Shown here piece by piece: positions 1 to 64,000 of a stretch of 64,000 nt of DNA (position 1 is the stretch's first letter; each line of letters starts with the position of its first letter). Origin of the DNA: Pseudomonadota bacterium (GTDB taxonomy: Bacteria; Pseudomonadota; Alphaproteobacteria; Rhizobiales; Hyphomicrobiaceae); the NCBI GenBank assembly GCA_018242295.1, contig JAFECE010000001.1, positions 62,001 to 126,000 of the forward strand. The letters are read 5' to 3'. The notes under the pieces are model-generated. The model did not search any database. It was not told where the DNA came from and worked only from the letters and a program-made list of their open reading frames with translations. A program made the translations under genes and the position numbers.

Positions 1-476
1 GAATTCTTCCCGAGAGGTACCGGTTGAATACGCCAGCCTCACCGCATTTCGCGGCCGAGATCGACGGCGTCGAGATCGACGCGAAGACACTTTCTCCATT
101 CGGTTTGCCGACGCCGCTCGTCATCGAAACGGCGGGCGGGCTCATGGTGCCGCTGACACGACGGCTGCTGCAGATCGATCTCTTGGCGCAGTGGAGGTTG
201 CCGGTCATTCTTTGCGCTTCGACGGCTCTCGGCACGATCAATCATTCACTGCTGTCGATCGAAGCCCTGAAGCGCCGCGCCATTCCGATCCTCGGCGTCG
301 CCTTCATCGGCAGCGAAAATGCCGACAGCGAGCGCACGATCGCGACGTTCGGCGCCGTGAGACGGCTCGGTCGGCTGCCCCGTCTCGACGTTCTCGATGC
401 TGACACGCTGCAGGCTGCGTTCGCCGCGAACTTTTCGGTGGCGGACGTTCTCGACATCGGGGCCGTAGGCCCATGA
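1..476 (+). CDS. bioD: Dethiobiotin synthetase BioD, 3' part
   Basis: The reading frame is open from the left edge of the window, so the N-terminal part with the P-loop lies outside. The visible part begins in the conserved segment around PERYRLNTPASPHFAAEID, followed by the ETAGGLMVPL stretch (the PLP/ETAGG motif region of BioD) and an ILCASTALGTINHSLLS segment typical of the nucleotide-binding fold. BioD closes the ureido ring of dethiobiotin from 7,8-diaminopelargonate, CO2 and ATP in the cytoplasm. Its stop overlaps the bioA start by four bases (ATGA), so translation is probably coupled. The upstream biotin genes are presumably just outside the window. Confidence 0.93.
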   Translation, partial: ILPERYRLNTPASPHFAAEIDGVEIDAKTLSPFGLPTPLVIETAGGLMVPLTRRLLQIDLLAQWRLPVILCASTALGTINHSLLSIEALKRRAIPILGVAFIGSENADSERTIATFGAVRRLGRLPRLDVLDADTLQAAFAANFSVADVLDIGAVGP

Positions 477-1732
477 CGTCCTCGGCGATCTGGCATCCGT
501 TCACGCAACATGCGCTCGAACCGTCGATGATGCGTATCGCGCGGGCCGAAGGTGCGTGGCTCGAGACACCTCAAGGCAAGCGCATCTTCGACGGCATCTC
601 TTCTTGGTGGGTCATTACGCACGGCCACAGGCATCCGAAGATCATCGAAGCCATCCGCGCGCAGGCCGAGCAGCTCGACCAGGTCATCTTCGCCGGCTTC
701 ACGCACGAACCAGCGGAAGCGGTTGCGGCAGGTCTCTTAAAGATCGTGCCGGAAGATTTGCACCACGTGTTCTTTTCCGACAGCGGCTCGACGTCGGTCG
801 AGGTCGCTCTCAAGATGGCTCTTGGCTATTGGAAGAATACGGGCCAGCCGCGCACGCGCATCCTCGCATTGGAGGATGCCTATCACGGTGACACCATCGG
901 CACGATGTCGGCGGGCGCACGCGGCGTGTTCAACGCGGCTTACGAACCCTTGCTTTTTGAAGTCGGCCGAATCCCGTTGCCCAAACCGCACCATGCGCAG
1001 CCGACGTTCGATGCGCTCGAAATCGCGTGCCGGAAGGGCGATGTCGCGGCCTTCATTTGCGAGCCATTGATCCTCGGCGCGGGCGGCATGCTGATGTACG
1101 ACGCCGATGCTTTGAAAGAGATGCATCGAATCTGCAAAGCGCACGATGTGCTCTTCATCGCTGATGAAGTGATGACGTGCTTCGGGCGCACCGGAACCGT
1201 GTTTGCGTGCGAGCAGGCGGGCATATCTCCGGACATCCTGTGCATCGCCAAAGGATTGACGGGCGGATCCCTGCCGCTTGCGGTTACAATGTGCACGGCG
1301 CCCATCTATGACGCCCATCTCTCGAAAGACCGTTCGCGGACGTTTTTTCATTCGAGCTCGTACACGGCCAATCCGATTGCCTGCGCCTCCGCGGCTGCCA
1401 ATCTCGAAATCTGGCGGACGGAGCCTGTCATCGAGCGGATATTGGCGCTCAAGCAGAGCCAGGCCTTGTGCCTCAAGGACCTCGAAGCCGACACGCGCTT
1501 CGCGAACTTTCGGCAGCTTGGTACGATCACAGCCTTCGAGCTTACCGGCGCACAAGGCGGCTATCTGGCCGATATCGCGCTCACCCTGCGCGCGCTACTG
1601 CTTGAGCGTGCCGTTCTTCTTCGGCCTCTGGGATCGACCATTTACGTTATGCCGCCATACTGCACGACCAAGGATGAACTCAAATTCGTCTACCGCAGCA
1701 TCGTCGAAGCCGTCGACGAGGTGTTGGCATGA
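473..1732 (+). CDS. bioA: Adenosylmethionine-8-amino-7-oxononanoate aminotransferase BioA
   Basis: The 419-residue product is full length for the family. It makes 7,8-diaminopelargonate from 8-amino-7-oxononanoate, using S-adenosylmethionine as amino donor and PLP as cofactor. The N-terminal WHPFTQH motif is diagnostic of BioA, and SSWWVITHGH forms the substrate pocket. D231 in the FIADEV motif and K260 in the CIAKGLTGG motif are the expected PLP-binding aspartate and Schiff-base lysine. The start overlaps the end of bioD and the stop overlaps the start of bioZ, both by four bases, so this is a tightly coupled operon. Confidence 0.96.
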   Translation: MTSSAIWHPFTQHALEPSMMRIARAEGAWLETPQGKRIFDGISSWWVITHGHRHPKIIEAIRAQAEQLDQVIFAGFTHEPAEAVAAGLLKIVPEDLHHVFFSDSGSTSVEVALKMALGYWKNTGQPRTRILALEDAYHGDTIGTMSAGARGVFNAAYEPLLFEVGRIPLPKPHHAQPTFDALEIACRKGDVAAFICEPLILGAGGMLMYDADALKEMHRICKAHDVLFIADEVMTCFGRTGTVFACEQAGISPDILCIAKGLTGGSLPLAVTMCTAPIYDAHLSKDRSRTFFHSSSYTANPIACASAAANLEIWRTEPVIERILALKQSQALCLKDLEADTRFANFRQLGTITAFELTGAQGGYLADIALTLRALLLERAVLLRPLGSTIYVMPPYCTTKDELKFVYRSIVEAVDEVLA

Positions 1733-2709
1733 CAGGCGTCGAAATTGTCGGCTACGGACACTACGCGCCGGAGCGCATCGTTCCGAATAGCGAGATCGAG
1801 GCGCGGCTCGGCCTTGAGGCCGGATGGATCAAGCGGCGCACCGGGATTGAACGGCGCCGGTATGCCGCCGACGGCGAAGCGCTCTCCGATATCGCGGTAA
1901 AAGCCGGCGACATGGCCTTGGCTCGTGCCGGACTTTCGCGCGACGGCGTCGGGTTGCTTGTGCTTGCGACTTCGACGCCGGATCACCTGCTGCCGCCATC
2001 GGGCCCGCTCGTTGCGCACCGCCTCGGATTGAGGGGCGCCGGTGCGATCGACATGGCTGGCGCGTGTGCCGGTTTCATCTATGCGCTAACCTTTGCGGAC
2101 AGTTTGGTGCGAACGCAGCAAACGCCTGTTCTCGTCATCGCAGCGAATATTCTTTCCCGCCGCATCAACGAAGCCGACCGCGCCAGCAGCGTGCTTTTCG
2201 CCGATGCCGCGGGTGCCGTCTTGCTCGCACCGAGCACGCGGCCGGATGCGGGAGTTCAAGGCGCGCGTCTCACGAGCAAAGGGCAGCACTACGATCTGAT
2301 CACCATTCCTGGCGGCGGCAGCCGCAAGCCCTTTTCGAAGATCACCGATCCGAAAGACGTGCTAATGGTGATGAACGACGGCAAAGCCGTTTATGCCGGG
2401 GCCGTCGCAATGATGACCGAATGCGCGGAGATGGCGTCGGCGAAGGCCGGACTGTCAACGGAGCAAATCGATCATCTCATCCCGCATCAGGCCAACGCGC
2501 GGATGATCAACACGATCGCGCATCAGCTCGGCGTCGCGCCCGAGCGCCTGCGCTCGACGATAGAGGACTTCGGCAACAGCTCCGCGGCGACGATCCCGTT
2601 CACGCTTTCGCTGACCGCGGAAGAGAAACCCTATGCGGCGGGCGATACCGTACTCCTGACCGCGGCGGGCGCCGGATTGACCGGCGGCGCCGCAGTCTTT
2701 CGTTGGTAG
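1729..2709 (+). CDS. bioZ: Beta-ketoacyl-ACP synthase III family, BioZ
   Basis: This 326-residue protein has the FabH fold with the complete triad: C113 in GACAGFIYAL, H253 in HQANARM and N283 in FGNSSAAT. Its position directly after bioD-bioA, with a four-base overlap, identifies it as BioZ rather than housekeeping FabH. In Agrobacterium and Brucella, BioZ condenses glutaryl-CoA or glutaryl-ACP with malonyl-ACP to start the pimeloyl chain for biotin, replacing the BioC-BioH route. The assignment rests on context plus family. A paralogous FabH for fatty acid initiation should exist elsewhere in the genome. It is the last gene of the operon and runs convergent to the yceI-type gene. Confidence 0.88.
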   Translation: MTGVEIVGYGHYAPERIVPNSEIEARLGLEAGWIKRRTGIERRRYAADGEALSDIAVKAGDMALARAGLSRDGVGLLVLATSTPDHLLPPSGPLVAHRLGLRGAGAIDMAGACAGFIYALTFADSLVRTQQTPVLVIAANILSRRINEADRASSVLFADAAGAVLLAPSTRPDAGVQGARLTSKGQHYDLITIPGGGSRKPFSKITDPKDVLMVMNDGKAVYAGAVAMMTECAEMASAKAGLSTEQIDHLIPHQANARMINTIAHQLGVAPERLRSTIEDFGNSSAATIPFTLSLTAEEKPYAAGDTVLLTAAGAGLTGGAAVFRW

Positions 2710-2733
2710 CGTTGGTAGATTCTGGCGCTTTCG

Positions 2734-3315
2734 TTATTGGCGAATGCCCTCGATGTTGAGCGTAAGCTCCACCGTTTTGGCGGCTGGTCCGAGATCGCGC
2801 TTGATGTCGAAATCGGCGAGCGTCAATTCCGTCGTTCCAGTGAAGCCATCGCGATAGCCGCCCCAGGGGTCCTTGCCGCCGCCGATGCGTTCCGCATCAA
2901 TCGTGATTGCCTTGGTGACGCCGTGAAGCGTGAGATTTCCGGTGATCTTCGCCTTGTCCGATCCCTCAGCCTTGACGCTCGTGCTCTCGAATGTCGCTGT
3001 CGGGAACATATCGGTATCGAGCAAGTCACCGGCGCGCAGATGCTTGTCGCGCTCGGCATGGTTGGTATCGACGCTCGTGGTGTCGATTTCGACTTTCACC
3101 TTAGAAGCATCGGGGGTTTTGTCGTCGAACGAAAAGGTACCCGAAAACTTGTCGAAGCGCCCGGTCAGCCAGCTGAAGCCAAGGTGCTTGATGCGGAAGG
3201 TGATCGAAGCATGAGCGTTCTTCGTGTCGATGACGTAGTCGGCGGCGGTCGCGGGCAGCGCCGTCAGCAACGCAACCGACGTGGAGGCAGCGAGAGCCGC
3301 TAGTCTAAGTTTCAT
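2734..3315 (-). CDS. YceI family periplasmic protein
   Basis: This 193-residue protein has a clear Sec signal peptide (residues 1-24, ending in PATAAD). The lipocalin-like YceI barrel follows: [20 protein letters not shown] near the N-terminus, then [13 protein letters not shown] and a C-terminal ELTLNIEG strand. YceI proteins bind isoprenoid-type lipids in the periplasm. A cytochrome b561 gene lies immediately upstream on the same strand, 27 bp away. The YceI/YceJ pairing is recurrent and implies a membrane quinone or isoprenoid redox role. The exact ligand cannot be told from the sequence. Confidence 0.93.
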
Positions 3316-3342
3316 TGACGTCTTTCCTCTTTTTTGGATGGG

Positions 3343-3909
3343 TCATTCAGTAGGTGGGCCCGACCACATGCGACGCAGAGTTGCGCTCCTGTCGATGTAG
3401 TGATGCTTCAAAGCGGCGAGCGTATGAAGGGCGGCAAGCGCGATGGTGACGTAGGCCAGAATCTTGTGAACGTAGCCGGCGCGGCTTTCGAGCCCGTGCA
3501 TTTGGACGATTGAGGGAACGCTGAACCAGCCGAAGACGCTGATGGGTTCGCCGCCCGCTGTCGAGATCAGATATCCGCTGACGAGCAGCGCCAGCAGCAA
3601 AACATAAAAGCCCCAATGGACGGCGTAGGATGCTTTCTGCTCAAGCGGAGAGAGATCCGCATCCGATGGCTTGACGTTTGCGGCCCGCCAAATCCAGCGG
3701 ACGATCAGCGCAAATAACAGCAACATGCCGACGCTGCGATGAACATCCGGCGCGGAGTTGTAGTAGGGGTTATAATAGTCTAGCCGCACCATCCACAGGC
3801 CGAGGACGAACATGGCGATGATCGCGATTGCCATCAGCCAATGGAAAAGCCGCGAAACGATCCCGTAGCCTTCCGATGTATCGCGAACAAGCATCATTGC
3901 CCCAAGCAA
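3343..3909 (-). CDS. Cytochrome b561 (YceJ-type) membrane protein
   Basis: The 188-residue product has four predicted membrane helices and the b561 pattern of histidines: the FHWLMA histidine in helix 1, DVHRSVG before helix 2, YVHKILAY in helix 3 and ALHTLAALKHH near the end. It should carry two b haems and shuttle electrons between quinol and a periplasmic acceptor. It precedes the YceI gene on the same strand and probably forms a two-gene operon with it. The true start may be the internal Met5 or Met6 rather than Met1, since MLGAMM offers three choices. It could equally be called CybB-like. Confidence 0.9.
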   Translation of the reverse strand: MLGAMMLVRDTSEGYGIVSRLFHWLMAIAIIAMFVLGLWMVRLDYYNPYYNSAPDVHRSVGMLLLFALIVRWIWRAANVKPSDADLSPLEQKASYAVHWGFYVLLLALLVSGYLISTAGGEPISVFGWFSVPSIVQMHGLESRAGYVHKILAYVTIALAALHTLAALKHHYIDRSATLRRMWSGPPTE

Positions 3910-4002
3910 GCGCGAAGGCGCGGCGTCCTCCCTGCCCGGAACAGATGCGGGTGACGAACGGTCCTTTCAAGAGGGCACAAAAAGGTAACCGTGCTCGATG
4001 GT

Positions 4003-4908
4003 TCAGCGTCCGCTCAAGGCATCAGCCGGGGCACCCGCCACCATGTTCACATCGACGCCGACGCTGACGGAATGCTCGCCGCCGCCGCGTAGAACGCCGC
4101 TGATCGGGCTCACGTCATCATAGTCGCGGCCGTAGGCGACGGTCACATGCTCGTCACGGACGACGATGCCGTTGGTCGGATCGAGATCAACCCAGCCGTA
4201 TTCCGGTGTCCAGACTGAAATCCAGGCGTGCGAGGCATCCGCGCCTTGCAACTTCGGCCGGCCCGGCGGCGGCCGCGTGTGAAGATAGCCGCTGATGTAG
4301 CGCGCCGGAATGCGAAGGGACCGCAAACACGCCAGCGCAGCATGCGCGAAGTCCTGGCAGACGCCGCGCTTCGTCCGGAAGACTTGGCTCAAGGGCGTCG
4401 AGACATCGGTTGCGTGCGGATCGAAGGTGAAATCGTTGTACATCCGCATGACGAAATCCATCGCCGCGTCGAGCACGGGTCGGCCAAGTGTAAACGACGG
4501 CGCGGCGTAATCAGCAATTTCGAGCGTCGGTAACGTGAGGCGCGATGCGCAGCGAAACATAAGGACATGGACGTCCCGTTGGCGGTTCGGATCGAGAAGT
4601 TTGTCATCGAGACGATCCCACGGCGTCGTGGCGAGAAGATTGACCGGAGGGGCACTGAGTTTCTCGACCGTACTGCGCGCGGTCAGCACAAGCTCTTTAT
4701 GTTGGGACTCGATATCGAGGATGATGCCGATGTTTCCGAATGCGTCGATGCCATCCTGCCGGGACACGGGCGCCGGTTCGACCGTCAGGCTGTGATGGCG
4801 GACGATCTGTCCGGGCAGCGTGCGCGGCGTCACGTGAACGAGGTGCAGAGACTGCACGACCATCGAGCGATAGCGGTAATGGGTCTTATGCACGATATCG
4901 AAAATCAT
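4003..4908 (-). CDS. Transglutaminase-like cysteine peptidase family protein (short form)
   Basis: The 301-residue protein has an N-terminal bacterial transglutaminase N domain starting at HKTHYRYRS, then a transglutaminase core. The papain-like triad is visible as C184 (RGVCQDFAH), H228 (ASHAWI) and D243 (WVDLDPTNG). No signal peptide is visible, so it should act in the cytoplasm. Its start overlaps the stop of the ATP-grasp/alpha-E gene by four bases. This set of short transglutaminase, ATP-grasp/alpha-E fusion and long transglutaminase has been described by comparative genomics as a probable peptide-synthesis or modification cluster. No substrate is proven, and protease or amidase activity is as likely as crosslinking. 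Confidence 0.9.
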   Translation of the reverse strand: MIFDIVHKTHYRYRSMVVQSLHLVHVTPRTLPGQIVRHHSLTVEPAPVSRQDGIDAFGNIGIILDIESQHKELVLTARSTVEKLSAPPVNLLATTPWDRLDDKLLDPNRQRDVHVLMFRCASRLTLPTLEIADYAAPSFTLGRPVLDAAMDFVMRMYNDFTFDPHATDVSTPLSQVFRTKRGVCQDFAHAALACLRSLRIPARYISGYLHTRPPPGRPKLQGADASHAWISVWTPEYGWVDLDPTNGIVVRDEHVTVAYGRDYDDVSPISGVLRGGGEHSVSVGVDVNMVAGAPADALSGR

Positions 4909-7472
4909 AGCGAGGTTTCGACCCTCGTGTGAGCCCGGTGGGGTGCCTCGTCCATCACATTGAAATAGTGCCGCGTTATTTCGTTGGACAGCTCGGGCAG
5001 CATCTCGAGTTGGTCCTTCAGTAGCCGTTCAAGCGTCGCGCCGCTTTCTTCCTTCGACATGGCCTCGATATCGACCATGCGGAGCGACGTCAGAAGCGCA
5101 AGGATCAGCCGGCGATCTTCCGGCAATCCCGATCCCTGATGCGTATCGGGAAGGCTTTCGAGATGGCGGGCAATCGCGGAGAGCTGGTAGGCAAGGCTGC
5201 GCGGATTGGCTTCGTCGAGCAAAAGCAGGTCGAGCACCAGCGGCAGCATGGGATCGAGCCTATAGCGCGAACGATAGGTGATGAAGCTGTCGGCCAGCTC
5301 AAGCAGAAGCAACAGGCTGCTCGAAGTTTCTTCCGGATCGGGAGATGGAATGAACAGCGTGAGGATCGCCTCGCTGAGATTTTGTGCGCGCTCGATGCGC
5401 CGCCCCATATCAAGGAACGCCCAGCCGAAGTTGCGCGTCATGTTCTCGTGCATGAAGCCGTTAAAGGCCGCGATGGACGCAAGCCCTTCATCCAGCACGT
5501 CGAGAACTTCGAGCGGCTGCGCCGAATTCAGTGCTTCCCGCCAGCGTTCACCGGGGCGAAACTTCGTCAATGTTTGCCACGCTTCGAGCGACAGGCGATC
5601 GCGCACGAGGTGGGCGACGCGATAGAGCCCGTCGAGCGTGCGCTCGAGCGTTCGCGAGCCAAGTCCGTTCGCGATGAGGCGTTCGCAAAGGCGCTCGATT
5701 TCGGCGTCGGGCGGCGTCTCCCGGCTTTCCGAGGCGATGCCCATATCCTTGCCGAGCAGCACTTCCAGACATTTGCGCGCCGCCCGGCGTCCGGTATCCG
5801 GGACGCTATCTTCCTCTATCCGCCGGAGAGCTCCGCGCAGAACGCGCATCGTCCAGTCGGCGCGCTCGCTGTAGCGGCCGAGCCAAAACAGATCGTCAGC
5901 AACACGGCTTTGAATGACGCGTTGCGACCGTTCGATGCGCGCTGTTGCGAGCGTCGGCCGCCATAGGCTGATGTGCGGGGCGAGTTCGCTTTCGGACAGC
6001 ACCCATACGTCGCGCGTCCTGCCGTCGGGGGCGCTCAACGCAACAGAGTGTTCGGGGTCTATGCTCATCGCGAGCCCGCCCGGCATGACTTGATACCCGG
6101 ATGCGGTTCTGCAGACGAAGAGGCGTACCGCAAACGGTTTTGGCACGAGAGCGTCGCGGCCAAGTATCGGGGCGGAGCTGAAGCCGACCTTTTCTTCCGC
6201 GACCAGCGTCGCTCCGTAAAGCTCTATTTCCCGCTTCAACTTCTCACGCTCCGGCGCGGAGAGCCCACGGGCCTCCCATCCGCGCGCGGCCTGGCCCGGC
6301 CGCCCGGTGCCTTCCTGGGCCTTGCGAATGATGAATTTGTCAGACTGAGAAAAGATTTCGTGCCGCGCTTCGGGATCGCCAAGCCAGCGGCGCGGAGCGT
6401 CTTTGAGTTCGAGATCTTCTCCGAGAACATGGCGGGCAAGTTGCGGCAAGTACGGTCCGAGGCCGCGGTTCTGCGCGAGAGCCGTTCCGATGGCGTTGAC
6501 CACGATGCGTGGCGATCTGCGGCAGACGCGGAGCAAGCCGGAAGGACCGATGAACCCCGCCGAATCGAGTTCCAGTGGATCGCTCGATTTCCCGTCGATG
6601 CAGCGTACGAGAAGGTCGATCTCCTTCAGGCCTTCGAGCGTTTTCAGATAGACCTGCTCGTTCCGCGTTTTGAGATCGTGGCCTTCGATGAGCAGATAGC
6701 CGAGGTAGCGCGCGAGATAGGCGTGCGAGAAGTAGTCTTCATGATGCGGACCCGGCGTCATCAGCGCGATGCGCGCATTTTCGCGCCCGCTGTGCAGCGT
6801 CAATGTCGCCTGAAGCTCCTGGAAATAAGGGGCCAAACGGCGTGCGTTGCAATCTCGAAAGAGATCGCCGGCAACGTGCGTGTGCACGACGCGGTTGGCG
6901 AGCGCGAAACCGATGCCGGCCAGCGTTTCGGTGTGATTGTCGATGACGTGCCATTCGCCGTCTTCGCCACGCGCAATATCGGCGGCGTAGAACATCAGTC
7001 CGCCTGCGTTCGGTAGCACGCCGTTGGCCGGGGCGAGATAGGCGGCATCGGAGAAAATCAGCTCGGCTGGCAATAGCCCATCACGCAGAAGCTTCTGCTC
7101 GCCGTAGACGTCATTCAACAGGGCATCGAAAAGTCGGGCGCGCTGGATGAGTGCTCTTTCCAAGCCTTGCCATTCGCTCGCCGAAATGACGATAGGCAGG
7201 AGATCGAGTGTCCAGCGTTGCTGAGTGGTGTGGGGGTCGGCGAAAATATCGTAGGCGATGCCGGTCTCGCGGACGCGCGATGAGAGACGGTCAGAGCGCG
7301 ACTGGCGTTCAGCTTCGGGAAGCTCGGCCAATCCCTCGAGAAGCCGTTGCCAAGGCGCGCGAACCGAACCCGAAGCGTCCAGCAGCTCGTCAAAGCCCGC
7401 TATCTCCTTGCGCCGATAGGCGCTCAAGAGATCGGACAATGGCTGCTCTTTCGTTGCCGCTGCCGTCGTCAT
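4905..7472 (-). CDS. Circularly permuted ATP-grasp / alpha-E domain fusion protein
   Basis: The reading frame can extend to 7547, but I choose Met at 7472 (MTTAAATKEQPL), giving 855 residues, because the preceding 25 residues are low-complexity and basic. The N-terminal two thirds match the circularly permuted ATP-grasp type 2 family (DUF404/DUF407), with LIFSDAAYLAP, LMFYAADIARGEDGEWHVIDNHTETLAGIG and a later PFAVRLFVC stretch. The C-terminal third begins near VADDLFWLGRYSERADWTMRV, the hallmark opening of the helical alpha-E domain. In many genomes these are two neighbouring genes; here they are fused. ATP-grasp enzymes of this type are predicted to form amide bonds. The gene overlaps the downstream transglutaminase gene and lies 127 bp after the larger one. 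Confidence 0.9.
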   Translation of the reverse strand: MTTAAATKEQPLSDLLSAYRRKEIAGFDELLDASGSVRAPWQRLLEGLAELPEAERQSRSDRLSSRVRETGIAYDIFADPHTTQQRWTLDLLPIVISASEWQGLERALIQRARLFDALLNDVYGEQKLLRDGLLPAELIFSDAAYLAPANGVLPNAGGLMFYAADIARGEDGEWHVIDNHTETLAGIGFALANRVVHTHVAGDLFRDCNARRLAPYFQELQATLTLHSGRENARIALMTPGPHHEDYFSHAYLARYLGYLLIEGHDLKTRNEQVYLKTLEGLKEIDLLVRCIDGKSSDPLELDSAGFIGPSGLLRVCRRSPRIVVNAIGTALAQNRGLGPYLPQLARHVLGEDLELKDAPRRWLGDPEARHEIFSQSDKFIIRKAQEGTGRPGQAARGWEARGLSAPEREKLKREIELYGATLVAEEKVGFSSAPILGRDALVPKPFAVRLFVCRTASGYQVMPGGLAMSIDPEHSVALSAPDGRTRDVWVLSESELAPHISLWRPTLATARIERSQRVIQSRVADDLFWLGRYSERADWTMRVLRGALRRIEEDSVPDTGRRAARKCLEVLLGKDMGIASESRETPPDAEIERLCERLIANGLGSRTLERTLDGLYRVAHLVRDRLSLEAWQTLTKFRPGERWREALNSAQPLEVLDVLDEGLASIAAFNGFMHENMTRNFGWAFLDMGRRIERAQNLSEAILTLFIPSPDPEETSSSLLLLLELADSFITYRSRYRLDPMLPLVLDLLLLDEANPRSLAYQLSAIARHLESLPDTHQGSGLPEDRRLILALLTSLRMVDIEAMSKEESGATLERLLKDQLEMLPELSNEITRHYFNVMDEAPHRAHTRVETSL

Positions 7473-7599
7473 TCCGACCGATCCACGCCGCGACGTCCTC
7501 CCCCAAATCGACGAGCGCACTATCGTGCGCCAAACCGCGATCCGCAAGCGACGGCGCGCCGCGACGAGGCGTAACGGTCATGTAGAGACAGCTCGCGCA

Positions 7600-10500
7600 T
7601 CATATCGGACTGCGGCGCAGGTCGAGCGTGCATGGATAATCCGGGTTAACGCTTTCACGTCTGATGGACATCGGACCCGCGGTGTGGCCTTCGGCGTCGA
7701 AACGCGCGAGGCGGCGGCCTTCCGCCTCGTAGGCGTTGATCGGGAAGACCTCGAAATTGCGCCCGCCAGGATGGGCAACATGATAGCGGCCGCCGCCGAT
7801 CGAACGGCCGCTCCAGGTATCGACGATGTCGAACGCAAGCGGCACGTGCGGCGGGATTGTCGGGTGCAAAGCGGACGGCGGCCACCAGGCGCGATAGCGG
7901 ACGCCGGCGACGGCTTCGCCCCAATTTCCGGTCGGGGCCAGCGGCAACGGGCGGCCGTTGCACGTCACGACGTAGCGATCGCCGGTCTGGCCCTTGACCT
8001 TCACTTCGACGCGTTCGAGCGAAGAATCGACGTAGCGGGCCGTGCCGCCAGCGGCGTTCTCCTCGCCGAGAACATGCCAGGGCTCCAGCGCCTGACGCAG
8101 CTCAAGCGTCAGGTTCGCCGCCGACACGGTTCCGTAGAGCGGAAAGCGGAATTCAAAATGCGGCCGAAACCATTCGAGCTCGACCGGCAGGTTCGCGGCT
8201 TTGAGATCGCCAATGATCGCCCCGAGGTCGGACCAGAGATAATGCGGCAGCATAAACCGGTCGTGCAGCGCCGTTCCCCAGCGCACCAGCTTTTGGCGAT
8301 ATGGCTTTTCCCAGAACATCGCGATCAGCGCGCGCAGCAAAAGCTGCTGAGCGAGGCTCATGCGGGCGTGCGGCGGCATCTCGAAGGAGCGGAACTCGAC
8401 AAGGCCTAGCCGGCCGGTCGGGCTATCCGGCGAATAGAGCTTATCGATGCAGATCTCGGCGCGATGGGTGTTGCCTGAGACGTCGATCAGCAGGTTGCGG
8501 AAGAGCCGGTCGACAAGCCACGCCGGGATGTGCCCGCCGCCCGGGTTCGGAACCTCTGAAAGCGCAATCTCAAGTTCGTAGAGCGCTTCGTGGCGGCCTT
8601 CGTCGGCGCGCGGCGCCTGGCTCGTCGGGCCGATGAACATGCCGGAAAAGAAATAGGAAAGTGCCGGATGGTTTTGCCAATAGGCGATGACGGAGGCCAA
8701 GAGATCGGGTCGGCGCAGGAAAGGACTGTCGGCCGGCTCCATGCCGCCCAGGACGATGTGATTGCCGCCGCCTGTTCCGGTGTGCCGGCCGTCAAGCATG
8801 AACTTTTCAGCGGAGAGGCGCGCGTCGTGCGCTTCTTCGTAGAGCGCCGTCGTAATCGCAACCGTGCTGTCCCAGCTCGATGAGGGATGGATGTTGACCT
8901 CGATGACGCCGGGGTCGGGAGTGACCTTGATGACGTTGAAGCGCGAATCCTGCGGCGGATTGTAGCCTTCGATTTGAACCGGCACGCCGGTGTCCTTTGC
9001 GGCTTCCTCGATCGCTGCGACGAGGGCCGCATAGTCTTCCGCGTCACTCAATGGAGGCATGAAAACGCAAATGGCGTTGCCGCGCGGCTCGACGGTCAGC
9101 GCGGTTCTGACGGAGCCTGCGATTTCGGGTGTGATCTCGATCGGCATTATCGGCTTCGCGGCTTCGAGAGTCACGACGCGGCGTTGGTGGAGCAGAACTG
9201 CGCGCTCAGGTAGCGGCCGCGATGGACTCATCGGATCGCGTGGGATGACGTTCGATTGCTCCATTGGCGCGAGCACGGGGAATGATTGCAGCGGAAGCCG
9301 GAAGCCGGCTGGAGAATCGCCCGGCACGAGAAAGAGGTGTGCGCGGCGTAGCGCCCAGCGCTCGGTGACCCAGCGGCGGCCGCGATCCGCCGTCTGCCAG
9401 GCTTGTATCGGAAGCACGTAGCTCGCGATGCTTCCCAGTCCGCGATCAAAGACGCGCGCGATGCGTTCGCGCTCGGCGGGGTCTTCCAGTTTATTGTCTT
9501 TGGCTGTGACGTTGATCGGCAGCTTGCGCTCGGCAAGGAGAAAATGCGCCGGGTCTTCAAAGGCTGGAATGGCACTGTCGGCAGGAAGGCCGAGCTTGGC
9601 GCAGAGCCCGCGCATGAGATTGCCGGCGTCCTCGATCATCGCGGCGCGCGCGACGTTCTCGCTGACGATCAGGTCCTGATTTTCCCAGAGCGGGAGGCCA
9701 TCACCGCGCCAGTAAAGCGCGAAGGCCCAGCGCGGAAGCTGTTCGCCCGGATACCATTTGCCTTGACCGTAGTGGAGCAGGCCGCCGGGAGCGAAGCGAC
9801 GCTGCAGGCGGCGGATCAAATCATCAGCGTAGCGACGTTTGGTCGGACCGACGGCCGCGGTGTTCCATTCGGCGCCTTCCATATCGTCAGCGGCGACGAA
9901 GGTTGGCTCGCCGCCCATGCTGAGGCGGACGTCGCCTTGGACGAGCCGCTGATCGATCGTCTCGCCGGCTGCGACGATGGTTTTCCATGTGTCGTCGTCG
10001 TACGGCTTCGTGACGCGCGGGGTCTCGCGAATACGCGTCACCGCCATCTTAAAGTCGAATGAGACTTCCGCCGTGGTGTGGCTACCGCTGATAGGCGCGG
10101 CGCTTACCGGATGTGGCGTGGCGGCGAGCGGAATGTGACCTTCGCCAGCTAGCAGCCCTGACGTCGCGTCGAGGCCGATCCACCCGGCGCCCGGAATATA
10201 AACTTCAGTCCAGGCATGAAGATCGGTAAAGTCTGTATCGGCGCCTGCGGGGCCGTCGAGAGGCTTCACATCGGGCCTCAACTGAATGAGGTAGCCCGAT
10301 ACGAACCGTGCCGCGAGCCCGACGTTGCGCAGGATTTGGGTGAGAAGCCACGCGCTGTCGCGACAAGATCCGGAACCCTTCGCAAGCGTTTCTTCGGGTG
10401 TTTGAACACCCGGTTCCATGCGGATCAAATAACTAACGTCGCCTTGTACCATGCGATTGAGATCGCAAATGAAGTCGATCGTCGTCTGCGATTTGGGAAC

Positions 10501-10902
10501 GATCTTCTTGAGATAGCGCTCGAGGTTCGGGCCCAGAGGCGCCGCGACGAGGTAGGGCGCGAGTTCCTTCTTCAAAACGTCGTCGTATGCGAATGGCCAG
10601 GCTTGTGCCTTTTCCTCGATGAAGAAGTCGAAGGGATTGATGACCGCCATGTCCGCCACGAGATCGACGGTGACGGAGAATTCGGTGGTTTCTTCCGGAA
10701 TGACGACGCGCGCGAGAAAGTTGCCGAACGGGTCCTGCTGCCAGTTCAGGAAATGGTCCTTCGGTGTGATCGTCAGCGAGTAGCTGAGAATAGGCGTTCG
10801 GCATTGCGGTGCCGGGCGGAGGCGGATCACCTGCGGCGCCATACTTACCCGTCGATCGTAGCGGTAGCTCGTTTGATGGGTCAGCGCGACGTGAAGGACC
10901 AT
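7600..10902 (-). CDS. Large transglutaminase-like protein with DUF2126 domain
   Basis: This 1100-residue protein opens with a bacterial transglutaminase N domain (LTHQTSYRYDRRV) and a transglutaminase core carrying C180 (GSGSCRDSAW), H229 (DLHAWTEVY) and D245 (WIGLDATSG). The remaining roughly 800 residues form the DUF2126 region, which contains GQGKWYPGEQLPRWA and DGRHTGTGGGNHIVLGG. The glycine-rich GTGGGNH motif resembles the amidoligase-type (glutamine-synthetase-fold) catalytic region proposed for this domain. It is the first gene of the minus-strand cluster with the ATP-grasp/alpha-E and short transglutaminase genes. Peptidase plus ligase activities on one chain suggest tailoring of a peptide or poly-amino-acid product; that is inference. 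Confidence 0.9.
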   Translation of the reverse strand: MVLHVALTHQTSYRYDRRVSMAPQVIRLRPAPQCRTPILSYSLTITPKDHFLNWQQDPFGNFLARVVIPEETTEFSVTVDLVADMAVINPFDFFIEEKAQAWPFAYDDVLKKELAPYLVAAPLGPNLERYLKKIVPKSQTTIDFICDLNRMVQGDVSYLIRMEPGVQTPEETLAKGSGSCRDSAWLLTQILRNVGLAARFVSGYLIQLRPDVKPLDGPAGADTDFTDLHAWTEVYIPGAGWIGLDATSGLLAGEGHIPLAATPHPVSAAPISGSHTTAEVSFDFKMAVTRIRETPRVTKPYDDDTWKTIVAAGETIDQRLVQGDVRLSMGGEPTFVAADDMEGAEWNTAAVGPTKRRYADDLIRRLQRRFAPGGLLHYGQGKWYPGEQLPRWAFALYWRGDGLPLWENQDLIVSENVARAAMIEDAGNLMRGLCAKLGLPADSAIPAFEDPAHFLLAERKLPINVTAKDNKLEDPAERERIARVFDRGLGSIASYVLPIQAWQTADRGRRWVTERWALRRAHLFLVPGDSPAGFRLPLQSFPVLAPMEQSNVIPRDPMSPSRPLPERAVLLHQRRVVTLEAAKPIMPIEITPEIAGSVRTALTVEPRGNAICVFMPPLSDAEDYAALVAAIEEAAKDTGVPVQIEGYNPPQDSRFNVIKVTPDPGVIEVNIHPSSSWDSTVAITTALYEEAHDARLSAEKFMLDGRHTGTGGGNHIVLGGMEPADSPFLRRPDLLASVIAYWQNHPALSYFFSGMFIGPTSQAPRADEGRHEALYELEIALSEVPNPGGGHIPAWLVDRLFRNLLIDVSGNTHRAEICIDKLYSPDSPTGRLGLVEFRSFEMPPHARMSLAQQLLLRALIAMFWEKPYRQKLVRWGTALHDRFMLPHYLWSDLGAIIGDLKAANLPVELEWFRPHFEFRFPLYGTVSAANLTLELRQALEPWHVLGEENAAGGTARYVDSSLERVEVKVKGQTGDRYVVTCNGRPLPLAPTGNWGEAVAGVRYRAWWPPSALHPTIPPHVPLAFDIVDTWSGRSIGGGRYHVAHPGGRNFEVFPINAYEAEGRRLARFDAEGHTAGPMSIRRESVNPDYPCTLDLRRSPI

Positions 10903-11232
10903 GAACCGGCATTATCCCTATTTGATCGATCGCAGCGTAACCGAGCCTTCACCGGAGGCTTGGCCCCGACCACGGAAACGAAATGGTCCCAACTGCGTTA
11001 CCGGGCCAGAAGTTGTGGTACAAGCGCGGGGTAGCCTAAAAAGTTCGCAGTTGGCCATTCTGCTTCACGTTTGAGCAGAGTGCCTGCGAAAATTGAGGCC
11101 AAGTGCGATTAATAAGGGCATCTGAATGTCTTATCGGCAAGGTCAGACGTTCCGGCGGGAAGCAACCGCTGGCATACCGCAGCAGGCCCCGGCTAAGACC
11201 TTCAACGGGTATTGGAGCCATTGGCACACGGC
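10903..11232. other. Divergent intergenic region, 330 bp
   Basis: This stretch separates the minus-strand transglutaminase cluster from the plus-strand metallopeptidase gene and must hold both promoters. A short imperfect palindrome lies near 11113-11135 (ATAAG ... CTTAT). A 9-base inverted pair, CCAACTGCG and CGCAGTTGG, is found near 10989 and 11046. I see no convincing small gene or RNA in it. Confidence 0.4.
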
Positions 11233-12312
11233 ATGAAGAACTACGCCTGCTCGCACTGCGGAAACACCGTGTACTTCGAAAACGTGAAGTGCGTGAAATG
11301 CAAGAACACGCTCGGCTTCGACCCGGGTGAATTGGCTATCGTCGCAATCGAAGAAACCGGCCTTAGTGAGGTGACGCCCGAGGCGCCTATCTTTCGCAAG
11401 CTCAGCAGCACGCCGCACGATGTTCCGATGCGTTTTTGCGCAAATGCCGAGTTTGGCGTTTGCAACTGGCTAACGCCCGAAACCGAGAGCAACATCTTTT
11501 GCAAGGCTTGCGACCTCAACCGCCTCATACCGAACCTCTCGGAACCCGGCAGCCTGCCGGCGTGGCGCGCTCTGGAGCACGCGAAAAAGCGCCTTGTGTA
11601 TTCTCTCATCCGGTTCGGTTTGCCATTCGATGGCCGGGCTTCGGCGAAAGGTCCTTTGACGTTCGACTTCGTCCGTAATGCTCTCACGGGCCACCTCGAC
11701 GGCGTCGTTACGATCGACGTCAGCGAGGCCGATGCCGTCGAACGCGAACGGCAACGGCAGCAATTCGACGAGCCCTATCGTTCGCTGCTCGGTCATCTCC
11801 GACACGAGAGCGGGCATTATTATTGGATGGTGCTTGTCGAAGAGGCCGGGCGGCTCGAGGCGTTTCGTGCGCTTTTCGGGGATGAACGTGAGGATTACGA
11901 CGCAGCGCTGGCGCGCCATCATAACGCCGGTCCCGCGCCCGATTGGCAGAAGCACCACGTTTCCGCCTATGCAAGCGCGCACCCGTGGGAAGATTGGGCC
12001 GAGACCTGGGCGCATTATCTGCACATGGTCGATGCGCTCGATACTGCTGCCGCTGAGGGCATGGAAGGCCACGGTCTTCGGCTCGACCTCCGCGACGACA
12101 TCTATTCGAGCGTCACGTTCGACGCGCTGATGGCGAGATGGGTGCCGTTGACGATCGCCATGAACAGCCTCAGCCGCAGCATGGGTCACGACGATTTCTA
12201 TCCCTTCGTGATTCCGGGCGCTGCTTACGACAAACTCGCGTTCGTGCATCGGGTTATTCACGAACGGACGGAGCAGCCAGCGGCCCGGGCTGCCGCCGAG
12301 GCCAAAGTTTAA
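11233..12312 (+). CDS. Zinc-ribbon putative zinc-binding metallopeptidase
   Basis: This 359-residue cytoplasmic protein starts at ATG 11233 (a TTG seven codons upstream is less likely). It begins with a four-cysteine zinc ribbon (C6, C9, C20, C23). A second cysteine set (C69, C77, C90, C93) follows within the first 100 residues. The catalytic signature HESGHYYW (H191, E192, H195) sits in an HLRHE helix, and the downstream HPWEDWAETWAHYLH supplies an acidic third-ligand region. This architecture matches the bacterial family annotated as putative zinc-binding peptidase. Its substrate is unknown. It is followed by two small unrecognised genes and the haem locus, but no functional link is evident. 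Confidence 0.88.
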   Translation: MKNYACSHCGNTVYFENVKCVKCKNTLGFDPGELAIVAIEETGLSEVTPEAPIFRKLSSTPHDVPMRFCANAEFGVCNWLTPETESNIFCKACDLNRLIPNLSEPGSLPAWRALEHAKKRLVYSLIRFGLPFDGRASAKGPLTFDFVRNALTGHLDGVVTIDVSEADAVERERQRQQFDEPYRSLLGHLRHESGHYYWMVLVEEAGRLEAFRALFGDEREDYDAALARHHNAGPAPDWQKHHVSAYASAHPWEDWAETWAHYLHMVDALDTAAAEGMEGHGLRLDLRDDIYSSVTFDALMARWVPLTIAMNSLSRSMGHDDFYPFVIPGAAYDKLAFVHRVIHERTEQPAARAAAEAKV

Positions 12313-12396
12313 ACTTGACTCACCAAGTATACTTTCGCTTAATGGGGCCATTCGCCATTTGCGGGGCCTTGAACCCCGATACTTTGGAGAGAACCC

Positions 12397-12582
12397 ATGA
12401 AACACTCGCATTTCAGCGGTGAACGGCTCGACGTGCGCGATAGCACGGACGCCGTGCTTGCCGCATCGATGTTCGCCGCCTCAGTCGGAATGATCTGGGA
12501 TTTGGCAACCGGCCATCTCTCTGCCTTCGACCGCATGCTCTCAAATCTGTCGGAATACGAACAATCCGACGACGGATCTTGA
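12397..12582 (+). CDS. Small hypothetical protein, 61 residues
   Basis: I do not recognise the product. The start is supported by a good ribosome-binding site (GGAGAG, seven bases before ATG). The protein is mildly acidic, with a hydrophobic central run (AVLAASMFAASVGMIWDLA, about residues 19-37) that could be one amphipathic or membrane helix, and an acidic tail. It lies 84 bp after the metallopeptidase gene and 46 bp before the next unrecognised gene. No overlapping plausible gene exists on the other strand. Confidence 0.5.
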   Translation: MKHSHFSGERLDVRDSTDAVLAASMFAASVGMIWDLATGHLSAFDRMLSNLSEYEQSDDGS

Positions 12583-12628
12583 ACTTTAGAGCGCGCCACA
12601 TCGAAACCCGGCACACGGATGAGCAGTC

Positions 12629-13195
12629 ATGCGAAATAAACCTTCAAAGACAAACGACGGCAAAGACACTGGGGAAGACGTCTGTGCGGGGCACGCGCTC
12701 GGCTTTCCAATGCGGGCTGAACTCGGATTTCTGCCGATCGAAAGCGTCACGCTGGATGTCTTTCGCTGCATTTGCGAAATCTACACTACGGCCGCCGTGC
12801 AGCCGTGGGAAATCGCCATGAAAGAGGCCGAAGAAAAGCTCGGCCCCAGCGAAGGCCCCGTGCTGGTTGGACGCGTTACGGCTCTGCTCAGAGCGCTCAG
12901 ATCCGAACGTAGGGTTGGCTTTTCCTATCTCAGCATCGGCTGCCAGCATGTTTCACCGGATGAGCTTGCCGTATCCGGGTTGCTCAAGGCCGCGCGCGTG
13001 GGCGATGAACGCGCATTGGAGCGCGGACTGAAACTGGCGCTCGATGGACCCCACCCATCCGTGCGGACGCAGCTCGCCATCCGCGCGCTCGCTTCCCTGC
13101 AATTGCGGCACATAAATCCTGGCGCGGACGTTCCTGCGGACGGCGACAGTCACGAGCTGCAAAACCAGACAGTCCAAAGCATATATCTTCACTGA
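12629..13195 (+). CDS. Hypothetical protein upstream of hemP, 188 residues
   Basis: I recognise no family. The product looks soluble and mostly helical, with a polar charged N-terminus and then EICEIYTTAAVQPWEIAMKE-like amphipathic helices. It contains a notable SIGCQHVSPDEL segment and a short ALERGLKLALDG repeat-like region. It has no signal peptide or membrane segment. It ends 15 bp before hemP and therefore may be the first gene of the haem operon. Coding is supported by the length and the codon pattern, which match its neighbours. A regulatory or accessory role in haem or iron use is only suggested by position. Confidence 0.6.
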   Translation: MRNKPSKTNDGKDTGEDVCAGHALGFPMRAELGFLPIESVTLDVFRCICEIYTTAAVQPWEIAMKEAEEKLGPSEGPVLVGRVTALLRALRSERRVGFSYLSIGCQHVSPDELAVSGLLKAARVGDERALERGLKLALDGPHPSVRTQLAIRALASLQLRHINPGADVPADGDSHELQNQTVQSIYLH

Positions 13196-13217
13196 CGGAC
13201 ATGGAGAGATATGTCCG
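13196..13217 (+). promoter_or_regulatory. Hairpin over the hemP start codon
   Basis: CGGACAT (13196-13202) pairs perfectly with ATGTCCG (13211-13217). The loop is GGAGAGAT, and the ATG of hemP forms the first three bases of the 3' arm. The transcript could thus expose the ribosome-binding stretch in the loop while hiding the start codon. The hairpin starts one base after the stop of the upstream gene. Whether it regulates hemP translation is inference; coincidence is possible for a 7-bp stem. Confidence 0.4.
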
Positions 13218-13468
13218 CTCGCAGCCCCTTATCGTTGATTGAGAGAATGCCTCCAAAAAAAGTGGTCGCGGATTCCGCTCTGCGGCAAACGGGATTTAGC
13301 CCCGACTCCACGACATCGCCGCCAGACACCGACAGTACGGCCGAAGGCGGCGTTCGGTACCGAGTAGACGAATTACTGAAGGGCAGCCGCGAAGCCATTC
13401 TTGTCCATCGCGGGCAAGAATATCGCTTGCGGATTACCGCTACCGGCAAGCTCATTCTAACGAAATAA
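13211..13468 (+). CDS. hemP: Hemin uptake protein HemP (HmuP)
   Basis: The 85-residue protein ends in the HemP domain: YRVDELLKGSREAILVHRG then EYRLRITATGKLILTK, which is the family signature. HemP/HmuP in rhizobia and Bradyrhizobium is a small regulator needed for full expression of haem-uptake genes. It directly precedes hmuT. The N-terminal 45 residues are low-complexity and variable, so a shorter start at Met13 (13247, preceded by GAGAGA) is possible. The upstream start codon lies inside a 7-bp hairpin whose loop holds the purine-rich ribosome-binding stretch (see the separate entry). Confidence 0.93.
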   Translation: MSARSPLSLIERMPPKKVVADSALRQTGFSPDSTTSPPDTDSTAEGGVRYRVDELLKGSREAILVHRGQEYRLRITATGKLILTK

Positions 13469-13491
13469 ACGGCAACTTGAGGCGTTTCAAT

Positions 13492-14415
13492 ATGGGCGTG
13501 GCAACACGACGATTTGCAATTGCGAGCGCGGCTCTGACGCTTGCCGGATTATTGGCCAGCACAAGTGCCCTCCGTTCAAGTGCGCTGGCGGCCGACGGCG
13601 CGCCGCCGACCAGCACGGTCCGGATCCTGTCGCTTGGCGGCGACGTGACGGAAATTCTTTACGCTCTCGGACAAGGCGACAAGATCGTCGCCGTCGATAC
13701 GACGAGCCTGTTCCCGGCGAGCGCTCTCAAAGACAAAAAGTCTGTTGGCTATTTGCGCGCTCTTTCGGCTGAGGGGGTTCTTTCCGTCAATCCGACACTC
13801 ATCATCGCATCCGAGCAAGCGGGGCCGCCCGAGGTTGTCAAAGCGATAAAGGGCGGCGGCGTGCAATACGTCGACATCGAGGAAAAGCAGACGGCCGAAG
13901 GTGTCCCGGACAAGGTTCGGCACATTGGCCGCATCATCGGGGCGGAAGCAGACGCGCAGAAGCTCGCCGCGAAAATCGAAGCCGATTTCGCAGCTCTCGA
14001 CAACGACCGCAAGCAGATCAAAGAGCGTAAAAAGGCGCTGTTCGTCCTCGCCGTTCAAAACGGACGGGCAACGATCGGCGGTACCGGAACGGGCGCGGAC
14101 GCGATCCTGCGGCTTGCTGGCATCGACAATGCGGCCGCCGGAGTGAGCGGCTATAAGCCCGTGAGCGACGAACAGCTGGCGGAGCTTGCTCCCGACGCCG
14201 TCATCGTGATGACCCGCGGCCAGAGCGATCGGCATAGCGGCGACCTCGCGTTGTCATTGCCGGGCCTCAGTCAGTCGCCCGCTGCGAAGACCAAGAGCCT
14301 TGTCGAGATGGACGGGCAATATCTGCTCGGGTTCGGACCGCGCGCACCTTCGGCTGCGCATGACCTGATGAACGCTCTCTATTCAGAGCCTGGCAAAGCC
14401 GCTGCAACGCCGTGA
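13492..14415 (+). CDS. hmuT: Hemin ABC transporter substrate-binding protein HmuT
   Basis: I choose ATG 13492 over the upstream TTG at 13477, giving 307 residues. The N-terminus is a signal peptide with a basic start, a hydrophobic run around ALTLAGLLASTSAL and a cleavage region at ALAADG. The mature part is a class III periplasmic binding protein: RILSLGGDVTEILYALGQGD near the start, an NPTLIIASEQAGP segment and a YLLGFGPRAP segment at the end. It binds haem in the periplasm and delivers it to HmuUV. The end overlaps the GTG start of the permease gene by four bases. Confidence 0.93.
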   Translation: MGVATRRFAIASAALTLAGLLASTSALRSSALAADGAPPTSTVRILSLGGDVTEILYALGQGDKIVAVDTTSLFPASALKDKKSVGYLRALSAEGVLSVNPTLIIASEQAGPPEVVKAIKGGGVQYVDIEEKQTAEGVPDKVRHIGRIIGAEADAQKLAAKIEADFAALDNDRKQIKERKKALFVLAVQNGRATIGGTGTGADAILRLAGIDNAAAGVSGYKPVSDEQLAELAPDAVIVMTRGQSDRHSGDLALSLPGLSQSPAAKTKSLVEMDGQYLLGFGPRAPSAAHDLMNALYSEPGKAAATP

Positions 14416-15497
14416 CCATCGCTGAAGGCAGGATTGGGTACGATTCGAATGCCGTCAGACCTGCTCGCGGCACAGTCTTTCTTGCGCTCACCGGGCTGCT
14501 TCTGCTGTCGGCAATTCTCTCGCTCGCCATCGGTCCGACAGGTGTTTCCCTGCAATCGCTGCCGCGCGCGTTCTCGGCGGCTGCCGGCTACACGAACGAC
14601 GCCAGCGCAGAACGCGACAGACTTGTTCTGATCGATCTCAGGCTGCCGCGAACACTTCTCGCGGCGTTCGTAGGCGCGGCGCTTGCTACGTCGGGCGCGA
14701 TGATGCAGGGGCTATTCCGCAATCCCCTTGCAGATCCGGGACTCATCGGCGTTTCTTCCGGCGCGGCGCTTGCCGCGATTGCAACGATCGTTCTCGGACA
14801 CGGGATCGCGGCTCCGCTGGTCGCGCCTTTTGGCATTTACGCGCTGCCGATAGCGGCGTTCTTCGGCGGTCTCGTCACGACAATCACGCTCGTTGCCATC
14901 GCCTCGCGACGCGGAGAACTCGCCGTCGGAACCTTGCTGCTTGCCGGTATTGCGATCGGCGCATTGTCGGCTTCGCTCGGAGGATTCATTTCCTACGCCA
15001 GCGATGACCGCGAGCTCAGAGACCTCACACTCTGGTCGATGGGCAGTCTTTCCGGCGCCAGCTGGCAAAAGGTTTTGGCCGTTCTGCCTTTTGCCGTAGC
15101 AATTCTTCTGGTCGTGCCTCGGCTCATGCGTGGGCTCAACGGGTTTCTGCTCGGAGAGGCCGAAGCGATGCACCTCGGCATCGATATCGAACGGACGAAG
15201 CGGCTCACCATCGCAACGACGGCCGCGGCCGTTGGTGCCGCCGTAGCCGTTGCTGGCGTGATCGGCTTTGTCGGTCTTGTCGCGCCGCATGTGATGCGTC
15301 TCATTTCCGGTCCCGATCATCGTGCGGTGCTTCCGGGCAGTGCGATCCTCGGCGCGACGTTCGTCATCGTTGCCGACATCATTGCGCGTATGGCGATCCG
15401 GCCAGCGGAGCTGCCCATCGGCATCGTGCTCGCGCTCGTTGGCGCACCCGTCTTTCTGCATCTCGTATTGAGACGCAATATCAGCGGCGGAGGATGA
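14412..15497 (+). CDS. hmuU: Hemin ABC transporter permease HmuU (FecCD family)
   Basis: The 361-residue product starts at GTG 14412, overlapping hmuT. It has about nine hydrophobic segments and FecCD signatures: LRLPRTLLAAFVGAALATSG, GLFRNPLADPGLIGVSSGAA and, near the C-terminus, GFVGLVAPHVMRL, with the helix that contacts the ATPase. It forms the inner-membrane channel for haem together with HmuT and HmuV. The first 25 residues are poorly conserved and a slightly later start cannot be excluded. The ATPase gene begins three bases after its stop. Confidence 0.94.
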   Translation: MTIAEGRIGYDSNAVRPARGTVFLALTGLLLLSAILSLAIGPTGVSLQSLPRAFSAAAGYTNDASAERDRLVLIDLRLPRTLLAAFVGAALATSGAMMQGLFRNPLADPGLIGVSSGAALAAIATIVLGHGIAAPLVAPFGIYALPIAAFFGGLVTTITLVAIASRRGELAVGTLLLAGIAIGALSASLGGFISYASDDRELRDLTLWSMGSLSGASWQKVLAVLPFAVAILLVVPRLMRGLNGFLLGEAEAMHLGIDIERTKRLTIATTAAAVGAAVAVAGVIGFVGLVAPHVMRLISGPDHRAVLPGSAILGATFVIVADIIARMAIRPAELPIGIVLALVGAPVFLHLVLRRNISGGG

Positions 15498-15500
15498 GCG

Positions 15501-16322
15501 ATGCTTGAAGCCCGTCGCGTCTCAGTCATGGCAGGTCAGAAGCGACTGATCGACGACGTCTCGCTGGCGATCACGCCTGGCCGGTTGACAGCCGTCATCG
15601 GTCCCAACGGCGCGGGTAAATCGACGCTGCTGCGCGTCATGGCTGGCGAGCTGAAGCCGAGCGAAGGCGCGGTTTTTCTCGATGGCGCGGATCTCCGGCA
15701 CATCCCGGCTGCGCGTCTCGCAGCGCGGCGATCGGTCGTCGCGCAATCGACGATGCTTTCGTTTCCTTTCACCGTTCTTGAAACTGTCATGTTAGGCGCG
15801 ACGGTGCCGGCCTTCGGCATTCGCGACGACGATGCGGCCGTTGTTGCGCGCGACGCATTGGCCGCCGTCGGCCTCGCAAATTTCGAAATGCGAATGCTGA
15901 ACCAGCTTTCGGGCGGCGAGCGTCAGCGTGTGCATATTGCTAGAGCTCTATGCCAGTTGGCTACGGCTCCGCGGCCCGACACGGAAACGGCGGCGCTGTT
16001 GCTCGATGAACCGACTGCGAGCCTCGATCTCAAGCATCAATGCGATGTGCTCGGCCTCATCAAAGCGCAATCCACCGAAGGGCGCGCCGTGATGCTCGTG
16101 ATTCACGATCTCAATCTTGCCGCAGCATTCGCCGATGAAATCGTGCTTATGGCCGCTGGCAAGATCGTCGGAAAAGGTAATCCAGACGACCTCTTGAATG
16201 AGGATCTGCTCAGTCACACGTTCGGGTGTCGATTGCGGGTCGTATCGTCCGGCGACGGCGGGCGATTGATCCTGCCTGCGGCGATCACACGCAGAATGAT
16301 AATCGGAGCGGCTGCAGAATGA
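15501..16322 (+). CDS. hmuV: Hemin ABC transporter ATP-binding protein HmuV
   Basis: The 273-residue ATPase has Walker A GPNGAGKST, the signature LSGGERQRVHIARAL and Walker B LLLDEPTASLD, with the H-loop at VIHDLNLAA. These mark it as the energising subunit of the haem importer. It lies three bases after hmuU. Its stop overlaps the start of the following VOC-protein gene by four bases, so that protein is probably made along with the transporter. Confidence 0.95.
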   Translation: MLEARRVSVMAGQKRLIDDVSLAITPGRLTAVIGPNGAGKSTLLRVMAGELKPSEGAVFLDGADLRHIPAARLAARRSVVAQSTMLSFPFTVLETVMLGATVPAFGIRDDDAAVVARDALAAVGLANFEMRMLNQLSGGERQRVHIARALCQLATAPRPDTETAALLLDEPTASLDLKHQCDVLGLIKAQSTEGRAVMLVIHDLNLAAAFADEIVLMAAGKIVGKGNPDDLLNEDLLSHTFGCRLRVVSSGDGGRLILPAAITRRMIIGAAAE

Positions 16323-16729
16323 TGACGTTACCCGACGAACTCGTTGCCGACGGCGTCGCAGTGCCCTTGGCAATACCGGTTTTGCTTTCGACAGATATCG
16401 AGCGTTCGGTGGAAACCTACGACAGCAAGGGCTTCGCCGTCGTACGTGCCGCCCATAATTATCTCATTCTGAGGCGGCGAGCCGTCGAGGTGCACGTATC
16501 GTCGGTTGCTCAGGTTCCCGAGCCACATTGCGTTTCCGCCTACATTCGGGTCGCCGACGTCGACGAATGGTATTCGGCGTTCAAAATTGGCCCGGCGAAG
16601 CGTCTGTCCGAGATTTCGGACAAGCCTTGGGGCATGCGTGAATTCCATTTCATCGACGATGACGGAAATCTTCTCAATATCGGCCAGATGCTGCCAACGC
16701 ACACCGGATATCCGTTAGGCGATGCTTGA
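16319..16729 (+). CDS. Glyoxalase/bleomycin-resistance (VOC) superfamily protein
   Basis: Translation from ATG 16319 gives 136 residues and overlaps the hmuV stop by four bases. The fold is a single VOC module pair: an AIPVLLSTDIERSVETYDSKG opening strand-helix and a C-terminal MREFHFIDDDGNLLNIGQ segment with the usual metal-ligand acidic and histidine positions. Most close relatives are annotated as bleomycin-resistance or glyoxalase proteins, but function cannot be read from the fold. Its coupling to hmuV suggests a part in haem or iron use, which would be unusual. The alternative is a simple passenger gene. Confidence 0.8.
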   Translation: MMTLPDELVADGVAVPLAIPVLLSTDIERSVETYDSKGFAVVRAAHNYLILRRRAVEVHVSSVAQVPEPHCVSAYIRVADVDEWYSAFKIGPAKRLSEISDKPWGMREFHFIDDDGNLLNIGQMLPTHTGYPLGDA

Positions 16730-16873
16730 GGATAATGTTGACTTTTTATGAATACAACAATAGCGTTCAGCCGCGGCGTGCGGATTTCTCGTCTCGGTGG
16801 CGCTTCGCAAAATCGAATTTGAAATGCGTCTTAGGGCAAACTGACTTCCCGTCTCGCAGCTCTGAGATCGCCA

Positions 16874-16914
16874 GCGACCCGGATGCAGATGTGGCATCCG
16901 GGTCGCCATTTTTC
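16874..16914 (+). terminator. Rho-independent terminator upstream of the haem monooxygenase gene
   Basis: A perfect 13-bp stem, GCGACCCGGATGC and GCATCCGGGTCGC, closes a 7-base loop and is followed by CATTTTTC. It stands 145 bp after the VOC gene but only about 20 bp before the start of the haem monooxygenase, so it sits in that gene's leader unless a promoter lies within those few bases. Confidence 0.85.
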
Positions 16915-16934
16915 ACTGTAGAAAGGTGCAGCAA

Positions 16935-17285
16935 ATGTACATCGCGATGAACCGCTTCAAGGTCGAGCCCGAGCACGCAAAAGAATTCGAGCAGCTTTGG
17001 ATTAACCGCGAAGTGAACCTCCATAAGGAGCCGGGCTTCCTGTCGTTCCACTTGCTTCGCGGACCGAAGCGCGATGACCATGTTCTTTATTCTTCCCATA
17101 CCGTCTGGAACTCGTTTGTCGACTTCGAAGCGTGGACAAAATCGGAATCGTTCCGGAAGTCTCATGCCTCTGCTGGGGGAACGACGCGGAAGCTCTATCT
17201 CGGCCATCCCGAATTTGAAGGATTCGAGGCGATCCAGGAAGTTCTCTCGGACGGTTCGAAGTCCGTTCTTGCGGCGGCCGAGTGA
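16935..17285 (+). CDS. IsdG/HmuQ-type haem-degrading monooxygenase
   Basis: The 116-residue protein belongs to the antibiotic-biosynthesis-monooxygenase/IsdG fold. N6, W67 and H77 occupy the positions of the catalytic Asn, Trp and His of staphylococcal IsdG (MNRF, FEAWTKS, FRKSHAS). It should open the haem ring in the cytoplasm after import and release iron. I choose ATG 16935, preceded by AGAAAGG, over GTG 16926. The gene sits between hmuTUV and a HutX-like carrier. A strong terminator directly upstream suggests attenuation or its own promoter. Confidence 0.9.
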   Translation: MYIAMNRFKVEPEHAKEFEQLWINREVNLHKEPGFLSFHLLRGPKRDDHVLYSSHTVWNSFVDFEAWTKSESFRKSHASAGGTTRKLYLGHPEFEGFEAIQEVLSDGSKSVLAAAE

Positions 17286-17293
17286 ACAGCAGC

Positions 17294-17815
17294 ATGAGTG
17301 ACGCTCTTTCAACTGAAGCAACGGCGCGGCCGCCACTGCGCGAGCGGCTCGCGAAGAATGCCGACGGCATTCTCGAGCAGATCGCCCGCGACTACGGTGT
17401 CAGCACATTCGAAGCCGTCGAAGCACTTCCCGATGCGCACCGGTCTATCGTAGCCGGCAGCGCGTTCGAGAAGATCTTGACGGCTCTGACCGCCTGGGGG
17501 CCCGTGGTTTTCATCGTCCATACCCCCGACATCGTACTTGAATGCGAAGGGCTAATTCCGCCCGGCACGATCGGGCGCGGGTATTTCAACCTGCATGGCG
17601 ATAGCCCGATCGGCGGGCATATCAAGGCCGAGAACTGCACGCACATCGCCTTTGTCGCCCGTCCCTTCATGGGCCGGGAGTCGCGGTCCGTTCAGTTCTT
17701 CAACGGTGCAGGCGAAGCGATATTCAAGATTTTCGTTCGCCGCGACGAGCAGCGCGAACTGGTCAAAGAGCAGGTGGCGTTGTTTGACGATCTGAGAGCA
17801 ACTTTTTCAAGCTGA
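17294..17815 (+). CDS. HutX/HuvX-like cytosolic haem-utilisation carrier protein
   Basis: The protein (173 residues from ATG 17294; a GTG at 17282 overlapping the previous stop is an alternative) matches the ChuX/HutX family. It has a helical N-terminus, a core WGPVVFIVHTPDIVLECEG, a GYFNLHGDSPIGGHIKAENC stretch with the conserved histidines, and MGRESRSVQFFNGAGEAIFKIFV near the end. HutX binds haem in the cytoplasm and passes it to a degrading enzyme such as HutZ; here the neighbour is the IsdG-type enzyme. A terminator follows, closing the locus. Confidence 0.92.
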   Translation: MSDALSTEATARPPLRERLAKNADGILEQIARDYGVSTFEAVEALPDAHRSIVAGSAFEKILTALTAWGPVVFIVHTPDIVLECEGLIPPGTIGRGYFNLHGDSPIGGHIKAENCTHIAFVARPFMGRESRSVQFFNGAGEAIFKIFVRRDEQRELVKEQVALFDDLRATFSS

Positions 17816-17848
17816 ACGTCAGTCGATCCGAAGCCGATAAGAATTTTG

Positions 17849-17878
17849 GGGGCGCATGAAGATGCGCCCCATTATTTT
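17849..17878 (+). terminator. Terminator after the haem locus
   Basis: GGGGCGCAT (17849-17857) pairs with ATGCGCCCC (17862-17870) around a GAAG tetraloop and is followed by ATTATTTT. It ends transcription of the plus-strand haem genes just before the convergent histidine kinase gene. Confidence 0.85.
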
Positions 17879-17889
17879 GTCGGCCCGGC

Positions 17890-19260
17890 TCAAGCGGCCG
17901 GAAAACGGACTTCCGCCCGCAGTCCGGGCTCATTGTCGAAGAGCTCGATCTTCGCCGAATGAAGTTCGACGATCGCTGCCACCAGGCTTAAGCCCAGGCC
18001 GCTACCTTCCGTCGAGCGGGCGCGTTCGAGCCGATAGAGGCGACGGAACACGTTCACCCGCTCGTGCTCCGGAATGCTCGGCCCTGTGTCGGCAACGTCT
18101 ACGACATAGGCGTTTCCGCGCGCATAGAGGCGCATCGTAATTTCCGTGCCTTTCGGACAATGGCGAATGGAGTTCTCGACGAGGTTTGCGAAGAGCTGAA
18201 CGAGAAGCTCGGGATCGCCGCGGACGAAGGCGGCGCCCGGCCAATCGCAAACGTAGTTCAGCCTATCTCCCGCGTCCTCGGCCACGACGTCGTAGACGTC
18301 ACGAACATCGGCAAGCAAAAGCGCGAGATCGACCGTCACAAATCGCGACTTGCGCGCACCGGCCTCAATCTGGGTAATCCGGAGCAGGGCGTCGAACGTC
18401 TCAGATATGGAATCGATATCTCCCAGCGCGGCGTCGATAGCGTCGCGAAACTCCTGTTTGTCTTCGCCGCGGCGTGCATCTTCGAGGCGCTGGCGCAAAC
18501 GTCCGAGCGGCTTCTTGAGATCGTGAGCGATATCGGACGACGATTGATTGACGTTCTCGATCAGCCGCTGCAGATCGCCCAGCATGCGGTTCACTTGCAG
18601 CGCGACCTGATCGATGTCGTCATGCAGTCCTGAAATCGGAACGCGGGCGGTGACTTCGCCTTGGGAGACCTTCGCAAGTGGCCGGGCAAAGGCATCGATG
18701 CGATGTTGCGCTTCCCGTGCGAAATAAGCCGCACAGAGAGCGAGCGGCAAGGCCGCAGCAAGCAACCCGTAGGCGAGCAGCTTCAGCAGAAACGATTTCA
18801 TCTGCTTGACTTCGCTCTTGTCGCTGCCGACGAGGAGCCGGCCTTTGACGAGCGGCCTCCAAATCGCAAGGAATTCGTCATCGGGCTCGCCGCGATCGAG
18901 AGTGAGAAACATTTCCGCGCGTTTGAGCGTCATCCAGTTCTTGGAATCCCTGACGCCGCGGACATTGCCGGCGAGAAAATTCCCGTTCCTGTCGACAAGC
19001 TCTATGATGAAATCGGGATCGCGGACGGATTCGCTTTCGCTGGCGACAAGCGCGACGAGATCGTCGAACGTGCGTTCGCCGTCGAGCGCGGCGAGCGAAT
19101 CGATAGTCGTCTCCACACGGTCGCGAATGTCCGCGACGAGGCGCTCAGTCGCGACCAAATAGATGACGGTGAAAAGCGCCAGGATCGTCGTTATGAAGAA
19201 CAGCGAGAAGGTCGCCGCCAAACGGAAGGGCGTGCGCTTCAGAAGATCACGAGCCGTCAT
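17890..19260 (-). CDS. Sensor histidine kinase
   Basis: The 456-residue kinase has two membrane helices (about residues 15-37 and 157-180) bounding a periplasmic sensor of about 120 residues. A HAMP linker follows, then a HisKA domain with phospho-acceptor H246 (SSDIAHDLKKPL) and an HATPase domain with N box LVENSIRHCPKG and G boxes VADTGPSIPEHE and GSGLGLSLV. It overlaps the response regulator gene upstream by 14 bp, so the pair is co-translated. The family layout resembles CusS/QseC-type sensors. The signal cannot be inferred; the next operon is the haem locus, convergent to it. Confidence 0.93.
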   Translation of the reverse strand: MTARDLLKRTPFRLAATFSLFFITTILALFTVIYLVATERLVADIRDRVETTIDSLAALDGERTFDDLVALVASESESVRDPDFIIELVDRNGNFLAGNVRGVRDSKNWMTLKRAEMFLTLDRGEPDDEFLAIWRPLVKGRLLVGSDKSEVKQMKSFLLKLLAYGLLAAALPLALCAAYFAREAQHRIDAFARPLAKVSQGEVTARVPISGLHDDIDQVALQVNRMLGDLQRLIENVNQSSSDIAHDLKKPLGRLRQRLEDARRGEDKQEFRDAIDAALGDIDSISETFDALLRITQIEAGARKSRFVTVDLALLLADVRDVYDVVAEDAGDRLNYVCDWPGAAFVRGDPELLVQLFANLVENSIRHCPKGTEITMRLYARGNAYVVDVADTGPSIPEHERVNVFRRLYRLERARSTEGSGLGLSLVAAIVELHSAKIELFDNEPGLRAEVRFPAA

Positions 19261-19924
19261 GGACCGTGTATCCGCTCCCGCGAATGGTGTGGATCAGCTC
19301 TTTGCCATACGGCTTGTCGATCTTCGCACGGAGCCGCGAAATGTGGGTTTCGACGACGCTCGTCTTCGGATCGAAATGGAAGCTCCATACGCGCTCGAGC
19401 AGCATCGTTCGCGTCACGACGCGACCACGATTGCGCATCAGGACTTCGAGCAGGCGAAACTCCCGCGGCTGGAGATCGATGATGTCGCCACCGCGCGTCA
19501 CTTTCCGGGCGACCAGATCGATTTCAAGATCGCCGACTTTGAGACGCGTCTCCTCGCCTTTCGTGTGGGGACGACGGGCGAGCGCATTGACGCGCGCCAT
19601 AAGCTCGGAGAATGCAAATGGCTTCACGAGATAGTCGTCGGCACCGGCATCGAGACCTTCGACACGATCATCGACGCCGCCGAGTGCGGTCAGAAACAAG
19701 ACGGGCACGCCGCGACCGGCACTTCGAATGGTCTTTATGATGGCGAGGCCATCAAGGCTCGGAAGCATCCGATCGAGAATGATCACGTCGTAATTCTCGG
19801 CGACGGCTTGCGCGACGGCGTCGCGTCCATCGGCAAGATGGTCCACCGTGTGGCCCTCTTCCTCGAGGCCGTTCAAGACATATCTTGCAGTACTCAGGTC
19901 GTCTTCAAGCAGGAGAATTCTCAT
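19247..19924 (-). CDS. OmpR/PhoB-family response regulator
   Basis: The 225-residue regulator has a receiver domain with acidic E7 D8 D9, phospho-acceptor D51 (VIILDRML), T83-region FLTALGG and the conserved lysine in DDYLVKPFA. A winged-helix Trans_reg_C domain follows (LQPREFRLLEVLMRN, VETHISRLRAKID, IHTIRGSGY). It is the first gene of the two-component operon and overlaps the kinase gene by 14 bp. The sequence resembles CzcR/CusR-type regulators, but that resemblance is not proof of metal sensing. Confidence 0.94.
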   Translation of the reverse strand: MRILLLEDDLSTARYVLNGLEEEGHTVDHLADGRDAVAQAVAENYDVIILDRMLPSLDGLAIIKTIRSAGRGVPVLFLTALGGVDDRVEGLDAGADDYLVKPFAFSELMARVNALARRPHTKGEETRLKVGDLEIDLVARKVTRGGDIIDLQPREFRLLEVLMRNRGRVVTRTMLLERVWSFHFDPKTSVVETHISRLRAKIDKPYGKELIHTIRGSGYTVHDGS

Positions 19925-20066
19925 GCCCGTCTGCCCTCATGCGTCCGGGATTTAGCCTTCGAGCCCCCGTCGCTGCCGCAGCATGTAGTACATAGCGCAA
20001 TGGGTGGCCAGAGCGAGATGGCGTCAACGCCCGCATTACGTAAATTTTAGGCAAGTAAAATACCCA

Positions 20067-21332
20067 CTATGCGGGACGATTGCGCCCCAACAATCCCTTT
20101 GAGCCCTCGATCGCGAAAACGATCAGCCCCGCGATTATGCTGCATGCTGCAAATCCCGCCGCAATCGGCAAAATCGAGCCGTCGAGCGATCCGGCGACGA
20201 TACCTCCAGCGATCGCGCCGATGGCGGTACTCAGAGAACCGACGACCGACGACGCCATGCCGGCGTTGTGTCCCTGCGGCTCCATCGCCAGTGCGTTGAA
20301 GTTCGGCGCGATCAATCCGAAGAGAAAAAATTCGACACCCATCGCCGCCGCGAAGATCCAGAAGCTGGCAACGCCCAGAGCCGCGGCGGAAGCCAACAGC
20401 GCTGATACGCCGATGAACCCGAACAGGGCCGCATGCGATAGGCGCCGCATTCCGAACCGGCCGACAAGGCGGGCGTTCACAAACGAGGCCAAGGCCATCG
20501 CCGAAGCCAACGCGCCGAAGATGACGGGGAAGATATCGCCCAAGCCAAACACGCCGACGAAAACCTGCTGAGCGCTTGCGACGTAGGCGAGAAGGCAACC
20601 GAACATGAAGCCGCCTGCAGCTCCGTAACCGATGGTCTGACTGTTCAATACGGCCGCGAGAACGGATGCCCGCAGGGTCATCGCATGCTCGACGCCGAGA
20701 GCCGGACGCGCCGTCTCAGGCAATCGCGTTCCGGACCAGATCGCGGCGCTGACCGCCATCACCAGCAATACGAAGAAGATCCATTGCCAACTGCTGAATA
20801 GAACCACGGCCTGCCCAACCGACGGGGCGAAGACGGGTATCATGATGAAGACGACCATCGCGAAGGACATCACACGTGCCATCTGACGGCCGCTATAAAG
20901 ATCGCGGACGACCGCAACGGCGATGATACGCGGAGACGCCGCGCCCAGCCCCTGGACCATGCGCGCAAGCAGGAGCATTTGGAACGACCCGGCCATGATC
21001 GCACCTATCGTCCCGAGGATGAAAATCGCAAGGCCGGTCATAAGGACCCGTTTGCGGCCGAGGTGATCTGATAGTGGGCCGAAGAAGATCTGGCCCAAGG
21101 AGAAGCCGGCCATGTAAAGAATGATGACAAGCTGCCTATCGTTTTCCTTCACGACGCCGAACGTCGCGGCGATCTCAGGCAACGCCGGCAGCATGATGTC
21201 GATCGACAGCGCCGTGATTGCCATCAGCGCCGCGATAAGGCAGACGAACTCTACGAACGAGATCTGAAGGGGACTGGCCGGAAGGTCCGAGCGCGACGCT
21301 CGCGCGCGCGTCTCGCTCTCTGACGTTACCAT
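20067..21332 (-). CDS. Bcr/CflA-family MFS multidrug efflux transporter
   Basis: The 421-residue product has twelve hydrophobic helices. It carries the MFS motif A FFGPLSDHLGRKRVLMTGL between helices 2 and 3 and the ALSIDIMLPALPEIAATF opening of Bcr/CflA drug:proton antiporters (helix 1). The conserved LLARMVQGLGAASPRI helix 4 motif is present. It probably exports a small toxic compound. It stands alone, 142 bp downstream of the response regulator start on the same strand, and divergent from the NYN nuclease gene. Confidence 0.9.
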   Translation of the reverse strand: MVTSESETRARASRSDLPASPLQISFVEFVCLIAALMAITALSIDIMLPALPEIAATFGVVKENDRQLVIILYMAGFSLGQIFFGPLSDHLGRKRVLMTGLAIFILGTIGAIMAGSFQMLLLARMVQGLGAASPRIIAVAVVRDLYSGRQMARVMSFAMVVFIMIPVFAPSVGQAVVLFSSWQWIFFVLLVMAVSAAIWSGTRLPETARPALGVEHAMTLRASVLAAVLNSQTIGYGAAGGFMFGCLLAYVASAQQVFVGVFGLGDIFPVIFGALASAMALASFVNARLVGRFGMRRLSHAALFGFIGVSALLASAAALGVASFWIFAAAMGVEFFLFGLIAPNFNALAMEPQGHNAGMASSVVGSLSTAIGAIAGGIVAGSLDGSILPIAAGFAACSIIAGLIVFAIEGSKGLLGRNRPA

Positions 21333-21861
21333 TTCGTGTTCCTGAAGTTGAGTTTAAGGGGGCCGGTCCGAACAACGCCGGCGGCCGGCGCTCAATGGCG
21401 CAAACGGCAGTGGCCCTGGTTCCGCGTTTCGACCCGCTGGTTAGCACGGGACGTCCAACCCGTCATGGCGCCGGTTCATGGCATCGCCGCGGCGAAATCG
21501 CAAATGTGACAATCGGATCGTACGCCGCCGAGCAACCCTCGGCGCCTCAGTCATTTTTCCCGAACTGCAGCGCTCCGCTTACGCGAAAACCGACTTCGGA
21601 ACTGAGGCCTCATCAGACCTTCCAAATTTTTTTCGCGATCAGGGAACCCGCTGGCATATCTCGCACCACGTGAAATCCTGCTGTCAAATTGTCAGAATTG
21701 AACCGGGAAACGACGCCCCAATATCCGCCGGCCGCAATTTAGTGCGGGCACAGAGGTTAGAAATGGGAAACAGCGAGTTCAACAAGCATTGACAATTCGC
21801 GATATAGACAGAGAATACTCTGCACGAGGACTTTGGCCATGCATGTTTTTTGGAATGCCTC
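21333..21861. other. Divergent intergenic region, 529 bp
   Basis: This non-coding stretch lies between the MFS gene and the NYN gene. Open frames here (for example 21395-21673) lack ribosome-binding sites and show no recognisable protein, so I leave them out. A TTGACA at 21789-21794, with a weak AGAATA 17 bases downstream, is a possible promoter for the NYN gene. I see no RNA gene in it. Confidence 0.4.
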
Positions 21862-22422
21862 ATGCATTTTTATCCGACGGAGCGCGTTGCATTATTCATT
21901 GATGGCGCAAATCTCTATGCCGCAGCAAAACTGCTCGGTTTTGACATCGACTATCGGAAATTGCTCCGGCTTTTCAGAGGCAGGGTGCAACTCGTAAGAG
22001 CACTCTATTACACCGCCATCGCCGATGAGCAGCAATACTCGTCCATCCGGCCGTTGATCGATTGGCTCGAGTACAACGGATTTTCGATGGTGACTAAGGC
22101 ATCGAAGGAGTTCATCGACAGCGCCGGGCGCAGACGCGTCAAAGGCAACATGGACATCGAGCTTGCCGTTGATGCGATGCGGCTTGCCGACAATCTCGAT
22201 CACATCGTGATCTTTTCCGGTGACGGCGATTTTCGCAGTCTGGTCGCCGCTCTCCAGCAAATGGGCAAGAGAGTGAGCGTCGTTTCGACGTTGCAGACGC
22301 AGCCGCCGATGATCGCCGATGAGCTACGCCGCCAAGCCGATCAGTTTCTGGAGCTGGCCGATCTCGAAAAGGAAATCGGACGCGCCCAAAATGGACCGCC
22401 GCTGACACAAGACGAGCTTTAA
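21862..22422 (+). CDS. NYN domain (LabA/DUF88) family protein
   Basis: Translation from ATG 21862 gives 186 residues; a TTG four codons upstream is less likely. The N-terminal VALFIDGANLYAAAKLLG and the later KGNMDIELAVDAM and FSGDGDFRSLVAAL hold the conserved aspartates of the PIN-like NYN nuclease fold. Members such as LabA, and relatives in alphaproteobacteria, are putative RNases. The C-terminal part is a helical LRRQADQFLELADLEKEIG tail. It stands alone, and its partner and substrate are unknown. Confidence 0.92.
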   Translation: MHFYPTERVALFIDGANLYAAAKLLGFDIDYRKLLRLFRGRVQLVRALYYTAIADEQQYSSIRPLIDWLEYNGFSMVTKASKEFIDSAGRRRVKGNMDIELAVDAMRLADNLDHIVIFSGDGDFRSLVAALQQMGKRVSVVSTLQTQPPMIADELRRQADQFLELADLEKEIGRAQNGPPLTQDEL

Positions 22423-23088
22423 GCTCAGTTTGAACTCAGGGGCATTCCATCTTCATCGCGCGTGTTTTGCGGCCAATTCTTTTTTGAGGAACGAATGGCC
22501 AGACAGCTGAGTGGCTACGGCACTATCGTTTGGCAGCTGGGGACAATCCCTATTCCATATTTCCTTTGATCGGCTTCAATTTGCGGAATTCCGTTTCATT
22601 CAAAACGAACATTTGTCACCCGGCTGGCCTGTAATTGGGCAGAGTCGGTCTAGCCAGATGATGGCTCAATCGCGGGGGGTTTCGATTGGCTTTTTCCCGC
22701 TGGCGTTTTTTTTGATCAGCATTCGCCCTAGGCTTTTTGGCCGAGTTCAATTCCCAGGAGGCGTTCTCTTGTCGATTACCGGTCCCTGTCTGGCGTTCCG
22801 ATCCGGTCGAGCGACCCGCCCAAGCCTCTGCGCTACGACCGATCGTCACCGTGACAGCGGCATTTTGTGGCTGCAAAGATACGATGTTCGATAGAAGTTG
22901 GGGTGAATGCTGGCGAAGCTGGAAACGATCCCCATTTTCATCTTCTGGTCGCCCTGTTTACCTCGCCCACAGATCGCGGAAATGGCTGCTTGAGGTGATC
23001 GAGGGTTAGTGTCTTTAAGAGGGTATGGGTTCCAAGGGAACGCCAAGGCCGTCCTCGGCGGCTACCCCGCATCAACGTCGGACGGCGC
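22423..23088. other. Intergenic region before the RND pump, 666 bp
   Basis: No convincing gene lies here. The longest frame (22511-22894, 127 residues) has no recognisable domain and unusual composition. A small stem, CAATCG with CGATTG, is followed by GCTTTTT around 22668-22697 and could be a weak terminator. An 8-T run follows at about 22705. The region must contain the promoter of the efflux genes. No TetR or other local regulator gene is present. Confidence 0.4.
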
Positions 23089-26000
23089 ATGGTCAATTTC
23101 TTTATTCACCGGCCCATCTTTGCCTCGGCAATCGCGGTCATCATGGTCCTGGCGGGCACCATTTGCTATTTTCTGCTGCCGGTGTCGCAACTTCCCGATG
23201 TAACGCCTCCGCAAGTGGTGGTGAGCGCGATCTATCCCGGCGCCAGCGCCCAGGTTGTCGCCGACACCGTTACGACGCCGCTCGAACAGCAGATCAACGG
23301 CGTCGAAGGCATGACGTACATGTCGTCGTCGAGTTCCAACGACGGCTCGTCGAATATCACGATCACATTCGACGTCGGTTATCCGCTCAGCATTGCCGCC
23401 GTCGACGTTCAGAACCGCGTGGCTGAGGCCGCGTCGGCGTTGCCGCCCATCGTCAACCAGGCCGGCATCTCGATCCGAAAGCAGAACCCGAATTTCGTCC
23501 TGATCGTTAACCTGACGTCGCCAGACCATTCGGTCGATCCGGTGACGCTCAGTAATTACGCCTACCTTCAGATTGTCGATCCCTTGAAGCGGATCGCGGG
23601 TGTCGGCGACGTGCAGATCTTCGGCGAGCGGCGCTATTCGATGCGCCTTTGGCTCGATCCCGACAAGCTGTCTCAACTCGGCATTACGGCCGTCGACGTT
23701 CAAAATGCGGTTGCGGAGCAAAACATCCAGGTCGCGGCTGGAAAGATCGGCCAGTCACCGGCGCCGCCCGGAACGCCGTTCGAAATGCAGGTCAACGCGA
23801 CCGGGCGGCTCAGCAATCCGGAAGAATTCGGCAATATTGTCGTGCGATCGAACCCGGCGACCGGCGCCATCGTCCGGCTGCGCGATGTGGCCCGTATCGA
23901 GCTTGGGGCGCTCCAATATTCGTCATCGGCGTTTTTCGGCAACGACCCGTCCGTCGTGCTCGCCGTTTTCCAGATGCCCGGTTCGAACGCACTCGATCTC
24001 CAGGAGCGCGTGCTGTCCAAGATGGACGAGCTGTCGAAGCGATTCCCGAAGGGAATTGCTTACGGCATGCACTATGACACGACCCGGTTCGTTTCCGCCG
24101 CGATGCATGACGTGGTCTTCACGCTTCTCGAAGCTCTCGGGCTGGTCGTGCTCGTGGTTTACATCTTTTTGCAAAGCTGGCGCACGACGATCATCCCAAC
24201 GATTGCGATACCCGTTTCGCTGATTGCGACGCTCGTCATCATGCACACGCTCGGGTTCTCGCTGAATATGCTGAGCCTGCTCGGCATGGTGCTGGCGATC
24301 GGTCTTGTGGTCGATGACGCCATCGTGGTCGTGGAGAACGTCGAACGTCAGCTGGAAAACGGCCTGAAACCGATGCCGGCGGCTTTGAAAGCCATGTCCG
24401 AAGTCACCGGTCCTATCATCGCGACCACTGGCGTGCTGATGGCGGTGTTCATTCCAGTGGCATTCATTCCGGGAGTATCGGGCCGGCTTTATAATCAATT
24501 CGCCCTGACTGTTGCGATTTCAGTCGGCCTTTCAGCTTTCAACTCGCTAACGCTCAGCCCCGCGCTGGCAGCGGTGTTCCTCCGTCATCGCGAGCCTGCG
24601 AAGTTCATCCTCTTCCGCTGGTTCAACGCCGGCTTTGACCGGCTCTCGCACGGCTACGCACATCTGGTGCGGTTCCTGATCGGTATTCGCTGGGCGATGC
24701 TTTTCTTTTTCGCCGTGATACTTGGAGCGACCTATCTGATCTCCCAGCGCGTTCCTTCGACGTTTTTGCCGGTCGAGGATCAGGGATACTTTTTCGTCGT
24801 GGTGCAGCTGCCCGATGGCGCATCGCTCGAACGAACCGACGCTGTGGCGAAGCAGGTCCGAGACATTCTCGAGAGCACGCCGGGCGTCGATATCGTCGGC
24901 TCGATCAGTGGCCTGAATTTCCTGACGAGCGCGGCGCAATCGAATTCGGCTGTCGAATTCGCCATTCTGAAGCCCTGGAACGAACGGCCGCCGGAGCAAA
25001 GCGCATCGCGCCTGGTGCAGGAAGTGCGCGGCAAGCTTCTCATGATCCCGGAAGCCTTCGCGCTCAGCTTCGATCCACCGTCGATACCGGGCCTTGGAAC
25101 CACCGGCGGATTTGAATTCCAGGTCGAAGATCTGACGGGTCGCGGCAGCGTGGCGCTCAACGAGGCCACGCAGGCGCTGATCGCGGAGGCCCGCAAGCAG
25201 CCGGAACTCGACGCGCAGCAGCTGTTCACGTCGTTCTCGACCTCGACACCGCAATTCAACTACGATCTCGATCGCTCCAAGGCGAAGCTCTTGGGCCTCA
25301 ATCTGCCGGACGTCTTCAATACTTTGCAGATTTATCTCGGTTCGCTCTACGTGAACGACTTCAACCTTTTCGGCCGCACGTTCCGAGTGACGCTGCAGGC
25401 GGACAAAAACGCGCGATCCGATCCGTCGAGCCTGTCGCGGCTTTACGTGCGCAACTCAACAGGCGGCATGGTGCCGCTCAGCACGCTCGGAACGCTGAAG
25501 CCGATCGTCGGGCCTGAGACCGTGCCTCATTACAACAACTATGCTTCGGCGCTGATCAACGGCGGCCCCGCGCCGGGCTACAGCACGGGACAGGCTATCG
25601 CTGCGATGGAGCGGGCCGCGGCGACGGCGCTATCGCGCGACTTCAGTTACGAATGGACGGGCATTACCTTCCAGGAACTCAAGGCAGGCTCGATCGCTCT
25701 CGTCGTTTTTGCATTGGCGAGCGTGTTCGTCTTTTTGATCCTCGCCGCGCAATACGAGAGCTGGTCGATGCCGTTCATGGTGCTGCTGGCGGTTCCGCTC
25801 GCGCTCTTTGGTGCGCTCCTTGCGATCTGGGTGCGTGGCCTGCAGATCGACGTCTACTCGCAGATCGGGTTTGTCATGCTCATCGGCCTCGCGGCGAAGA
25901 ATGCCATTCTGATCGTCGAGTTCGCGAAGAGACGGCGGCTCGAGGGATTGCCCATTATCGATGCGGCAATGGAAGCGGCGCGGCTGCGGCTTCGCCCGAT

Positions 26001-26253
26001 ATTGATGACGGCGTTCGCTTTCATTCTCGGCGTCGTGCCGCTCATGCTGGCGTCGGGAGCCGGCGCCGCAAGCCGGCAATCGATCGGCACGACGGTGTTC
26101 GGCGGCATGCTCGCCGCGACGCTGCTTACGTTGCTGTTCGTTCCGGTGTTCTACGGCATGATCGAAGAGTGGCGCGAAGGACGTGAAGCCAACATGTCCG
26201 GGGAACATGCGCCCACCGGCGACGATGCTTCACATCCGGCTGCTGCCGAATAG
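23089..26253 (+). CDS. RND efflux pump inner-membrane transporter (HAE1, AcrB/MexF-like)
   Basis: The 1054-residue product has the full RND length and opens with MVNFFIHRPIFASAIAVIM, the typical first helix. It has the tandem architecture of two periplasmic porter regions and twelve helices. The proton-relay acidic pair is seen in IGLVVDDAIVVVENV in helix 4, and the second-half equivalent is LIGLAAKNAILIVEFAKRR. It should export drugs or other amphiphiles from the periplasm using the proton gradient. The adaptor gene follows 14 bp downstream, an inverted order from the usual adaptor-pump arrangement, and no TolC-type gene is adjacent. Confidence 0.95.
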   Translation: MVNFFIHRPIFASAIAVIMVLAGTICYFLLPVSQLPDVTPPQVVVSAIYPGASAQVVADTVTTPLEQQINGVEGMTYMSSSSSNDGSSNITITFDVGYPLSIAAVDVQNRVAEAASALPPIVNQAGISIRKQNPNFVLIVNLTSPDHSVDPVTLSNYAYLQIVDPLKRIAGVGDVQIFGERRYSMRLWLDPDKLSQLGITAVDVQNAVAEQNIQVAAGKIGQSPAPPGTPFEMQVNATGRLSNPEEFGNIVVRSNPATGAIVRLRDVARIELGALQYSSSAFFGNDPSVVLAVFQMPGSNALDLQERVLSKMDELSKRFPKGIAYGMHYDTTRFVSAAMHDVVFTLLEALGLVVLVVYIFLQSWRTTIIPTIAIPVSLIATLVIMHTLGFSLNMLSLLGMVLAIGLVVDDAIVVVENVERQLENGLKPMPAALKAMSEVTGPIIATTGVLMAVFIPVAFIPGVSGRLYNQFALTVAISVGLSAFNSLTLSPALAAVFLRHREPAKFILFRWFNAGFDRLSHGYAHLVRFLIGIRWAMLFFFAVILGATYLISQRVPSTFLPVEDQGYFFVVVQLPDGASLERTDAVAKQVRDILESTPGVDIVGSISGLNFLTSAAQSNSAVEFAILKPWNERPPEQSASRLVQEVRGKLLMIPEAFALSFDPPSIPGLGTTGGFEFQVEDLTGRGSVALNEATQALIAEARKQPELDAQQLFTSFSTSTPQFNYDLDRSKAKLLGLNLPDVFNTLQIYLGSLYVNDFNLFGRTFRVTLQADKNARSDPSSLSRLYVRNSTGGMVPLSTLGTLKPIVGPETVPHYNNYASALINGGPAPGYSTGQAIAAMERAAATALSRDFSYEWTGITFQELKAGSIALVVFALASVFVFLILAAQYESWSMPFMVLLAVPLALFGALLAIWVRGLQIDVYSQIGFVMLIGLAAKNAILIVEFAKRRRLEGLPIIDAAMEAARLRLRPILMTAFAFILGVVPLMLASGAGAASRQSIGTTVFGGMLAATLLTLLFVPVFYGMIEEWREGREANMSGEHAPTGDDASHPAAAE

Positions 26254-26267
26254 ATAGGGATTTCGCG

Positions 26268-27449
26268 ATGCGACTTTGGAAGATTGTCGTCCTGGCCTTG
26301 CTGGTTGCCGCCGGCGGAGCCGCCTACGTTCATCGGCAAGATCTTGCGAAGCTTATCGCCGCGATTGAGAGTCCAGCCGCGCCGCCGCAAGCCGCATTCG
26401 TCATGCCGGTGCCGGTCGCGCCGGTCGTCAAGCGTCCCGTCAACATCTATCTCGAATATTCGGCGCGTACCGAATCCATCCGTGACATCACGCTGCAAGC
26501 GCGGGTTTCCGGTTATGTGCAGAAGCAGGATGTTCCTGACGGCGCGGACGTTGCCGCGGGCGATCTTCTTTATGTGATCGATCCGCGCGACTACCAAGCG
26601 GAGCTCGATCGCGCCAAAGCCCAGAAGCAGCGCGACGTCGCCGCTCGGGACTATGCCAGCTCCAATCTCGAACGTGGGTCGGAACTCACCAAGAGCGGAT
26701 GGCTTGCCAAGGACACCTACGATCAGCGATCGAGTTCACTCCGGCAAGCGGACGCTGCCATAACAATCGATGACGCTGCCATTCGCACGGCCGAGCTCAA
26801 TCTCGGATATACCGAAATTCGCGCACCTTTCGCCGGGAGATTGGGCAAGAACCAGGCGCCGCTCGGAGCGCTCATCAGCGCGGGAGGTGGGCCTCTGAAC
26901 ACGCTCGTTCAGATCGACCCGATTTACGTGACATTCAATCCGAGCGAGGCAGAGCTGCCGGCAATTCAGAAAGTGCGCGCCAGCGGTGCGACGGCTGCCG
27001 AGATTTTCGTTCCCGGAAACGACAAGCCGCTGCACAAAGGCACAATCACGTTCATCGATAACACCATCGATCGGCTGACGGGCACGCTCACGGCGCGGGC
27101 AACGATTGCCAATGCTGACCGGACCCTCCTGCCCGGCCAGTACGTTCGTATCCGCATTCATGCCGGCGAAGACGCCAATGCGCTGATGGTGCCCCAAACG
27201 GCCCTCGGCTCGAGCCAACTTGGGAAGTATGTCTATGTGGTCGGCGAGAAGAATATTGCCCAGCAGAAGCTGGTAACGCCGGGCCCAGCGGACGGCGATC
27301 TCATCAGCGTGGTCGGCGTGGACGAGAAGGACCTGATCATCACCGGCAACCTGCAGAAGATCGGGCCTGGCTCGCCGGTGCAGCCTCTCACGACACCGCC
27401 ACCCCAGGCCGAGGGAAAGCCCTCCGTCACTACGGGCGCCGTCAATTAA
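26268..27449 (+). CDS. RND efflux periplasmic adaptor subunit
   Basis: The 393-residue membrane-fusion protein has an N-terminal signal anchor (residues 1-21) with no lipobox cysteine. The lipoyl-like RVSGYVQKQDVPDGADVAAGDLLYVIDP hairpin segment is followed by a coiled-coil stretch and the returning lipoyl half NLGYTEIRAPFAGRLGKNQA. It links the RND pump upstream to an outer-membrane channel encoded elsewhere. The C-terminal tail, rich in proline and threonine, is variable. A strong terminator follows. Confidence 0.93.
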   Translation: MRLWKIVVLALLVAAGGAAYVHRQDLAKLIAAIESPAAPPQAAFVMPVPVAPVVKRPVNIYLEYSARTESIRDITLQARVSGYVQKQDVPDGADVAAGDLLYVIDPRDYQAELDRAKAQKQRDVAARDYASSNLERGSELTKSGWLAKDTYDQRSSSLRQADAAITIDDAAIRTAELNLGYTEIRAPFAGRLGKNQAPLGALISAGGGPLNTLVQIDPIYVTFNPSEAELPAIQKVRASGATAAEIFVPGNDKPLHKGTITFIDNTIDRLTGTLTARATIANADRTLLPGQYVRIRIHAGEDANALMVPQTALGSSQLGKYVYVVGEKNIAQQKLVTPGPADGDLISVVGVDEKDLIITGNLQKIGPGSPVQPLTTPPPQAEGKPSVTTGAVN

Positions 27450-27470
27450 TCCCTGCAGGGCACAAAGAGA

Positions 27471-27508
27471 AAGGCGCGGCTGAAGGAATCAGCACGCGCC
27501 TTTTTTTT
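27471..27508 (+). terminator. Terminator of the RND operon
   Basis: AAGGCGCG (27471-27478) pairs with CGCGCCTT (27495-27502). A CTGA/TCAG extension lies inside the stem and the structure ends in eight T residues. It lies between the adaptor gene and the convergent outer-membrane protein gene. Confidence 0.88.
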
Positions 27509-27535
27509 ATTCATTTCGAAAGGGGCTGATGCGCC

Positions 27536-28972
27536 TCAGAAATCTACGCGTAGCATCGATCCGCCGTAGACGCCTTCGCCGCCGGTTCTCGACTCGCCGC
27601 CGTCGTTCACGAACTGGTGGCCGACGTCAAAGGTGAGCTTGGCCGGAAGATTGTTCCACGGAAGATGGAAGGGGATCGTCGCAAAGGCGCCGACGCGAGT
27701 CGAGATATCGCCTTCATCGCTGTAGACCGAGCCTTCAGGTCCGATGATGAACCGCTTGAAGTTGTAGCCGACCCGCCCTTCCGCGAAGTAGGAATTGAAG
27801 GCCGTCGAGTAGCTGCCTTCGAGGCTTCCATAGTACTGGCTTTCGTCGTCGGTCTCGAGTTCGACGGCGACTTTGAAACCATCGGCTCCGCCGCGTACGT
27901 CATTCTGCAGATCGGCTGGCGAGAGATGCACGTTGCGCACTTCGTAGCCAAGATAAGCAGTGGCGCTCCAGTTGGAGAAGACCCACTGATAGCCGAGCAT
28001 TACGTCCAAGGAGCGGTCGTCCGCGTCGACCTTCGAGTCGAGCGGCGCGCCTGCATGATAGTTATAGTCGGCGATAATGCCCTGCGTGCGGAGCACTGCA
28101 CCGCTCTTGTAGAGATCGCCGCTCAAACCGAAGACCGTGCCGCCGTAGTAGGCAACTGCGCCGTTCGCAGCGTCGATGCCGCTGTAGGAAATGACCTTCG
28201 GTCCGCGATCTTCCGTCACCGGATCCGGGTGCAAAACCTTCTCGCGGTCGAGCTTATAGACGAGTGCCGCCTGAACGGTGATGATCGACGGGACTTCGCG
28301 GTCGACGAAATTGGCGCCGTCAACATTTCCGCTGTTGGTCACTCGGCTACCGAAATCAGAATAACGGGCTTCGCCGCGGAGGTAGAAGTTGTCGTTCAGC
28401 CGCCGTTCGATGCCACCGCCGACAAAGTAGCCGCTGAATGTCTGGCTGCCCTTGCCGTGCACTGTCGGGCCGCCGCCATCCGGGTCGATATCCCACCATC
28501 CATCGTTGGAGAAGTGAGCCTGCGTATAACCGCCCGTCGCATAGACCAGCGTCCGCTCGTTGAGCAGGACACCGGCGCGGGCGCCGATCGCCCACGAGCG
28601 ATCGATCGTCATCGCGTTATGAATGTCTTCGTTGCCGCGATTAAGCTCGGAGGTCGAAAAATCCGCGAAGGCACCGACGACGAAGCGGCTGCCCACTTGC
28701 CGGTCGATGCCGTAAATCAGCGAGACCAGACCGCCATCGGCGTACTCGTTTTTAGATGACGTGGCGTCTACGTCGCCCGAGTCGTCGTGGTAGTTATTTT
28801 TCGAGTGGTTGTGGCCGTATCCACCGCCGACGCCGAAATAGACCCCAGACCAGGTCGGAGCTTCCACCTGAACCGGCGTGTCCTTCAGCGAGAATGGACC
28901 ATCGGCCAGTGCGGGCACGACCATCGCGGGCATTGCCCATGCGGATGCAACAAACGCGAAAAGTTTATTCAT
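27536..28972 (-). CDS. Outer-membrane protein with an OmpA-like barrel fused to a BcsS-type barrel
   Basis: This 478-residue protein has a signal peptide ending near ALADGPF. Residues about 40-245 form an OMP beta-barrel typical of alphaproteobacterial porin-family surface antigens (WSGVYFGVGGGYGHN at its start, VQAALVYKLD at its end). Residues about 270-478 look like the cellulose-biosynthesis BcsS family: YYGGTVFGLSGD, LGYQWVFSNWSATAYLGYEV, a YSTAFNSYFAEGRVGYNF stretch and a final aromatic residue. The end in LRVDF fits an outer-membrane assembly signal. Joining two barrel domains in one chain is unusual. No bcs cellulose genes are next to it. Confidence 0.75.
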   Translation of the reverse strand: MNKLFAFVASAWAMPAMVVPALADGPFSLKDTPVQVEAPTWSGVYFGVGGGYGHNHSKNNYHDDSGDVDATSSKNEYADGGLVSLIYGIDRQVGSRFVVGAFADFSTSELNRGNEDIHNAMTIDRSWAIGARAGVLLNERTLVYATGGYTQAHFSNDGWWDIDPDGGGPTVHGKGSQTFSGYFVGGGIERRLNDNFYLRGEARYSDFGSRVTNSGNVDGANFVDREVPSIITVQAALVYKLDREKVLHPDPVTEDRGPKVISYSGIDAANGAVAYYGGTVFGLSGDLYKSGAVLRTQGIIADYNYHAGAPLDSKVDADDRSLDVMLGYQWVFSNWSATAYLGYEVRNVHLSPADLQNDVRGGADGFKVAVELETDDESQYYGSLEGSYSTAFNSYFAEGRVGYNFKRFIIGPEGSVYSDEGDISTRVGAFATIPFHLPWNNLPAKLTFDVGHQFVNDGGESRTGGEGVYGGSMLRVDF

Positions 28973-29171
28973 AGCTCTTCCTCAGGCGCGAAACCGCGAG
29001 CGCGCATACGCTCCCATCCCGGTGCGAAGATGAGATAACCTCGACTCGAACTTCTCAATGTTCAGATTGAGGGGAAGTGATTCGCGTGCTCGAGTCGAGT
29101 TTGGCGTCGATGCCCCATGCTTGAGGCCCCCCGGTGCTGGCCGGGAGGCCACAGTCATGCCGCGGTTGTAC

Positions 29172-32100
29172 TCACACTGAGATCGGTAGCAACTCGATCT
29201 GCTTTTTCACCAGCCGCGCGGGTCGCTTATGTTGTGCATAAGAGCTTGCGCCTGTGGACGGCTGCTTCTTCGCTTCGACCTTGATTTTTGCCGGTGTGGC
29301 GAGAGGCTCGCAAGGCGTGCCGTGCCAGCGTGTTCCAGCCGGAAGCACGTCGCCCTTCATCAGAACCGATAGGGATCCGAGGCTCGAAGCGGCGTGCATT
29401 TCGGTGCCGTAAAGGACGACGGCCATATTGCCGACCGTGCAGCCGTCACCGATCTTGATGCGGTCGGCCTTGAAGACGCGATCCTCAAAAAGATGATTTT
29501 GGATCGTCGCGCCGATGTTCAGGCACGCGCGGTCACCGATCTCGACGAGATCGAATTCGGAGAAGAGCGTCGTTTCGAGATAGCACCACTTGCCGATCTT
29601 GCAGCCCATCAGGCGCAGGGCAGATGCGATGAAAGGTGTGCCCATCAACGGCGTCATGGTCGTGGCCGCCACCGTTTCGTAGACACCGTTCACAAGTTCG
29701 TTGTTCCAGATAAACCTGCACCAGAGCGGTTTCACCGTCGTCGTTATGCGGCCGACGAACAGGCTCTTGATGAGAGCGCTGACCAAAATCGATCCGGCCG
29801 CGATCGCCGATACGACAAAAGGAATGCCCGCGATAACGACCCAGAAGGGCAGGGCATGATAGCCCATCACGAGATAGGCTGCTAACGCGACGCCTTCCGC
29901 GGCGATAATGAAACCCGGCAACAACACACGCAGCGTATCGGTGATCGTTCTCGCGATGCGTGCGGAGAGCGTGGGCTTGAATATTTCCTTTTCGTTGAAG
30001 CAGACGTTGCGCTGCGTTTGCGGGAGGGCAAAGCCAGGCGAGCCCAACCAACGCGTATCGTCCGGAATTTCCGCGACGTTCGCGGGAGGAGTCGAAGCCA
30101 CGCCGATCAGCGCGTTATCGCCAACGGCATGTCCGCCCGGAATGAGCGCACTGTTGCCAATGAAGCTTCGCGCTCCAATGCGCACCGCGCCGATCTCCAT
30201 GACGCCGTCATTGATCCGGTGGCCGCCGACGAGGCATGCATCCGCCAGGAAGCTTCCCTCGCCGACTTCAAGGAGATTCGGAGTGATGTGCGAAACGGTC
30301 GAGACTTCGGAGCCTGCACCAATTTTTGCTCCGAGAGCGCGGAGAAACGGCGGGCAATAGACCGTTGCGTAAACCGGCAGCAGAATGGTTTTCGTATTCG
30401 TCAGCAGATAGCTGACGAACCAATGCCGCACATAGGCAAGGCTGTAGACCGGAATCCGTCCTGATTCGGATGACTGCAACAGAGCGACGAGCGCAATTGC
30501 ACCTATCGCGTAGGTGAGAATTCCGACGGGTACCGCAACGAACGCGCCGATCGCTCCGCCGACGGGTCCGGCGATCAACAGTCCTGCGAAGATGATGATG
30601 GCGGACGGGATGATCGTCGCGATGAGAAAATATCCCATCGCGTAAATCAGCACGAGATGCAGCACTCCGAACGAGAAGGCACGGAGGAGGCTTGGCGGCG
30701 GCGTTTTCGCTTCCGGCACCGAAACTTCGGCAAGCAGCGCGGGAGATCCGCGACGGCATTCGTAGCTTGCCATCGCGGTGCCGTCCGGCAGCGACGACAT
30801 ATCGTCGAGCCGCGCGCCGTTGCCCATGCTCGTTCCAAGACCGAGATTACAGTGCATGCCGACGAAGCAATTCTCGCCGATCTCGACCGGCTCGATTACG
30901 AGATAGCCGTCTTCAACGCGATAGCCAAGGATCTGGGTTTCAAGACCTATGCTCGAACCCTGGCCAATAGAGACCAGGTCGAAGGCGCCGCAGAGCGACG
31001 TCGAGATGTTGACGTTGCGGCCAATCTTGGCGCCCATCGCGCGCCAGTAAAGGCTCATCAGCGGCGTGCCGACAAACATCTCGGCCCAGCTCAGAGCCTG
31101 GAAGCGCGTCACGAGCCACCAGCGGAAATAGTAGAAGCTCCAGAGCGGATAGCGGCCAGGTTTGAAGCGGCCGATGACCAGCCACTTAAGCGCGATGCTC
31201 AACAACAGCATGCTCGGCCAAATGGCGAAGCCGACGAGCGTCGAAATTTGTGCCGCCTCGGTCCAAGTGATTTTCCCGTCAGTCGCAGCGGTTACGATCA
31301 GCACTATGTAAGCGACCGGCGCGGAGAGGATAACGTAATAGATAGCGACGCTGACGGCCTGCAGCGATACGGTCGCCCAGCGCATCAGCGGGTGAACGCG
31401 CTTGAAAGCTTCTTCCGAGATGTTGGCGCGTGCCGGATTTTCCGCGTTTGCTTCACCCAGGCGGCTTTCGAGAACGGAAGCAAGAGCGCGTACGGAGCGA
31501 TGCTCGTAGAAGTCGCGGACCGATATTTGCGTGCCGGGAATCGCGTCACGGACGAGGCTCGCGCATCGTGACGCCAAGAGCGAATGGCCGCCGAGATCAA
31601 GGAAGAAATCGTCCGTGACCGAGATGCTCTCAAGGCGGAACGCTTCCGCCCAAGCGCGCGCAATGCGCGTCTCGAGGTCGGTCGCCGGGGCGACGATATT
31701 GCCGGCGCCCTTCAGCAGTGTCTTCGGTGCCGGAAGATTCTTACGATCGACCTTGCCGCTCGTGGTCATCGGCAGTTCGTCGATGACGTCGAGATATTGC
31801 GGTACCATGTAAGACGGCACACGGCTCCGCAGCAGCTCGTCGAGCGCCTGGCGATCGAGGCTCTCAGATGCTCCATTGCAAACGACGTAAGCGGCGAGTT
31901 CCTTGCTGTCGCCCGTTTCGATGACCGCAACAGCCGCCGCCTTGACCTGCGGATGCTCGATCATGACGGCTTCAATTTCGGAAAGCTCGATGCGGAAGCC
32001 ACGGATTTTCACCTGGTCGTCGAGACGTCCCAGAAAATACAGCTCTCCTTCATGCCCAAGCCGGACATGGTCATAGGTGCGATAGAGCCGGCCTTTCTTC

Positions 32101-33263
32101 TCGGGCTCGAATGAATCGGCCACGAAGCGCTGATCGGTGAGCGCCTGAAGATTCATATATCCGCGCCCAACACCGGCGCCGCCGATGAACAGCTCGCCGC
32201 TTTCACCTGGAGCCACCGGCTCAAAGTTTTCGTCGAGAACGTGCGTTGAATACCCAGGGAGTGGCTTGCCGATCGCAACGGGCTCGCCGCTCACGCATTC
32301 GTGCCAGGTGGCAACGACGGTCGCTTCCGTCGGGCCGTATGTGTTCAGCATCCGGCGTCCGGACCTTGCCCATCGCGTCACGAGTTCCTGCGAGCAGGCT
32401 TCGCCGCCGAGAATCAGCGTCGTTACCGTCGGAAGATCGCGATCGATCATCGCGAGCATCGTCGGCACGGTCGAAAAATACGTGATCTGCATATCGTCGA
32501 TGAACTGCGCGACGTCGCTGGGCGATCTTTCGACTTCCTCAGGCGGAACGATCAGCGTTCCTCCGCGGGAAAACGCGGCCCAGATTTCTTCGACCGATGC
32601 ATCGAAGGCTGTCGAAAATCCCTGATAGACGCGGTCATCCGCCGTGATTTTGTAGACCGAGCGCAAGGATTTGACGAAGGCCACGACGTTGCGGTGCTCT
32701 ATCATCACGCCTTTGGGACGGCCGGTCGATCCCGAGGTGTAGATGATATAGCTCAGCGCATTCGGTGCGATTTCGGCGTCCCGCAAAGCGTCGACGAGTA
32801 CAGCGGGCTGCTCGGACACAACGTAACGATCCCGGTCAGTGAGTAGAAGTGGAGTTGCGACGTTTCCTTCGATTGCCCGTGCCAGCGCCTCTTCCGAAAT
32901 GATCATGCGAAGTTTCGCATCGTCCTCGATCGCGCGGATGCGCTCCAAGGGCGAACGCGGATCGATCGGAACGTAGGCGGCTCCGGCTTTCAGAATGCCG
33001 AGGATCGCGGCGTAGAGATGCGGCGATTTCTTGAGGTAGATGCCGACGAGGTCTTCGGCGCCGATTCCGCACGATGCCAGGTAATTGGCTACGCGATTTG
33101 CGGCACAATCGAGCTCTTCGTAGGTGAGCGTTTCGCCCGCGAACTCGATCGCGGGATGATCAGGCCGCCGCTGCGCCTGAAGTTCGAAATAGTGGTGCAG
33201 GAGCCGAGGCTCTCGCGCTCTCTCGGTTTCCTGCGAATGCCAACTTGGTTCGAATAGAGACAC
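29172..33263 (-). CDS. Pls/PosA-family non-ribosomal peptide synthetase
   Basis: This 1363-residue single-module synthetase has an adenylation domain at residues about 25-515 (TSGSTGRPKG at 176-185, NTYGPTEAT, LGRLDDQVKIRGFRIELSEIE, TSGKVDR). A carrier domain follows, with phosphopantetheine S561 (DLGGHSLLAS). The C-terminal 750 residues lack a normal condensation or thioesterase domain. They alternate membrane helices with left-handed beta-helix acyltransferase-like units (for example NVNISTSLCGAFDLVSIGQG), as in epsilon-poly-lysine synthetase Pls and PosA. The likely product is a membrane-made cationic poly-amino acid or dipeptide. The substrate cannot be read reliably. It overlaps the phosphopantetheinyl transferase gene upstream by 104 bp. 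Confidence 0.9.
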   Translation of the reverse strand: MSLFEPSWHSQETERAREPRLLHHYFELQAQRRPDHPAIEFAGETLTYEELDCAANRVANYLASCGIGAEDLVGIYLKKSPHLYAAILGILKAGAAYVPIDPRSPLERIRAIEDDAKLRMIISEEALARAIEGNVATPLLLTDRDRYVVSEQPAVLVDALRDAEIAPNALSYIIYTSGSTGRPKGVMIEHRNVVAFVKSLRSVYKITADDRVYQGFSTAFDASVEEIWAAFSRGGTLIVPPEEVERSPSDVAQFIDDMQITYFSTVPTMLAMIDRDLPTVTTLILGGEACSQELVTRWARSGRRMLNTYGPTEATVVATWHECVSGEPVAIGKPLPGYSTHVLDENFEPVAPGESGELFIGGAGVGRGYMNLQALTDQRFVADSFEPEKKGRLYRTYDHVRLGHEGELYFLGRLDDQVKIRGFRIELSEIEAVMIEHPQVKAAAVAVIETGDSKELAAYVVCNGASESLDRQALDELLRSRVPSYMVPQYLDVIDELPMTTSGKVDRKNLPAPKTLLKGAGNIVAPATDLETRIARAWAEAFRLESISVTDDFFLDLGGHSLLASRCASLVRDAIPGTQISVRDFYEHRSVRALASVLESRLGEANAENPARANISEEAFKRVHPLMRWATVSLQAVSVAIYYVILSAPVAYIVLIVTAATDGKITWTEAAQISTLVGFAIWPSMLLLSIALKWLVIGRFKPGRYPLWSFYYFRWWLVTRFQALSWAEMFVGTPLMSLYWRAMGAKIGRNVNISTSLCGAFDLVSIGQGSSIGLETQILGYRVEDGYLVIEPVEIGENCFVGMHCNLGLGTSMGNGARLDDMSSLPDGTAMASYECRRGSPALLAEVSVPEAKTPPPSLLRAFSFGVLHLVLIYAMGYFLIATIIPSAIIIFAGLLIAGPVGGAIGAFVAVPVGILTYAIGAIALVALLQSSESGRIPVYSLAYVRHWFVSYLLTNTKTILLPVYATVYCPPFLRALGAKIGAGSEVSTVSHITPNLLEVGEGSFLADACLVGGHRINDGVMEIGAVRIGARSFIGNSALIPGGHAVGDNALIGVASTPPANVAEIPDDTRWLGSPGFALPQTQRNVCFNEKEIFKPTLSARIARTITDTLRVLLPGFIIAAEGVALAAYLVMGYHALPFWVVIAGIPFVVSAIAAGSILVSALIKSLFVGRITTTVKPLWCRFIWNNELVNGVYETVAATTMTPLMGTPFIASALRLMGCKIGKWCYLETTLFSEFDLVEIGDRACLNIGATIQNHLFEDRVFKADRIKIGDGCTVGNMAVVLYGTEMHAASSLGSLSVLMKGDVLPAGTRWHGTPCEPLATPAKIKVEAKKQPSTGASSYAQHKRPARLVKKQIELLPISV

Positions 33264-34077
33264 GGGCTTCCTCGATCGACTGGTGCCGCGAGGCCCCTTC
33301 TTCCTTGCTGCCGCTCATCGCGACAGCCACGGAAAGTCGATGCCCTTGGCTTTTGGCGATCCACGTCCGGAAGGTCACCGGCTCTGGCAGCCGGCTATGG
33401 TGTCCGGAGCAGAGGCGATCGGTCCGAGGATCGAATGCAACTGCCAATGCTTCAGCAATTCCGGTGCCAAGCATCTTCAAGTAGGCTTCTTTCAGCGACC
33501 ATAGCCGCGAGACGGCCGCTTCCCGCTCTTTTCGGGACATGGATTCCAGAGCAGAGCGCTCGGAAGAGGTGAAGACGTCGGCAAGCCACGTCTCAGTCGA
33601 CGGGATAACGGCACTTTCGATATCGATGCCGATAGGTCCGACAGTCGAAACCGCGACGACCGACGCCCAACGCGTATGGGAACAGCTGAAATTCAACGTC
33701 CCCGCATCCGGCGATAAACGTGGTTTTCCCGACTCCGACCGATCGAAGCGCCACTCTTTCGGGGCTATTCGACCGCATACGCTTGCCGACAGGGCTTGCC
33801 TCAGAACGCTACGCGTCGCGAGCGAGCGATGACGTTTTTCGAGGTTGCTTATGGAAGCGAATTCGAGGACGTCGTCTTGCGTCAGTGTCCCGTAATGCTC
33901 CGCTGGCTCGTTGTCCGGATCATGCGGCACGTACCAAATCTGAACACCCGTCAGAATTTGCTCGGACGACGGACCGGCAGGAGAGATCTCAACCTCGGCA
34001 CGATGAGTGGTCCGGGATCCGGTCAATTTCCCAGAAAAAGAAAACCGCTCAGCAATTTTTAAAATTAACGCGGACAA
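33160..34077 (-). CDS. 4'-phosphopantetheinyl transferase superfamily protein
   Basis: The 305-residue protein carries the Sfp-type signatures: the metal-binding GIDIES motif after SVVAVSTVGP, and WSLKEAYLKMLGTGI with the catalytic Glu and Lys. It should transfer 4'-phosphopantetheine from CoA to S561 of the adjacent NRPS carrier domain. The N-terminal 45 residues are variable, so a later start is possible. The last 35 codons overlap the first 35 codons of the NRPS in another frame. The C-terminal tail (after about residue 265) is low-complexity, which fits drift constrained by the overlap. Confidence 0.88.
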   Translation of the reverse strand: MSALILKIAERFSFSGKLTGSRTTHRAEVEISPAGPSSEQILTGVQIWYVPHDPDNEPAEHYGTLTQDDVLEFASISNLEKRHRSLATRSVLRQALSASVCGRIAPKEWRFDRSESGKPRLSPDAGTLNFSCSHTRWASVVAVSTVGPIGIDIESAVIPSTETWLADVFTSSERSALESMSRKEREAAVSRLWSLKEAYLKMLGTGIAEALAVAFDPRTDRLCSGHHSRLPEPVTFRTWIAKSQGHRLSVAVAMSGSKEEGASRHQSIEEARVSIRTKLAFAGNRESARASAPAPLFRTSGAAAA

Positions 34078-34217
34078 AACACAGGCGCCTTATCGCGGGC
34101 CGACTGTGATCTGCTCTAAAAAGAACTGCTCATTAAGGGAATGCTAAATCATGCTTACTGATTAAATTGCTCATATAAAGGTAAATGGGTAGCCCTGTTT
34201 GCTAACTGAGCAAACAT

Positions 34218-35030
34218 ATGGGGGCGATGCCGGATATCGATCATGATCGATCTGAAATTGCAGGCGAGTTTCGAGACGTGCCTTTATCTAGGCGAGCCAT
34301 TTTCAACGTCATTGTCGTCTGGCTCGCATTGTTGGCCATGACAGCACCCTCCACGTCCGACGATGAGCCCGCTGCAACAGATAAGGCGTCTGCCGTTGCG
34401 CCGAGCGGTCTCGTTCCCATTTATCCGGCGGAATACGATTGCTCGCCGATCACTTCGGGATATGCGAGCTGGATCGATGTCGATGGAACGCGCCGCGATG
34501 AGATTCATACCGGCATCGATGTGGGACGCTTGGGCGAATGGGTTTTAGCGCCCGGCCCCGGGACTGTGCGCGCGGTCTGGAAAGCCAATTGGAAATGGGG
34601 CATCGAAGGCGCGCTTCTGATCCGCCATGATCGCCGCGATCTCAATCTCAGCGACGGACCTGAAGTTTACTATTCCGAGTTCGATCATCTCGACTTCGAC
34701 GAGATCAAACATTTCAAAGACGGAGACAAGGTGAAGCGCGGCCAGCGGCTCGCGCGCGTCACGCATCCCGGCGAGAATGAAACCTATCTTCCCGAAGTTC
34801 ATTGGGAGGTCTGGAAAGCCGATCACGACAATCTAACGTGGCGCAAGAATGCCTACGGCGCACCGGAGTGGTGGAACGACAGCGCCGAGCTTATTGATCC
34901 GCTTTCCATGCTTGCGTTGAATAATCCACCTGCGGACGGAAAAAGCGTGGTGATTTCGCCGTTTATCAAAGGCAAGGACTACAGCGGCTTTCGCGGATTT
35001 ACCTATATTATGCCGTGCAGGCGGAAGTAG
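34218..35030 (+). CDS. M23/LytM-like metallopeptidase-domain protein, altered active site
   Basis: The 270-residue protein has one N-terminal hydrophobic helix (about residues 27-44), probably an uncleaved anchor or signal. The rest has a lysostaphin/LytM fold: EIHTGIDVG gives the HxxxD zinc motif (H97, D101), and SEFDHLD resembles the central histidine segment. The expected HxH of the third motif reads E-V-H (E193, H195), so the first His of HxH is replaced by Glu. It may be a degenerate peptidoglycan hydrolase or an activator-type pseudoenzyme. It is divergent from the phosphopantetheinyl transferase gene. Confidence 0.75.
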   Translation: MGAMPDIDHDRSEIAGEFRDVPLSRRAIFNVIVVWLALLAMTAPSTSDDEPAATDKASAVAPSGLVPIYPAEYDCSPITSGYASWIDVDGTRRDEIHTGIDVGRLGEWVLAPGPGTVRAVWKANWKWGIEGALLIRHDRRDLNLSDGPEVYYSEFDHLDFDEIKHFKDGDKVKRGQRLARVTHPGENETYLPEVHWEVWKADHDNLTWRKNAYGAPEWWNDSAELIDPLSMLALNNPPADGKSVVISPFIKGKDYSGFRGFTYIMPCRRK

Positions 35031-35129
35031 CGGCATATCCCTGAAACCTTGGCGGCCCTGTCGGCATCGGAAGTTGGCATTGCGCTTGCTTGTATCCCTC
35101 CCAATTCGATCCGAACCAGGAGTGGGTCA

Positions 35130-35669
35130 ATGTCCCGAATTCTTGCAACACCCCGTACCGGCATCATCGCGGTATTTTCAGCCGTATGCGCCCTGTTCTT
35201 CGCAATGCCCGCCAATGCACAAAGCCTGACAGCCTCATCCGCCCAAAGCGATGCGGGCAGCATTTGGTGGAATGAGCTTATCAGCGCCAACCCGGATCGC
35301 AGCCGCGACTTCTATGCGAGCGTCATTGGCTGGTCTCCGAAGGTCGTGGCAGCTGAAGACACTTCGCGTCCGCCTGCGCCCGGCGAAAATGAATACACAC
35401 TCTTCATGCAGAACGGCGTCGAGAGCGCCGGTTTGGCAAAGTACGACGGCAAGGAGCCGACCGATCCGAAGCCCGGCTGGCTGACCTACATTCAAGTCGC
35501 AAATGTCGACGATGCCGTCGTCGAAGCCTTGAAGAAGGGCGGCAAAGTCATCAAAGCTCCGACGGATGCTGCGAATGTCGGACGGATCGCGATCATCGCC
35601 GATCCGGATGGCAATCCGTTCGGACTCTACACGCCGGCGAGCAAGGACGCGAAAGTCGCCGGACACTGA
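35130..35669 (+). CDS. Exported VOC (glyoxalase-fold) protein
   Basis: I choose ATG 35130, with AGGAG about seven bases upstream, giving 179 residues. The N-terminus is a clear Sec signal ([21 protein letters not shown]). The remainder is a VOC module: [23 protein letters not shown], then [21 protein letters not shown] and [16 protein letters not shown] with the typical end-strand. Most VOC proteins of this kind (PF00903, CFP32-like) are cytoplasmic, so a signal peptide is odd. The function and the metal-ligand set are not clear. A terminator follows. Confidence 0.8.
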
Positions 35670-35789
35670 GCGCGAACCTAGTAACATCGCGCCGGGGCAT
35701 GTTGACCTGAACGACGCGCGGAACTTTCGATCAAGCGATTGCGCTCCGACTCATCCGATTTGGGATTGAAAAACTGGATCTTCGCGATG

Positions 35790-35825
35790 CGGCCCGGAGG
35801 TTTCTGCCGGGCCGTAACTTTTTCG
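35790..35825 (+). terminator. Terminator after the exported VOC gene
   Basis: CGGCCCGG (35790-35797) pairs with CCGGGCCG (35807-35814) and is followed by TAACTTTTT. It lies about 120 bp after the VOC stop. Confidence 0.75.
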
Positions 35826-35897
35826 GAGGAGTGACGGCGTTACGGTCCGCGATCGGCATGGCCCCCGTTGTTTGCAATGCCGATCGCGTCAGACAGC

Positions 35898-36236
35898 TTA
35901 GCCGCTGATCCGTGCCGCGCACGGCCGCGCGATGACAACGCACTTGGCCGTGATCAAAGCGTTCTTCGCGCAATCCCACCGGACGCTTGCGGCGCGATCG
36001 AAATTTGCAAATGCGCGGCCATAACGGCTCTCTGCCGCCTCTTCCCAGTTGCTAATCGCCGCTTCCCGCGCGCGGGCGCTGCCAAGGCCGAACACACCCT
36101 TACCGGTGGCCACACCTTCGAGCACCGGACGGCATTCGCCGCGCCGGTTCCAGCGTGCGTCCGCAGTTGTCGCCGAACCGACAACGCTGAGGCCAACCAG
36201 AATCGCCACGCCGATTTTAAAAGTCATTGCTTTCAC
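35898..36236 (-). CDS. Small exported hypothetical protein
   Basis: The 112-residue product starts at Met1 or Met4 and has a signal peptide (IGVAILVGLSVVGSATTADA). The mature part of about 85 residues has three cysteines (in GECRP, DCAKN, KCVV plus a terminal PCAA) and a helical ARAREAAISNWEEAAESRYG stretch. Similar small alphaproteobacterial proteins are annotated only as hypothetical. It is convergent with the exported VOC gene and divergent from the Na/Pi cotransporter gene. I do not recognise a function. Confidence 0.65.
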   Translation of the reverse strand: MKAMTFKIGVAILVGLSVVGSATTADARWNRRGECRPVLEGVATGKGVFGLGSARAREAAISNWEEAAESRYGRAFANFDRAASVRWDCAKNALITAKCVVIARPCAARISG

Positions 36237-36740
36237 TCCCCTATTCTAACCAGCCCGCACGACGCCATGACGAGGTTGTATTGTCAATCTGATAGCAGTC
36301 GAAATGCGTGGATCTGCGGCCCCGGGGCGACACGCTTGGGGTCCAAAAGATAAGTCGTCATTCAATTCGGCAGTTTTGAGCGCGAGATTGTGGAATATCC
36401 GAGCCCGGACTCGCCTCTTTGGCGGGGAATTCCGCACGAACGACGACGTCACGGCCTGGGAAAATTTCGCTGCAAAAAAACGTCGTTTCTCAGTCATTTT
36501 CCAAAGAGCGGCATTTGTGCGTCTTCGTACGAGGAGCCGCGAGCATCGTTCGTCGACCGGCTTCGGCGTTTTATTAGTTCCGCATTCTCCGCTTCGGGAC
36601 GCGGGCTTACGAAGAACTTACAAAAAAACGAAACTCGCGGCGTCTTCGGAAGTCTTTTGATTTCCGCAGTGCGCTCCAGGCTATTGCATACGGCGGTTTG
36701 ACTCAGACGAACTCCGTATCGAGGCGCAGGCGAGACGAAC
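36237..36740. other. Intergenic region before the Na/Pi cotransporter, 504 bp
   Basis: Nothing convincing is encoded here. Short frames such as 36304-36660 lack recognisable domains. The stretch is more AT-rich than its flanks, with A runs near 36475 and 36625, and should hold two divergent promoters. No Pho box could be confirmed by eye. Confidence 0.4.
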
Positions 36741-38441
36741 ATGTCTACGGCAATTGCCATTATCGGCGGCGTTGGGCTGTTTCTCCTTGGGATGACCATC
36801 ATGACCGATGGTCTGAAGGCGCTGGCGGGATCTGCCTTACGCACAGTCCTCGGCAAAGCGGCAGCTACGCCGATCTCGGGCGCCTGGTGGGGCGCCGTCA
36901 TCACGTTGCTCGTGCAGTCCTCAAGCGCGGTGACGATGACGACGATCGGCCTCGTTAGCGCGGGCCTTCTCACATTTCCGCAAGGGCTCGGCCTGGTGTT
37001 CGGCGCCAATGTGGGCACCACGGGCACGGGCTGGCTCGTGGCGCTGATCGGCGTTCGGGTTTCACTCTCGGCCTACGCGTTGCCGCTGATCTTCGCGGGC
37101 GCGCTGGCCAAATTGCTTGGCAGCGGGCGGATCGCGGCGGCGGGCGCGGCAGTTGCTGGCTTCGCGCTGGTCCTCTATGGGCTCACGACTCTCCAAGAAG
37201 GGATGAGAGGCTTGGCGGAGAGCCTCCATCCGTCCGATCTGCCTGCGGTCCTCGGCGCGCCGGGTGTGGGCTGGATCTCAGGGTTCGTCGGCCTCACGAC
37301 TCTGATCGCCATCGGCTTGGTCATGACTGCGGTGATGCAGTCTTCGACGGCCGCCATTGCAGTCACCATTTCGGCCTTCTTCGCCGGGGCGGTGAGCTTG
37401 GAACAGGGTGCGGCACTTATCATCGGACAGAATATCGGAACAGCGACTAGCTCTGCCTTGGCTGCCATTGGCGCCAGCACGACGGCGAAGCGCCTCGCCC
37501 TCGCTTATGTGCTGTTCAAGCTGATCGCGGCGCTTATCGCCATCGTGGCCTTTCCGTTCACGGCGGCAGTTATGAAATTCCTCGTCGCGTCGATTGACGG
37601 GATGACGCTCCTGGCCGCCTACCACACGGTCTATAACGTCGTGGGAGTCGCGGTGCTCCTTCCAGCGACGCAGTGGTTCACCCGAGTCGTAGAGCGGCTT
37701 CTGCCCTCCAAGCAGACGGCGCTTCAGCGCGCGCTCGATCCGAGCGCACTTGCTAGCCCGGTGATCGCGATCGAGACCGCACGGCGTGTCGTGGCTGACG
37801 TCCTCACCAAAATGGCCACCTCGGTCTCCGCCGCGCTTTCAGGCGGAGCAAGTATCGCACGGGGCGAGATTGCAAAGTCGGGGGAGGCGCTTGAAGAGGT
37901 GCGGGATTTCTTGTCTGAATTGAAGGAGCCGCCAGAGACGGAGGACGAGCGGTTGCGCATGACAAGCACGCTGCATGCACTCGACCACGCCTCGCGCCTC
38001 GTCGAAGTTCTGGCAGACGGCGGCCTCCGAGGACAACTAGCCGGGACCTCCTTTGACATTCGCAATGTTGATCTCTGCAAACAGGCCATGCGCGCGACCC
38101 AGGCGGTTGGTAGCTCGATCACTTCGGAATCCGCGCTGAGTGATCGGGCAGCACCCATCGGCTGGAGTCTTTCACCCGAGGTTGCCACGGCACTCGCCGA
38201 CGTGGCAGGGGCCGCCGCGGAACTCGACGCGCTACAGCGGGACTATCGCACTGCGACCCTTGCCTCCGTAGCGCCGGGAAAGCTGACCGCGGCGGATGCC
38301 TTCGCGCGCATCGACACCGCCCGGCTGCTCGACCGCATTGCGCATCATGCCTGGCGGTCGGCGGCACATCTCGTTGGTCGCGGCGAGCACGACGATCTCG
38401 CAGCTTTGTCCATCGAAGAAGCTCCTCTCGAGCCGAGTTGA
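36741..38441 (+). CDS. Na+/Pi cotransporter family protein with PhoU-like tail
   Basis: The 566-residue protein has the inverted-repeat NptA architecture. The signature QSSSAV occurs in the first repeat (LLVQSSSAVTMTTIGLVSAG) and QSSTAA in the second (AVMQSSTAAIAVTISAFFAG), each followed by the GANIGT-type motif (FGANVGTTGTG and IGQNIGTATS). Residues about 330-566 form a soluble helical region like PhoU. It should import phosphate with sodium. It is the last gene before the genomic island's left repeat. It has no visible partner genes. Confidence 0.92.
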   Translation: MSTAIAIIGGVGLFLLGMTIMTDGLKALAGSALRTVLGKAAATPISGAWWGAVITLLVQSSSAVTMTTIGLVSAGLLTFPQGLGLVFGANVGTTGTGWLVALIGVRVSLSAYALPLIFAGALAKLLGSGRIAAAGAAVAGFALVLYGLTTLQEGMRGLAESLHPSDLPAVLGAPGVGWISGFVGLTTLIAIGLVMTAVMQSSTAAIAVTISAFFAGAVSLEQGAALIIGQNIGTATSSALAAIGASTTAKRLALAYVLFKLIAALIAIVAFPFTAAVMKFLVASIDGMTLLAAYHTVYNVVGVAVLLPATQWFTRVVERLLPSKQTALQRALDPSALASPVIAIETARRVVADVLTKMATSVSAALSGGASIARGEIAKSGEALEEVRDFLSELKEPPETEDERLRMTSTLHALDHASRLVEVLADGGLRGQLAGTSFDIRNVDLCKQAMRATQAVGSSITSESALSDRAAPIGWSLSPEVATALADVAGAAAELDALQRDYRTATLASVAPGKLTAADAFARIDTARLLDRIAHHAWRSAAHLVGRGEHDDLAALSIEEAPLEPS

Positions 38442-38518
38442 AGCTTCTTGTTCTTCGAGCATGAGTTTTGATTTGAAGAAAAGGCGTATGCCTCGGCAAG
38501 GACAAGCACGAACCCAAA

Positions 38519-38547
38519 TTCCCAAGCCTCCCACCGCGGCTTGGGAA
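38519..38547. repeat. 10-bp inverted repeat next to the island end
   Basis: TTCCCAAGCC (38519-38528) is the exact reverse complement of GGCTTGGGAA (38538-38547), with a 9-base loop. There is no T-run on either strand, so a classic terminator is unlikely. It lies 42 bp outside the att-like repeat. Confidence 0.6.
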
Positions 38548-38588
38548 CAATTTCGAAAAAACAAATCAATACAACGACGCGGGAGGGT

Positions 38589-38606
38589 TGGTGGAGCCGA
38601 GGGGAA
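38589..38606. repeat. Distal att-like copy of the tRNA-Ala 3' end
   Basis: TGGTGGAGCCGAGGGGAA is an exact 18-bp copy of 44507-44524, which is the 3' end (CCA, acceptor strand and T-arm edge) of tRNA-Ala(CGC). Bases outside it differ. It marks the far end of the inserted segment. Confidence 0.85.
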
Positions 38607-39055
38607 ACAAGCCATTATCCAAGAAATACCAATAAAATCAGACACTTAACAGCCTTGATCACATCGAAGTATACCGTGGCTGTCATCTGGCACCTCGTTC
38701 ATCAGCCAGCGTAGCGGTTTGAGATTCAGCTCCGCTTGGGACACGCCTTCGTCCTGCTGGCGCTTTTGGAACTCGATCAGTGCATGGCAACCAATACGGA
38801 TACCGCGACCAAATTGGAGACGGGTGTCGGAATCGGCGCCCAAATCGAGGAACGTGTTGCGGGTCTGTGCGGCCATCCCTCTCTCCGATGACACCGATCT
38901 TCAGCTCTCCGTCCATCACCGATGGCTTCTATCGTGCACTTGGAGGCGTCAGGTCCTTTGCCGAGCCGGTTTCCGGGAGCGAAGATGAAGCTGCGGCGGG
39001 CGCGGACCTGAGAGAATGGGCCGAACGTAAAGACCTCATTCGCTCGTTTGTTGGG

Positions 39056-39529
39056 TCAGCGCGAGGGAAGTTGAGCGGCTGCGTCGGCGATCGTCACGGT
39101 CGCCTTGAGCGAGCGGGCGATGAAGCAGTGCTTGTGCGCACCGGCATGCATGCGCTGCATAACGGCATAATCGGGCAGTTTCTCGCCGCCAAAGCGAACC
39201 TGTGGAGCGAGTTCGATCCGGGTGATGGCCATGCCGCCGTCCTGCTTTTCGAGATAACCGGTCGCGGTGTCCCGGTATTCATCGACCACAAACCCCTGAA
39301 GCTCGGCAATCGCGAGGAAGAACAGCATGTGACAACTGGACACCGCGTTCACCAGAAGCTGTTCGGGATCGGCGCAATCGGCTTCGCCCTTGTAGTCGAC
39401 CGACGCCGAGACGTTCAGCGTCTGCCCGCCATTCAGATGCGACTGGTGACGGCGCGCATAGGTCTTCGGCTCCGTCTCATGCGGGGCGCGGCGCCATTCA
39501 ATGGAAACTGTGTGAGCTGACATGGACAT
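39056..39529 (-). CDS. OsmC family protein
   Basis: The 157-residue protein has the OsmC/Ohr fold. An ECADPEQLLVNAVSS-type helix carries the peroxidatic cysteine C66 (VSSCHMLFF), and the second cysteine is C135 (AHKHCFIARSL). Both redox positions of the family are therefore kept. Such proteins reduce organic hydroperoxides, and some act on persulfides or other sulfur species. The ATG start may be Met1 or Met3. It is the first island gene and lies 27 bp downstream of the C-S lyase gene on the same strand, so they probably form an operon. Confidence 0.93.
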   Translation of the reverse strand: MSMSAHTVSIEWRRAPHETEPKTYARRHQSHLNGGQTLNVSASVDYKGEADCADPEQLLVNAVSSCHMLFFLAIAELQGFVVDEYRDTATGYLEKQDGGMAITRIELAPQVRFGGEKLPDYAVMQRMHAGAHKHCFIARSLKATVTIADAAAQLPSR

Positions 39530-39556
39530 CTCTTGTTCCTGCTCTTGTTCCTGCGG

Positions 39557-40759
39557 TCAACAATTCGCCTGGATCGCATTTCGGATGCGTTCCAGAGCCT
39601 CCAGCAGGACTGCACGAGGGCAGGCCAGATTGAGGCGCACATGGCCGTCGCCATTGTCCGCGAACATCTCGCCGCCCTCTATGATGACGCCGCCGCGTTC
39701 GAGGAAGAAGCGGGTCAGGTTCACCGGCTGCGGGAAATAGGCCCGGACATCCATCCATGCGAGATAGGTCGCCTCCGGAACCTGCAATCTGGCTTCCGGC
39801 AGGTATTGCCGGACGAAATCGGCCGCAAGGGCGAAATTCCCGTCCAAATAGGCGCGCAGGTCTTCAAGCCATGCCTCGCCTCCACGATAGGACCCGATGG
39901 CGGCGGCGAGACTGAGCGGATTGATGAATGGGTAATGCAGATCCTTCCACACCGCCCGCAGGTCGGGATCAGGGATGACGATGGTGGCGATCATCATCCC
40001 TGCCAGGTTGAAGGTCTTGCTCACCGCCATGCAGGTGATGATGTCTTTGCTTTCAGGGAAGAGCTTCGCCAGTGGCGTATGGCCGAGCCCCGTGCGCAAG
40101 AGGTCGCAATGGATTTCGTCCGACACGATCTTCACGCCGTGTGCGAAGCAGATTTCCCCCATGCGGCGAAGTTCAGCCTCGCTCCACAGCCGCCCGGTGG
40201 GATTATGCGGATGGCAGAGGAAGAACACCTTGACGGCCGGATCAGACGCCTTGTCCTCGAAGTCCACCAGGTCGATCTCGTAGTGCCCTTGGTTGCTGAT
40301 GAGCGGCGACGTCACAAACGTCCGCCCGCTCTTGACGGTCGCATGTTTGAAATAGCCGTAGGACGGGCTCAACGTCAGCACCTTGTCGTCGGGCCCGCAC
40401 AGATAGTCGACAAGACCGAACAGCGCCGGAATGATGCCAAGCGACAGCACCATCTGCTCGCGGGGAAAACTCCAGCCATGCCGACGGTCGCACCAGTCGC
40501 GGAACACGTCATAAAGCTGATCGTCGAAATTCATCGTGTATCCGAAGATTGGATGCTTCAGCCGATCGGCCATGGCGTCGAGCGCCGCCTGGGGGGCGGC
40601 AAACTGCATATCGGCCACCCACATCTGGATGATGTCTTCTCTCGGACGATCCAGAGTTAGCGGTGCACTCCTGGCGCCGAAAAGGTAGCCCTCATAGCCT
40701 TCGGCGGCGACGGCATTGGTTTCATGGCGGGGTATGAGGCGGTCGAAATCATGACCCAT
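39557..40759 (-). CDS. MalY/PatB-type PLP-dependent C-S lyase (aminotransferase fold)
   Basis: I start at Met 40759 (MGHDFDRLIPRHETNA), giving 400 residues; a longer frame up to 40900 would run through the divergent promoter. The opening motif with the later MWVADMQF matches the MalY/PatB group of cystathionine beta-lyase-like enzymes. D214 (IVSDEIH) and K248 (MAVSKTFNLAG) are the PLP-binding residues, and CHPHNPTGR precedes them. The expected reaction is release of a thiol or H2S, ammonia and pyruvate from cysteine or a cysteine conjugate. An Lrp-type regulator gene is divergent, and an OsmC-family gene follows. Confidence 0.9.
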   Translation of the reverse strand: MGHDFDRLIPRHETNAVAAEGYEGYLFGARSAPLTLDRPREDIIQMWVADMQFAAPQAALDAMADRLKHPIFGYTMNFDDQLYDVFRDWCDRRHGWSFPREQMVLSLGIIPALFGLVDYLCGPDDKVLTLSPSYGYFKHATVKSGRTFVTSPLISNQGHYEIDLVDFEDKASDPAVKVFFLCHPHNPTGRLWSEAELRRMGEICFAHGVKIVSDEIHCDLLRTGLGHTPLAKLFPESKDIITCMAVSKTFNLAGMMIATIVIPDPDLRAVWKDLHYPFINPLSLAAAIGSYRGGEAWLEDLRAYLDGNFALAADFVRQYLPEARLQVPEATYLAWMDVRAYFPQPVNLTRFFLERGGVIIEGGEMFADNGDGHVRLNLACPRAVLLEALERIRNAIQANC

Positions 40760-40826
40760 CGGCGTACTGGCCCTGTCGTGGCGACCGGCGAAAGGGGCCG
40801 CTTGATGATCGAAGGAGATGTGGAAG

Positions 40827-40847
40827 CATACGCCAACGCGGCGTATG
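40827..40847. promoter_or_regulatory. Palindromic operator candidate between the C-S lyase and lrp-type genes
   Basis: CATACGCC (40827-40834) and GGCGTATG (40840-40847) form a perfect palindrome with a 5-base centre. It is about 75 bp from each of the two divergent starts, as expected for a shared operator of the Lrp/AsnC-type regulator encoded to the right. Confidence 0.6.
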
Positions 40848-40911
40848 AGACTTGCCAAACTTTCCAAGGTCATGCCCAACATCATGGCAGAACCTGTCAA
40901 CGATCGGCGCC

Positions 40912-41373
40912 ATGGACGAGATTGATTCCAAGATCATCATAGAACTGCAACAGGACGGGCGCCTGACCAATCAGAAGTTGAGCGAGCGGGTGAATCTGTC
41001 TCCCTCGCCCTGCCACAGGCGCGTGCGCATTCTAGAAGAATCCGGCGTGATCGAGGGCTATGGAGCCCGCATCAGCCATCGGGCGCTCGGCATGCCGATC
41101 ATCGCCTTCATCACAGTGCGCCTTGCCGTTCAAAGTAAGAATGCGATGGCAGAATTCGAGCAAGGGGTGCGCCGCACTCCAGAAATTACGGCATGCTATC
41201 TGATGTCGGGACGGCAGGATTACCTACTTCAGGTCTTCGCCGCATCGCTCGACAGCTATGAGCAATTCGTCCGCGAAAAGCTCTCCGAATTGCCCGGAAT
41301 CGGTCAGTGGGAGACGAACTTCGTATTTGGTGAGATCAAGAAGGGCTATCTGACGCCGACGCCGCGCAGATAG
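40912..41373 (+). CDS. Lrp/AsnC family transcriptional regulator
   Basis: The start at ATG 40912 gives 153 residues. The protein begins with the Lrp signature DEIDSKIIIELQQDGRLTNQ. The helix-turn-helix region is LSERVNLSPSPCHRRVRILEESGVIEGY, and the RAM ligand-binding domain follows, ending GIGQWETNFVFGEIKKGYLT. It is divergent from the C-S lyase gene, and a palindrome lies midway. The likely role is amino-acid-responsive (perhaps cysteine-responsive) control of that enzyme, as with DecR/YbaO or AsnC-type cysteine regulators; that is inference from position. Confidence 0.93.
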   Translation: MDEIDSKIIIELQQDGRLTNQKLSERVNLSPSPCHRRVRILEESGVIEGYGARISHRALGMPIIAFITVRLAVQSKNAMAEFEQGVRRTPEITACYLMSGRQDYLLQVFAASLDSYEQFVREKLSELPGIGQWETNFVFGEIKKGYLTPTPRR

Positions 41374-41388
41374 CGCGCCATCCGTGCG

Positions 41389-41835
41389 TCAACCTCTCGC
41401 CGCCAGCCTCCGAGCAGCTTCATCCAGAATGTCGAACGGCAGCATGATCGACCCATGACGCGAGCGAAATGCCCTTGCCGCGACGAACATGTCGAGTTCC
41501 TGCCAGGCTTCCGGAAATCGCACCTCGGTCCCGTCGAGCAAATCCTTCAACTGTCGGCCCACCGCTGAGATTTCGCTGAAGGTCGCTCCCCTGGCGGCAT
41601 CTACCACGATCGCGGTCGACGCCATGCCAAGGGTGCAGGCACGTGCGCGATAGCCCAGAGCGATGACACGATCGCCATCACATCGAGTATCGAGCGCGAG
41701 CGAGCTGCCGCAAATGGGCGATGTCCTGACGATCGAGATATCCGCATCCGCGAGTCGGACGTCGTTACGGACCTGTCTGGCCTTATCCCTTACCCTTTGC
41801 TCGTAGAGCGCATCGACGTCTCGGCCCGCCGTCAT
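41389..41835 (-). CDS. NifU/IscU-like iron-sulfur scaffold protein lacking the third cysteine
   Basis: The 148-residue protein follows the IscU/NifU N-domain pattern: DADISIVRTSPICGSSLALD with C42, and YRARACTLGMAS with C67. The third ligand cysteine, expected in the segment RSRHGSIMLPFDIL, is absent; the position is Gly or Ser at about residues 128-129. That cysteine normally takes the persulfide sulfur, so canonical cluster assembly is doubtful. The gene overlaps the DUF1641 gene by four bases in the order SQR-like, DUF1641, NifU-like. A specialised sulfur carrier or sensor is possible. Confidence 0.82.
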   Translation of the reverse strand: MTAGRDVDALYEQRVRDKARQVRNDVRLADADISIVRTSPICGSSLALDTRCDGDRVIALGYRARACTLGMASTAIVVDAARGATFSEISAVGRQLKDLLDGTEVRFPEAWQELDMFVAARAFRSRHGSIMLPFDILDEAARRLAARG

Positions 41836-42266
41836 GCCGCTGGATCATCGCGCATCTGCCGTCCGAGCACTTCCAGAAACAGCAATGCGAAATGGAGCCC
41901 CCTGCGCACATCTTCGCCGCCCGCAGCCCGCACCAATCCGAAAAGCGAGGGCGTCTTCCGCACGCAAGCCTCATTGGCGGCATAGCGGGCCGCGTTGCCC
42001 AGCGACCACGCGGCGCCGACCCCTTCCTCATACGTCTTCATCATCTTCTGGATCAAGGCGTCATCCGCCATGTCCACGGCATCGGATGCGAGCGAGAGGA
42101 GATCAACGATGTTGTGAAACCGCCGTCCCTGAAGGAGCGGCGCCACTTTCTCCAGAAGTTCGGCGAGGCCTCGCTCGGTCGCCTCGTCCATGATGGATAC
42201 CCCCCGAGCCGAACCTTCCAGGGAAACCTGTCGTGCCGTGTCATTCATCGAAGTGTTGTTTGACAT
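41832..42266 (-). CDS. DUF1641 domain protein
   Basis: The start at Met 42266 (MSNNTSMNDTARQ) gives 144 residues. A longer frame to 42407 overlaps the neighbour and lacks support. The sequence GLAELLEKVAPLLQGRRFHNIVDLLSLASDAVDMADDALIQ and a C-terminal RGLHFALLFLEVLGRQM match the DUF1641 (YrhD-like) helical family, which recurs beside FAD-dependent sulfide oxidoreductases. It lies 46 bp after the SQR-like gene and overlaps the NifU-like gene. It may be an assembly or membrane-docking partner for the oxidoreductase; biochemical function is unknown. Confidence 0.85.
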   Translation of the reverse strand: MSNNTSMNDTARQVSLEGSARGVSIMDEATERGLAELLEKVAPLLQGRRFHNIVDLLSLASDAVDMADDALIQKMMKTYEEGVGAAWSLGNAARYAANEACVRKTPSLFGLVRAAGGEDVRRGLHFALLFLEVLGRQMRDDPAA

Positions 42267-42312
42267 GTCTGCTGTCCGCCCTTCTGCGCGCTGATGGTTG
42301 CCGGAAACGATC

Positions 42313-43503
42313 TCAGATGATCCCTCGGGCGACGGACCAATAGATGCCCCGGTTGAACGCCTTGCGCAGAAGACCGCCCACCTTGGTGGGCGGAGTGGGA
42401 TGGACATCCTCGTCGTAATCGTACCAGAGCGGCATACCGACCTCGAGGCCCATCTGGGCTACGGCCTGTACCTTGCCGTCATAGGCATCGACGGTGCGGC
42501 CGATCCGAAGATCGCCTGCGATATTGTTCGCGATCACCGGGCATTGATTGTGGCAGGAGCCGCCGGCCTTGCTGATCGGCAGGTCCACCGTGTCGCCCAT
42601 TACATAGGCGTTGGGATAGCCTTCAAGCTGGAGCGTCCGCCGATCCGTCGGCAGCCAACCTTCGTTGTTCGCAGCCTGCGACACGCCGCTTTCGATCACC
42701 GCGTCGACGGCCCGGATCGGCGGCGTGCACAAAAGGAGGTCGAATTTCTCCTCGCGGCCTTCCTCGGACATGGCGATCTTTTTGTCAGGGTCTACCGACG
42801 CCAGGGTGAACCCGCGCTGGTACTTGATGCCCTTGCTTTCGAATATGGGCGGCAGGACCTCGCAGACTTCCCGCTGGAGGAAGAGGCAATTGCGCAGGAG
42901 TTGCGAAACAGTAGGGTACGTATAGACGATCTCGACCGCGTCGCGCACCCCTTTGTGCCGCAGATACTCGTCGACCATCAAGGTCGTTTCCACCGGGGCG
43001 ATGCCGCACTGATGTGGGACGTTCGCCGTCTTGGGGAAATTCACAGTGATGAAGATGCGTCCTTTCTCGAAAGTCCGCAGCTTGTCGGCAAGCCGCCGGG
43101 CCGGCTCATACTGATAGAAATAATCGCCAGCTTCCTTAAGGCCGGGAATGCGCTCGGGTGCCGGCAGACAGCCGGTAGAAACGACGATGTAATCGTAGCC
43201 GATCGTCTTTCCGGCCTGCGTTGTCACGCGTGATCCTGCGAAATCGAACCGTACGACCTTGTCGACCTGGAAATCGATCTCCGGGCGCAGCAATGTTTTC
43301 TGTCTGCGCCGCAGCTCGCCTTCGAAGAACGTGTCGAACGCCACATACATGAAGGCGGGTTTGTAATAGTGCCAGGGAGAGTCCGACAGCAACGTGACCT
43401 TGACCGAACCCCTTGATATTTCGGGATAGAGCTTCGCAACAATGCTGTTGGCGGTCATCGTTCCGCCGATACCGCCTCCAACGATCAGAATATGCTTGGG
43501 CAT
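42313..43503 (-). CDS. Sulfide:quinone reductase-like FAD oxidoreductase
   Basis: The start at Met 43503 gives 396 residues. The FAD Rossmann motif is GGGIGG (9-14), followed by the second dinucleotide-binding GYDYIVVSTGCLPAPERI and the YVMGDTVDLPISKAGG segment that holds FAD. C166 in PHQCGIAPVE corresponds to the redox cysteine of SQRs, and C317 or C321 (GGSCHNQCPV) to the partner near the flavin. A C-terminal basic and aromatic stretch fits membrane docking. It probably oxidises sulfide to polysulfide with quinone as acceptor. A related flavocytochrome c-type or coenzyme A-disulfide enzyme is a less likely alternative. Confidence 0.85.
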   Translation of the reverse strand: MPKHILIVGGGIGGTMTANSIVAKLYPEISRGSVKVTLLSDSPWHYYKPAFMYVAFDTFFEGELRRRQKTLLRPEIDFQVDKVVRFDFAGSRVTTQAGKTIGYDYIVVSTGCLPAPERIPGLKEAGDYFYQYEPARRLADKLRTFEKGRIFITVNFPKTANVPHQCGIAPVETTLMVDEYLRHKGVRDAVEIVYTYPTVSQLLRNCLFLQREVCEVLPPIFESKGIKYQRGFTLASVDPDKKIAMSEEGREEKFDLLLCTPPIRAVDAVIESGVSQAANNEGWLPTDRRTLQLEGYPNAYVMGDTVDLPISKAGGSCHNQCPVIANNIAGDLRIGRTVDAYDGKVQAVAQMGLEVGMPLWYDYDEDVHPTPPTKVGGLLRKAFNRGIYWSVARGII

Positions 43504-43575
43504 TCGCTCTCCCCAAATTTTTCCTTGCCACCGGGCTTTGCCGCATACTGTAACAGGCCCAACGGGTGGCGAGTT

Positions 43576-43606
43576 CGGGAACCTTTCCATAATGGAAGGG
43601 TTCCCG
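43576..43606. promoter_or_regulatory. Long palindromic operator between the SQR-like and regulator genes
   Basis: The left half-site CGGGAACCTTTCCAT (43576-43590) and the right half-site (43592-43606) match as reverse complements at 14 of 15 positions around a central A. The centre is 88-89 bp from both divergent starts. It is a strong candidate binding site for the winged-helix regulator encoded to the right. Confidence 0.75.
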
Positions 43607-43679
43607 CAGAATTGGCGATACGGCACCGGGCCGAATCTCCACCCGGCGAACAATTGCCTTTCAAGGTACGGAGCCGTCG

Positions 43680-44144
43680 GTGGCAGATACGGATAGCGAA
43701 GCGATACGCGCGATTGTGCAAGGCCAAATCATCGAATGCCTCAACCGCTTTTATGCGATCGAGACCGGCATGTGGGGCGGTCCGCTCGATGCCTTGATCA
43801 TCAGAACCGTCGTCGTTGGTGAGATGCAGGGCAAGCTCTACGATATTTCAGCACTTGCCTATGCTTTGGACATTCCGCTTTCAACCGTCCATCGTAAGAC
43901 ACGAGAACTGGAAGAGGCTGGCTTCCTGCATTCTCACCGGCAAGGACGGTCGACCTATTGGCGGCCCACCGCGCGTACCAGCGTTGAACTCGACAAGTCG
44001 TTCGCAGAGATGATTTCGACGCTGGAACGCCTCTACCGATCTCCATCGCCGTGCGGGGCTTTGCTGCATGCGTCTGGGAGCCGGACGCAGCCGGACTTTC
44101 CGGAAGAGTTCACCAGAGAGCTGCGCGAGCGTGGTCGAGAATGA
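43680..44144 (+). CDS. Winged-helix (MarR/IclR-type) transcriptional regulator
   Basis: Translation from GTG 43680 gives 154 residues. A helix-turn-helix is visible at about residues 55-85 (DISALAYALDIPLSTVHRKTRELEE, AGFLHSHRQGRSTYWRPT). It is divergent from the SQR-like operon, and a long palindrome lies between them, so it probably controls that operon, perhaps in response to sulfide or persulfide. There is one cysteine (SPCGALL) near the C-terminus. The last residues meet the edge of the integrase remnant, so the tail may be shortened or chimeric. Confidence 0.75.
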   Translation: MADTDSEAIRAIVQGQIIECLNRFYAIETGMWGGPLDALIIRTVVVGEMQGKLYDISALAYALDIPLSTVHRKTRELEEAGFLHSHRQGRSTYWRPTARTSVELDKSFAEMISTLERLYRSPSPCGALLHASGSRTQPDFPEEFTRELRERGRE

Positions 44145-44416
44145 CGGACATACTCGATGAGCACATTTTGAGGGACAGGTGTTGCGCTCGCATTTTCGCC
44201 AGAAGGAGTGTGCTGTTAGGCGGCATCAAACAGCGCATCGATTTTCATGTCTTCGACCGTGCGAAGCTTCTTGGCTTCGGCAAAGTTCGAGGTGTTGAGC
44301 GACCTCTTGAAGAAGCTCTTTCCAATTTTCGGGAGGAGGTGCAAGAGCGTGCAGCGATAGTAGTGCTAAACGTTGCCGCGCTTTTGCAGATGGAGAGTTT
44401 CAGCCACTAATTTCAT
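44145..44416 (-). pseudogene. Integrase N-terminal remnant (DUF6538-type tyrosine recombinase)
   Basis: Reading the minus strand from ATG at 44416 gives MKLVAETLHLQKRGNV, then TAG (44366-44368), HYYRCTLLHLLPKIGKSFFK and on through RSLNTSNFAEAKKLRTVEDM and KIDALFDAA, TAA (44216-44218), and QHTPSGENASATPVPQNVLIEYVR in the same frame. LQKRGNV(Y)HYYR and RSLNTSNFAEAKKL match the N-terminal domain (DUF6538) of tRNA-site integrases. The frame has two stops and the catalytic domain is missing, cut off where the regulator gene ends. It lies 90 bp from the tRNA, as an island integrase should. Confidence 0.82.
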
Positions 44417-44506
44417 GCTCAAGTATACCACTGGTGTGACCAACGGCTGGGCATAAGTGACTGATATGGTTGCTAAGTTAGGAAGAACAACAACTTAGCT
44501 GGCAAC

Positions 44507-44524
44507 TGGTGGAGCCGAGGGGAA
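44507..44524. repeat. Proximal att-like repeat within the tRNA-Ala 3' end
   Basis: The 18-bp sequence TGGTGGAGCCGAGGGGAA, shared with 38589-38606, covers the CCA end, acceptor 3' strand and the start of the T-arm of the tRNA gene. The tRNA is intact, as is usual on the side where the gene is restored. Confidence 0.85.
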
Positions 44525-44582
44525 TCGAACCCCTGACCTCTGCAGTGCGATTGCAGCGCTCTCCCATCTGAGCTACGGCCCC
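44507..44582 (-). tRNA. tRNA-Ala(CGC)
   Basis: The minus-strand sequence folds as a complete cloverleaf. The acceptor stem is GGGGCCG paired with CGGCTCC. The D-arm is GCTC...GAGC. The anticodon stem is CTGCA/TGCAG with a seven-base loop ATCGCAC giving anticodon CGC (codon GCG), and the T-arm is AGGGGTTCGATTCCCCT. The CCA end is encoded at 44507-44509. It is the insertion site of the island to its left. Confidence 0.95.
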
Positions 44583-44809
44583 AATGGCCGGGCATTTAGG
44601 ATTTGGCCCCCTTCCTTGTCAAGAAAGCGGGTCGGGCAGAACGGGGCCCGCAAAGGCCGCGGACGCCCGGGCATAAGCCGAAAAGGGTGGCGAATTCCTG
44701 GATTTTGGCCTCTCTCCCGCCCGGTCCGTCGCTGCAGCCTTATCGCTACTTGCGGCGCATAGGGCACCGGGGCTACATGGCGCTACGGTACGCAACTGCG
44801 GGACGGCGC

Positions 44810-45100
44810 ATGCTCGAGCTTCTGGGTTTTATCAGCTATCTCATCACCCTTTACACGTACGTCGTCATCGCCGTAGTGATCGTCAGCTGGCTCATGGCCT
44901 TCGGGGTCATCAACGCCTACAATCCGATGGTTCGCTCGATCTGGCAGGGACTTAACGCCGTCACGGAGCCGTTGCTCAAGCCCATCCGGAACGCGCTTCC
45001 AAACATGGGCGGGCTCGATATCTCGCCCGTCATACTGCTGCTGCTCTGCTATTTCATCCAGACCGTCATCCTGCCGAATATCGCCAAGGCCGTCGTGTGA
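44810..45100 (+). CDS. YggT family membrane protein
   Basis: The start at ATG 44810 gives 96 residues with the YggT pattern: LGFISYLITLYTYVVIAVVI as the first helix, SWLMAFGVINAYNP, then LLKPIRNALPNMGGLDISPVILLLLCYFIQ forming the second helix. A frame from 44603 would be longer but has no homology. YggT is linked to osmotic or cell-division functions in other bacteria. It overlaps the DUF167 gene by four bases, a conserved yggT-yggU pairing. Confidence 0.93.
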   Translation: MLELLGFISYLITLYTYVVIAVVIVSWLMAFGVINAYNPMVRSIWQGLNAVTEPLLKPIRNALPNMGGLDISPVILLLLCYFIQTVILPNIAKAVV

Positions 45101-45447
45101 CCGGCCGCTCGGGCTCCAGGCTGCCGGCCGGCAAGGCTTGGCGGCATGGGAGCGCGTGCGTCATTGCGCACTTTCGTCTGACGCCGAAATCTTCCAAAGA
45201 GGCGATTGACGGGGTCGTCGAAACCCCCGACGGTCCGGCCTTCCAGGCGCGTGTCCGCGCACTTCCCGAGGATGGAGCCGCCAACAGGGCGCTCGAAGAG
45301 CTGGTCGCCCGTTGGCTCGGCGTGGCGAAAAGCTCGGTCTCGCTGGCATCCGGGGGCAAGTCGCGGCTCAAATTCTTGCGGATTTCGGGTGATCCGGATG
45401 CGCTCGAGCGGCGGCTGCAGGAACGAACCGACGAGTTGAGAAAATAA
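45097..45447 (+). CDS. DUF167 (YggU) family protein
   Basis: The 116-residue protein starts at GTG 45097, overlapping yggT. It contains the DUF167 motifs [40 protein letters not shown] and [20 protein letters not shown]. The fold is a small alpha-beta domain of unknown function, often paired with YggT. The N-terminal basic tail before HFRL is variable, so the actual start may be slightly later. folD follows 23 bp downstream. Confidence 0.93.
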
Positions 45448-45470
45448 GCGAACGAGGAGGAAAGACGGGA

Positions 45471-46358
45471 ATGTCCGTGGCGCAAATCATCGATGGGAAA
45501 GAGACCGCGGCGAAGGTCCGCGCTGAAGTTGCAGCGGAGGTTGCGCGGCTGCAGAAAGAACATGGCCTGAAGCCCGGACTAGCCGTGGTGCTCGTCGGCG
45601 AAGATCCGGCCAGCAGGGTCTATGTCGCGAACAAGGCGAAGCAGACCGTCGAGGTCGGCATGAACTCGTGGGAGCACCGCCTTCCCGCCGAGACGCCGGA
45701 AGCCGACGTGCTGGCCCTCGTCGAGAAGCTCAACAATGATCCGGCCTGTCACGGCATTCTCGTGCAGCTGCCGTTGCCGAAGCACATCAACGCCGAGAAG
45801 GTTCTGAACCTCATCAGCCCCGACAAGGACGTCGACGGCTTTCATCCTGTGAACGTCGGCCGGCTTTGGGTTGGCGAGCGGGCGCTGGTGCCGTGCACGC
45901 CGACGGGATCGGTCATTCTCGCAAAGAGCGTGCTGCAGAACCTCTCGGGCCTCAACGCCGTCGTCATCGGCCGGTCGAACATTGTCGGCAAGCCGGTCGC
46001 CGCGCTGCTGCTCAGGGAAAACTGCACGGTGACAATCGCGCATTCGCGCACGAAGAACATCGAAGATGTCGTCCGCGGCGCCGACCTCGTCATCGCTGCC
46101 GTCGGCATCCCTGAGATGGTCAAAGGCAGCTGGATCAAACCCGGCGCGACCATCATCGACGTCGGCATCAATCGCGTTCCGTCGGAGAGCGGCAAGACGA
46201 AGATCGTCGGCGATGTCGCATACGAAGAGTGCGCGAAGGTGGCCGGCGCGATCACGCCGGTTCCGGGCGGCGTTGGACCGATGACGATTGCGTGTCTGCT
46301 CAGGAATACAGCTCAGGCTGCTGCGATGCAGGCGGGTGTGAAATCGGCGTTCGGTTGA
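45471..46358 (+). CDS. folD: Methylenetetrahydrofolate dehydrogenase/cyclohydrolase FolD
   Basis: The 295-residue bifunctional enzyme interconverts methylene-, methenyl- and formyl-tetrahydrofolate with NADP. The catalytic lysine is K55 in [11 protein letters not shown]; the FolD motif [11 protein letters not shown] and the C-terminal [18 protein letters not shown] are present. The NADP-binding [18 protein letters not shown] segment is complete. The ATG has a GAGGAGGAAAG ribosome-binding site. A terminator lies 30 bp after the stop, inside the end of the convergent gene. Confidence 0.96.
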
Positions 46359-46375
46359 GCGCGCGAAAACGCTGT

Positions 46376-46654
46376 TCAGTGAAGTGTGCGCCGGGGCTTT
46401 CGAGTTCCGGCGTTTTTCTTTGTGCGCGAGCGTCGTTCGATGCGCTCCTCGCACATATACTTGTCGCGGATGCGTTTTTTGAAGTAATCGGCGACAGACG
46501 CTGCTTTAATTAAACTTTCGTATTCGCGGTTCGGCACTTCGAAATAGGTGAAGCAGCTGCCGTCAGCAAAAATGATATCGAGCGTCTTGCGCGCGCCATC
46601 ATACTCCGCAGCGTGAATGGTTGACGATTTTCGAAAATCCTTACGCTTCACCAT
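46376..46654 (-). CDS. KTSC domain protein
   Basis: The 92-residue protein has the KTSC fold core SSTIHAAEYDGARKTLDIIFADG, then FTYFEVPNREYESLIKAASVADYFKKRIRDKY, matching the family in which KTSC names the conserved Lys-Thr-Ser-Cys domain. The C-terminal tail is basic (RIERRSRTKKNAG), fitting nucleic-acid contact. It is convergent to folD and its last codons contain the folD terminator. No function is established for the family beyond association with RNA or DNA enzymes. Confidence 0.87.
   Translation of the reverse strand: MVKRKDFRKSSTIHAAEYDGARKTLDIIFADGSCFTYFEVPNREYESLIKAASVADYFKKRIRDKYMCEERIERRSRTKKNAGTRKPRRTLH
46389..46417 (+). terminator. folD terminator inside the 3' end of the KTSC gene
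   Basis: CGCCGG (46389-46394) and CCGGCG (46407-46412), extended by G-T pairs, are followed by TTTTT. It ends plus-strand transcription while overlapping the last codons of the minus-strand KTSC gene. Confidence 0.75.
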
Positions 46655-46664
46655 TCCTCGTACT

Positions 46665-48194
46665 TCACGCCGCTCTCACCTGCCGTAATGTCTCCCCCCG
46701 ATAACTCAGTGCCTCCGCGATATGAGCGCGAGAGACGGTGTCACAACGCTCCAGGTCAGCGATTGTTCGCGCGACTTTTAGCGTGCGGTGGAAGCCTCGC
46801 GCCGACAACCCAAGCGTCTCGGCGGCGTGGCGCAGCAGCGTAACGCCTGCTTCGTCGGGCATCGCGGTCTGTTCGAGAAGCGCTGCCGAGCAATCGGCAT
46901 TGGTGCGAACGCCGCGTGCGCCCAGCGCCGCAAATCGCGCGCGTTGACGTTCACGCGCCGCTGCGACGCGCGTCCGGACTTCGGCGCTTCCTTCGGACGG
47001 CGCGGGCAGGACAAGATCGGCGGCCGAGATTGCCGGGACTTCGATCTGCAAATCGATACGATCGAGCAGAGGCCCGGATACACGCGCCTGATAATCGCCG
47101 GCGCAGCGCGGGCCGCGACGGCAGGGCTCGCCGGGATTGCTGCCTCCGCATTTGCAGGGGTTCATCGCTGCGATCAGCTGGATGCGGGACGGATAGGAAA
47201 TGCGATGGTTGGCGCGGGCGATGACCGTTTCCCCCGACTCCAGCGGCTGGCGCAGGGCGTCGAGCACGTTCGGCTGAAATTCGGGCAACTCATCGAGGAA
47301 GAGAACGCCATGATGGGCGAGAGAAACCTCACCGGGGCGGGGACGCGAACCGCCGCCGACGAGAGACGCCATGCTCGCCGAATGATGGGGCGCGCGAAAC
47401 GGCCGTTCGACGGTGAGCTTGCCCCCCATCAGTTCGCCAGCGAGAGAATGCACCATCGAGACTTCGAGGATTTCTTCGGGTTGCAGCGGCGGCAAGATCG
47501 AGGGGAGACGCGAGGCCAGCATCGACTTACCGGATCCAGGCGGGCCAATCATCAGAAGGTTGTGGTTGCCGGCGGCGGCGATTTCCAAGGCGCGTTTGGC
47601 CGTTTCCTGGCCCTTGATATCGCGGAGATCGGCGGCGTAGCTCTGCGTTGGAAGCACGTTCGGCTCGGGTCGCGACAGTGTCTGCGTGCCCTTGAAGTGA
47701 TTGACCAGCGACAGGAGATGCGGCGCGGCCAGGATCGCGATGTCCTCGCTCGCCCAGGCGGCCTCCGGGCCCGAGGCTTGAGGGCAGATGAGGCCCTTGC
47801 CGATGGCGTTGGCGCCGATCGCAGCGGGGAGCGTGCCCGGCACCGCCCGGATGGAGCCATCGAGCGCCAGCTCGCCGATGGCGGCATAATTGGCGATGGC
47901 GTCCGGCGCGATCGCCTCCATCGCACACATCATCGCGAGCACAATCGGCAAATCGAAGTGGCTGCCTTCCTTCGGCAGGTCGGCGGGCGCGAGATTGACA
48001 GTGATGTGCTTATAGGGAAGGCCGAGGCCCACCGCGTGGAGGGCGTTGCGGACGCGCTCACGGCTCTCCGCGACCGCCTTGTCGGGCAGCCCGACGATGG
48101 CAAAGGCGGCCGCGCCTGGCGTCACCCGAACCTGCACTTCGACGGGCCGTGCCTCGATGCCGATGAACGCGAGCGTAGAGATCTGACCGTACAT
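46665..48194 (-). CDS. YifB/ComM-family Mg-chelatase-like AAA ATPase
   Basis: The 509-residue protein has the Lon-like N-terminal domain (QVRVTPGAAAFAIVGLPDKAVAESRERVRNAL), then Walker A GPPGSGKSMLA, a DELPEF Walker-B region, a zinc-binding CKCGGSNPGEPCRRGPRC insert, and the C-terminal Mg-chelatase region (SARGFHRTLKVARTIADL). ComM in Vibrio is a branch-migration helicase used in natural transformation. Here it most likely aids DNA recombination. It stands 10 bp after the KTSC gene start on the same strand. Confidence 0.93.
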   Translation of the reverse strand: MYGQISTLAFIGIEARPVEVQVRVTPGAAAFAIVGLPDKAVAESRERVRNALHAVGLGLPYKHITVNLAPADLPKEGSHFDLPIVLAMMCAMEAIAPDAIANYAAIGELALDGSIRAVPGTLPAAIGANAIGKGLICPQASGPEAAWASEDIAILAAPHLLSLVNHFKGTQTLSRPEPNVLPTQSYAADLRDIKGQETAKRALEIAAAGNHNLLMIGPPGSGKSMLASRLPSILPPLQPEEILEVSMVHSLAGELMGGKLTVERPFRAPHHSASMASLVGGGSRPRPGEVSLAHHGVLFLDELPEFQPNVLDALRQPLESGETVIARANHRISYPSRIQLIAAMNPCKCGGSNPGEPCRRGPRCAGDYQARVSGPLLDRIDLQIEVPAISAADLVLPAPSEGSAEVRTRVAAARERQRARFAALGARGVRTNADCSAALLEQTAMPDEAGVTLLRHAAETLGLSARGFHRTLKVARTIADLERCDTVSRAHIAEALSYRGETLRQVRAA

Positions 48195-48343
48195 TTTTGC
48201 CCCCTGGAGGGAGCTAATCAGCAGGGTGAGACAAAGTCAAGAACGAATGGGGAACAGCGTATAGCGATCTCGGCAACAGCTGTTGATCCGGAGCTGGACA
48301 GTTTTTGTGAGGGGCAAAAACCACAAGGATGTGGAGTCCGCCT

Positions 48344-49216
48344 TCAAAGCTCTAGTTCACCCGTCTCAGGCGGAACCTCGCCCGCCTCGCTCAACCGCTT
48401 CGAAACGACATTCATAAAGCAGATTGTGGCATCGAAGATTGCCTTAGCTCGCTCTTCGGTGACGATCGCGTCGATGTGCATCACCCTATTGCGCCAAGCG
48501 TGTTTGACTGCCCGCATCTCCGCGACGACCTCGGCATAGAATTGTACATCGCCTTTTATGGCGCGATCGTTCGGTTTGCGTAGAAGTTCCGCATCAATTT
48601 TCTTGAATACAGTCTCCCAATTTGGACTTGGATCGTCTGGAAGCAGCACCTTTGCCAATGCCACTATCGGATGTTCCAACACCCTCATCAGATGGAACAC
48701 GCAAGCAGTAAACCTGCCGAGCGCAAAGCATTTCCCGGCTTCGTCGATGTCGTCCCTGGCGGAAAAAAACGAGAATCCTACCTCAGTTTCGAATAGGTTC
48801 TGAGCATCATCAAAATAGCTCACCTTATACGGCGAAAGCGCATAGAGCTTGGCGCGCACCAGCTCTTTTTCTAGCACCGAATAGAAGAGCTTTGAGGAAG
48901 AGACCAAATCACACCACTTTGCCGAACCCTTTTCTAGTTTGGCCTTGAATTCAGAGACGAAATCAGAAGTGATGGACGCTCCAAGCGCGCTGCATGCATT
49001 CTCCAAATTGCCCAGAAGGTGAAGCAGCTTTCCGCGTGATGTCTCTTCGATGATTTCATTGCTGCTCTCCTCCCTTTCCTCGAAGAGGACCTCAAGAGCT
49101 TTCAGAGCACGAAGCGCCCCGACAAATTCTTTCGCTTGTATCTCAAACATGTCCCAAGGGCTCACGAGCCCGTAGGTAAGCTGTTCGCTTTGCTGCGACG
49201 GGCTAGGCGCTAGCAT
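48344..49216 (-). CDS. HEPN-like protein with RxxxxH motif
   Basis: The 290-residue protein is mostly helical. Its C-terminal part, residues 155-275, resembles a common bacterial HEPN-like group: CFALGRFTACVFHLMRVLEH, then NWETVFKKID, and KHAWRNRVMHIDAIVTEERA containing R242-x4-H247, the HEPN ribonuclease signature. The N-terminal half has no recognisable domain and may bind a partner. Its GC content seems lower than the flanks, suggesting recent arrival. It has no cognate nucleotidyltransferase gene beside it. A role in RNA cleavage, toxin or phage defence is inference from the motif alone. Confidence 0.7.
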   Translation of the reverse strand: MLAPSPSQQSEQLTYGLVSPWDMFEIQAKEFVGALRALKALEVLFEEREESSNEIIEETSRGKLLHLLGNLENACSALGASITSDFVSEFKAKLEKGSAKWCDLVSSSKLFYSVLEKELVRAKLYALSPYKVSYFDDAQNLFETEVGFSFFSARDDIDEAGKCFALGRFTACVFHLMRVLEHPIVALAKVLLPDDPSPNWETVFKKIDAELLRKPNDRAIKGDVQFYAEVVAEMRAVKHAWRNRVMHIDAIVTEERAKAIFDATICFMNVVSKRLSEAGEVPPETGELEL

Positions 49217-49301
49217 CTAACGCCCCGATACACCGATTCCGGGTTTGAGAAGGACGATATCCCGTCGAGACGCCAGGAACCGCCAAAGAACAGCGTTCGC
49301 C

Positions 49302-49796
49302 CTAACCCTTCGACATCACCAGCGTCATGCCGATTAGACTTGAATTCGTGAACTGAATTTCGACGGCCTGCTTATCGTTGTTGACGACGATATCCATGTT
49401 GGCGGCGACGTCGCTCCCTTGGATGACGACGTGAAAGCCTTTCGGCGTGACGTCGCCGGTCAGATCGCCCTCGAAATTGTGGATCGTCTCTTTCCAGTGG
49501 CCCGTCAGCTTGCCGGCGGTTTCCTTCACATTGCTGACGATCTCCACGGCGCCACCCGCAGTCGCGCAGCGGATCGTTTGCTTCAGCTCGTCTTCGGTGT
49601 CGGTCAACAGGTACGTCGCCCGACATTTGATTTTCTCGGCCGGGCTCGCCTTGTAGCCAATCATGCCGATGCCCGACCATCTGCCGATCAGCGGTGCAAA
49701 CGGCGAGGCCGTCACGGCCTGAGCCTCATGCAATGGGAACGCGAGGGTAACGAACAAGAGTGCTGCTAGCGAGCTTGCGATCGCGATCGATCTCAT
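49302..49796 (-). CDS. Exported hypothetical protein downstream of gshB
   Basis: I favour Met 49796 (MRSIAIASSLAALLFVTLAF), with GAAAGG ten bases upstream, giving 164 residues. The alternative Met 49841 overlaps the gshB stop by four bases and would make a 179-residue protein with a longer n-region. The signal peptide ends near EAQAV. The mature protein is a small beta-rich domain opening PFAPLIGRWSGIGMIGYKASP, with two cysteines (KCRATY and IRCATA). It resembles exported proteins annotated only as hypothetical in Hyphomicrobiales. Function unknown. Confidence 0.75.
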   Translation of the reverse strand: MRSIAIASSLAALLFVTLAFPLHEAQAVTASPFAPLIGRWSGIGMIGYKASPAEKIKCRATYLLTDTEDELKQTIRCATAGGAVEIVSNVKETAGKLTGHWKETIHNFEGDLTGDVTPKGFHVVIQGSDVAANMDIVVNNDKQAVEIQFTNSSLIGMTLVMSKG

Positions 49797-49837
49797 CGTG
49801 AAAGTGCCTTTCGTTCTCTTGACCTCGACGCGTGCGC

Positions 49838-50788
49838 TCATGAGGCGAGCTTTCTCTTGTCTTCGATGACGTCCCAAATCAGCGCGGCGATGTCGTTGCC
49901 GCCGAAGTTCTTCACCTGGCGGATGCCCGTCGGAGACGTGACGTTGATCTCGGTGATGTAGGGACCGATGACGTCGATGCCCGTAAAGATCAGTCCGCGG
50001 CGCTTCAATTCAGGTTTGAGACGCGCGCAGATCTCACGATCGCGATCGGTCAGTTCGACCTTCGTGGCGGTGCCGCCGACGTGCAGGTTCGAACGCGTCT
50101 CTCCGGCTTGCGGCACACGGTTGATCGCGCCTGCGATCTCGCCGTCGACGAGGATGATCCGCTTATCGCCTTCCTTCACCTCGGGACGGAACTCCTGCAC
50201 CATGAAGGGCTCGCGGAACACCGTTTGAAAGAGCTCGACGAGGGAGCCGAGATTGCCGTCCTCGGGCCTGATGCGGAAGACGGCGGCGCCGCCGTTGCCG
50301 TAGAGCGGCTTGACGATGATATCCTTGTACTCGGCGCGGAAGGCCTGCACATCGGCGAGCGAGCGCGTGACGAGCGTCGGCGGCATCAGATCGAGGAAAT
50401 CCAGCACGAACAGCTTTTCCGGCGCGTTGCGGACGTTCGAGGGATCGTTGACGACGAGCGTCTTCGGATGGATGCGTTCGAGCAAATGTGTCGTCGTGAT
50501 GTAGGCCATGTCGAATGGCGGATCCTGCCGCAGCAGCACGACGTCGAGGTCGCCCAGATTTTCGGTGCGGGGATTTGAAAGCGCGTAGTGCGCGCCGCGC
50601 TTATCTTCGACCTTCAGCGTCTGGCCGCGCGCCAGCAACTTGCTGCCGCGTAAGGCGAGATCGAACGGCGTGTAGTAGAAAATGTCGTGTCCACGCTTCT
50701 GCGCTTCGAGAAGGATGGCGAACGTCGAATCGCCGCTAATGTCGATGCGATCGATCGGGTCCATCTGGACGGCAATGCGAAGTGACAT
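49838..50788 (-). CDS. gshB: Glutathione synthase GshB
   Basis: The 316-residue ATP-grasp ligase joins glycine to gamma-glutamylcysteine. Signature segments are RIAVQMDPIDRIDISGDSTFAILLEAQ at the N-terminus (the glutathione synthase opening), DIIVKPLYGNGGAAVFRI at the ATP site, EGDKRIILVDGEIAGAINRVP, and the C-terminal IDVIGPYITEINVTSPTGIRQV. The overlap or close spacing with the following exported protein suggests co-transcription. Confidence 0.96.
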   Translation of the reverse strand: MSLRIAVQMDPIDRIDISGDSTFAILLEAQKRGHDIFYYTPFDLALRGSKLLARGQTLKVEDKRGAHYALSNPRTENLGDLDVVLLRQDPPFDMAYITTTHLLERIHPKTLVVNDPSNVRNAPEKLFVLDFLDLMPPTLVTRSLADVQAFRAEYKDIIVKPLYGNGGAAVFRIRPEDGNLGSLVELFQTVFREPFMVQEFRPEVKEGDKRIILVDGEIAGAINRVPQAGETRSNLHVGGTATKVELTDRDREICARLKPELKRRGLIFTGIDVIGPYITEINVTSPTGIRQVKNFGGNDIAALIWDVIEDKRKLAS

Positions 50789-50960
50789 AAAGTGCTTTCG
50801 TGGCAGGCTTAAAGGTTCATCAGGCTCGGCTGAGGCCGTGGCCTCATCGTCGTTTAGACGATTTGCGGAGCGGGCGGAATGACGGGTTGGCCGCTCGGAT
50901 AAGTGGTTAGCGGCTTATGGCAAACATGCCGCAGAAACCCTGGAATCAGACGAACTCAAA

Positions 50961-53216
50961 TCATAGGAAATTATAGGGGTCGATATCGACGGTAATCCGG
51001 ACGTCGGATTTGAGCTTTGGAATCATTCCAGCCCATGCCCGCAAGTAGCTTTGCAGGTCGGCGTCGCGTGGGGCCTTCACGAGCAGACGCCAGCGGTGGC
51101 GGCCACGCACGACGGCGATGGGGGCTTCGGACGGGCCTAGTACGGAAATGACGTCGCTCGGGGGTGCTCGCCGCGCGATCTCGCGGGCGACCTGTTCGGT
51201 CAGGGGTTTGTCGCGTGCCGAGATGACGATTGCCGCCAGGCGGCCGTAGGGTGGCAGGAGACCCGCTTGGCGGGTCTTGACCTCATAATTCAGGAAGGCG
51301 TTGCGGTCGCCGGCGACGATTGCCGCCATCACCGGATGGTCCGGCGAATAGGTTTGCACGAAGCCGCGGCCAACAAAGCTCGTGCGCCCGGCGCGGCCCG
51401 TCACCTGATGCAAGAGCTGGAACGTGCGTTCGGCTGAGCGCGGATCGGCGCCGTGGGCCAATCCCAAATCGCCATCGACGACGCCGACGAGCGCGAGGCC
51501 CGGGAAGTTATGGCCCTTGGCGACAATCTGTGTGCCGATGATGATGTCGAACTCGCGGGCTTCGATGCCGCGGATCATCTCGCGCATTTCGGGCAGTCCC
51601 GGAATAAGATCGGACGAGAGCAGCGCGACACGCGCGTTGGGGAAACGCTCGGCGACTTCTTCCTGAACGCGCTCGACACCCGGGCCGCAGGCGACGAGAG
51701 AACCCGGCGCAGCGCATTTCGGACACTTCTCGGGAAGCGACAGCGAGAAACCGCAGTGATGGCATGTCAGCTTCTTCTTGAAGCGATGCTCGACGAGCCA
51801 GGCCGTACATTGCGGGCATTCGAGGCGATGTCCGCAAGACCGGCACAACGTCAGCGGGGCGTAGCCACGCCGGTTCAAGAACAGCAGCGTTTGCTGGCCC
51901 TTTTCCATCGTCTCGGTCATCGACGCGACGAGCCGTTCGGCCAGCCATTTGCCGGGGGCGAGTTTTTCCGAGCGGAGATCGATTGCCGAGACGCCGGGCA
52001 TTTCGACACCCGAAAAGCGCCCCGGCAGGATCGCATGGCGATATCGTCCGATCAGCGCGTTCACATGGCTTTCGATCGACGGCGTCGCGGAGGCGAGGAT
52101 GACGGGGAATTTGCCAAGGTTGCCGCGCACGACGGCCATGTCGCGTCCCTGATAGTGCACGCGATCGTCCTGCTTGAAACCTTGGTCGTGCTCTTCGTCA
52201 ACGACGATGAGGCCCAGCTCGGAGAATGGCAGAAACAGCGCCGAGCGTGCGCCGACGACGCAGCGGACGTCTCCACGCGCGACGCCTTTCCAGATGCGGC
52301 CGCGCTCGGCCGGACTGAGCGCCGAGTGCCATTCGACGGGCGGCGCGCCGAAGCGGCGCGCGAAGCGGTCGAGGAACTGGCTCGTCAGGGCAATTTCGGG
52401 CAGCAGGATGAGGGTCTGGCGGCCGGCTGCAAGCGCGCGGGCCACCGCTTCGAAATAGACTTCGGTTTTGCCGGAGCCGGTGACGCCGTCGAGCAAGGTG
52501 ACGGAGAAATTGCCGGCATCGACGGCGCTTCTCAGGCTTTCGACGGCGCGTGTCTGATCGGCGGTGAAGTCTGTCACGCCATGATGGGGATGCGGGCGCG
52601 GAAAGATGCGCTCGGGGATCGCGACTTCGACGAGCTGACCTGCGGCGGCGAGACCATCGATCACACCCGTCGAGCAGCCGGCGAGATTGGCGAGATCCGA
52701 TTTCGAACGGACGAGCCCGTCGGCGGCGATTTCCATGACGCGTGTTCGGGCAGGGGTCATCTTCGGCGGGGGCGCCGCGCCTTCGACGATGCACACGCCG
52801 AAACGATGCTTCGGCGGCTCGAACGCGGCATCGGCGCTCATCATCATGCGCGCGACCATGCCGAGGGGCGCCAAAGTGTAGCGCGCGACCCATTCGGCGA
52901 AGCGCATCGAAATTTCGGGCAGGCAAGGTGCGTCAATGCGGCTCGTCAGAGCCTTAAGCTTCTTGGGATCAACGGGTTTACCTTCGCCGCGCGGCGTATC
53001 CCAAACAATTCCGATGCGTGTTTGCGGCCCGAAAGGCACGAGCACGAAGGCGCCCGGCTCCGCATGCATCCCCTCCGGCACCAGATAATCGTAGGTCTGG
53101 TCGAGCGCCACCGGCATCAGCACGGGGACGCTGCGAGAGGCCGCGGCGGCGTTGGTATCCAGGATTTGAAGCAGGCTATCCAAAGGGGCGTTCAACGGAC
53201 TAGAAGCTTCCTCCAA
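50961..53216 (-). CDS. priA: Primosomal protein N' (PriA helicase)
   Basis: The 751-residue helicase restarts stalled forks. The N-terminal DNA-binding region holds VPVLMPVALDQTYDYLVPEG. Walker A is DGVTGSGKTEVYFE, and DEEH appears in VVDEEHDQGFKQDD. The zinc module has the CxxC pairs C-R-S-C-G, CPQC, CHHCGF and CPKC. Motif VI region is QVTGRAGRTSF. A longer first Met is used here, and the first 25 residues are weakly conserved. The gene is divergent from the fructose-6-phosphate aldolase gene. Confidence 0.95.
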   Translation of the reverse strand: MEEASSPLNAPLDSLLQILDTNAAAASRSVPVLMPVALDQTYDYLVPEGMHAEPGAFVLVPFGPQTRIGIVWDTPRGEGKPVDPKKLKALTSRIDAPCLPEISMRFAEWVARYTLAPLGMVARMMMSADAAFEPPKHRFGVCIVEGAAPPPKMTPARTRVMEIAADGLVRSKSDLANLAGCSTGVIDGLAAAGQLVEVAIPERIFPRPHPHHGVTDFTADQTRAVESLRSAVDAGNFSVTLLDGVTGSGKTEVYFEAVARALAAGRQTLILLPEIALTSQFLDRFARRFGAPPVEWHSALSPAERGRIWKGVARGDVRCVVGARSALFLPFSELGLIVVDEEHDQGFKQDDRVHYQGRDMAVVRGNLGKFPVILASATPSIESHVNALIGRYRHAILPGRFSGVEMPGVSAIDLRSEKLAPGKWLAERLVASMTETMEKGQQTLLFLNRRGYAPLTLCRSCGHRLECPQCTAWLVEHRFKKKLTCHHCGFSLSLPEKCPKCAAPGSLVACGPGVERVQEEVAERFPNARVALLSSDLIPGLPEMREMIRGIEAREFDIIIGTQIVAKGHNFPGLALVGVVDGDLGLAHGADPRSAERTFQLLHQVTGRAGRTSFVGRGFVQTYSPDHPVMAAIVAGDRNAFLNYEVKTRQAGLLPPYGRLAAIVISARDKPLTEQVAREIARRAPPSDVISVLGPSEAPIAVVRGRHRWRLLVKAPRDADLQSYLRAWAGMIPKLKSDVRITVDIDPYNFL

Positions 53217-53299
53217 GAATCGGTCGTGCTAGGTTTGCCGGGAAGTTGCGGCGCACCAAAGGCAGGGCCAAGACTTAAGGACGAGGTGAGGAGAAAGAA

Positions 53300-53956
53300 A
53301 TGAAATTCTTCGTCGATACCGCCGACGTGACCGAGATCAAAGAGTTGGCGGCGACGGGCTTGCTGGACGGCGTTACGACGAACCCGTCTCTTGTTGCGAA
53401 GGCCGGCCGCGACTTCAAGGAAATCGTCAAAGAAATTTGCGCCGTGGTTCCGGGGCCGGTATCGGCCGAGGTCGCAGCGACCGACTACGCAGGCATGATG
53501 CAGGAAGCGGAAGTGCTGCGTAAGATCGCGAAGAACGTCACGATCAAAGTGCCGTTGACGCTGGATGGTCTCAAAGCCTGCAAAGCGCTGACTAGCGACG
53601 GCACGATGGTGAACGTGACGCTGTGCTTTTCGGCGAACCAGGCGCTGCTTGCGGCGAAGGCCGGTGCGACGTTCGTTTCGCCGTTCATCGGGCGTCTCGA
53701 CGACATCGGCCTCAATGGCATGGACGTCATTCGCGAGATCCGGGCGATCTACGACAACTATCCCGATCTCTCGACCGACATTCTCGCTGCATCGATCCGC
53801 ACCGTGAATCATGTCAAAGAGGCAGCGATGATCGGTGCCGATGTGGCGACTATTCCGCCGGCCATTCTGAAGGCGCTCGTCAAGCATCCGCTGACCGATG
53901 CCGGGCTCGTCACCTTCGTCAACGACTGGAAGAAGACCGGACAAAAGATCGTGTGA
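53300..53956 (+). CDS. Fructose-6-phosphate aldolase/TalC-type transaldolase
   Basis: The 218-residue protein is the short transaldolase form. [31 protein letters not shown] opens the barrel and K83 ([12 protein letters not shown]) is the Schiff-base lysine. [13 protein letters not shown] and [12 protein letters not shown] follow in the usual order. These enzymes make or cleave fructose 6-phosphate or act as transaldolase; sequence alone does not separate the two activities. The ribosome-binding site is GAGGAGAAAGAA. The FAD oxidase gene starts 15 bp after its stop. Confidence 0.92.
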
Positions 53957-53971
53957 GGCAGGCACGACAAA

Positions 53972-55396
53972 GTGCGAACACGGACCTTATCGAACGATCT
54001 GATCGAGCGTTTCGCACACATCGTCGGCGACGCACATGCGTTGACGTGCGCTGACGATCAAGCCGGATATCTCACCGAATGGCGGGACCGCTATACGGGC
54101 AAGACGCCTGTGGTACTGCGGCCCGGCTCAACGGATGAAGTCTCGCGCATCCTGGCGCTGGCGCATGCGGAAGACGTTGCGATCGTTCCACAGGGCGGCA
54201 ATACGGGGCTCGTCGGCGGGCAGATCCCATCGCTCGCCGGCAACGAAGTCGTGCTGTCGCTCGGTCGTCTTACGGCTGTTCGCGACGTCGATGCCGCGGG
54301 CGGAACAATGATCGTCGAAGCGGGCGTGACGCTGCATGCCGCGCAGCAGGCGGCCATTGCAGCGGGCCGGATCTTTCCGTTGAGCCTGGCGTCAGAAGGC
54401 AGCGCACAAATCGGCGGCGTGCTGGCAACGAACGCGGGCGGCACCGCCGTTCTGGCCTATGGGAATGCCCGCAGCCTGACGCTTGGACTCGAGGCCGTAC
54501 TTGCCGATGGCCGCGTTTGGAATGGCTTGCGGCGTCTCAAGAAGGACAACACCGGCTACGACCTCAGAGATCTTTTGATCGGCTCGGAAGGCACGCTCGG
54601 CGTTATCACGGCCGCCTGCGTAAAGCTTTTTCCGACTCCGGCGGAGCGCGAGACCGCAATCGTCGCGCTGCAATCACCGAAGCATGCCCTCAGGCTGTTT
54701 CGCATGGCTGAAGCGGAAGCGGGCGGAGCGCTGACGGCATTTGAATTCTGGGCGCATCGCGCACAGGAGTTTGCGCTGAGCTACGTCCCCAATCTTCGCG
54801 ACCCGTTCACGGACGCCTATCCGTGGTACGCGCTTATCGAACTTTCGCACTGCGGGACAGGTGCGCGCATCCCGAACACCATCGAGCCTTTCCTGGCGAG
54901 CGCGCATGCGAAGGGTCTCATCTCCGACGCCGCCATTGCGCGGTCGCTCCGGCAGGCGGAGAACTTCTGGCAATTGCGCGACGCCTTTTCGGAAGCTCAG
55001 AAGGGTGCGGGCGGCAGCATCAAGCACGACATTTCGGTGCCAGTCGCGCGAATCCCAGAGTTTCTTGAACGCGCTGCGGCGGTTGTTGAAGGCGTTTGTC
55101 CAGGCGCACGGCCGGTGCCGTTCGGACATTTCGGCGACGGCAACCTGCATTACAACGTCAGCCAGCCGGAGGGCATGGATCGTGCGCAGTATCTGGCCCT
55201 CTGGGATACGATGGCGACCGCGATTTTCGATCTCGTGACGCAGCTCGATGGATCGATTTCGGCCGAGCACGGCATCGGGCAAATGAAGCGCGCGGCGCTC
55301 GTCCGGTACAAGTCCGCCGTCGAGATCGACGTGATGCGCGCAATCAAGCACGCGCTCGATCCCAAGGGGATCCTCAACCCCGGCAAGTTGCTTTAG
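53972..55396 (+). CDS. FAD-linked oxidase (D-lactate/D-2-hydroxyglutarate dehydrogenase type)
   Basis: The 474-residue enzyme starts at GTG 53972. The PCMH FAD domain is shown by VVLRPGSTDEVSRILALAH, PQGGNTGLVGGQIPS and GGVLATNAGGTAVLAYGN. The C-terminal substrate cap holds GHFGDGNLHYNVSQ, and the typical tail ALDPKGILNPGKLL ends the protein. It oxidises a D-2-hydroxy acid and passes electrons to quinone or cytochrome; which acid is not readable. Close spacing to the aldolase gene suggests an operon. Confidence 0.9.
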   Translation: MRTRTLSNDLIERFAHIVGDAHALTCADDQAGYLTEWRDRYTGKTPVVLRPGSTDEVSRILALAHAEDVAIVPQGGNTGLVGGQIPSLAGNEVVLSLGRLTAVRDVDAAGGTMIVEAGVTLHAAQQAAIAAGRIFPLSLASEGSAQIGGVLATNAGGTAVLAYGNARSLTLGLEAVLADGRVWNGLRRLKKDNTGYDLRDLLIGSEGTLGVITAACVKLFPTPAERETAIVALQSPKHALRLFRMAEAEAGGALTAFEFWAHRAQEFALSYVPNLRDPFTDAYPWYALIELSHCGTGARIPNTIEPFLASAHAKGLISDAAIARSLRQAENFWQLRDAFSEAQKGAGGSIKHDISVPVARIPEFLERAAAVVEGVCPGARPVPFGHFGDGNLHYNVSQPEGMDRAQYLALWDTMATAIFDLVTQLDGSISAEHGIGQMKRAALVRYKSAVEIDVMRAIKHALDPKGILNPGKLL

Positions 55397-55488
55397 TACG
55401 CGTCTGCGTTAACTTTTGATTAACCAACGCGGCCGACGGTCAGGGGAGACGCTCGACGCCGACTCGACGCCGACGTGGGGGGCAAATT

Positions 55489-56460
55489 TTGGCGCAATCG
55501 CTCGACGAAGTTTTGGCTGGAGATGCCGAGCTGCCGCTCAGCGGCGAGCTGAAAGGCGTCGTCGAGGCTTGGCTCGATCACCTAGTCGTGGAGCGCGGAC
55601 AGAGCGCGGCGACGCGCGAGGCCTACGAGCGCGATGCGCGGCAGTTCCTTTCGTTCCTCAAGAAGCATCTCGGTCATCCGCCATGCCTTGCCGATCTCGA
55701 AAAACTTGACGCGAAAACCATCCGCGTTTTCCTCGCCGGGCGGCGGAAGGCCGGCGTGACGTCGCGGTCTCTAGCGCGGACGCTCTCGGCGCTGCGCACA
55801 TTGTTCAGATGGCTCGAACGTGAGGGAACGTTGAAAAACCGCGCCGTCCTCCAGGTTGCTGCGCCGAAGATCCCGCATTCGATTCCGAAACCGTTGACGG
55901 TTCAGGGCGCCGCCTCGCTTGTCGAGCGGAGCGGAGGCGATGCCGAGGAATGGATCACGGCGCGCGACACCGCTGTCATGCTGCTGCTCTACGGGTCGGG
56001 ATTGCGGATCAGCGAAGCCTTGGGTCTGACGCCGCGCACGGCACCTATCGACGGCCGCGATATCATGCACGTCACGGGCAAAGGCGGGAAAGAACGCCTC
56101 GTCCCAGCGCTCGCCGTCGTTTCCGAGGCGATCTCGAAATATATGCGGCTCTGCCCATATCCTTTGGAACCTGAGATGCCGCTTTTTCGCGGGGCGCGCG
56201 GCGGCCCGTTGTCACCACGGCTGATCCAGCTCGCGATGGAAAAGTTGCGTCTCGAACTGCAATTGCCGGATACGGCGACGCCGCACGCATTACGCCACTC
56301 GTTCGCGACGCATTTGCTCTCAGCCGGCGCGGATTTACGGCAAATTCAGGAGCTTTTGGGCCATGCCTCGCTCTCGACGACGCAAGTCTATACAGAAGTC
56401 GACCGGGCACGCTTGCTGACAGTTTATGATCAGGCTCATCCGAGAGCGGCGCGCCGGTAA
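55489..56460 (+). CDS. xerC: Tyrosine recombinase XerC
   Basis: The 323-residue recombinase starts at TTG 55489 (no closer ATG exists). The N-terminal core-binding domain is followed by the catalytic set R173 (GSGLRISEAL), K198 (TGKGGKER), H266 and R269 (PHALRHSF), H292 (LLGHASLSTTQ) and Y301. All six expected residues are present, so it is active in form. Context (no island or repeat around it) and the chromosomal-type sequence fit XerC for dimer resolution at dif rather than a mobile integrase. It is 92 bp after the FAD oxidase gene. Confidence 0.92.
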   Translation: MAQSLDEVLAGDAELPLSGELKGVVEAWLDHLVVERGQSAATREAYERDARQFLSFLKKHLGHPPCLADLEKLDAKTIRVFLAGRRKAGVTSRSLARTLSALRTLFRWLEREGTLKNRAVLQVAAPKIPHSIPKPLTVQGAASLVERSGGDAEEWITARDTAVMLLLYGSGLRISEALGLTPRTAPIDGRDIMHVTGKGGKERLVPALAVVSEAISKYMRLCPYPLEPEMPLFRGARGGPLSPRLIQLAMEKLRLELQLPDTATPHALRHSFATHLLSAGADLRQIQELLGHASLSTTQVYTEVDRARLLTVYDQAHPRAARR

Positions 56461-56490
56461 GGCCCCTGACGCTAGTTCACGAGTATCCCC

Positions 56491-57522
56491 ATGCCGTCCT
56501 TTTTCCGAACATTGCAACGTAGCTGCCGTACGATTTGCGCGCTGATTTTTATCGCCATCGGATTCGCGAGTGATCCGGCCCTGGCCGATGATGCCCATTG
56601 TCAGGGTACGGATATGCTGGCCGAGATGCAGGCCAAAAAGCCGGACATTTACGCGAAGGTGATGGCCGAGAGCAAAGCACTCTCCAATACCGAAGCGATG
56701 CTGTGGAAGGTCGAAAAGCCGGGGGTTGAGACTTCCTACTTATTCGGAACGATGCATCTCAGCGATCCTCGCATCGCCGAACTTCCGCCTGCTGCAATCG
56801 ATGCCATTGCGCATGCGAAGTCGGTGGCGCTCGAAGTCGCCGATCTATCGCCCGAAGCCATGGCGGCTGCGATGGCGAACGCGGCAAAGCTCATCGTCTA
56901 TACGGACGGGCAATCGCTGAAGAGCATGCTCTCGGACGACGACTATAAAAAGGTCGTGCAGACTGTCGTGAAATCCGGGATGCCGGGCGAGTTCGCGGCA
57001 CTGATGAAGCCTTGGCTCGTCAGCATGCTGCTCGCGACGTCCGACTGCGAACGCAAGCAAGTCGCTTCCGGCAAGGCCGTGCTCGATCTGCGAGTCGCGG
57101 CGGAAGCGCAAAAGCACGGCATAACCGTTACGGGTCTCGAGACGATCGAAAGTCAGCTCGGGGCGCTGGCATCTATTCCCGACGATCAGCAGCTCGCTAT
57201 CCTGAAAGTCGAGCTCGATTACATCGATCGCGCCGATGATATGATGGAAACGATGGTGCAGATGTACGCAAAGCGCCAGATCGGGGCAGCGATGCCGTTT
57301 CAGCTGGTGCTTGCCGCCGAGAGCGGAGCGCCTCCGTCGACGTTCGATGGATTCAAGAAGGCACTTTTAATCGATCGCAACGGCAAAATGCGTGATGCGG
57401 CATTGCCGCTTCTTGAGAAGGGCAATGCGTTCGTCGCAATCGGCGCGCTGCATCTGCCGGGGCCGGGAGGTCTCGTCGCTTTGCTTCGCGAGTCCGGTTA
57501 CACGGTGACGCCGGTCGAGTAG
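56491..57522 (+). CDS. TraB/GumN family protein, exported
   Basis: The 343-residue protein has a signal peptide (about residues 1-31, ending FASDPALADD). The TraB/GumN domain shows YLFGTMHLSDPRIAELP near residue 85 with the GTxH motif. A second motif, AFVAIGALHLPGPGGLVALLRESGYTV, lies at the C-terminus. The family is related to Tiki-type metallopeptidases, with Glu and His in these motifs as likely metal ligands. The substrate is unknown. It lies 30 bp after xerC. Confidence 0.88.
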   Translation: MPSFFRTLQRSCRTICALIFIAIGFASDPALADDAHCQGTDMLAEMQAKKPDIYAKVMAESKALSNTEAMLWKVEKPGVETSYLFGTMHLSDPRIAELPPAAIDAIAHAKSVALEVADLSPEAMAAAMANAAKLIVYTDGQSLKSMLSDDDYKKVVQTVVKSGMPGEFAALMKPWLVSMLLATSDCERKQVASGKAVLDLRVAAEAQKHGITVTGLETIESQLGALASIPDDQQLAILKVELDYIDRADDMMETMVQMYAKRQIGAAMPFQLVLAAESGAPPSTFDGFKKALLIDRNGKMRDAALPLLEKGNAFVAIGALHLPGPGGLVALLRESGYTVTPVE

Positions 57523-57567
57523 GTTTTTGTTTGCGCGATAGTCCGCGCCGGGCTGATCGAATACTCC

Positions 57568-57654
57568 GTCATGCCGACGAAGGTCGGCACCCAGACAACC
57601 ATCCACGGTGCGTGCGCGGAAGCTTGGCTGGATCCCGGCCTTCGCCGGGATGAC
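57568..57654. repeat. REPIN-like palindromic repeat
   Basis: Two hairpins, TGCCGAC-gaag-GTCGGCA (57572-57589) and ATCCCGGC-cttc-GCCGGGAT (57632-57651), are arranged as an outer inverted pair beginning GTCAT and ending ATGAC. This two-hairpin form is the usual shape of dispersed REP doublets in alphaproteobacteria. It lies between two convergent genes. Confidence 0.75.
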
Positions 57655-57681
57655 GAAGAGGAGAGATAGCGGCCACTGACG

Positions 57682-59079
57682 TCAGAAGTGGATAGCGCGT
57701 TTGGCGACGGCGAGGGCCGCTTCCTTGACGGCTTCGGAGAATGTCGGATGCGCATGGCATGTGCGGGCCAGATCTTCCGCCGAGCCGCTGAATTCCATCA
57801 GAACGCAAGCTTCCGCAATCAGCTCGCCGGCATTAGCGCCGATGATGTGCACGCCGAGGACGCGATCTGTCTTTGCATCAGCAAGTATTTTGACGAAGCC
57901 GTCGGTCATTTGGATGGTTTTGGCGCGGCCGTTCGCAGTGAACGGAAACTTGCCGACGTTGTAGGCAATACCAGCGGCCTTCAATTCCTCTTCCGTCTTG
58001 CCGACGCTCGCGACCTCGGGGCTCGTGAAGATGACGTTGGGGATGACATCGTAATTCACGTGGCCGGCCTGACCGGCGATGATCTCTGCGACCGCGACGC
58101 CTTCGTCTTCCGCCTTGTGGGCGAGCATCGGACCGGCGATGACATCGCCGATGGCGAAGACACCGGTTACGTTCGTTTGGTAATGCCCATCGACCAGCAC
58201 GCGCTTCTTGGGATCGAGCGCGATGCCGGCTTCGGCGAGGCCCAGTCCTTCGGTGAAGGGCACGCGGCCAACGGCTACGAGAACCGCGTCGGCTTCGACG
58301 GATTCGGCAGCGCCGCCTTCGGCCGGTTCGATCCTCGCCGTCACACCGGTATCTGTCGTTTCGACGGCTGAAACCTTGCTCGACAGCCGGAACGCGATGC
58401 CTTGCTTTTCGAGGATGCGCTGGAACGAGCGGCCGATCTCGGCATCCATGCCAGGCAGGATGCGATTCAAATATTCGATGACGAGAACTTCCGAGCCAAG
58501 CCGCCGCCAAACGGAGCCGAGCTCAAGCCCAATGACGCCGGCGCCGACGACGAGCAGCTTCTTTGGGACTGTCGTGAAGTCGAGTGCGCCCGTCGACGAG
58601 ACGACGCGCTTTTCATCGATTTCGATGCCGGGAAGGCGCGTCACGTCGGAGCCGGTGGCGATGACGATCCATTTCGTCTCGAGCGTCTGCGTCTCACCGC
58701 TCGGAGTCGTCACCGCGACCTGGCCCGACTTTACGATGCGGCCGGTGCCGAAGACGCTGTCGATTTTGTTCTTCTTCAGCAGATAGGCGACGCCATCGAC
58801 GTTACCTTTAACGCCTTCGCGTTTGAAGGCTTGCATCTTGTCAAGATCGAGCTTCGGATCAGTGGCGATGCCCATGGCTGCGAAGCCGTGCTTCGCCTCG
58901 TCGAAGGAATGTGAGGAATGAAGCAGCGCCTTCGACGGAATGCAGCCGACGTTCAAGCAGGTGCCGCCGAACGTCGAGCGTTTTTCGACGACCGCGACCT
59001 TCATGCCGAGTTGCGCAGCGCGGATTGCGCAGACGTAGCCTCCAGGACCGGTGCCGATGACGATGAGGTCGTAGGACAT
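57682..59079 (-). CDS. lpdA: Dihydrolipoyl dehydrogenase (E3)
   Basis: The 465-residue flavoenzyme has the FAD motif GTGPGGYVCAIRAAQLG, the redox disulfide C41/C46 (GGTCLNVGCIPSK), the NAD-binding VVGAGVIGLELGSVW and the C-terminal HAHPTFSEAVKEAAL with the catalytic His. It reoxidises the lipoyl groups of the 2-oxoglutarate dehydrogenase complex whose E1 and E2 genes precede it on the same strand, and may also serve other complexes. Confidence 0.96.
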   Translation of the reverse strand: MSYDLIVIGTGPGGYVCAIRAAQLGMKVAVVEKRSTFGGTCLNVGCIPSKALLHSSHSFDEAKHGFAAMGIATDPKLDLDKMQAFKREGVKGNVDGVAYLLKKNKIDSVFGTGRIVKSGQVAVTTPSGETQTLETKWIVIATGSDVTRLPGIEIDEKRVVSSTGALDFTTVPKKLLVVGAGVIGLELGSVWRRLGSEVLVIEYLNRILPGMDAEIGRSFQRILEKQGIAFRLSSKVSAVETTDTGVTARIEPAEGGAAESVEADAVLVAVGRVPFTEGLGLAEAGIALDPKKRVLVDGHYQTNVTGVFAIGDVIAGPMLAHKAEDEGVAVAEIIAGQAGHVNYDVIPNVIFTSPEVASVGKTEEELKAAGIAYNVGKFPFTANGRAKTIQMTDGFVKILADAKTDRVLGVHIIGANAGELIAEACVLMEFSGSAEDLARTCHAHPTFSEAVKEAALAVAKRAIHF

Positions 59080-59117
59080 AAGAAGGGTCTCGCCGAGTTG
59101 GAGCCTTAACCGCTCGT

Positions 59118-59531
59118 CTATTTATCGAGAACGCGACGCAGTTCAAATTGGGGAACCGAAACCATGAATAACTGCCATCGCATCTTCCAATCGCCCAGGG
59201 TTGAACAATAGGCGGTCAACGCAGCGCGGTCAGCAAATCTTGGCGTTGCCTTGTCGATATCGAGGTGGTCGACCGGGGTATGGATGGCGTTATCGTCGTA
59301 TCCGGACTTCAGAAGAACCTCTTTGACAGAGGCGATGTCGCGTTCCCAACTTACTTTGAGGAATTTTACTGTGTCGGCGTTATCGTCAAGAGCGGCGCAC
59401 GCAATCATTGCGCCCCGTTCCAGAAGCGAACGGGAAAGCACCGCTTCTATGGGATGCTTTGCGGCGAGCGGTTCGGTGAATCCAGAGGTTTGAAGGGCCG
59501 TCAGACCTAAGAGCGCGATGACGGCCTTCAT
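59118..59531 (-). CDS. Small exported hypothetical protein between sucB and lpdA
   Basis: The start at Met 59531 (MKAVIALLGLTALQTSG) gives 137 residues with a signal peptide. The mature part has the segment LLERGAMIACAALDDNADTVKFLK and a C-terminal GDWKMRWQLFMVSVPQFEL. Cysteines at AACAAL-like and AYCSTLG positions may form a disulfide. I do not recognise a family. It separates E2 and E3 genes, 34 bp after the E2 stop and 38 bp before the E3 start, and is probably co-transcribed. Confidence 0.65.
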   Translation of the reverse strand: MKAVIALLGLTALQTSGFTEPLAAKHPIEAVLSRSLLERGAMIACAALDDNADTVKFLKVSWERDIASVKEVLLKSGYDDNAIHTPVDHLDIDKATPRFADRAALTAYCSTLGDWKMRWQLFMVSVPQFELRRVLDK

Positions 59532-59564
59532 GGCTGCGCTTCGACGCATCATTTGGCCTTTGGA

Positions 59565-60857
59565 CTACAATTCCAGGATGAAGCGCTGCGGATCCTCAAG
59601 GCATTCCTTGACACGAACGAGGAAGGTGACGGCCTCTTTCCCATCGACGATGCGGTGATCGTAGGAGAGCGCCAGGTACATCATCGGGCGCACGACGATT
59701 TGGCCGGCGCGCACGACGGGCCGCTCCTCGATGCGATGCATGCCGAGAATGCCCGATTGCGGGGCGTTCAAAATCGGCGTGGACATCAGCGATCCATAAA
59801 CGCCACCGTTCGAGATCGTGAAGGTGCCGCCTTGCATGTCTTCGATCGACAGTTTGCCATCGCGTGCGCGGCGGCCAAACTCGTTGATGCGTTGTTCGAT
59901 CTCGGCGAGGCTCAAGCGATCGGCGTCACGCACGACAGGAACGACGAGACCCTTCTCGGTGCCGACAGCAACGCCGATGTGATAGTAGTTCTTGTAGATC
60001 AGATCATCGCCGTCGATCTCGGCGTTGACCGCCGGCACGTCGCGCAACGCCTGAATGCAGGCCTTGACGAACAGTCCCATGAAGCCGAGCTTCACGCCGT
60101 GGCGCTTCTCGAAAATGTCTTTGTATTGGGCGCGCAGCGCCATTACGGCGCTCATATCGACGTCGTTGAACGTCGTCAGCATTGCCGCCGTGTTCTGTGC
60201 ATCCTTGAGACGGCGCGCAATGGTCTGGCGCAGCCTCGTCATCTTGACGCGCTCTTCGCGGGTCGCGTCAACGCTGGTCGAGGGAAGGCGCGTTTCCTGC
60301 GGCGGCACGGCCTTCAGTGATGGCGCCGTCGGAATGGCGACGACGTTCGTTGCGGGCGCGGCACTTGCAATCTCATGGACCGGGGGCGCAACGGCCGGCC
60401 GCGGCGCAGGGGCCACAGCGTTGACGACGTCTTCCTTCAGGATTTGTCCGCGTCGTCCTGAGCCTTGAATTTCAGAGACTTCCAGACCCGCTTCGGTCAT
60501 CGCCTTCTGAGCTGCCGGAGGCGGGGGCGGCGTTGCAGTTGCAGCGGCTGGCACGCGTTCCGGGGCAGGCGGTGGTGGCGGGGCTTTCGCTTCGGCCTTC
60601 GCCGGTTGCGCCTTGCCTGAGCTATCCCGCAAGGCTGCGAGCAATGATCCGACGGCGACCGTCGAACCGGATTGAACAAGGATTTCACCGAGGACGCCCG
60701 CCGAAGGCGCGGGAACTTCGACCGTTACTTTATCGGTCTCCAACTCGACAAGGGGCTCGTCCGCATTGACGGCATCGCCCGCCTTCTTGAACCATTTGCC
60801 CACGGTCGCTTCCGTTACGCTTTCTCCGAGCGCGGGGACGCGAATCTCGATCGACAT
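59565..60857 (-). CDS. sucB: 2-oxoglutarate dehydrogenase E2 (dihydrolipoyl succinyltransferase)
   Basis: The 430-residue protein has one lipoyl domain with the lipoylated lysine in [13 protein letters not shown], an alanine-proline-rich linker, a peripheral-subunit-binding region ([16 protein letters not shown]) and the C-terminal acyltransferase core with the histidine of [12 protein letters not shown]. It follows sucA by 19 bp and transfers succinyl groups to CoA in the TCA cycle. Confidence 0.96.
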
Positions 60858-60876
60858 CTGAGCCTCTCAAACCTTC

Positions 60877-63840
60877 CTATGTTCCGAGCGCGTCGGCGAC
60901 GAGCGCGGTCTGCTCCTTGATATGTTGCGAAAGCAAGCCTGTCGCCGTCGATGCGGAGGCGGGGCGTCCCGCATACCGCGGACGGCGGTGAATATAACCG
61001 AGGTGGTTCAGAACCCACTCGATATTCGCATCCATGAAGTACCAGGCGCCCATATTTTTCGGCTCTTCCTGGCACCAGACGATCTCGGCGAACTTGAAGC
61101 GGCCGAGTTCTTGAATGAATGCACGGGCGGCAAACGGATAGAGCTGTTCGACGCGAAGGATATAGACGTCGTCGCGGCCCTGCGCATCGCGCGCGTCGAG
61201 AAGGTCGTAGTAGACCTTGCCGGTGCAGATGACGACGCGCTTGATCTCGTTGTCGGGCTTAAGTTTGATCGTCGACGTTCCGCGCTCGGCATCGTCCCAG
61301 AGCAAACGATGGAAGCTGGCGTTGGGCCCGAAATCCTCAAGTTTCGAAACGACGCGCTTGTGGCGCAGCAGCGACTTCGGCGTCATGAGGATCAAAGGTT
61401 TGCGGAAGTTGCGATGCAATTGCCGGCGCAGAATATGAAAGTAGTTCGCGGGCGTCGTGCAATTCGCGACCTGCCAATTGTCTTCGGCCGACAGCTGCAG
61501 ATAGCGCTCGAGGCGCGCCGAGGAATGTTCGGGTCCCTGGCCTTCGTAGCCGTGCGGCAGCAGGCAGACCAATCCTGACATGCGGAGCCATTTGCGCTCG
61601 CCGGACGACAGGAACTGGTCGAAAATGACCTGGGCACCGTTTGCGAAGTCACCGAATTGCGCTTCCCAAAGCGTCAGTGCGTTGGGCTCGGCGAGGGAAT
61701 AGCCGTATTCGAAGCCGAGAACCGCTTCTTCCGACAGCATCGAGTTGACGATCTCGAAGCGCGCCTGGTTGGGCGATAGATGCTTCAGCGGGGCAAACCG
61801 GCGCTCGCTTTCCTGATCGATGAAGACGGCGTGACGCTGCGAGAAGGTTCCGCGCTCGCAATCCTGGCCGGAGAGCCGGACGCGGAAGCCTTCCATCAGA
61901 AGGGACGCGAACGCGAGGTGTTCGGCCATGGCCCAGTCGATGCCCTGGCCCGTGTCGATCATTTCGCGGCGGCGCTCGATCAGCTTGCCGACCGTCTTGT
62001 GGATGTGGAAGTCGTTCGGGATCGTGGTGATGCGATGCCCGATATCTTTCAGGGTATCGATCGGGATGCCCGTATTGCCGCGCCAATCATCACTGTCGGC
62101 GCGGGTGATGCCCGACCAGCGTCCATCGAGCCAGTCCGCCTTGTTCGGCTTGTAGCCGTCAGAAAAACTGAATTCCTTGTCGAGGTTGGCGCGCACCGTC
62201 GCCTTCATCTCGGAGAACTCGGCGGGCGTCATCACGCCGTCCTCCAGGAGTTCCTTCGAATAGATGTCGACGACCGTCGGATGCGATTTGATGCGCTTGT
62301 ACATCGCCGGCTGCGTGAACATCGGCTCGTCCGTCTCGTTGTGACCGTGACGGCGGTAGCAGAACATGTCGATCACGACAGGCTTCTGGAAGCGCTGGCG
62401 GAACTCGGTCGCAATCTTGGCGACGTGGACGACGGCTTCGGGGCTGTCGCCGTTGACGTGGAAGATCGGCGCTTCGATCATCAGGGCGACGTCGGAGCAA
62501 TAGGGCGATGACCGCGAGTGATGCGGCGCGGTCGTGAAGCCGATCTGATTGTTGATGATGAAATGAATGGAGCCGCCGGTGCGATGTCCGCGAAGGCCCG
62601 AGAGGCCGAAGCATTCGGCAACGACACCTTGGCCCGCGAATGCCGCATCGCCGTGGATCAGCAGCGGCATGACGGGCGTCCGGTCGCCGCTAGCACAGCC
62701 CGCTTGATCCTGCTTTGCGCGCACCTTTCCGAGCACGACCGGATCAACAATTTCGAGATGCGAGGGGTTGGCGGTCAGCGACAAGTGAACGGTGTTGCCA
62801 TCAAACATGCGATCGGACGACGCGCCAAGGTGATACTTCACATCACCTGAGCCTTCGACGTCGTCGGGCTTGAACGAGCCGCCTTTGAATTCCTTGAAGA
62901 TGGCGCGCAGCGGCTTCGACATCACGTTGGCGAGAACATTCAGACGGCCACGGTGGGCCATGCCCATCGCGATTTCACGGACACCCAAATGTCCGCCGCG
63001 CTTGATGATCTGCTCGAGCGCGGGAATGATCGATTCCGCGCCGTCGAGGCCAAAGCGCTTGGTGCCGGTGTATTTGAGATCGCAAAACTTCTCGAAAGTC
63101 TCGGTCTCGATCAGTTTGCGCAGGATGGCCTTCTGCCCTTCAGGCGTGAACCGAATGTCCTTCTCGGCACCTTCGATGCGCTCCTGGATCCAGCCTTTTT
63201 GGGTCGGATCGGTGATGTGGGTGAACTGCACACCGATTTTCCGGCAGTACGTCCGGCGCAGGATCGTAACGATCTGGCGCATGGTTGCCGTTTCGAGACC
63301 CATGACGCGATCAATGAAGATCGGACGGTCGAGATCGGCTTCGGTAAATCCGTAGGTTTCCGGCATCAGCTCGCGATGGACGCGGCGGTCCGCGAGGCCG
63401 AGCGGATCGAGATCGGCGGCCAAATGGCCGATGACGCGATAGGCGCGGATCAGCATCAGCGCACGAATGGAATCCTGCGTGGCGCGGAGGGAAGCCGCCG
63501 GTGTCAGCTCGAAGCCGCCGATCTGCGCGCGACGTTCGATCTTATCGCGAATGGTGCGTTCGCCTTCGCCGTAATCGCCGGTCAAAGCGCCGACGAGATC
63601 GCGGTCCGTGCCGCTTTCGTTCAAGAGTGCCGAGAGCGGCGGAGCCCAAGCCGGGCCTCCGGAATATGCGGGAACGGAAGCGGGCGCTTCCTTTATGCTT
63701 TCGAAAAACCGTCGCCACTCGTCGCTGACAGCGCCGGGATTGCGTTCGTATTCGGCCTGCATATCCTCGATGTAGGGCGCGTTAGCGGCGCTCAAAAACG
63801 AGGTGCGTAGAAACGCTTCGTTCTGGCCATTTCGTGCCAT
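60877..63840 (-). CDS. sucA: 2-oxoglutarate dehydrogenase E1
   Basis: I choose Met 63840 (MARNGQNEAFLRTSFLSAAN), preceded by AAAAGGA, over Met 63858; it gives 987 residues. The E1 opening motif FLSAANAPYIEDMQAEY, IGMAHRGRLNVLANV at the thiamine-diphosphate region, and the late KLKPDNEIKRVVICTGKVYYD are characteristic. It decarboxylates 2-oxoglutarate with ThDP and feeds E2. The gene heads the minus-strand cluster E1, E2, small exported protein, E3. Confidence 0.96.
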   Translation of the reverse strand: MARNGQNEAFLRTSFLSAANAPYIEDMQAEYERNPGAVSDEWRRFFESIKEAPASVPAYSGGPAWAPPLSALLNESGTDRDLVGALTGDYGEGERTIRDKIERRAQIGGFELTPAASLRATQDSIRALMLIRAYRVIGHLAADLDPLGLADRRVHRELMPETYGFTEADLDRPIFIDRVMGLETATMRQIVTILRRTYCRKIGVQFTHITDPTQKGWIQERIEGAEKDIRFTPEGQKAILRKLIETETFEKFCDLKYTGTKRFGLDGAESIIPALEQIIKRGGHLGVREIAMGMAHRGRLNVLANVMSKPLRAIFKEFKGGSFKPDDVEGSGDVKYHLGASSDRMFDGNTVHLSLTANPSHLEIVDPVVLGKVRAKQDQAGCASGDRTPVMPLLIHGDAAFAGQGVVAECFGLSGLRGHRTGGSIHFIINNQIGFTTAPHHSRSSPYCSDVALMIEAPIFHVNGDSPEAVVHVAKIATEFRQRFQKPVVIDMFCYRRHGHNETDEPMFTQPAMYKRIKSHPTVVDIYSKELLEDGVMTPAEFSEMKATVRANLDKEFSFSDGYKPNKADWLDGRWSGITRADSDDWRGNTGIPIDTLKDIGHRITTIPNDFHIHKTVGKLIERRREMIDTGQGIDWAMAEHLAFASLLMEGFRVRLSGQDCERGTFSQRHAVFIDQESERRFAPLKHLSPNQARFEIVNSMLSEEAVLGFEYGYSLAEPNALTLWEAQFGDFANGAQVIFDQFLSSGERKWLRMSGLVCLLPHGYEGQGPEHSSARLERYLQLSAEDNWQVANCTTPANYFHILRRQLHRNFRKPLILMTPKSLLRHKRVVSKLEDFGPNASFHRLLWDDAERGTSTIKLKPDNEIKRVVICTGKVYYDLLDARDAQGRDDVYILRVEQLYPFAARAFIQELGRFKFAEIVWCQEEPKNMGAWYFMDANIEWVLNHLGYIHRRPRYAGRPASASTATGLLSQHIKEQTALVADALGT

Positions 63841-64000
63841 CAAATTCGTCCTTTTCATACTCCGGAAGCATCGCCGTGATGCTCCCGGTTACGCGGACAT
63901 GACCGGTAGAAGTGCCGCCGGCCGTTCGGCTATTCCTGTCTCGCGAGGCTACGCCCGCAAAACTTCAACAAGAGTTCGCCCAAGCGCGGCTGGGCTCGGC
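63841..64000. other. Upstream region of sucA, right edge of the window
   Basis: No gene is visible in this last stretch. It should hold the leader or promoter of the 2-oxoglutarate dehydrogenase genes on the minus strand. Confidence 0.4.

Follow-up and report, generated by a model that had tools for sequence, protein, structure and literature searches.

The 5.9-kb segment adjoining tRNA-Ala(CGC) in the analysed window (a 64,000-nucleotide stretch of the genome of a Hyphomicrobiaceae bacterium) is very probably an integrative island that entered this tRNA gene by means of a DUF6538-type tyrosine integrase, which later decayed and left the cargo stranded. This is the interpretation of the original prediction, and it is supported by an empty site in a sister species, by the identity of an integrase stub and by a comparable element with an open integrase in another family of the same order.

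Boundaries of the island

The island is delimited by an exact 18-bp direct repeat, TGGTGGAGCCGAGGGGAA (Table 1). When up to three mismatches were allowed, the window contained two matches, both of them the boundary copies, whereas 100 shuffles gave 0.05 matches on average. With up to two mismatches no further copies were found across the 4.05-Mb genome. Sequence identity around the two copies ends at 18 bp on either side. A single tRNA was detected within the window by ARAGORN, and as it lies on the minus strand the right-hand repeat copy is its 3' end, which faces the island. Both the repeat and the orientation of the tRNA had been predicted correctly, and the tRNA 3'-end sequence is thus present at both boundaries. 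In the putative attachment arm an 8-bp inverted repeat (44472-44479 and 44492-44499) was noticed by eye.

Table 1. Features of the island and of its target tRNA (window coordinates; bit scores are given against the cut-off of the model).
Feature	Position	Strand	Evidence
Distal 18-bp repeat copy (displaced tRNA 3' end)	38589..38606		Exact match to 44507-44524; single copy in G008 empty site
Island, 5,918 bp with one repeat copy counted	38607..44524		Repeat spacing 5918; stretch absent from G008
OsmC-family protein, 157 aa	39056..39529	-	PF02566, 51.8 bits vs 27.5
PatB-family C-S lyase, 400 aa from chosen ATG	39557..40759	-	TIGR04350, 360.8 bits vs 340
Lrp/AsnC-family regulator, 153 aa, divergent from patB	40912..41373	+	PF01037, 70.4 bits vs 25
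SufU/NifU_N-like protein, 148 aa	41389..41835	-	PF01592, 25.2 bits vs 22; TIGR01994, 56.9 bits, under cut-off 92.5
DUF1641 protein, 144 aa	41832..42266	-	PF07849, 29.7 bits vs 21 (longer frame)
SQR-like flavoprotein, 396 aa	42313..43503	-	Solved relatives; NF049943, 243.9 bits, under cut-off 525
Winged-helix regulator, 154 aa, GTG start, divergent from SQR	43680..44144	+	PF09339, 24.4 bits vs 22
DUF6538 integrase stub, N-terminus only, in-frame TAG and TAA	44145..44416	-	Frame reading, Pfam, G424 alignment
Putative integrase-proximal attachment arm	44417..44506		Homologous arm at same tRNA in G020 and G016
tRNA-Ala(CGC), intact; 3' 18 bp (44507-44524) = proximal repeat copy	44507..44582	-	ARAGORN and repeat match

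Base composition and codon use, which had been proposed as a further check, were compared with 28 overlapping blocks of equal size from the window. The codon-use divergence of the seven cargo genes was 0.033 (background 0.012-0.035) and exceeded that of 27 of the 28 blocks, and their GC content of 0.595 fell within the background range of 0.591-0.638. These marginal values lie near the background and neither help nor hurt the interpretation; composition was not used as support for an island.

The island is missing from close relatives

The predicted empty tRNA-Ala(CGC) site was found in G008, the closest relative examined, where homology to the left flank runs into one 18-bp copy followed by the intact tRNA-Ala(CGC). 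The left flank is 82% identical over 181 bp, repeat included, and the right flank 93.5% identical over 2,006 bp, the two meeting exactly at the single repeat copy. The left-flank homology is short, comprising about 163 bp beyond the repeat and a 114-bp piece, and the DNA to the left of these is unrelated. Two other relatives, G006 and G003, are conserved up to window positions 36342 and 35665, respectively, and reach the tRNA after another 0.2 and 0.8 kb without an island. In the stretches around the locus in 20 relatives no match was obtained to the OsmC, PatB, Lrp, SufU-like, SQR or winged-helix regulator genes. Genus-wide, an SQR ortholog was absent from all 21 genus mates (five contain paralogs of 28-31% identity), and none of the 21 gave a PatB match at E 1e-20. 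SQR and PatB are thus foreign to the genus mates, the OsmC, Lrp, SufU-like and winged-helix regulator genes having been compared at the locus only. Relatives with the same genes in the same place and no empty counterpart, which had been named as evidence that would speak against an island, were not encountered.

The integrase stub and its relatives

The minus-strand frame next to the tRNA consists of 90 codons with one TAG and one TAA, and its first codon lies 90 bp from the tRNA, as had been described. With X in place of the two stops, it matched Pfam DUF6538 (E 2e-8, 34.2 bits, cut-off 27). It aligns with residues 1-97 of an open 583-residue integrase in G424, a genome of the same order and another family, with a local alignment score of 180, whereas 1,000 shuffles reached 50 at most. 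This match was missed by default tblastn and recovered by a permissive run and by direct alignment with shuffles. Permissive tblastn and direct alignment revealed no counterpart of residues 98-583 within the island, which bears out the view that most of the integrase is gone. The integrase adjoining the tRNA is hence a broken DUF6538 N-terminus and not the complete enzyme of an active integrative element. The stub had no plasmid match and no second close homolog in its own genome, where a weak DUF6538 match in a 583-codon open frame (G000:C2:1037922) and nine matches to PF00589 (tyrosine integrases) were found. DUF6538 matches occur in 13 of the 22 genus genomes, and many of them fall in long open frames.

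A search with a stub profile placed a tRNA next to the integrase match in 17 of 20 loci, own locus included; the examined stretch of the other three contained no tRNA. The nearest stub homologs in the genus are also broken, those of G016 and G020 at tRNA-Ala(CGC) and that of G004 at tRNA-Ala(GGC). Among 103 family genomes G016 and G020 have the only close homologs, and both of these stubs neighbour DNA unrelated to the island. The stub ends at the start of the cargo in the window as well as in G016, though the cargo is unrelated. No distal repeat was present in the stretch examined of G016, and G020 has a copy with one mismatch 25.4 kb away.

The closest parallel is the G424 element (C54:7545-24585), in which a DUF6538 integrase likewise adjoins tRNA-Ala(CGC) and a 20-bp repeat, its copies 17,023 bp apart, includes the equivalent 18 bp. 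It differs from the island in its open 583-residue integrase, its length of 17.0 kb and its cargo, type I restriction-modification genes as judged by eye. In G284 an open integrase frame also lies beside tRNA-Ala(CGC), 1.7 kb from the contig end, and the exact 18 bp occurs once only. The first stretches inspected of G424, G314, G004, G284, G391, G381 and G128 contained no distal repeat; when five of these genomes were searched whole, a second identical copy was found in G424 only.

Cargo genes

All seven cargo genes are open. The top relatives of solved structure of the SQR-like protein are sulfide:quinone oxidoreductases (E 3.8e-20), and its score places it outside the type III SQR selenoprotein subtype (NF049943). 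Aligned with the human enzyme, it shares one cysteine (vphqCgiap and tpvkCagap), and none stands opposite the C-terminal cysteine of the human protein; the active-site cysteines of sulfide:quinone oxidoreductases have a catalytic role. The PatB assignment exceeds the cut-off of its family model (searches used 39557-40756). The label 'sulfur cargo' in the original prediction suits SQR and PatB and may suit the SufU-like protein; the OsmC and DUF1641 proteins and the two regulators are not in themselves enzymes of sulfur metabolism. PatB would free sulfide from cysteine-type compounds and SQR would pass its electrons to quinone.

The cargo consists of two modules, regulator/SQR/DUF1641/SufU-like and Lrp/PatB/OsmC, which were never found together in 80 related loci, many of them short. 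Stappia, Aquamicrobium and others possess a cassette with an SQR 81-90% identical to that of the island. All four genes of the first module occur together in 22 of the 80 loci, the regulator adjoins SQR in 24 and DUF1641 is near SQR in 77; unlike the island, none of the 80 contains PatB at E 1e-6, many loci being short. The second module resembles a region of Agrobacterium tumefaciens plasmid pLN1-183666, with a PatB of 80% identity, a divergent Lrp-family gene and an OsmC-family gene nearby, but there two other genes separate PatB and OsmC, and no SQR is listed in the 13.2-kb stretch. On a Burkholderia plasmid PatB and OsmC were seen, with no Lrp gene listed within 9.2 kb. A plasmid source of the island was considered and rejected: a single plasmid record was obtained, which covered 18% of the island, and the left 454 bp of the island had no plasmid match.

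Discussion

The proposed course of events begins with a small integrative element that carried the gene of a DUF6538-type tyrosine integrase just inside what is now its tRNA-proximal end. This enzyme would have inserted the element site-specifically into the tRNA-Ala(CGC) 3' end. As the crossover took place across the 18-bp block of identity, the tRNA would have remained whole, and the 18 bp that were displaced would be the copy at 38589. Afterwards the integrase would have lost everything beyond about residue 90 and gained stop codons, the seven cargo genes remaining open. Because the integrase is truncated and contains stop codons, excision by the element's own enzyme would no longer take place. 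It is possible that the difference from G008 reflects precise excision there rather than insertion here.

Island, repeat and stub need not share one history. The repeats, arm and stub could belong to an older dead element, the body of its integrase having been replaced by a later arrival of one or both cargo modules. That the stub stops where unrelated cargo starts in both the window and G016, and that the two modules were not met together in the 80 related loci, fits such a composite origin; however, limited search and inspection recognised no insertion sequence or further repeat at the internal junctions. We regard it as a distinct though minority possibility, and it could be compatible with the tRNA insertion proposed above.

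It is rather improbable that the island is still mobile through a related integrase elsewhere in the cell, acting in trans on the retained ends. Both repeats are exact, the arm has conserved counterparts in G020 and G016, the genome encodes other tyrosine integrases (the nine PF00589 matches and the weak DUF6538 match mentioned above), and open DUF6538 frames are common in the genus. Against this, the only close homologs in the family, in G016 and G020, are broken, and the genome lacks a second close homolog of the stub.

That the cluster is ancestral here and was deleted in relatives is very unlikely. A deletion exactly between the repeats would yield the single copy of G008, but separate losses would be required in G008, G006 and G003, SQR and PatB would have to be lost from all 21 genus mates, and SQRs of as much as 90% identity occur in distant genera, Stappia among them. 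A coincidental repeat in ordinary chromosome, with which the near-background composition would agree, can be dismissed, as chance would give the window 0.05 matches when up to three mismatches are tolerated, and is refuted by the single-copy empty site in G008.

The island falls into the general class of tRNA 3'-end islands of tyrosine recombinases (asparagine-tDNA hotspots are the subject of PMC4891358), with which it shares the 3'-end repeat, the tRNA-proximal integrase, the empty site in a relative and the repeated use of one tRNA. Compared with this class, the present one has an N-terminal integrase stub only, is very small and has no recognised transfer genes. Among the matches listed for literature on Hyphomicrobium, tRNA islands, DUF1641 and sulfide quinone, no title concerned this locus, and the domain name DUF6538 was not found in the literature searched.

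In a Bacillus formate dehydrogenase the reduction of quinone requires a DUF1641-domain subunit (PMC8808070). Because of this precedent and the proximity of DUF1641 to SQR in nearly all related loci, DUF1641 may be read as the subunit that couples a two-part SQR to quinone. Tentatively, the cargo of the island might be self-contained, both making (PatB) and burning (SQR) sulfide, and have been stranded by integrase decay, as sister elements at this tRNA would have been separately. A partner role of DUF1641 in sulfide oxidation is suggested. The island is ordinary in kind and leaves the general view of tRNA islands unchanged. It links a DUF6538 integrase subgroup to tRNA 3' ends, as in most of the loci examined, and provides a small, fully bounded case in which metabolic genes would have reached a tRNA and then been stranded by the decay of their integrase.

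Boundaries of the island and its empty site

The 5.9-kb island was expected to be enclosed by an 18-bp direct repeat, one copy of which forms the 3' end of tRNA-Ala(CGC). This repeat was confirmed to be exact, identity ending at 18 bp on both sides, and further copies (≤2 mismatches) were not found in the whole genome, which comprises 4.05 Mb in 11 contigs (the window being C3:62001-126000). The repeat delimits the island. The left 450 bp of the island gave no plasmid match, and the one frame searched there gave no Pfam match.

Coordinates (window positions) of features in and around the island
Feature	Position	Strand	Remark
Na/Pi cotransporter-family gene	36741-38441		left of the island
18-bp repeat, left-hand copy	38589-38606
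Island	38607-44524
Left 450 bp of the island	38607-39055
Frame in the left 450 bp	38646-38891
SufU-like gene	41389-41835
Integrase remnant	44145-44416	minus	DUF6538
18-bp repeat, right-hand copy	44507-44524
tRNA-Ala(CGC)	44507-44582	minus	3' end is the right-hand repeat copy

The genus was sampled with 22 genomes including our own, and stretches with the tRNA or flanking genes were obtained from 20 of the 21 relatives; G019, the other one, gave a weak tRNA match only. OsmC, PatB, Lrp, SufU-like, SQR and regulator genes had no match in any of these 20 relatives' stretches, in which contig ends limit the island-side sequence to 2.4 kb in G016 and 22 bp in G018, and which lack the tRNA in G007 and G011. 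The empty tRNA-Ala(CGC) site sought in a close relative was found in G008, the closest one. There, DNA with 82% identity to window 38427-38606 leads through the 18 bp, present as a single copy, to the tRNA; identity of the right flank is 93.5% across 2,006 bp. It is possible that the island was precisely excised from G008; the simplest history is that it was gained in the lineage of the window.

In G006 and G003 (right flanks 88.7% and 86.8% identical) conservation extends to window 36342 and 35665, with the tRNA 0.2 and 0.8 kb beyond, respectively. The Na/Pi gene is missing at this place in G006, and farther left in G008 only a 114-bp piece matching it is left, followed by about 14 kb of other DNA. 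The left flank is therefore itself variable. By eye, about 13 kb adjoining the empty site in G008 (L035, G008:C4:164000-183999, at about 3.4-16.8 kb) resembles an exopolysaccharide cluster (glycosyltransferases etc.).

The integrase remnant and its homologues

The remnant frame contains a TAG and a TAA. With X at both stops it matched DUF6538 above the Pfam cut-off, and it aligned to residues 1-97 of the integrase of G424, a genome of the same order but another family (score 180; maximum 50 in 1,000 shuffles), so that it is indeed of the proposed DUF6538 type. Like the window, G424 carries a DUF6538 integrase at tRNA-Ala(CGC) and a repeat pair (20 bp, 17,023 bp apart). Its integrase, unlike the remnant, is open over 583 residues; the parts after residue 97 had no match anywhere in the island. 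G284 has an open integrase frame at the same tRNA, but unlike in the window the 18 bp occur once only. The boundaries, the empty site, the type of integrase and a relative in which such an integrase and a repeat pair lie at this tRNA are shown, and the original prediction of an island at tRNA-Ala(CGC) is supported in essence. A DUF6538 integrase would have inserted the island there and would afterwards have lost its body, which would leave the island immobile.

Close homologues of the remnant (E 1e-4) were present in only two of 103 family genomes, G016 and G020, both adjoining tRNA-Ala(CGC) sequence and both broken. That of G016 has an in-frame TAA and matches residues 1-73 only, and that of G020 shows a 44-base gap relative to the window and then continues in three frames. 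The lesions of the window, G016 and G020 differ and so appear to have arisen separately. All three have a similar arm from the integrase to the tRNA; the rest of the island sequence has no match among them. Adjoining the broken integrase of G020 (L039, 13593-16301) is a repeat-rich frame of 902 codons, which by eye resembles a head-domain repeat adhesin.

A profile of the three remnants also detected G004 (TAG, adjoining tRNA-Ala(GGC)) and, among 397 genomes of the order including our own, matched 27 at E 1e-6. A tRNA on the same strand directly precedes the match at 17 of 20 loci scanned, ours included (Ala 5, Ser 5, Leu 3, Arg 2, Gly 1, Gln 1), and none lies beside it at the other three. DUF6538 matches occur in 13 of the 22 genus genomes, many within long open frames, and the presence of remnants only is therefore true for this subgroup alone.

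tRNA-Ala(CGC) as a recurrent target

The 18 bp are present at least twice (≤1 mismatch) in five of the 22 genus genomes (control pattern, none). In G020 the extra copy has one mismatch and lies at a distance of 25.4 kb. In G013 and G009 the repeated part of the tRNA measures 50 and 49 bp and the copies are spaced 33.8 and 49.2 kb, which represents another type of crossover at this target; each of these large elements (L157, L158, L041, L042) has a tyrosine-integrase match near its distal end. In G016 the remnant lies next to a displaced 3' portion of the tRNA on one contig, and the flank on another contig starts with the complete tRNA, from which we infer a second element between the two pieces. 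In the complete tRNA the 18-bp core contains 3 mismatches, and the displaced core is perfect (L038, L156); a relaxase-like gene was seen by eye at the contig start near the tRNA.

The sulfur cargo

The composition of the island is close to background. Among the 21 genus mates SQR had paralogues of 28-31% identity in five and nothing at E 1e-20 in 16, and PatB had no match at E 1e-20 in any; two of 102 other family genomes reached E 1e-80 with SQR, at 39% identity. In a scan of named genomes, SQR relatives were encoded in 87 of 105 candidate stretches. The best 80 of these 87 are 55-90% identical, Stappia indica being the top one. A contig titled Bacillus subtilis SK6B4 (L068) carries a gene for an SQR that shares 88% identity with the alphaproteobacterial protein studied here; the record is probably mislabelled or contaminated. 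Against four of the relatives dN was 0.06-0.09 and dS 0.93-1.11. Judged from these values, SQR has been under purifying selection during most of its separation from the four, which tells little on the time since capture. One active-site cysteine of standard SQR is aligned in the SQR-like protein and the other is without counterpart; the protein scored below the cut-off of the type III selenoprotein model.

Within the best 80 loci the genes lying ≤3 kb from SQR are DUF1641 in 77, a SufU-like gene in 45 and the regulator in 24, all four being present in 22; PatB was not detected in any at E 1e-6, many loci being short. ForE1, a DUF1641-domain subunit, is described in PMC8808070 as needed for quinone reduction by Bacillus formate dehydrogenase. 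This and the gene neighbourhood suggest that DUF1641 may act as a partner of SQR.

In the SufU-like protein the third cysteine seems, by eye, to be absent. NifU_N/SufU proteins usually have this cysteine in their motif, and the protein may therefore differ from the usual Fe-S scaffolds. Sulfide is the product released by PatB-type enzymes, and SQR feeds quinone; from these activities the cargo would have a role in sulfide release and oxidation.
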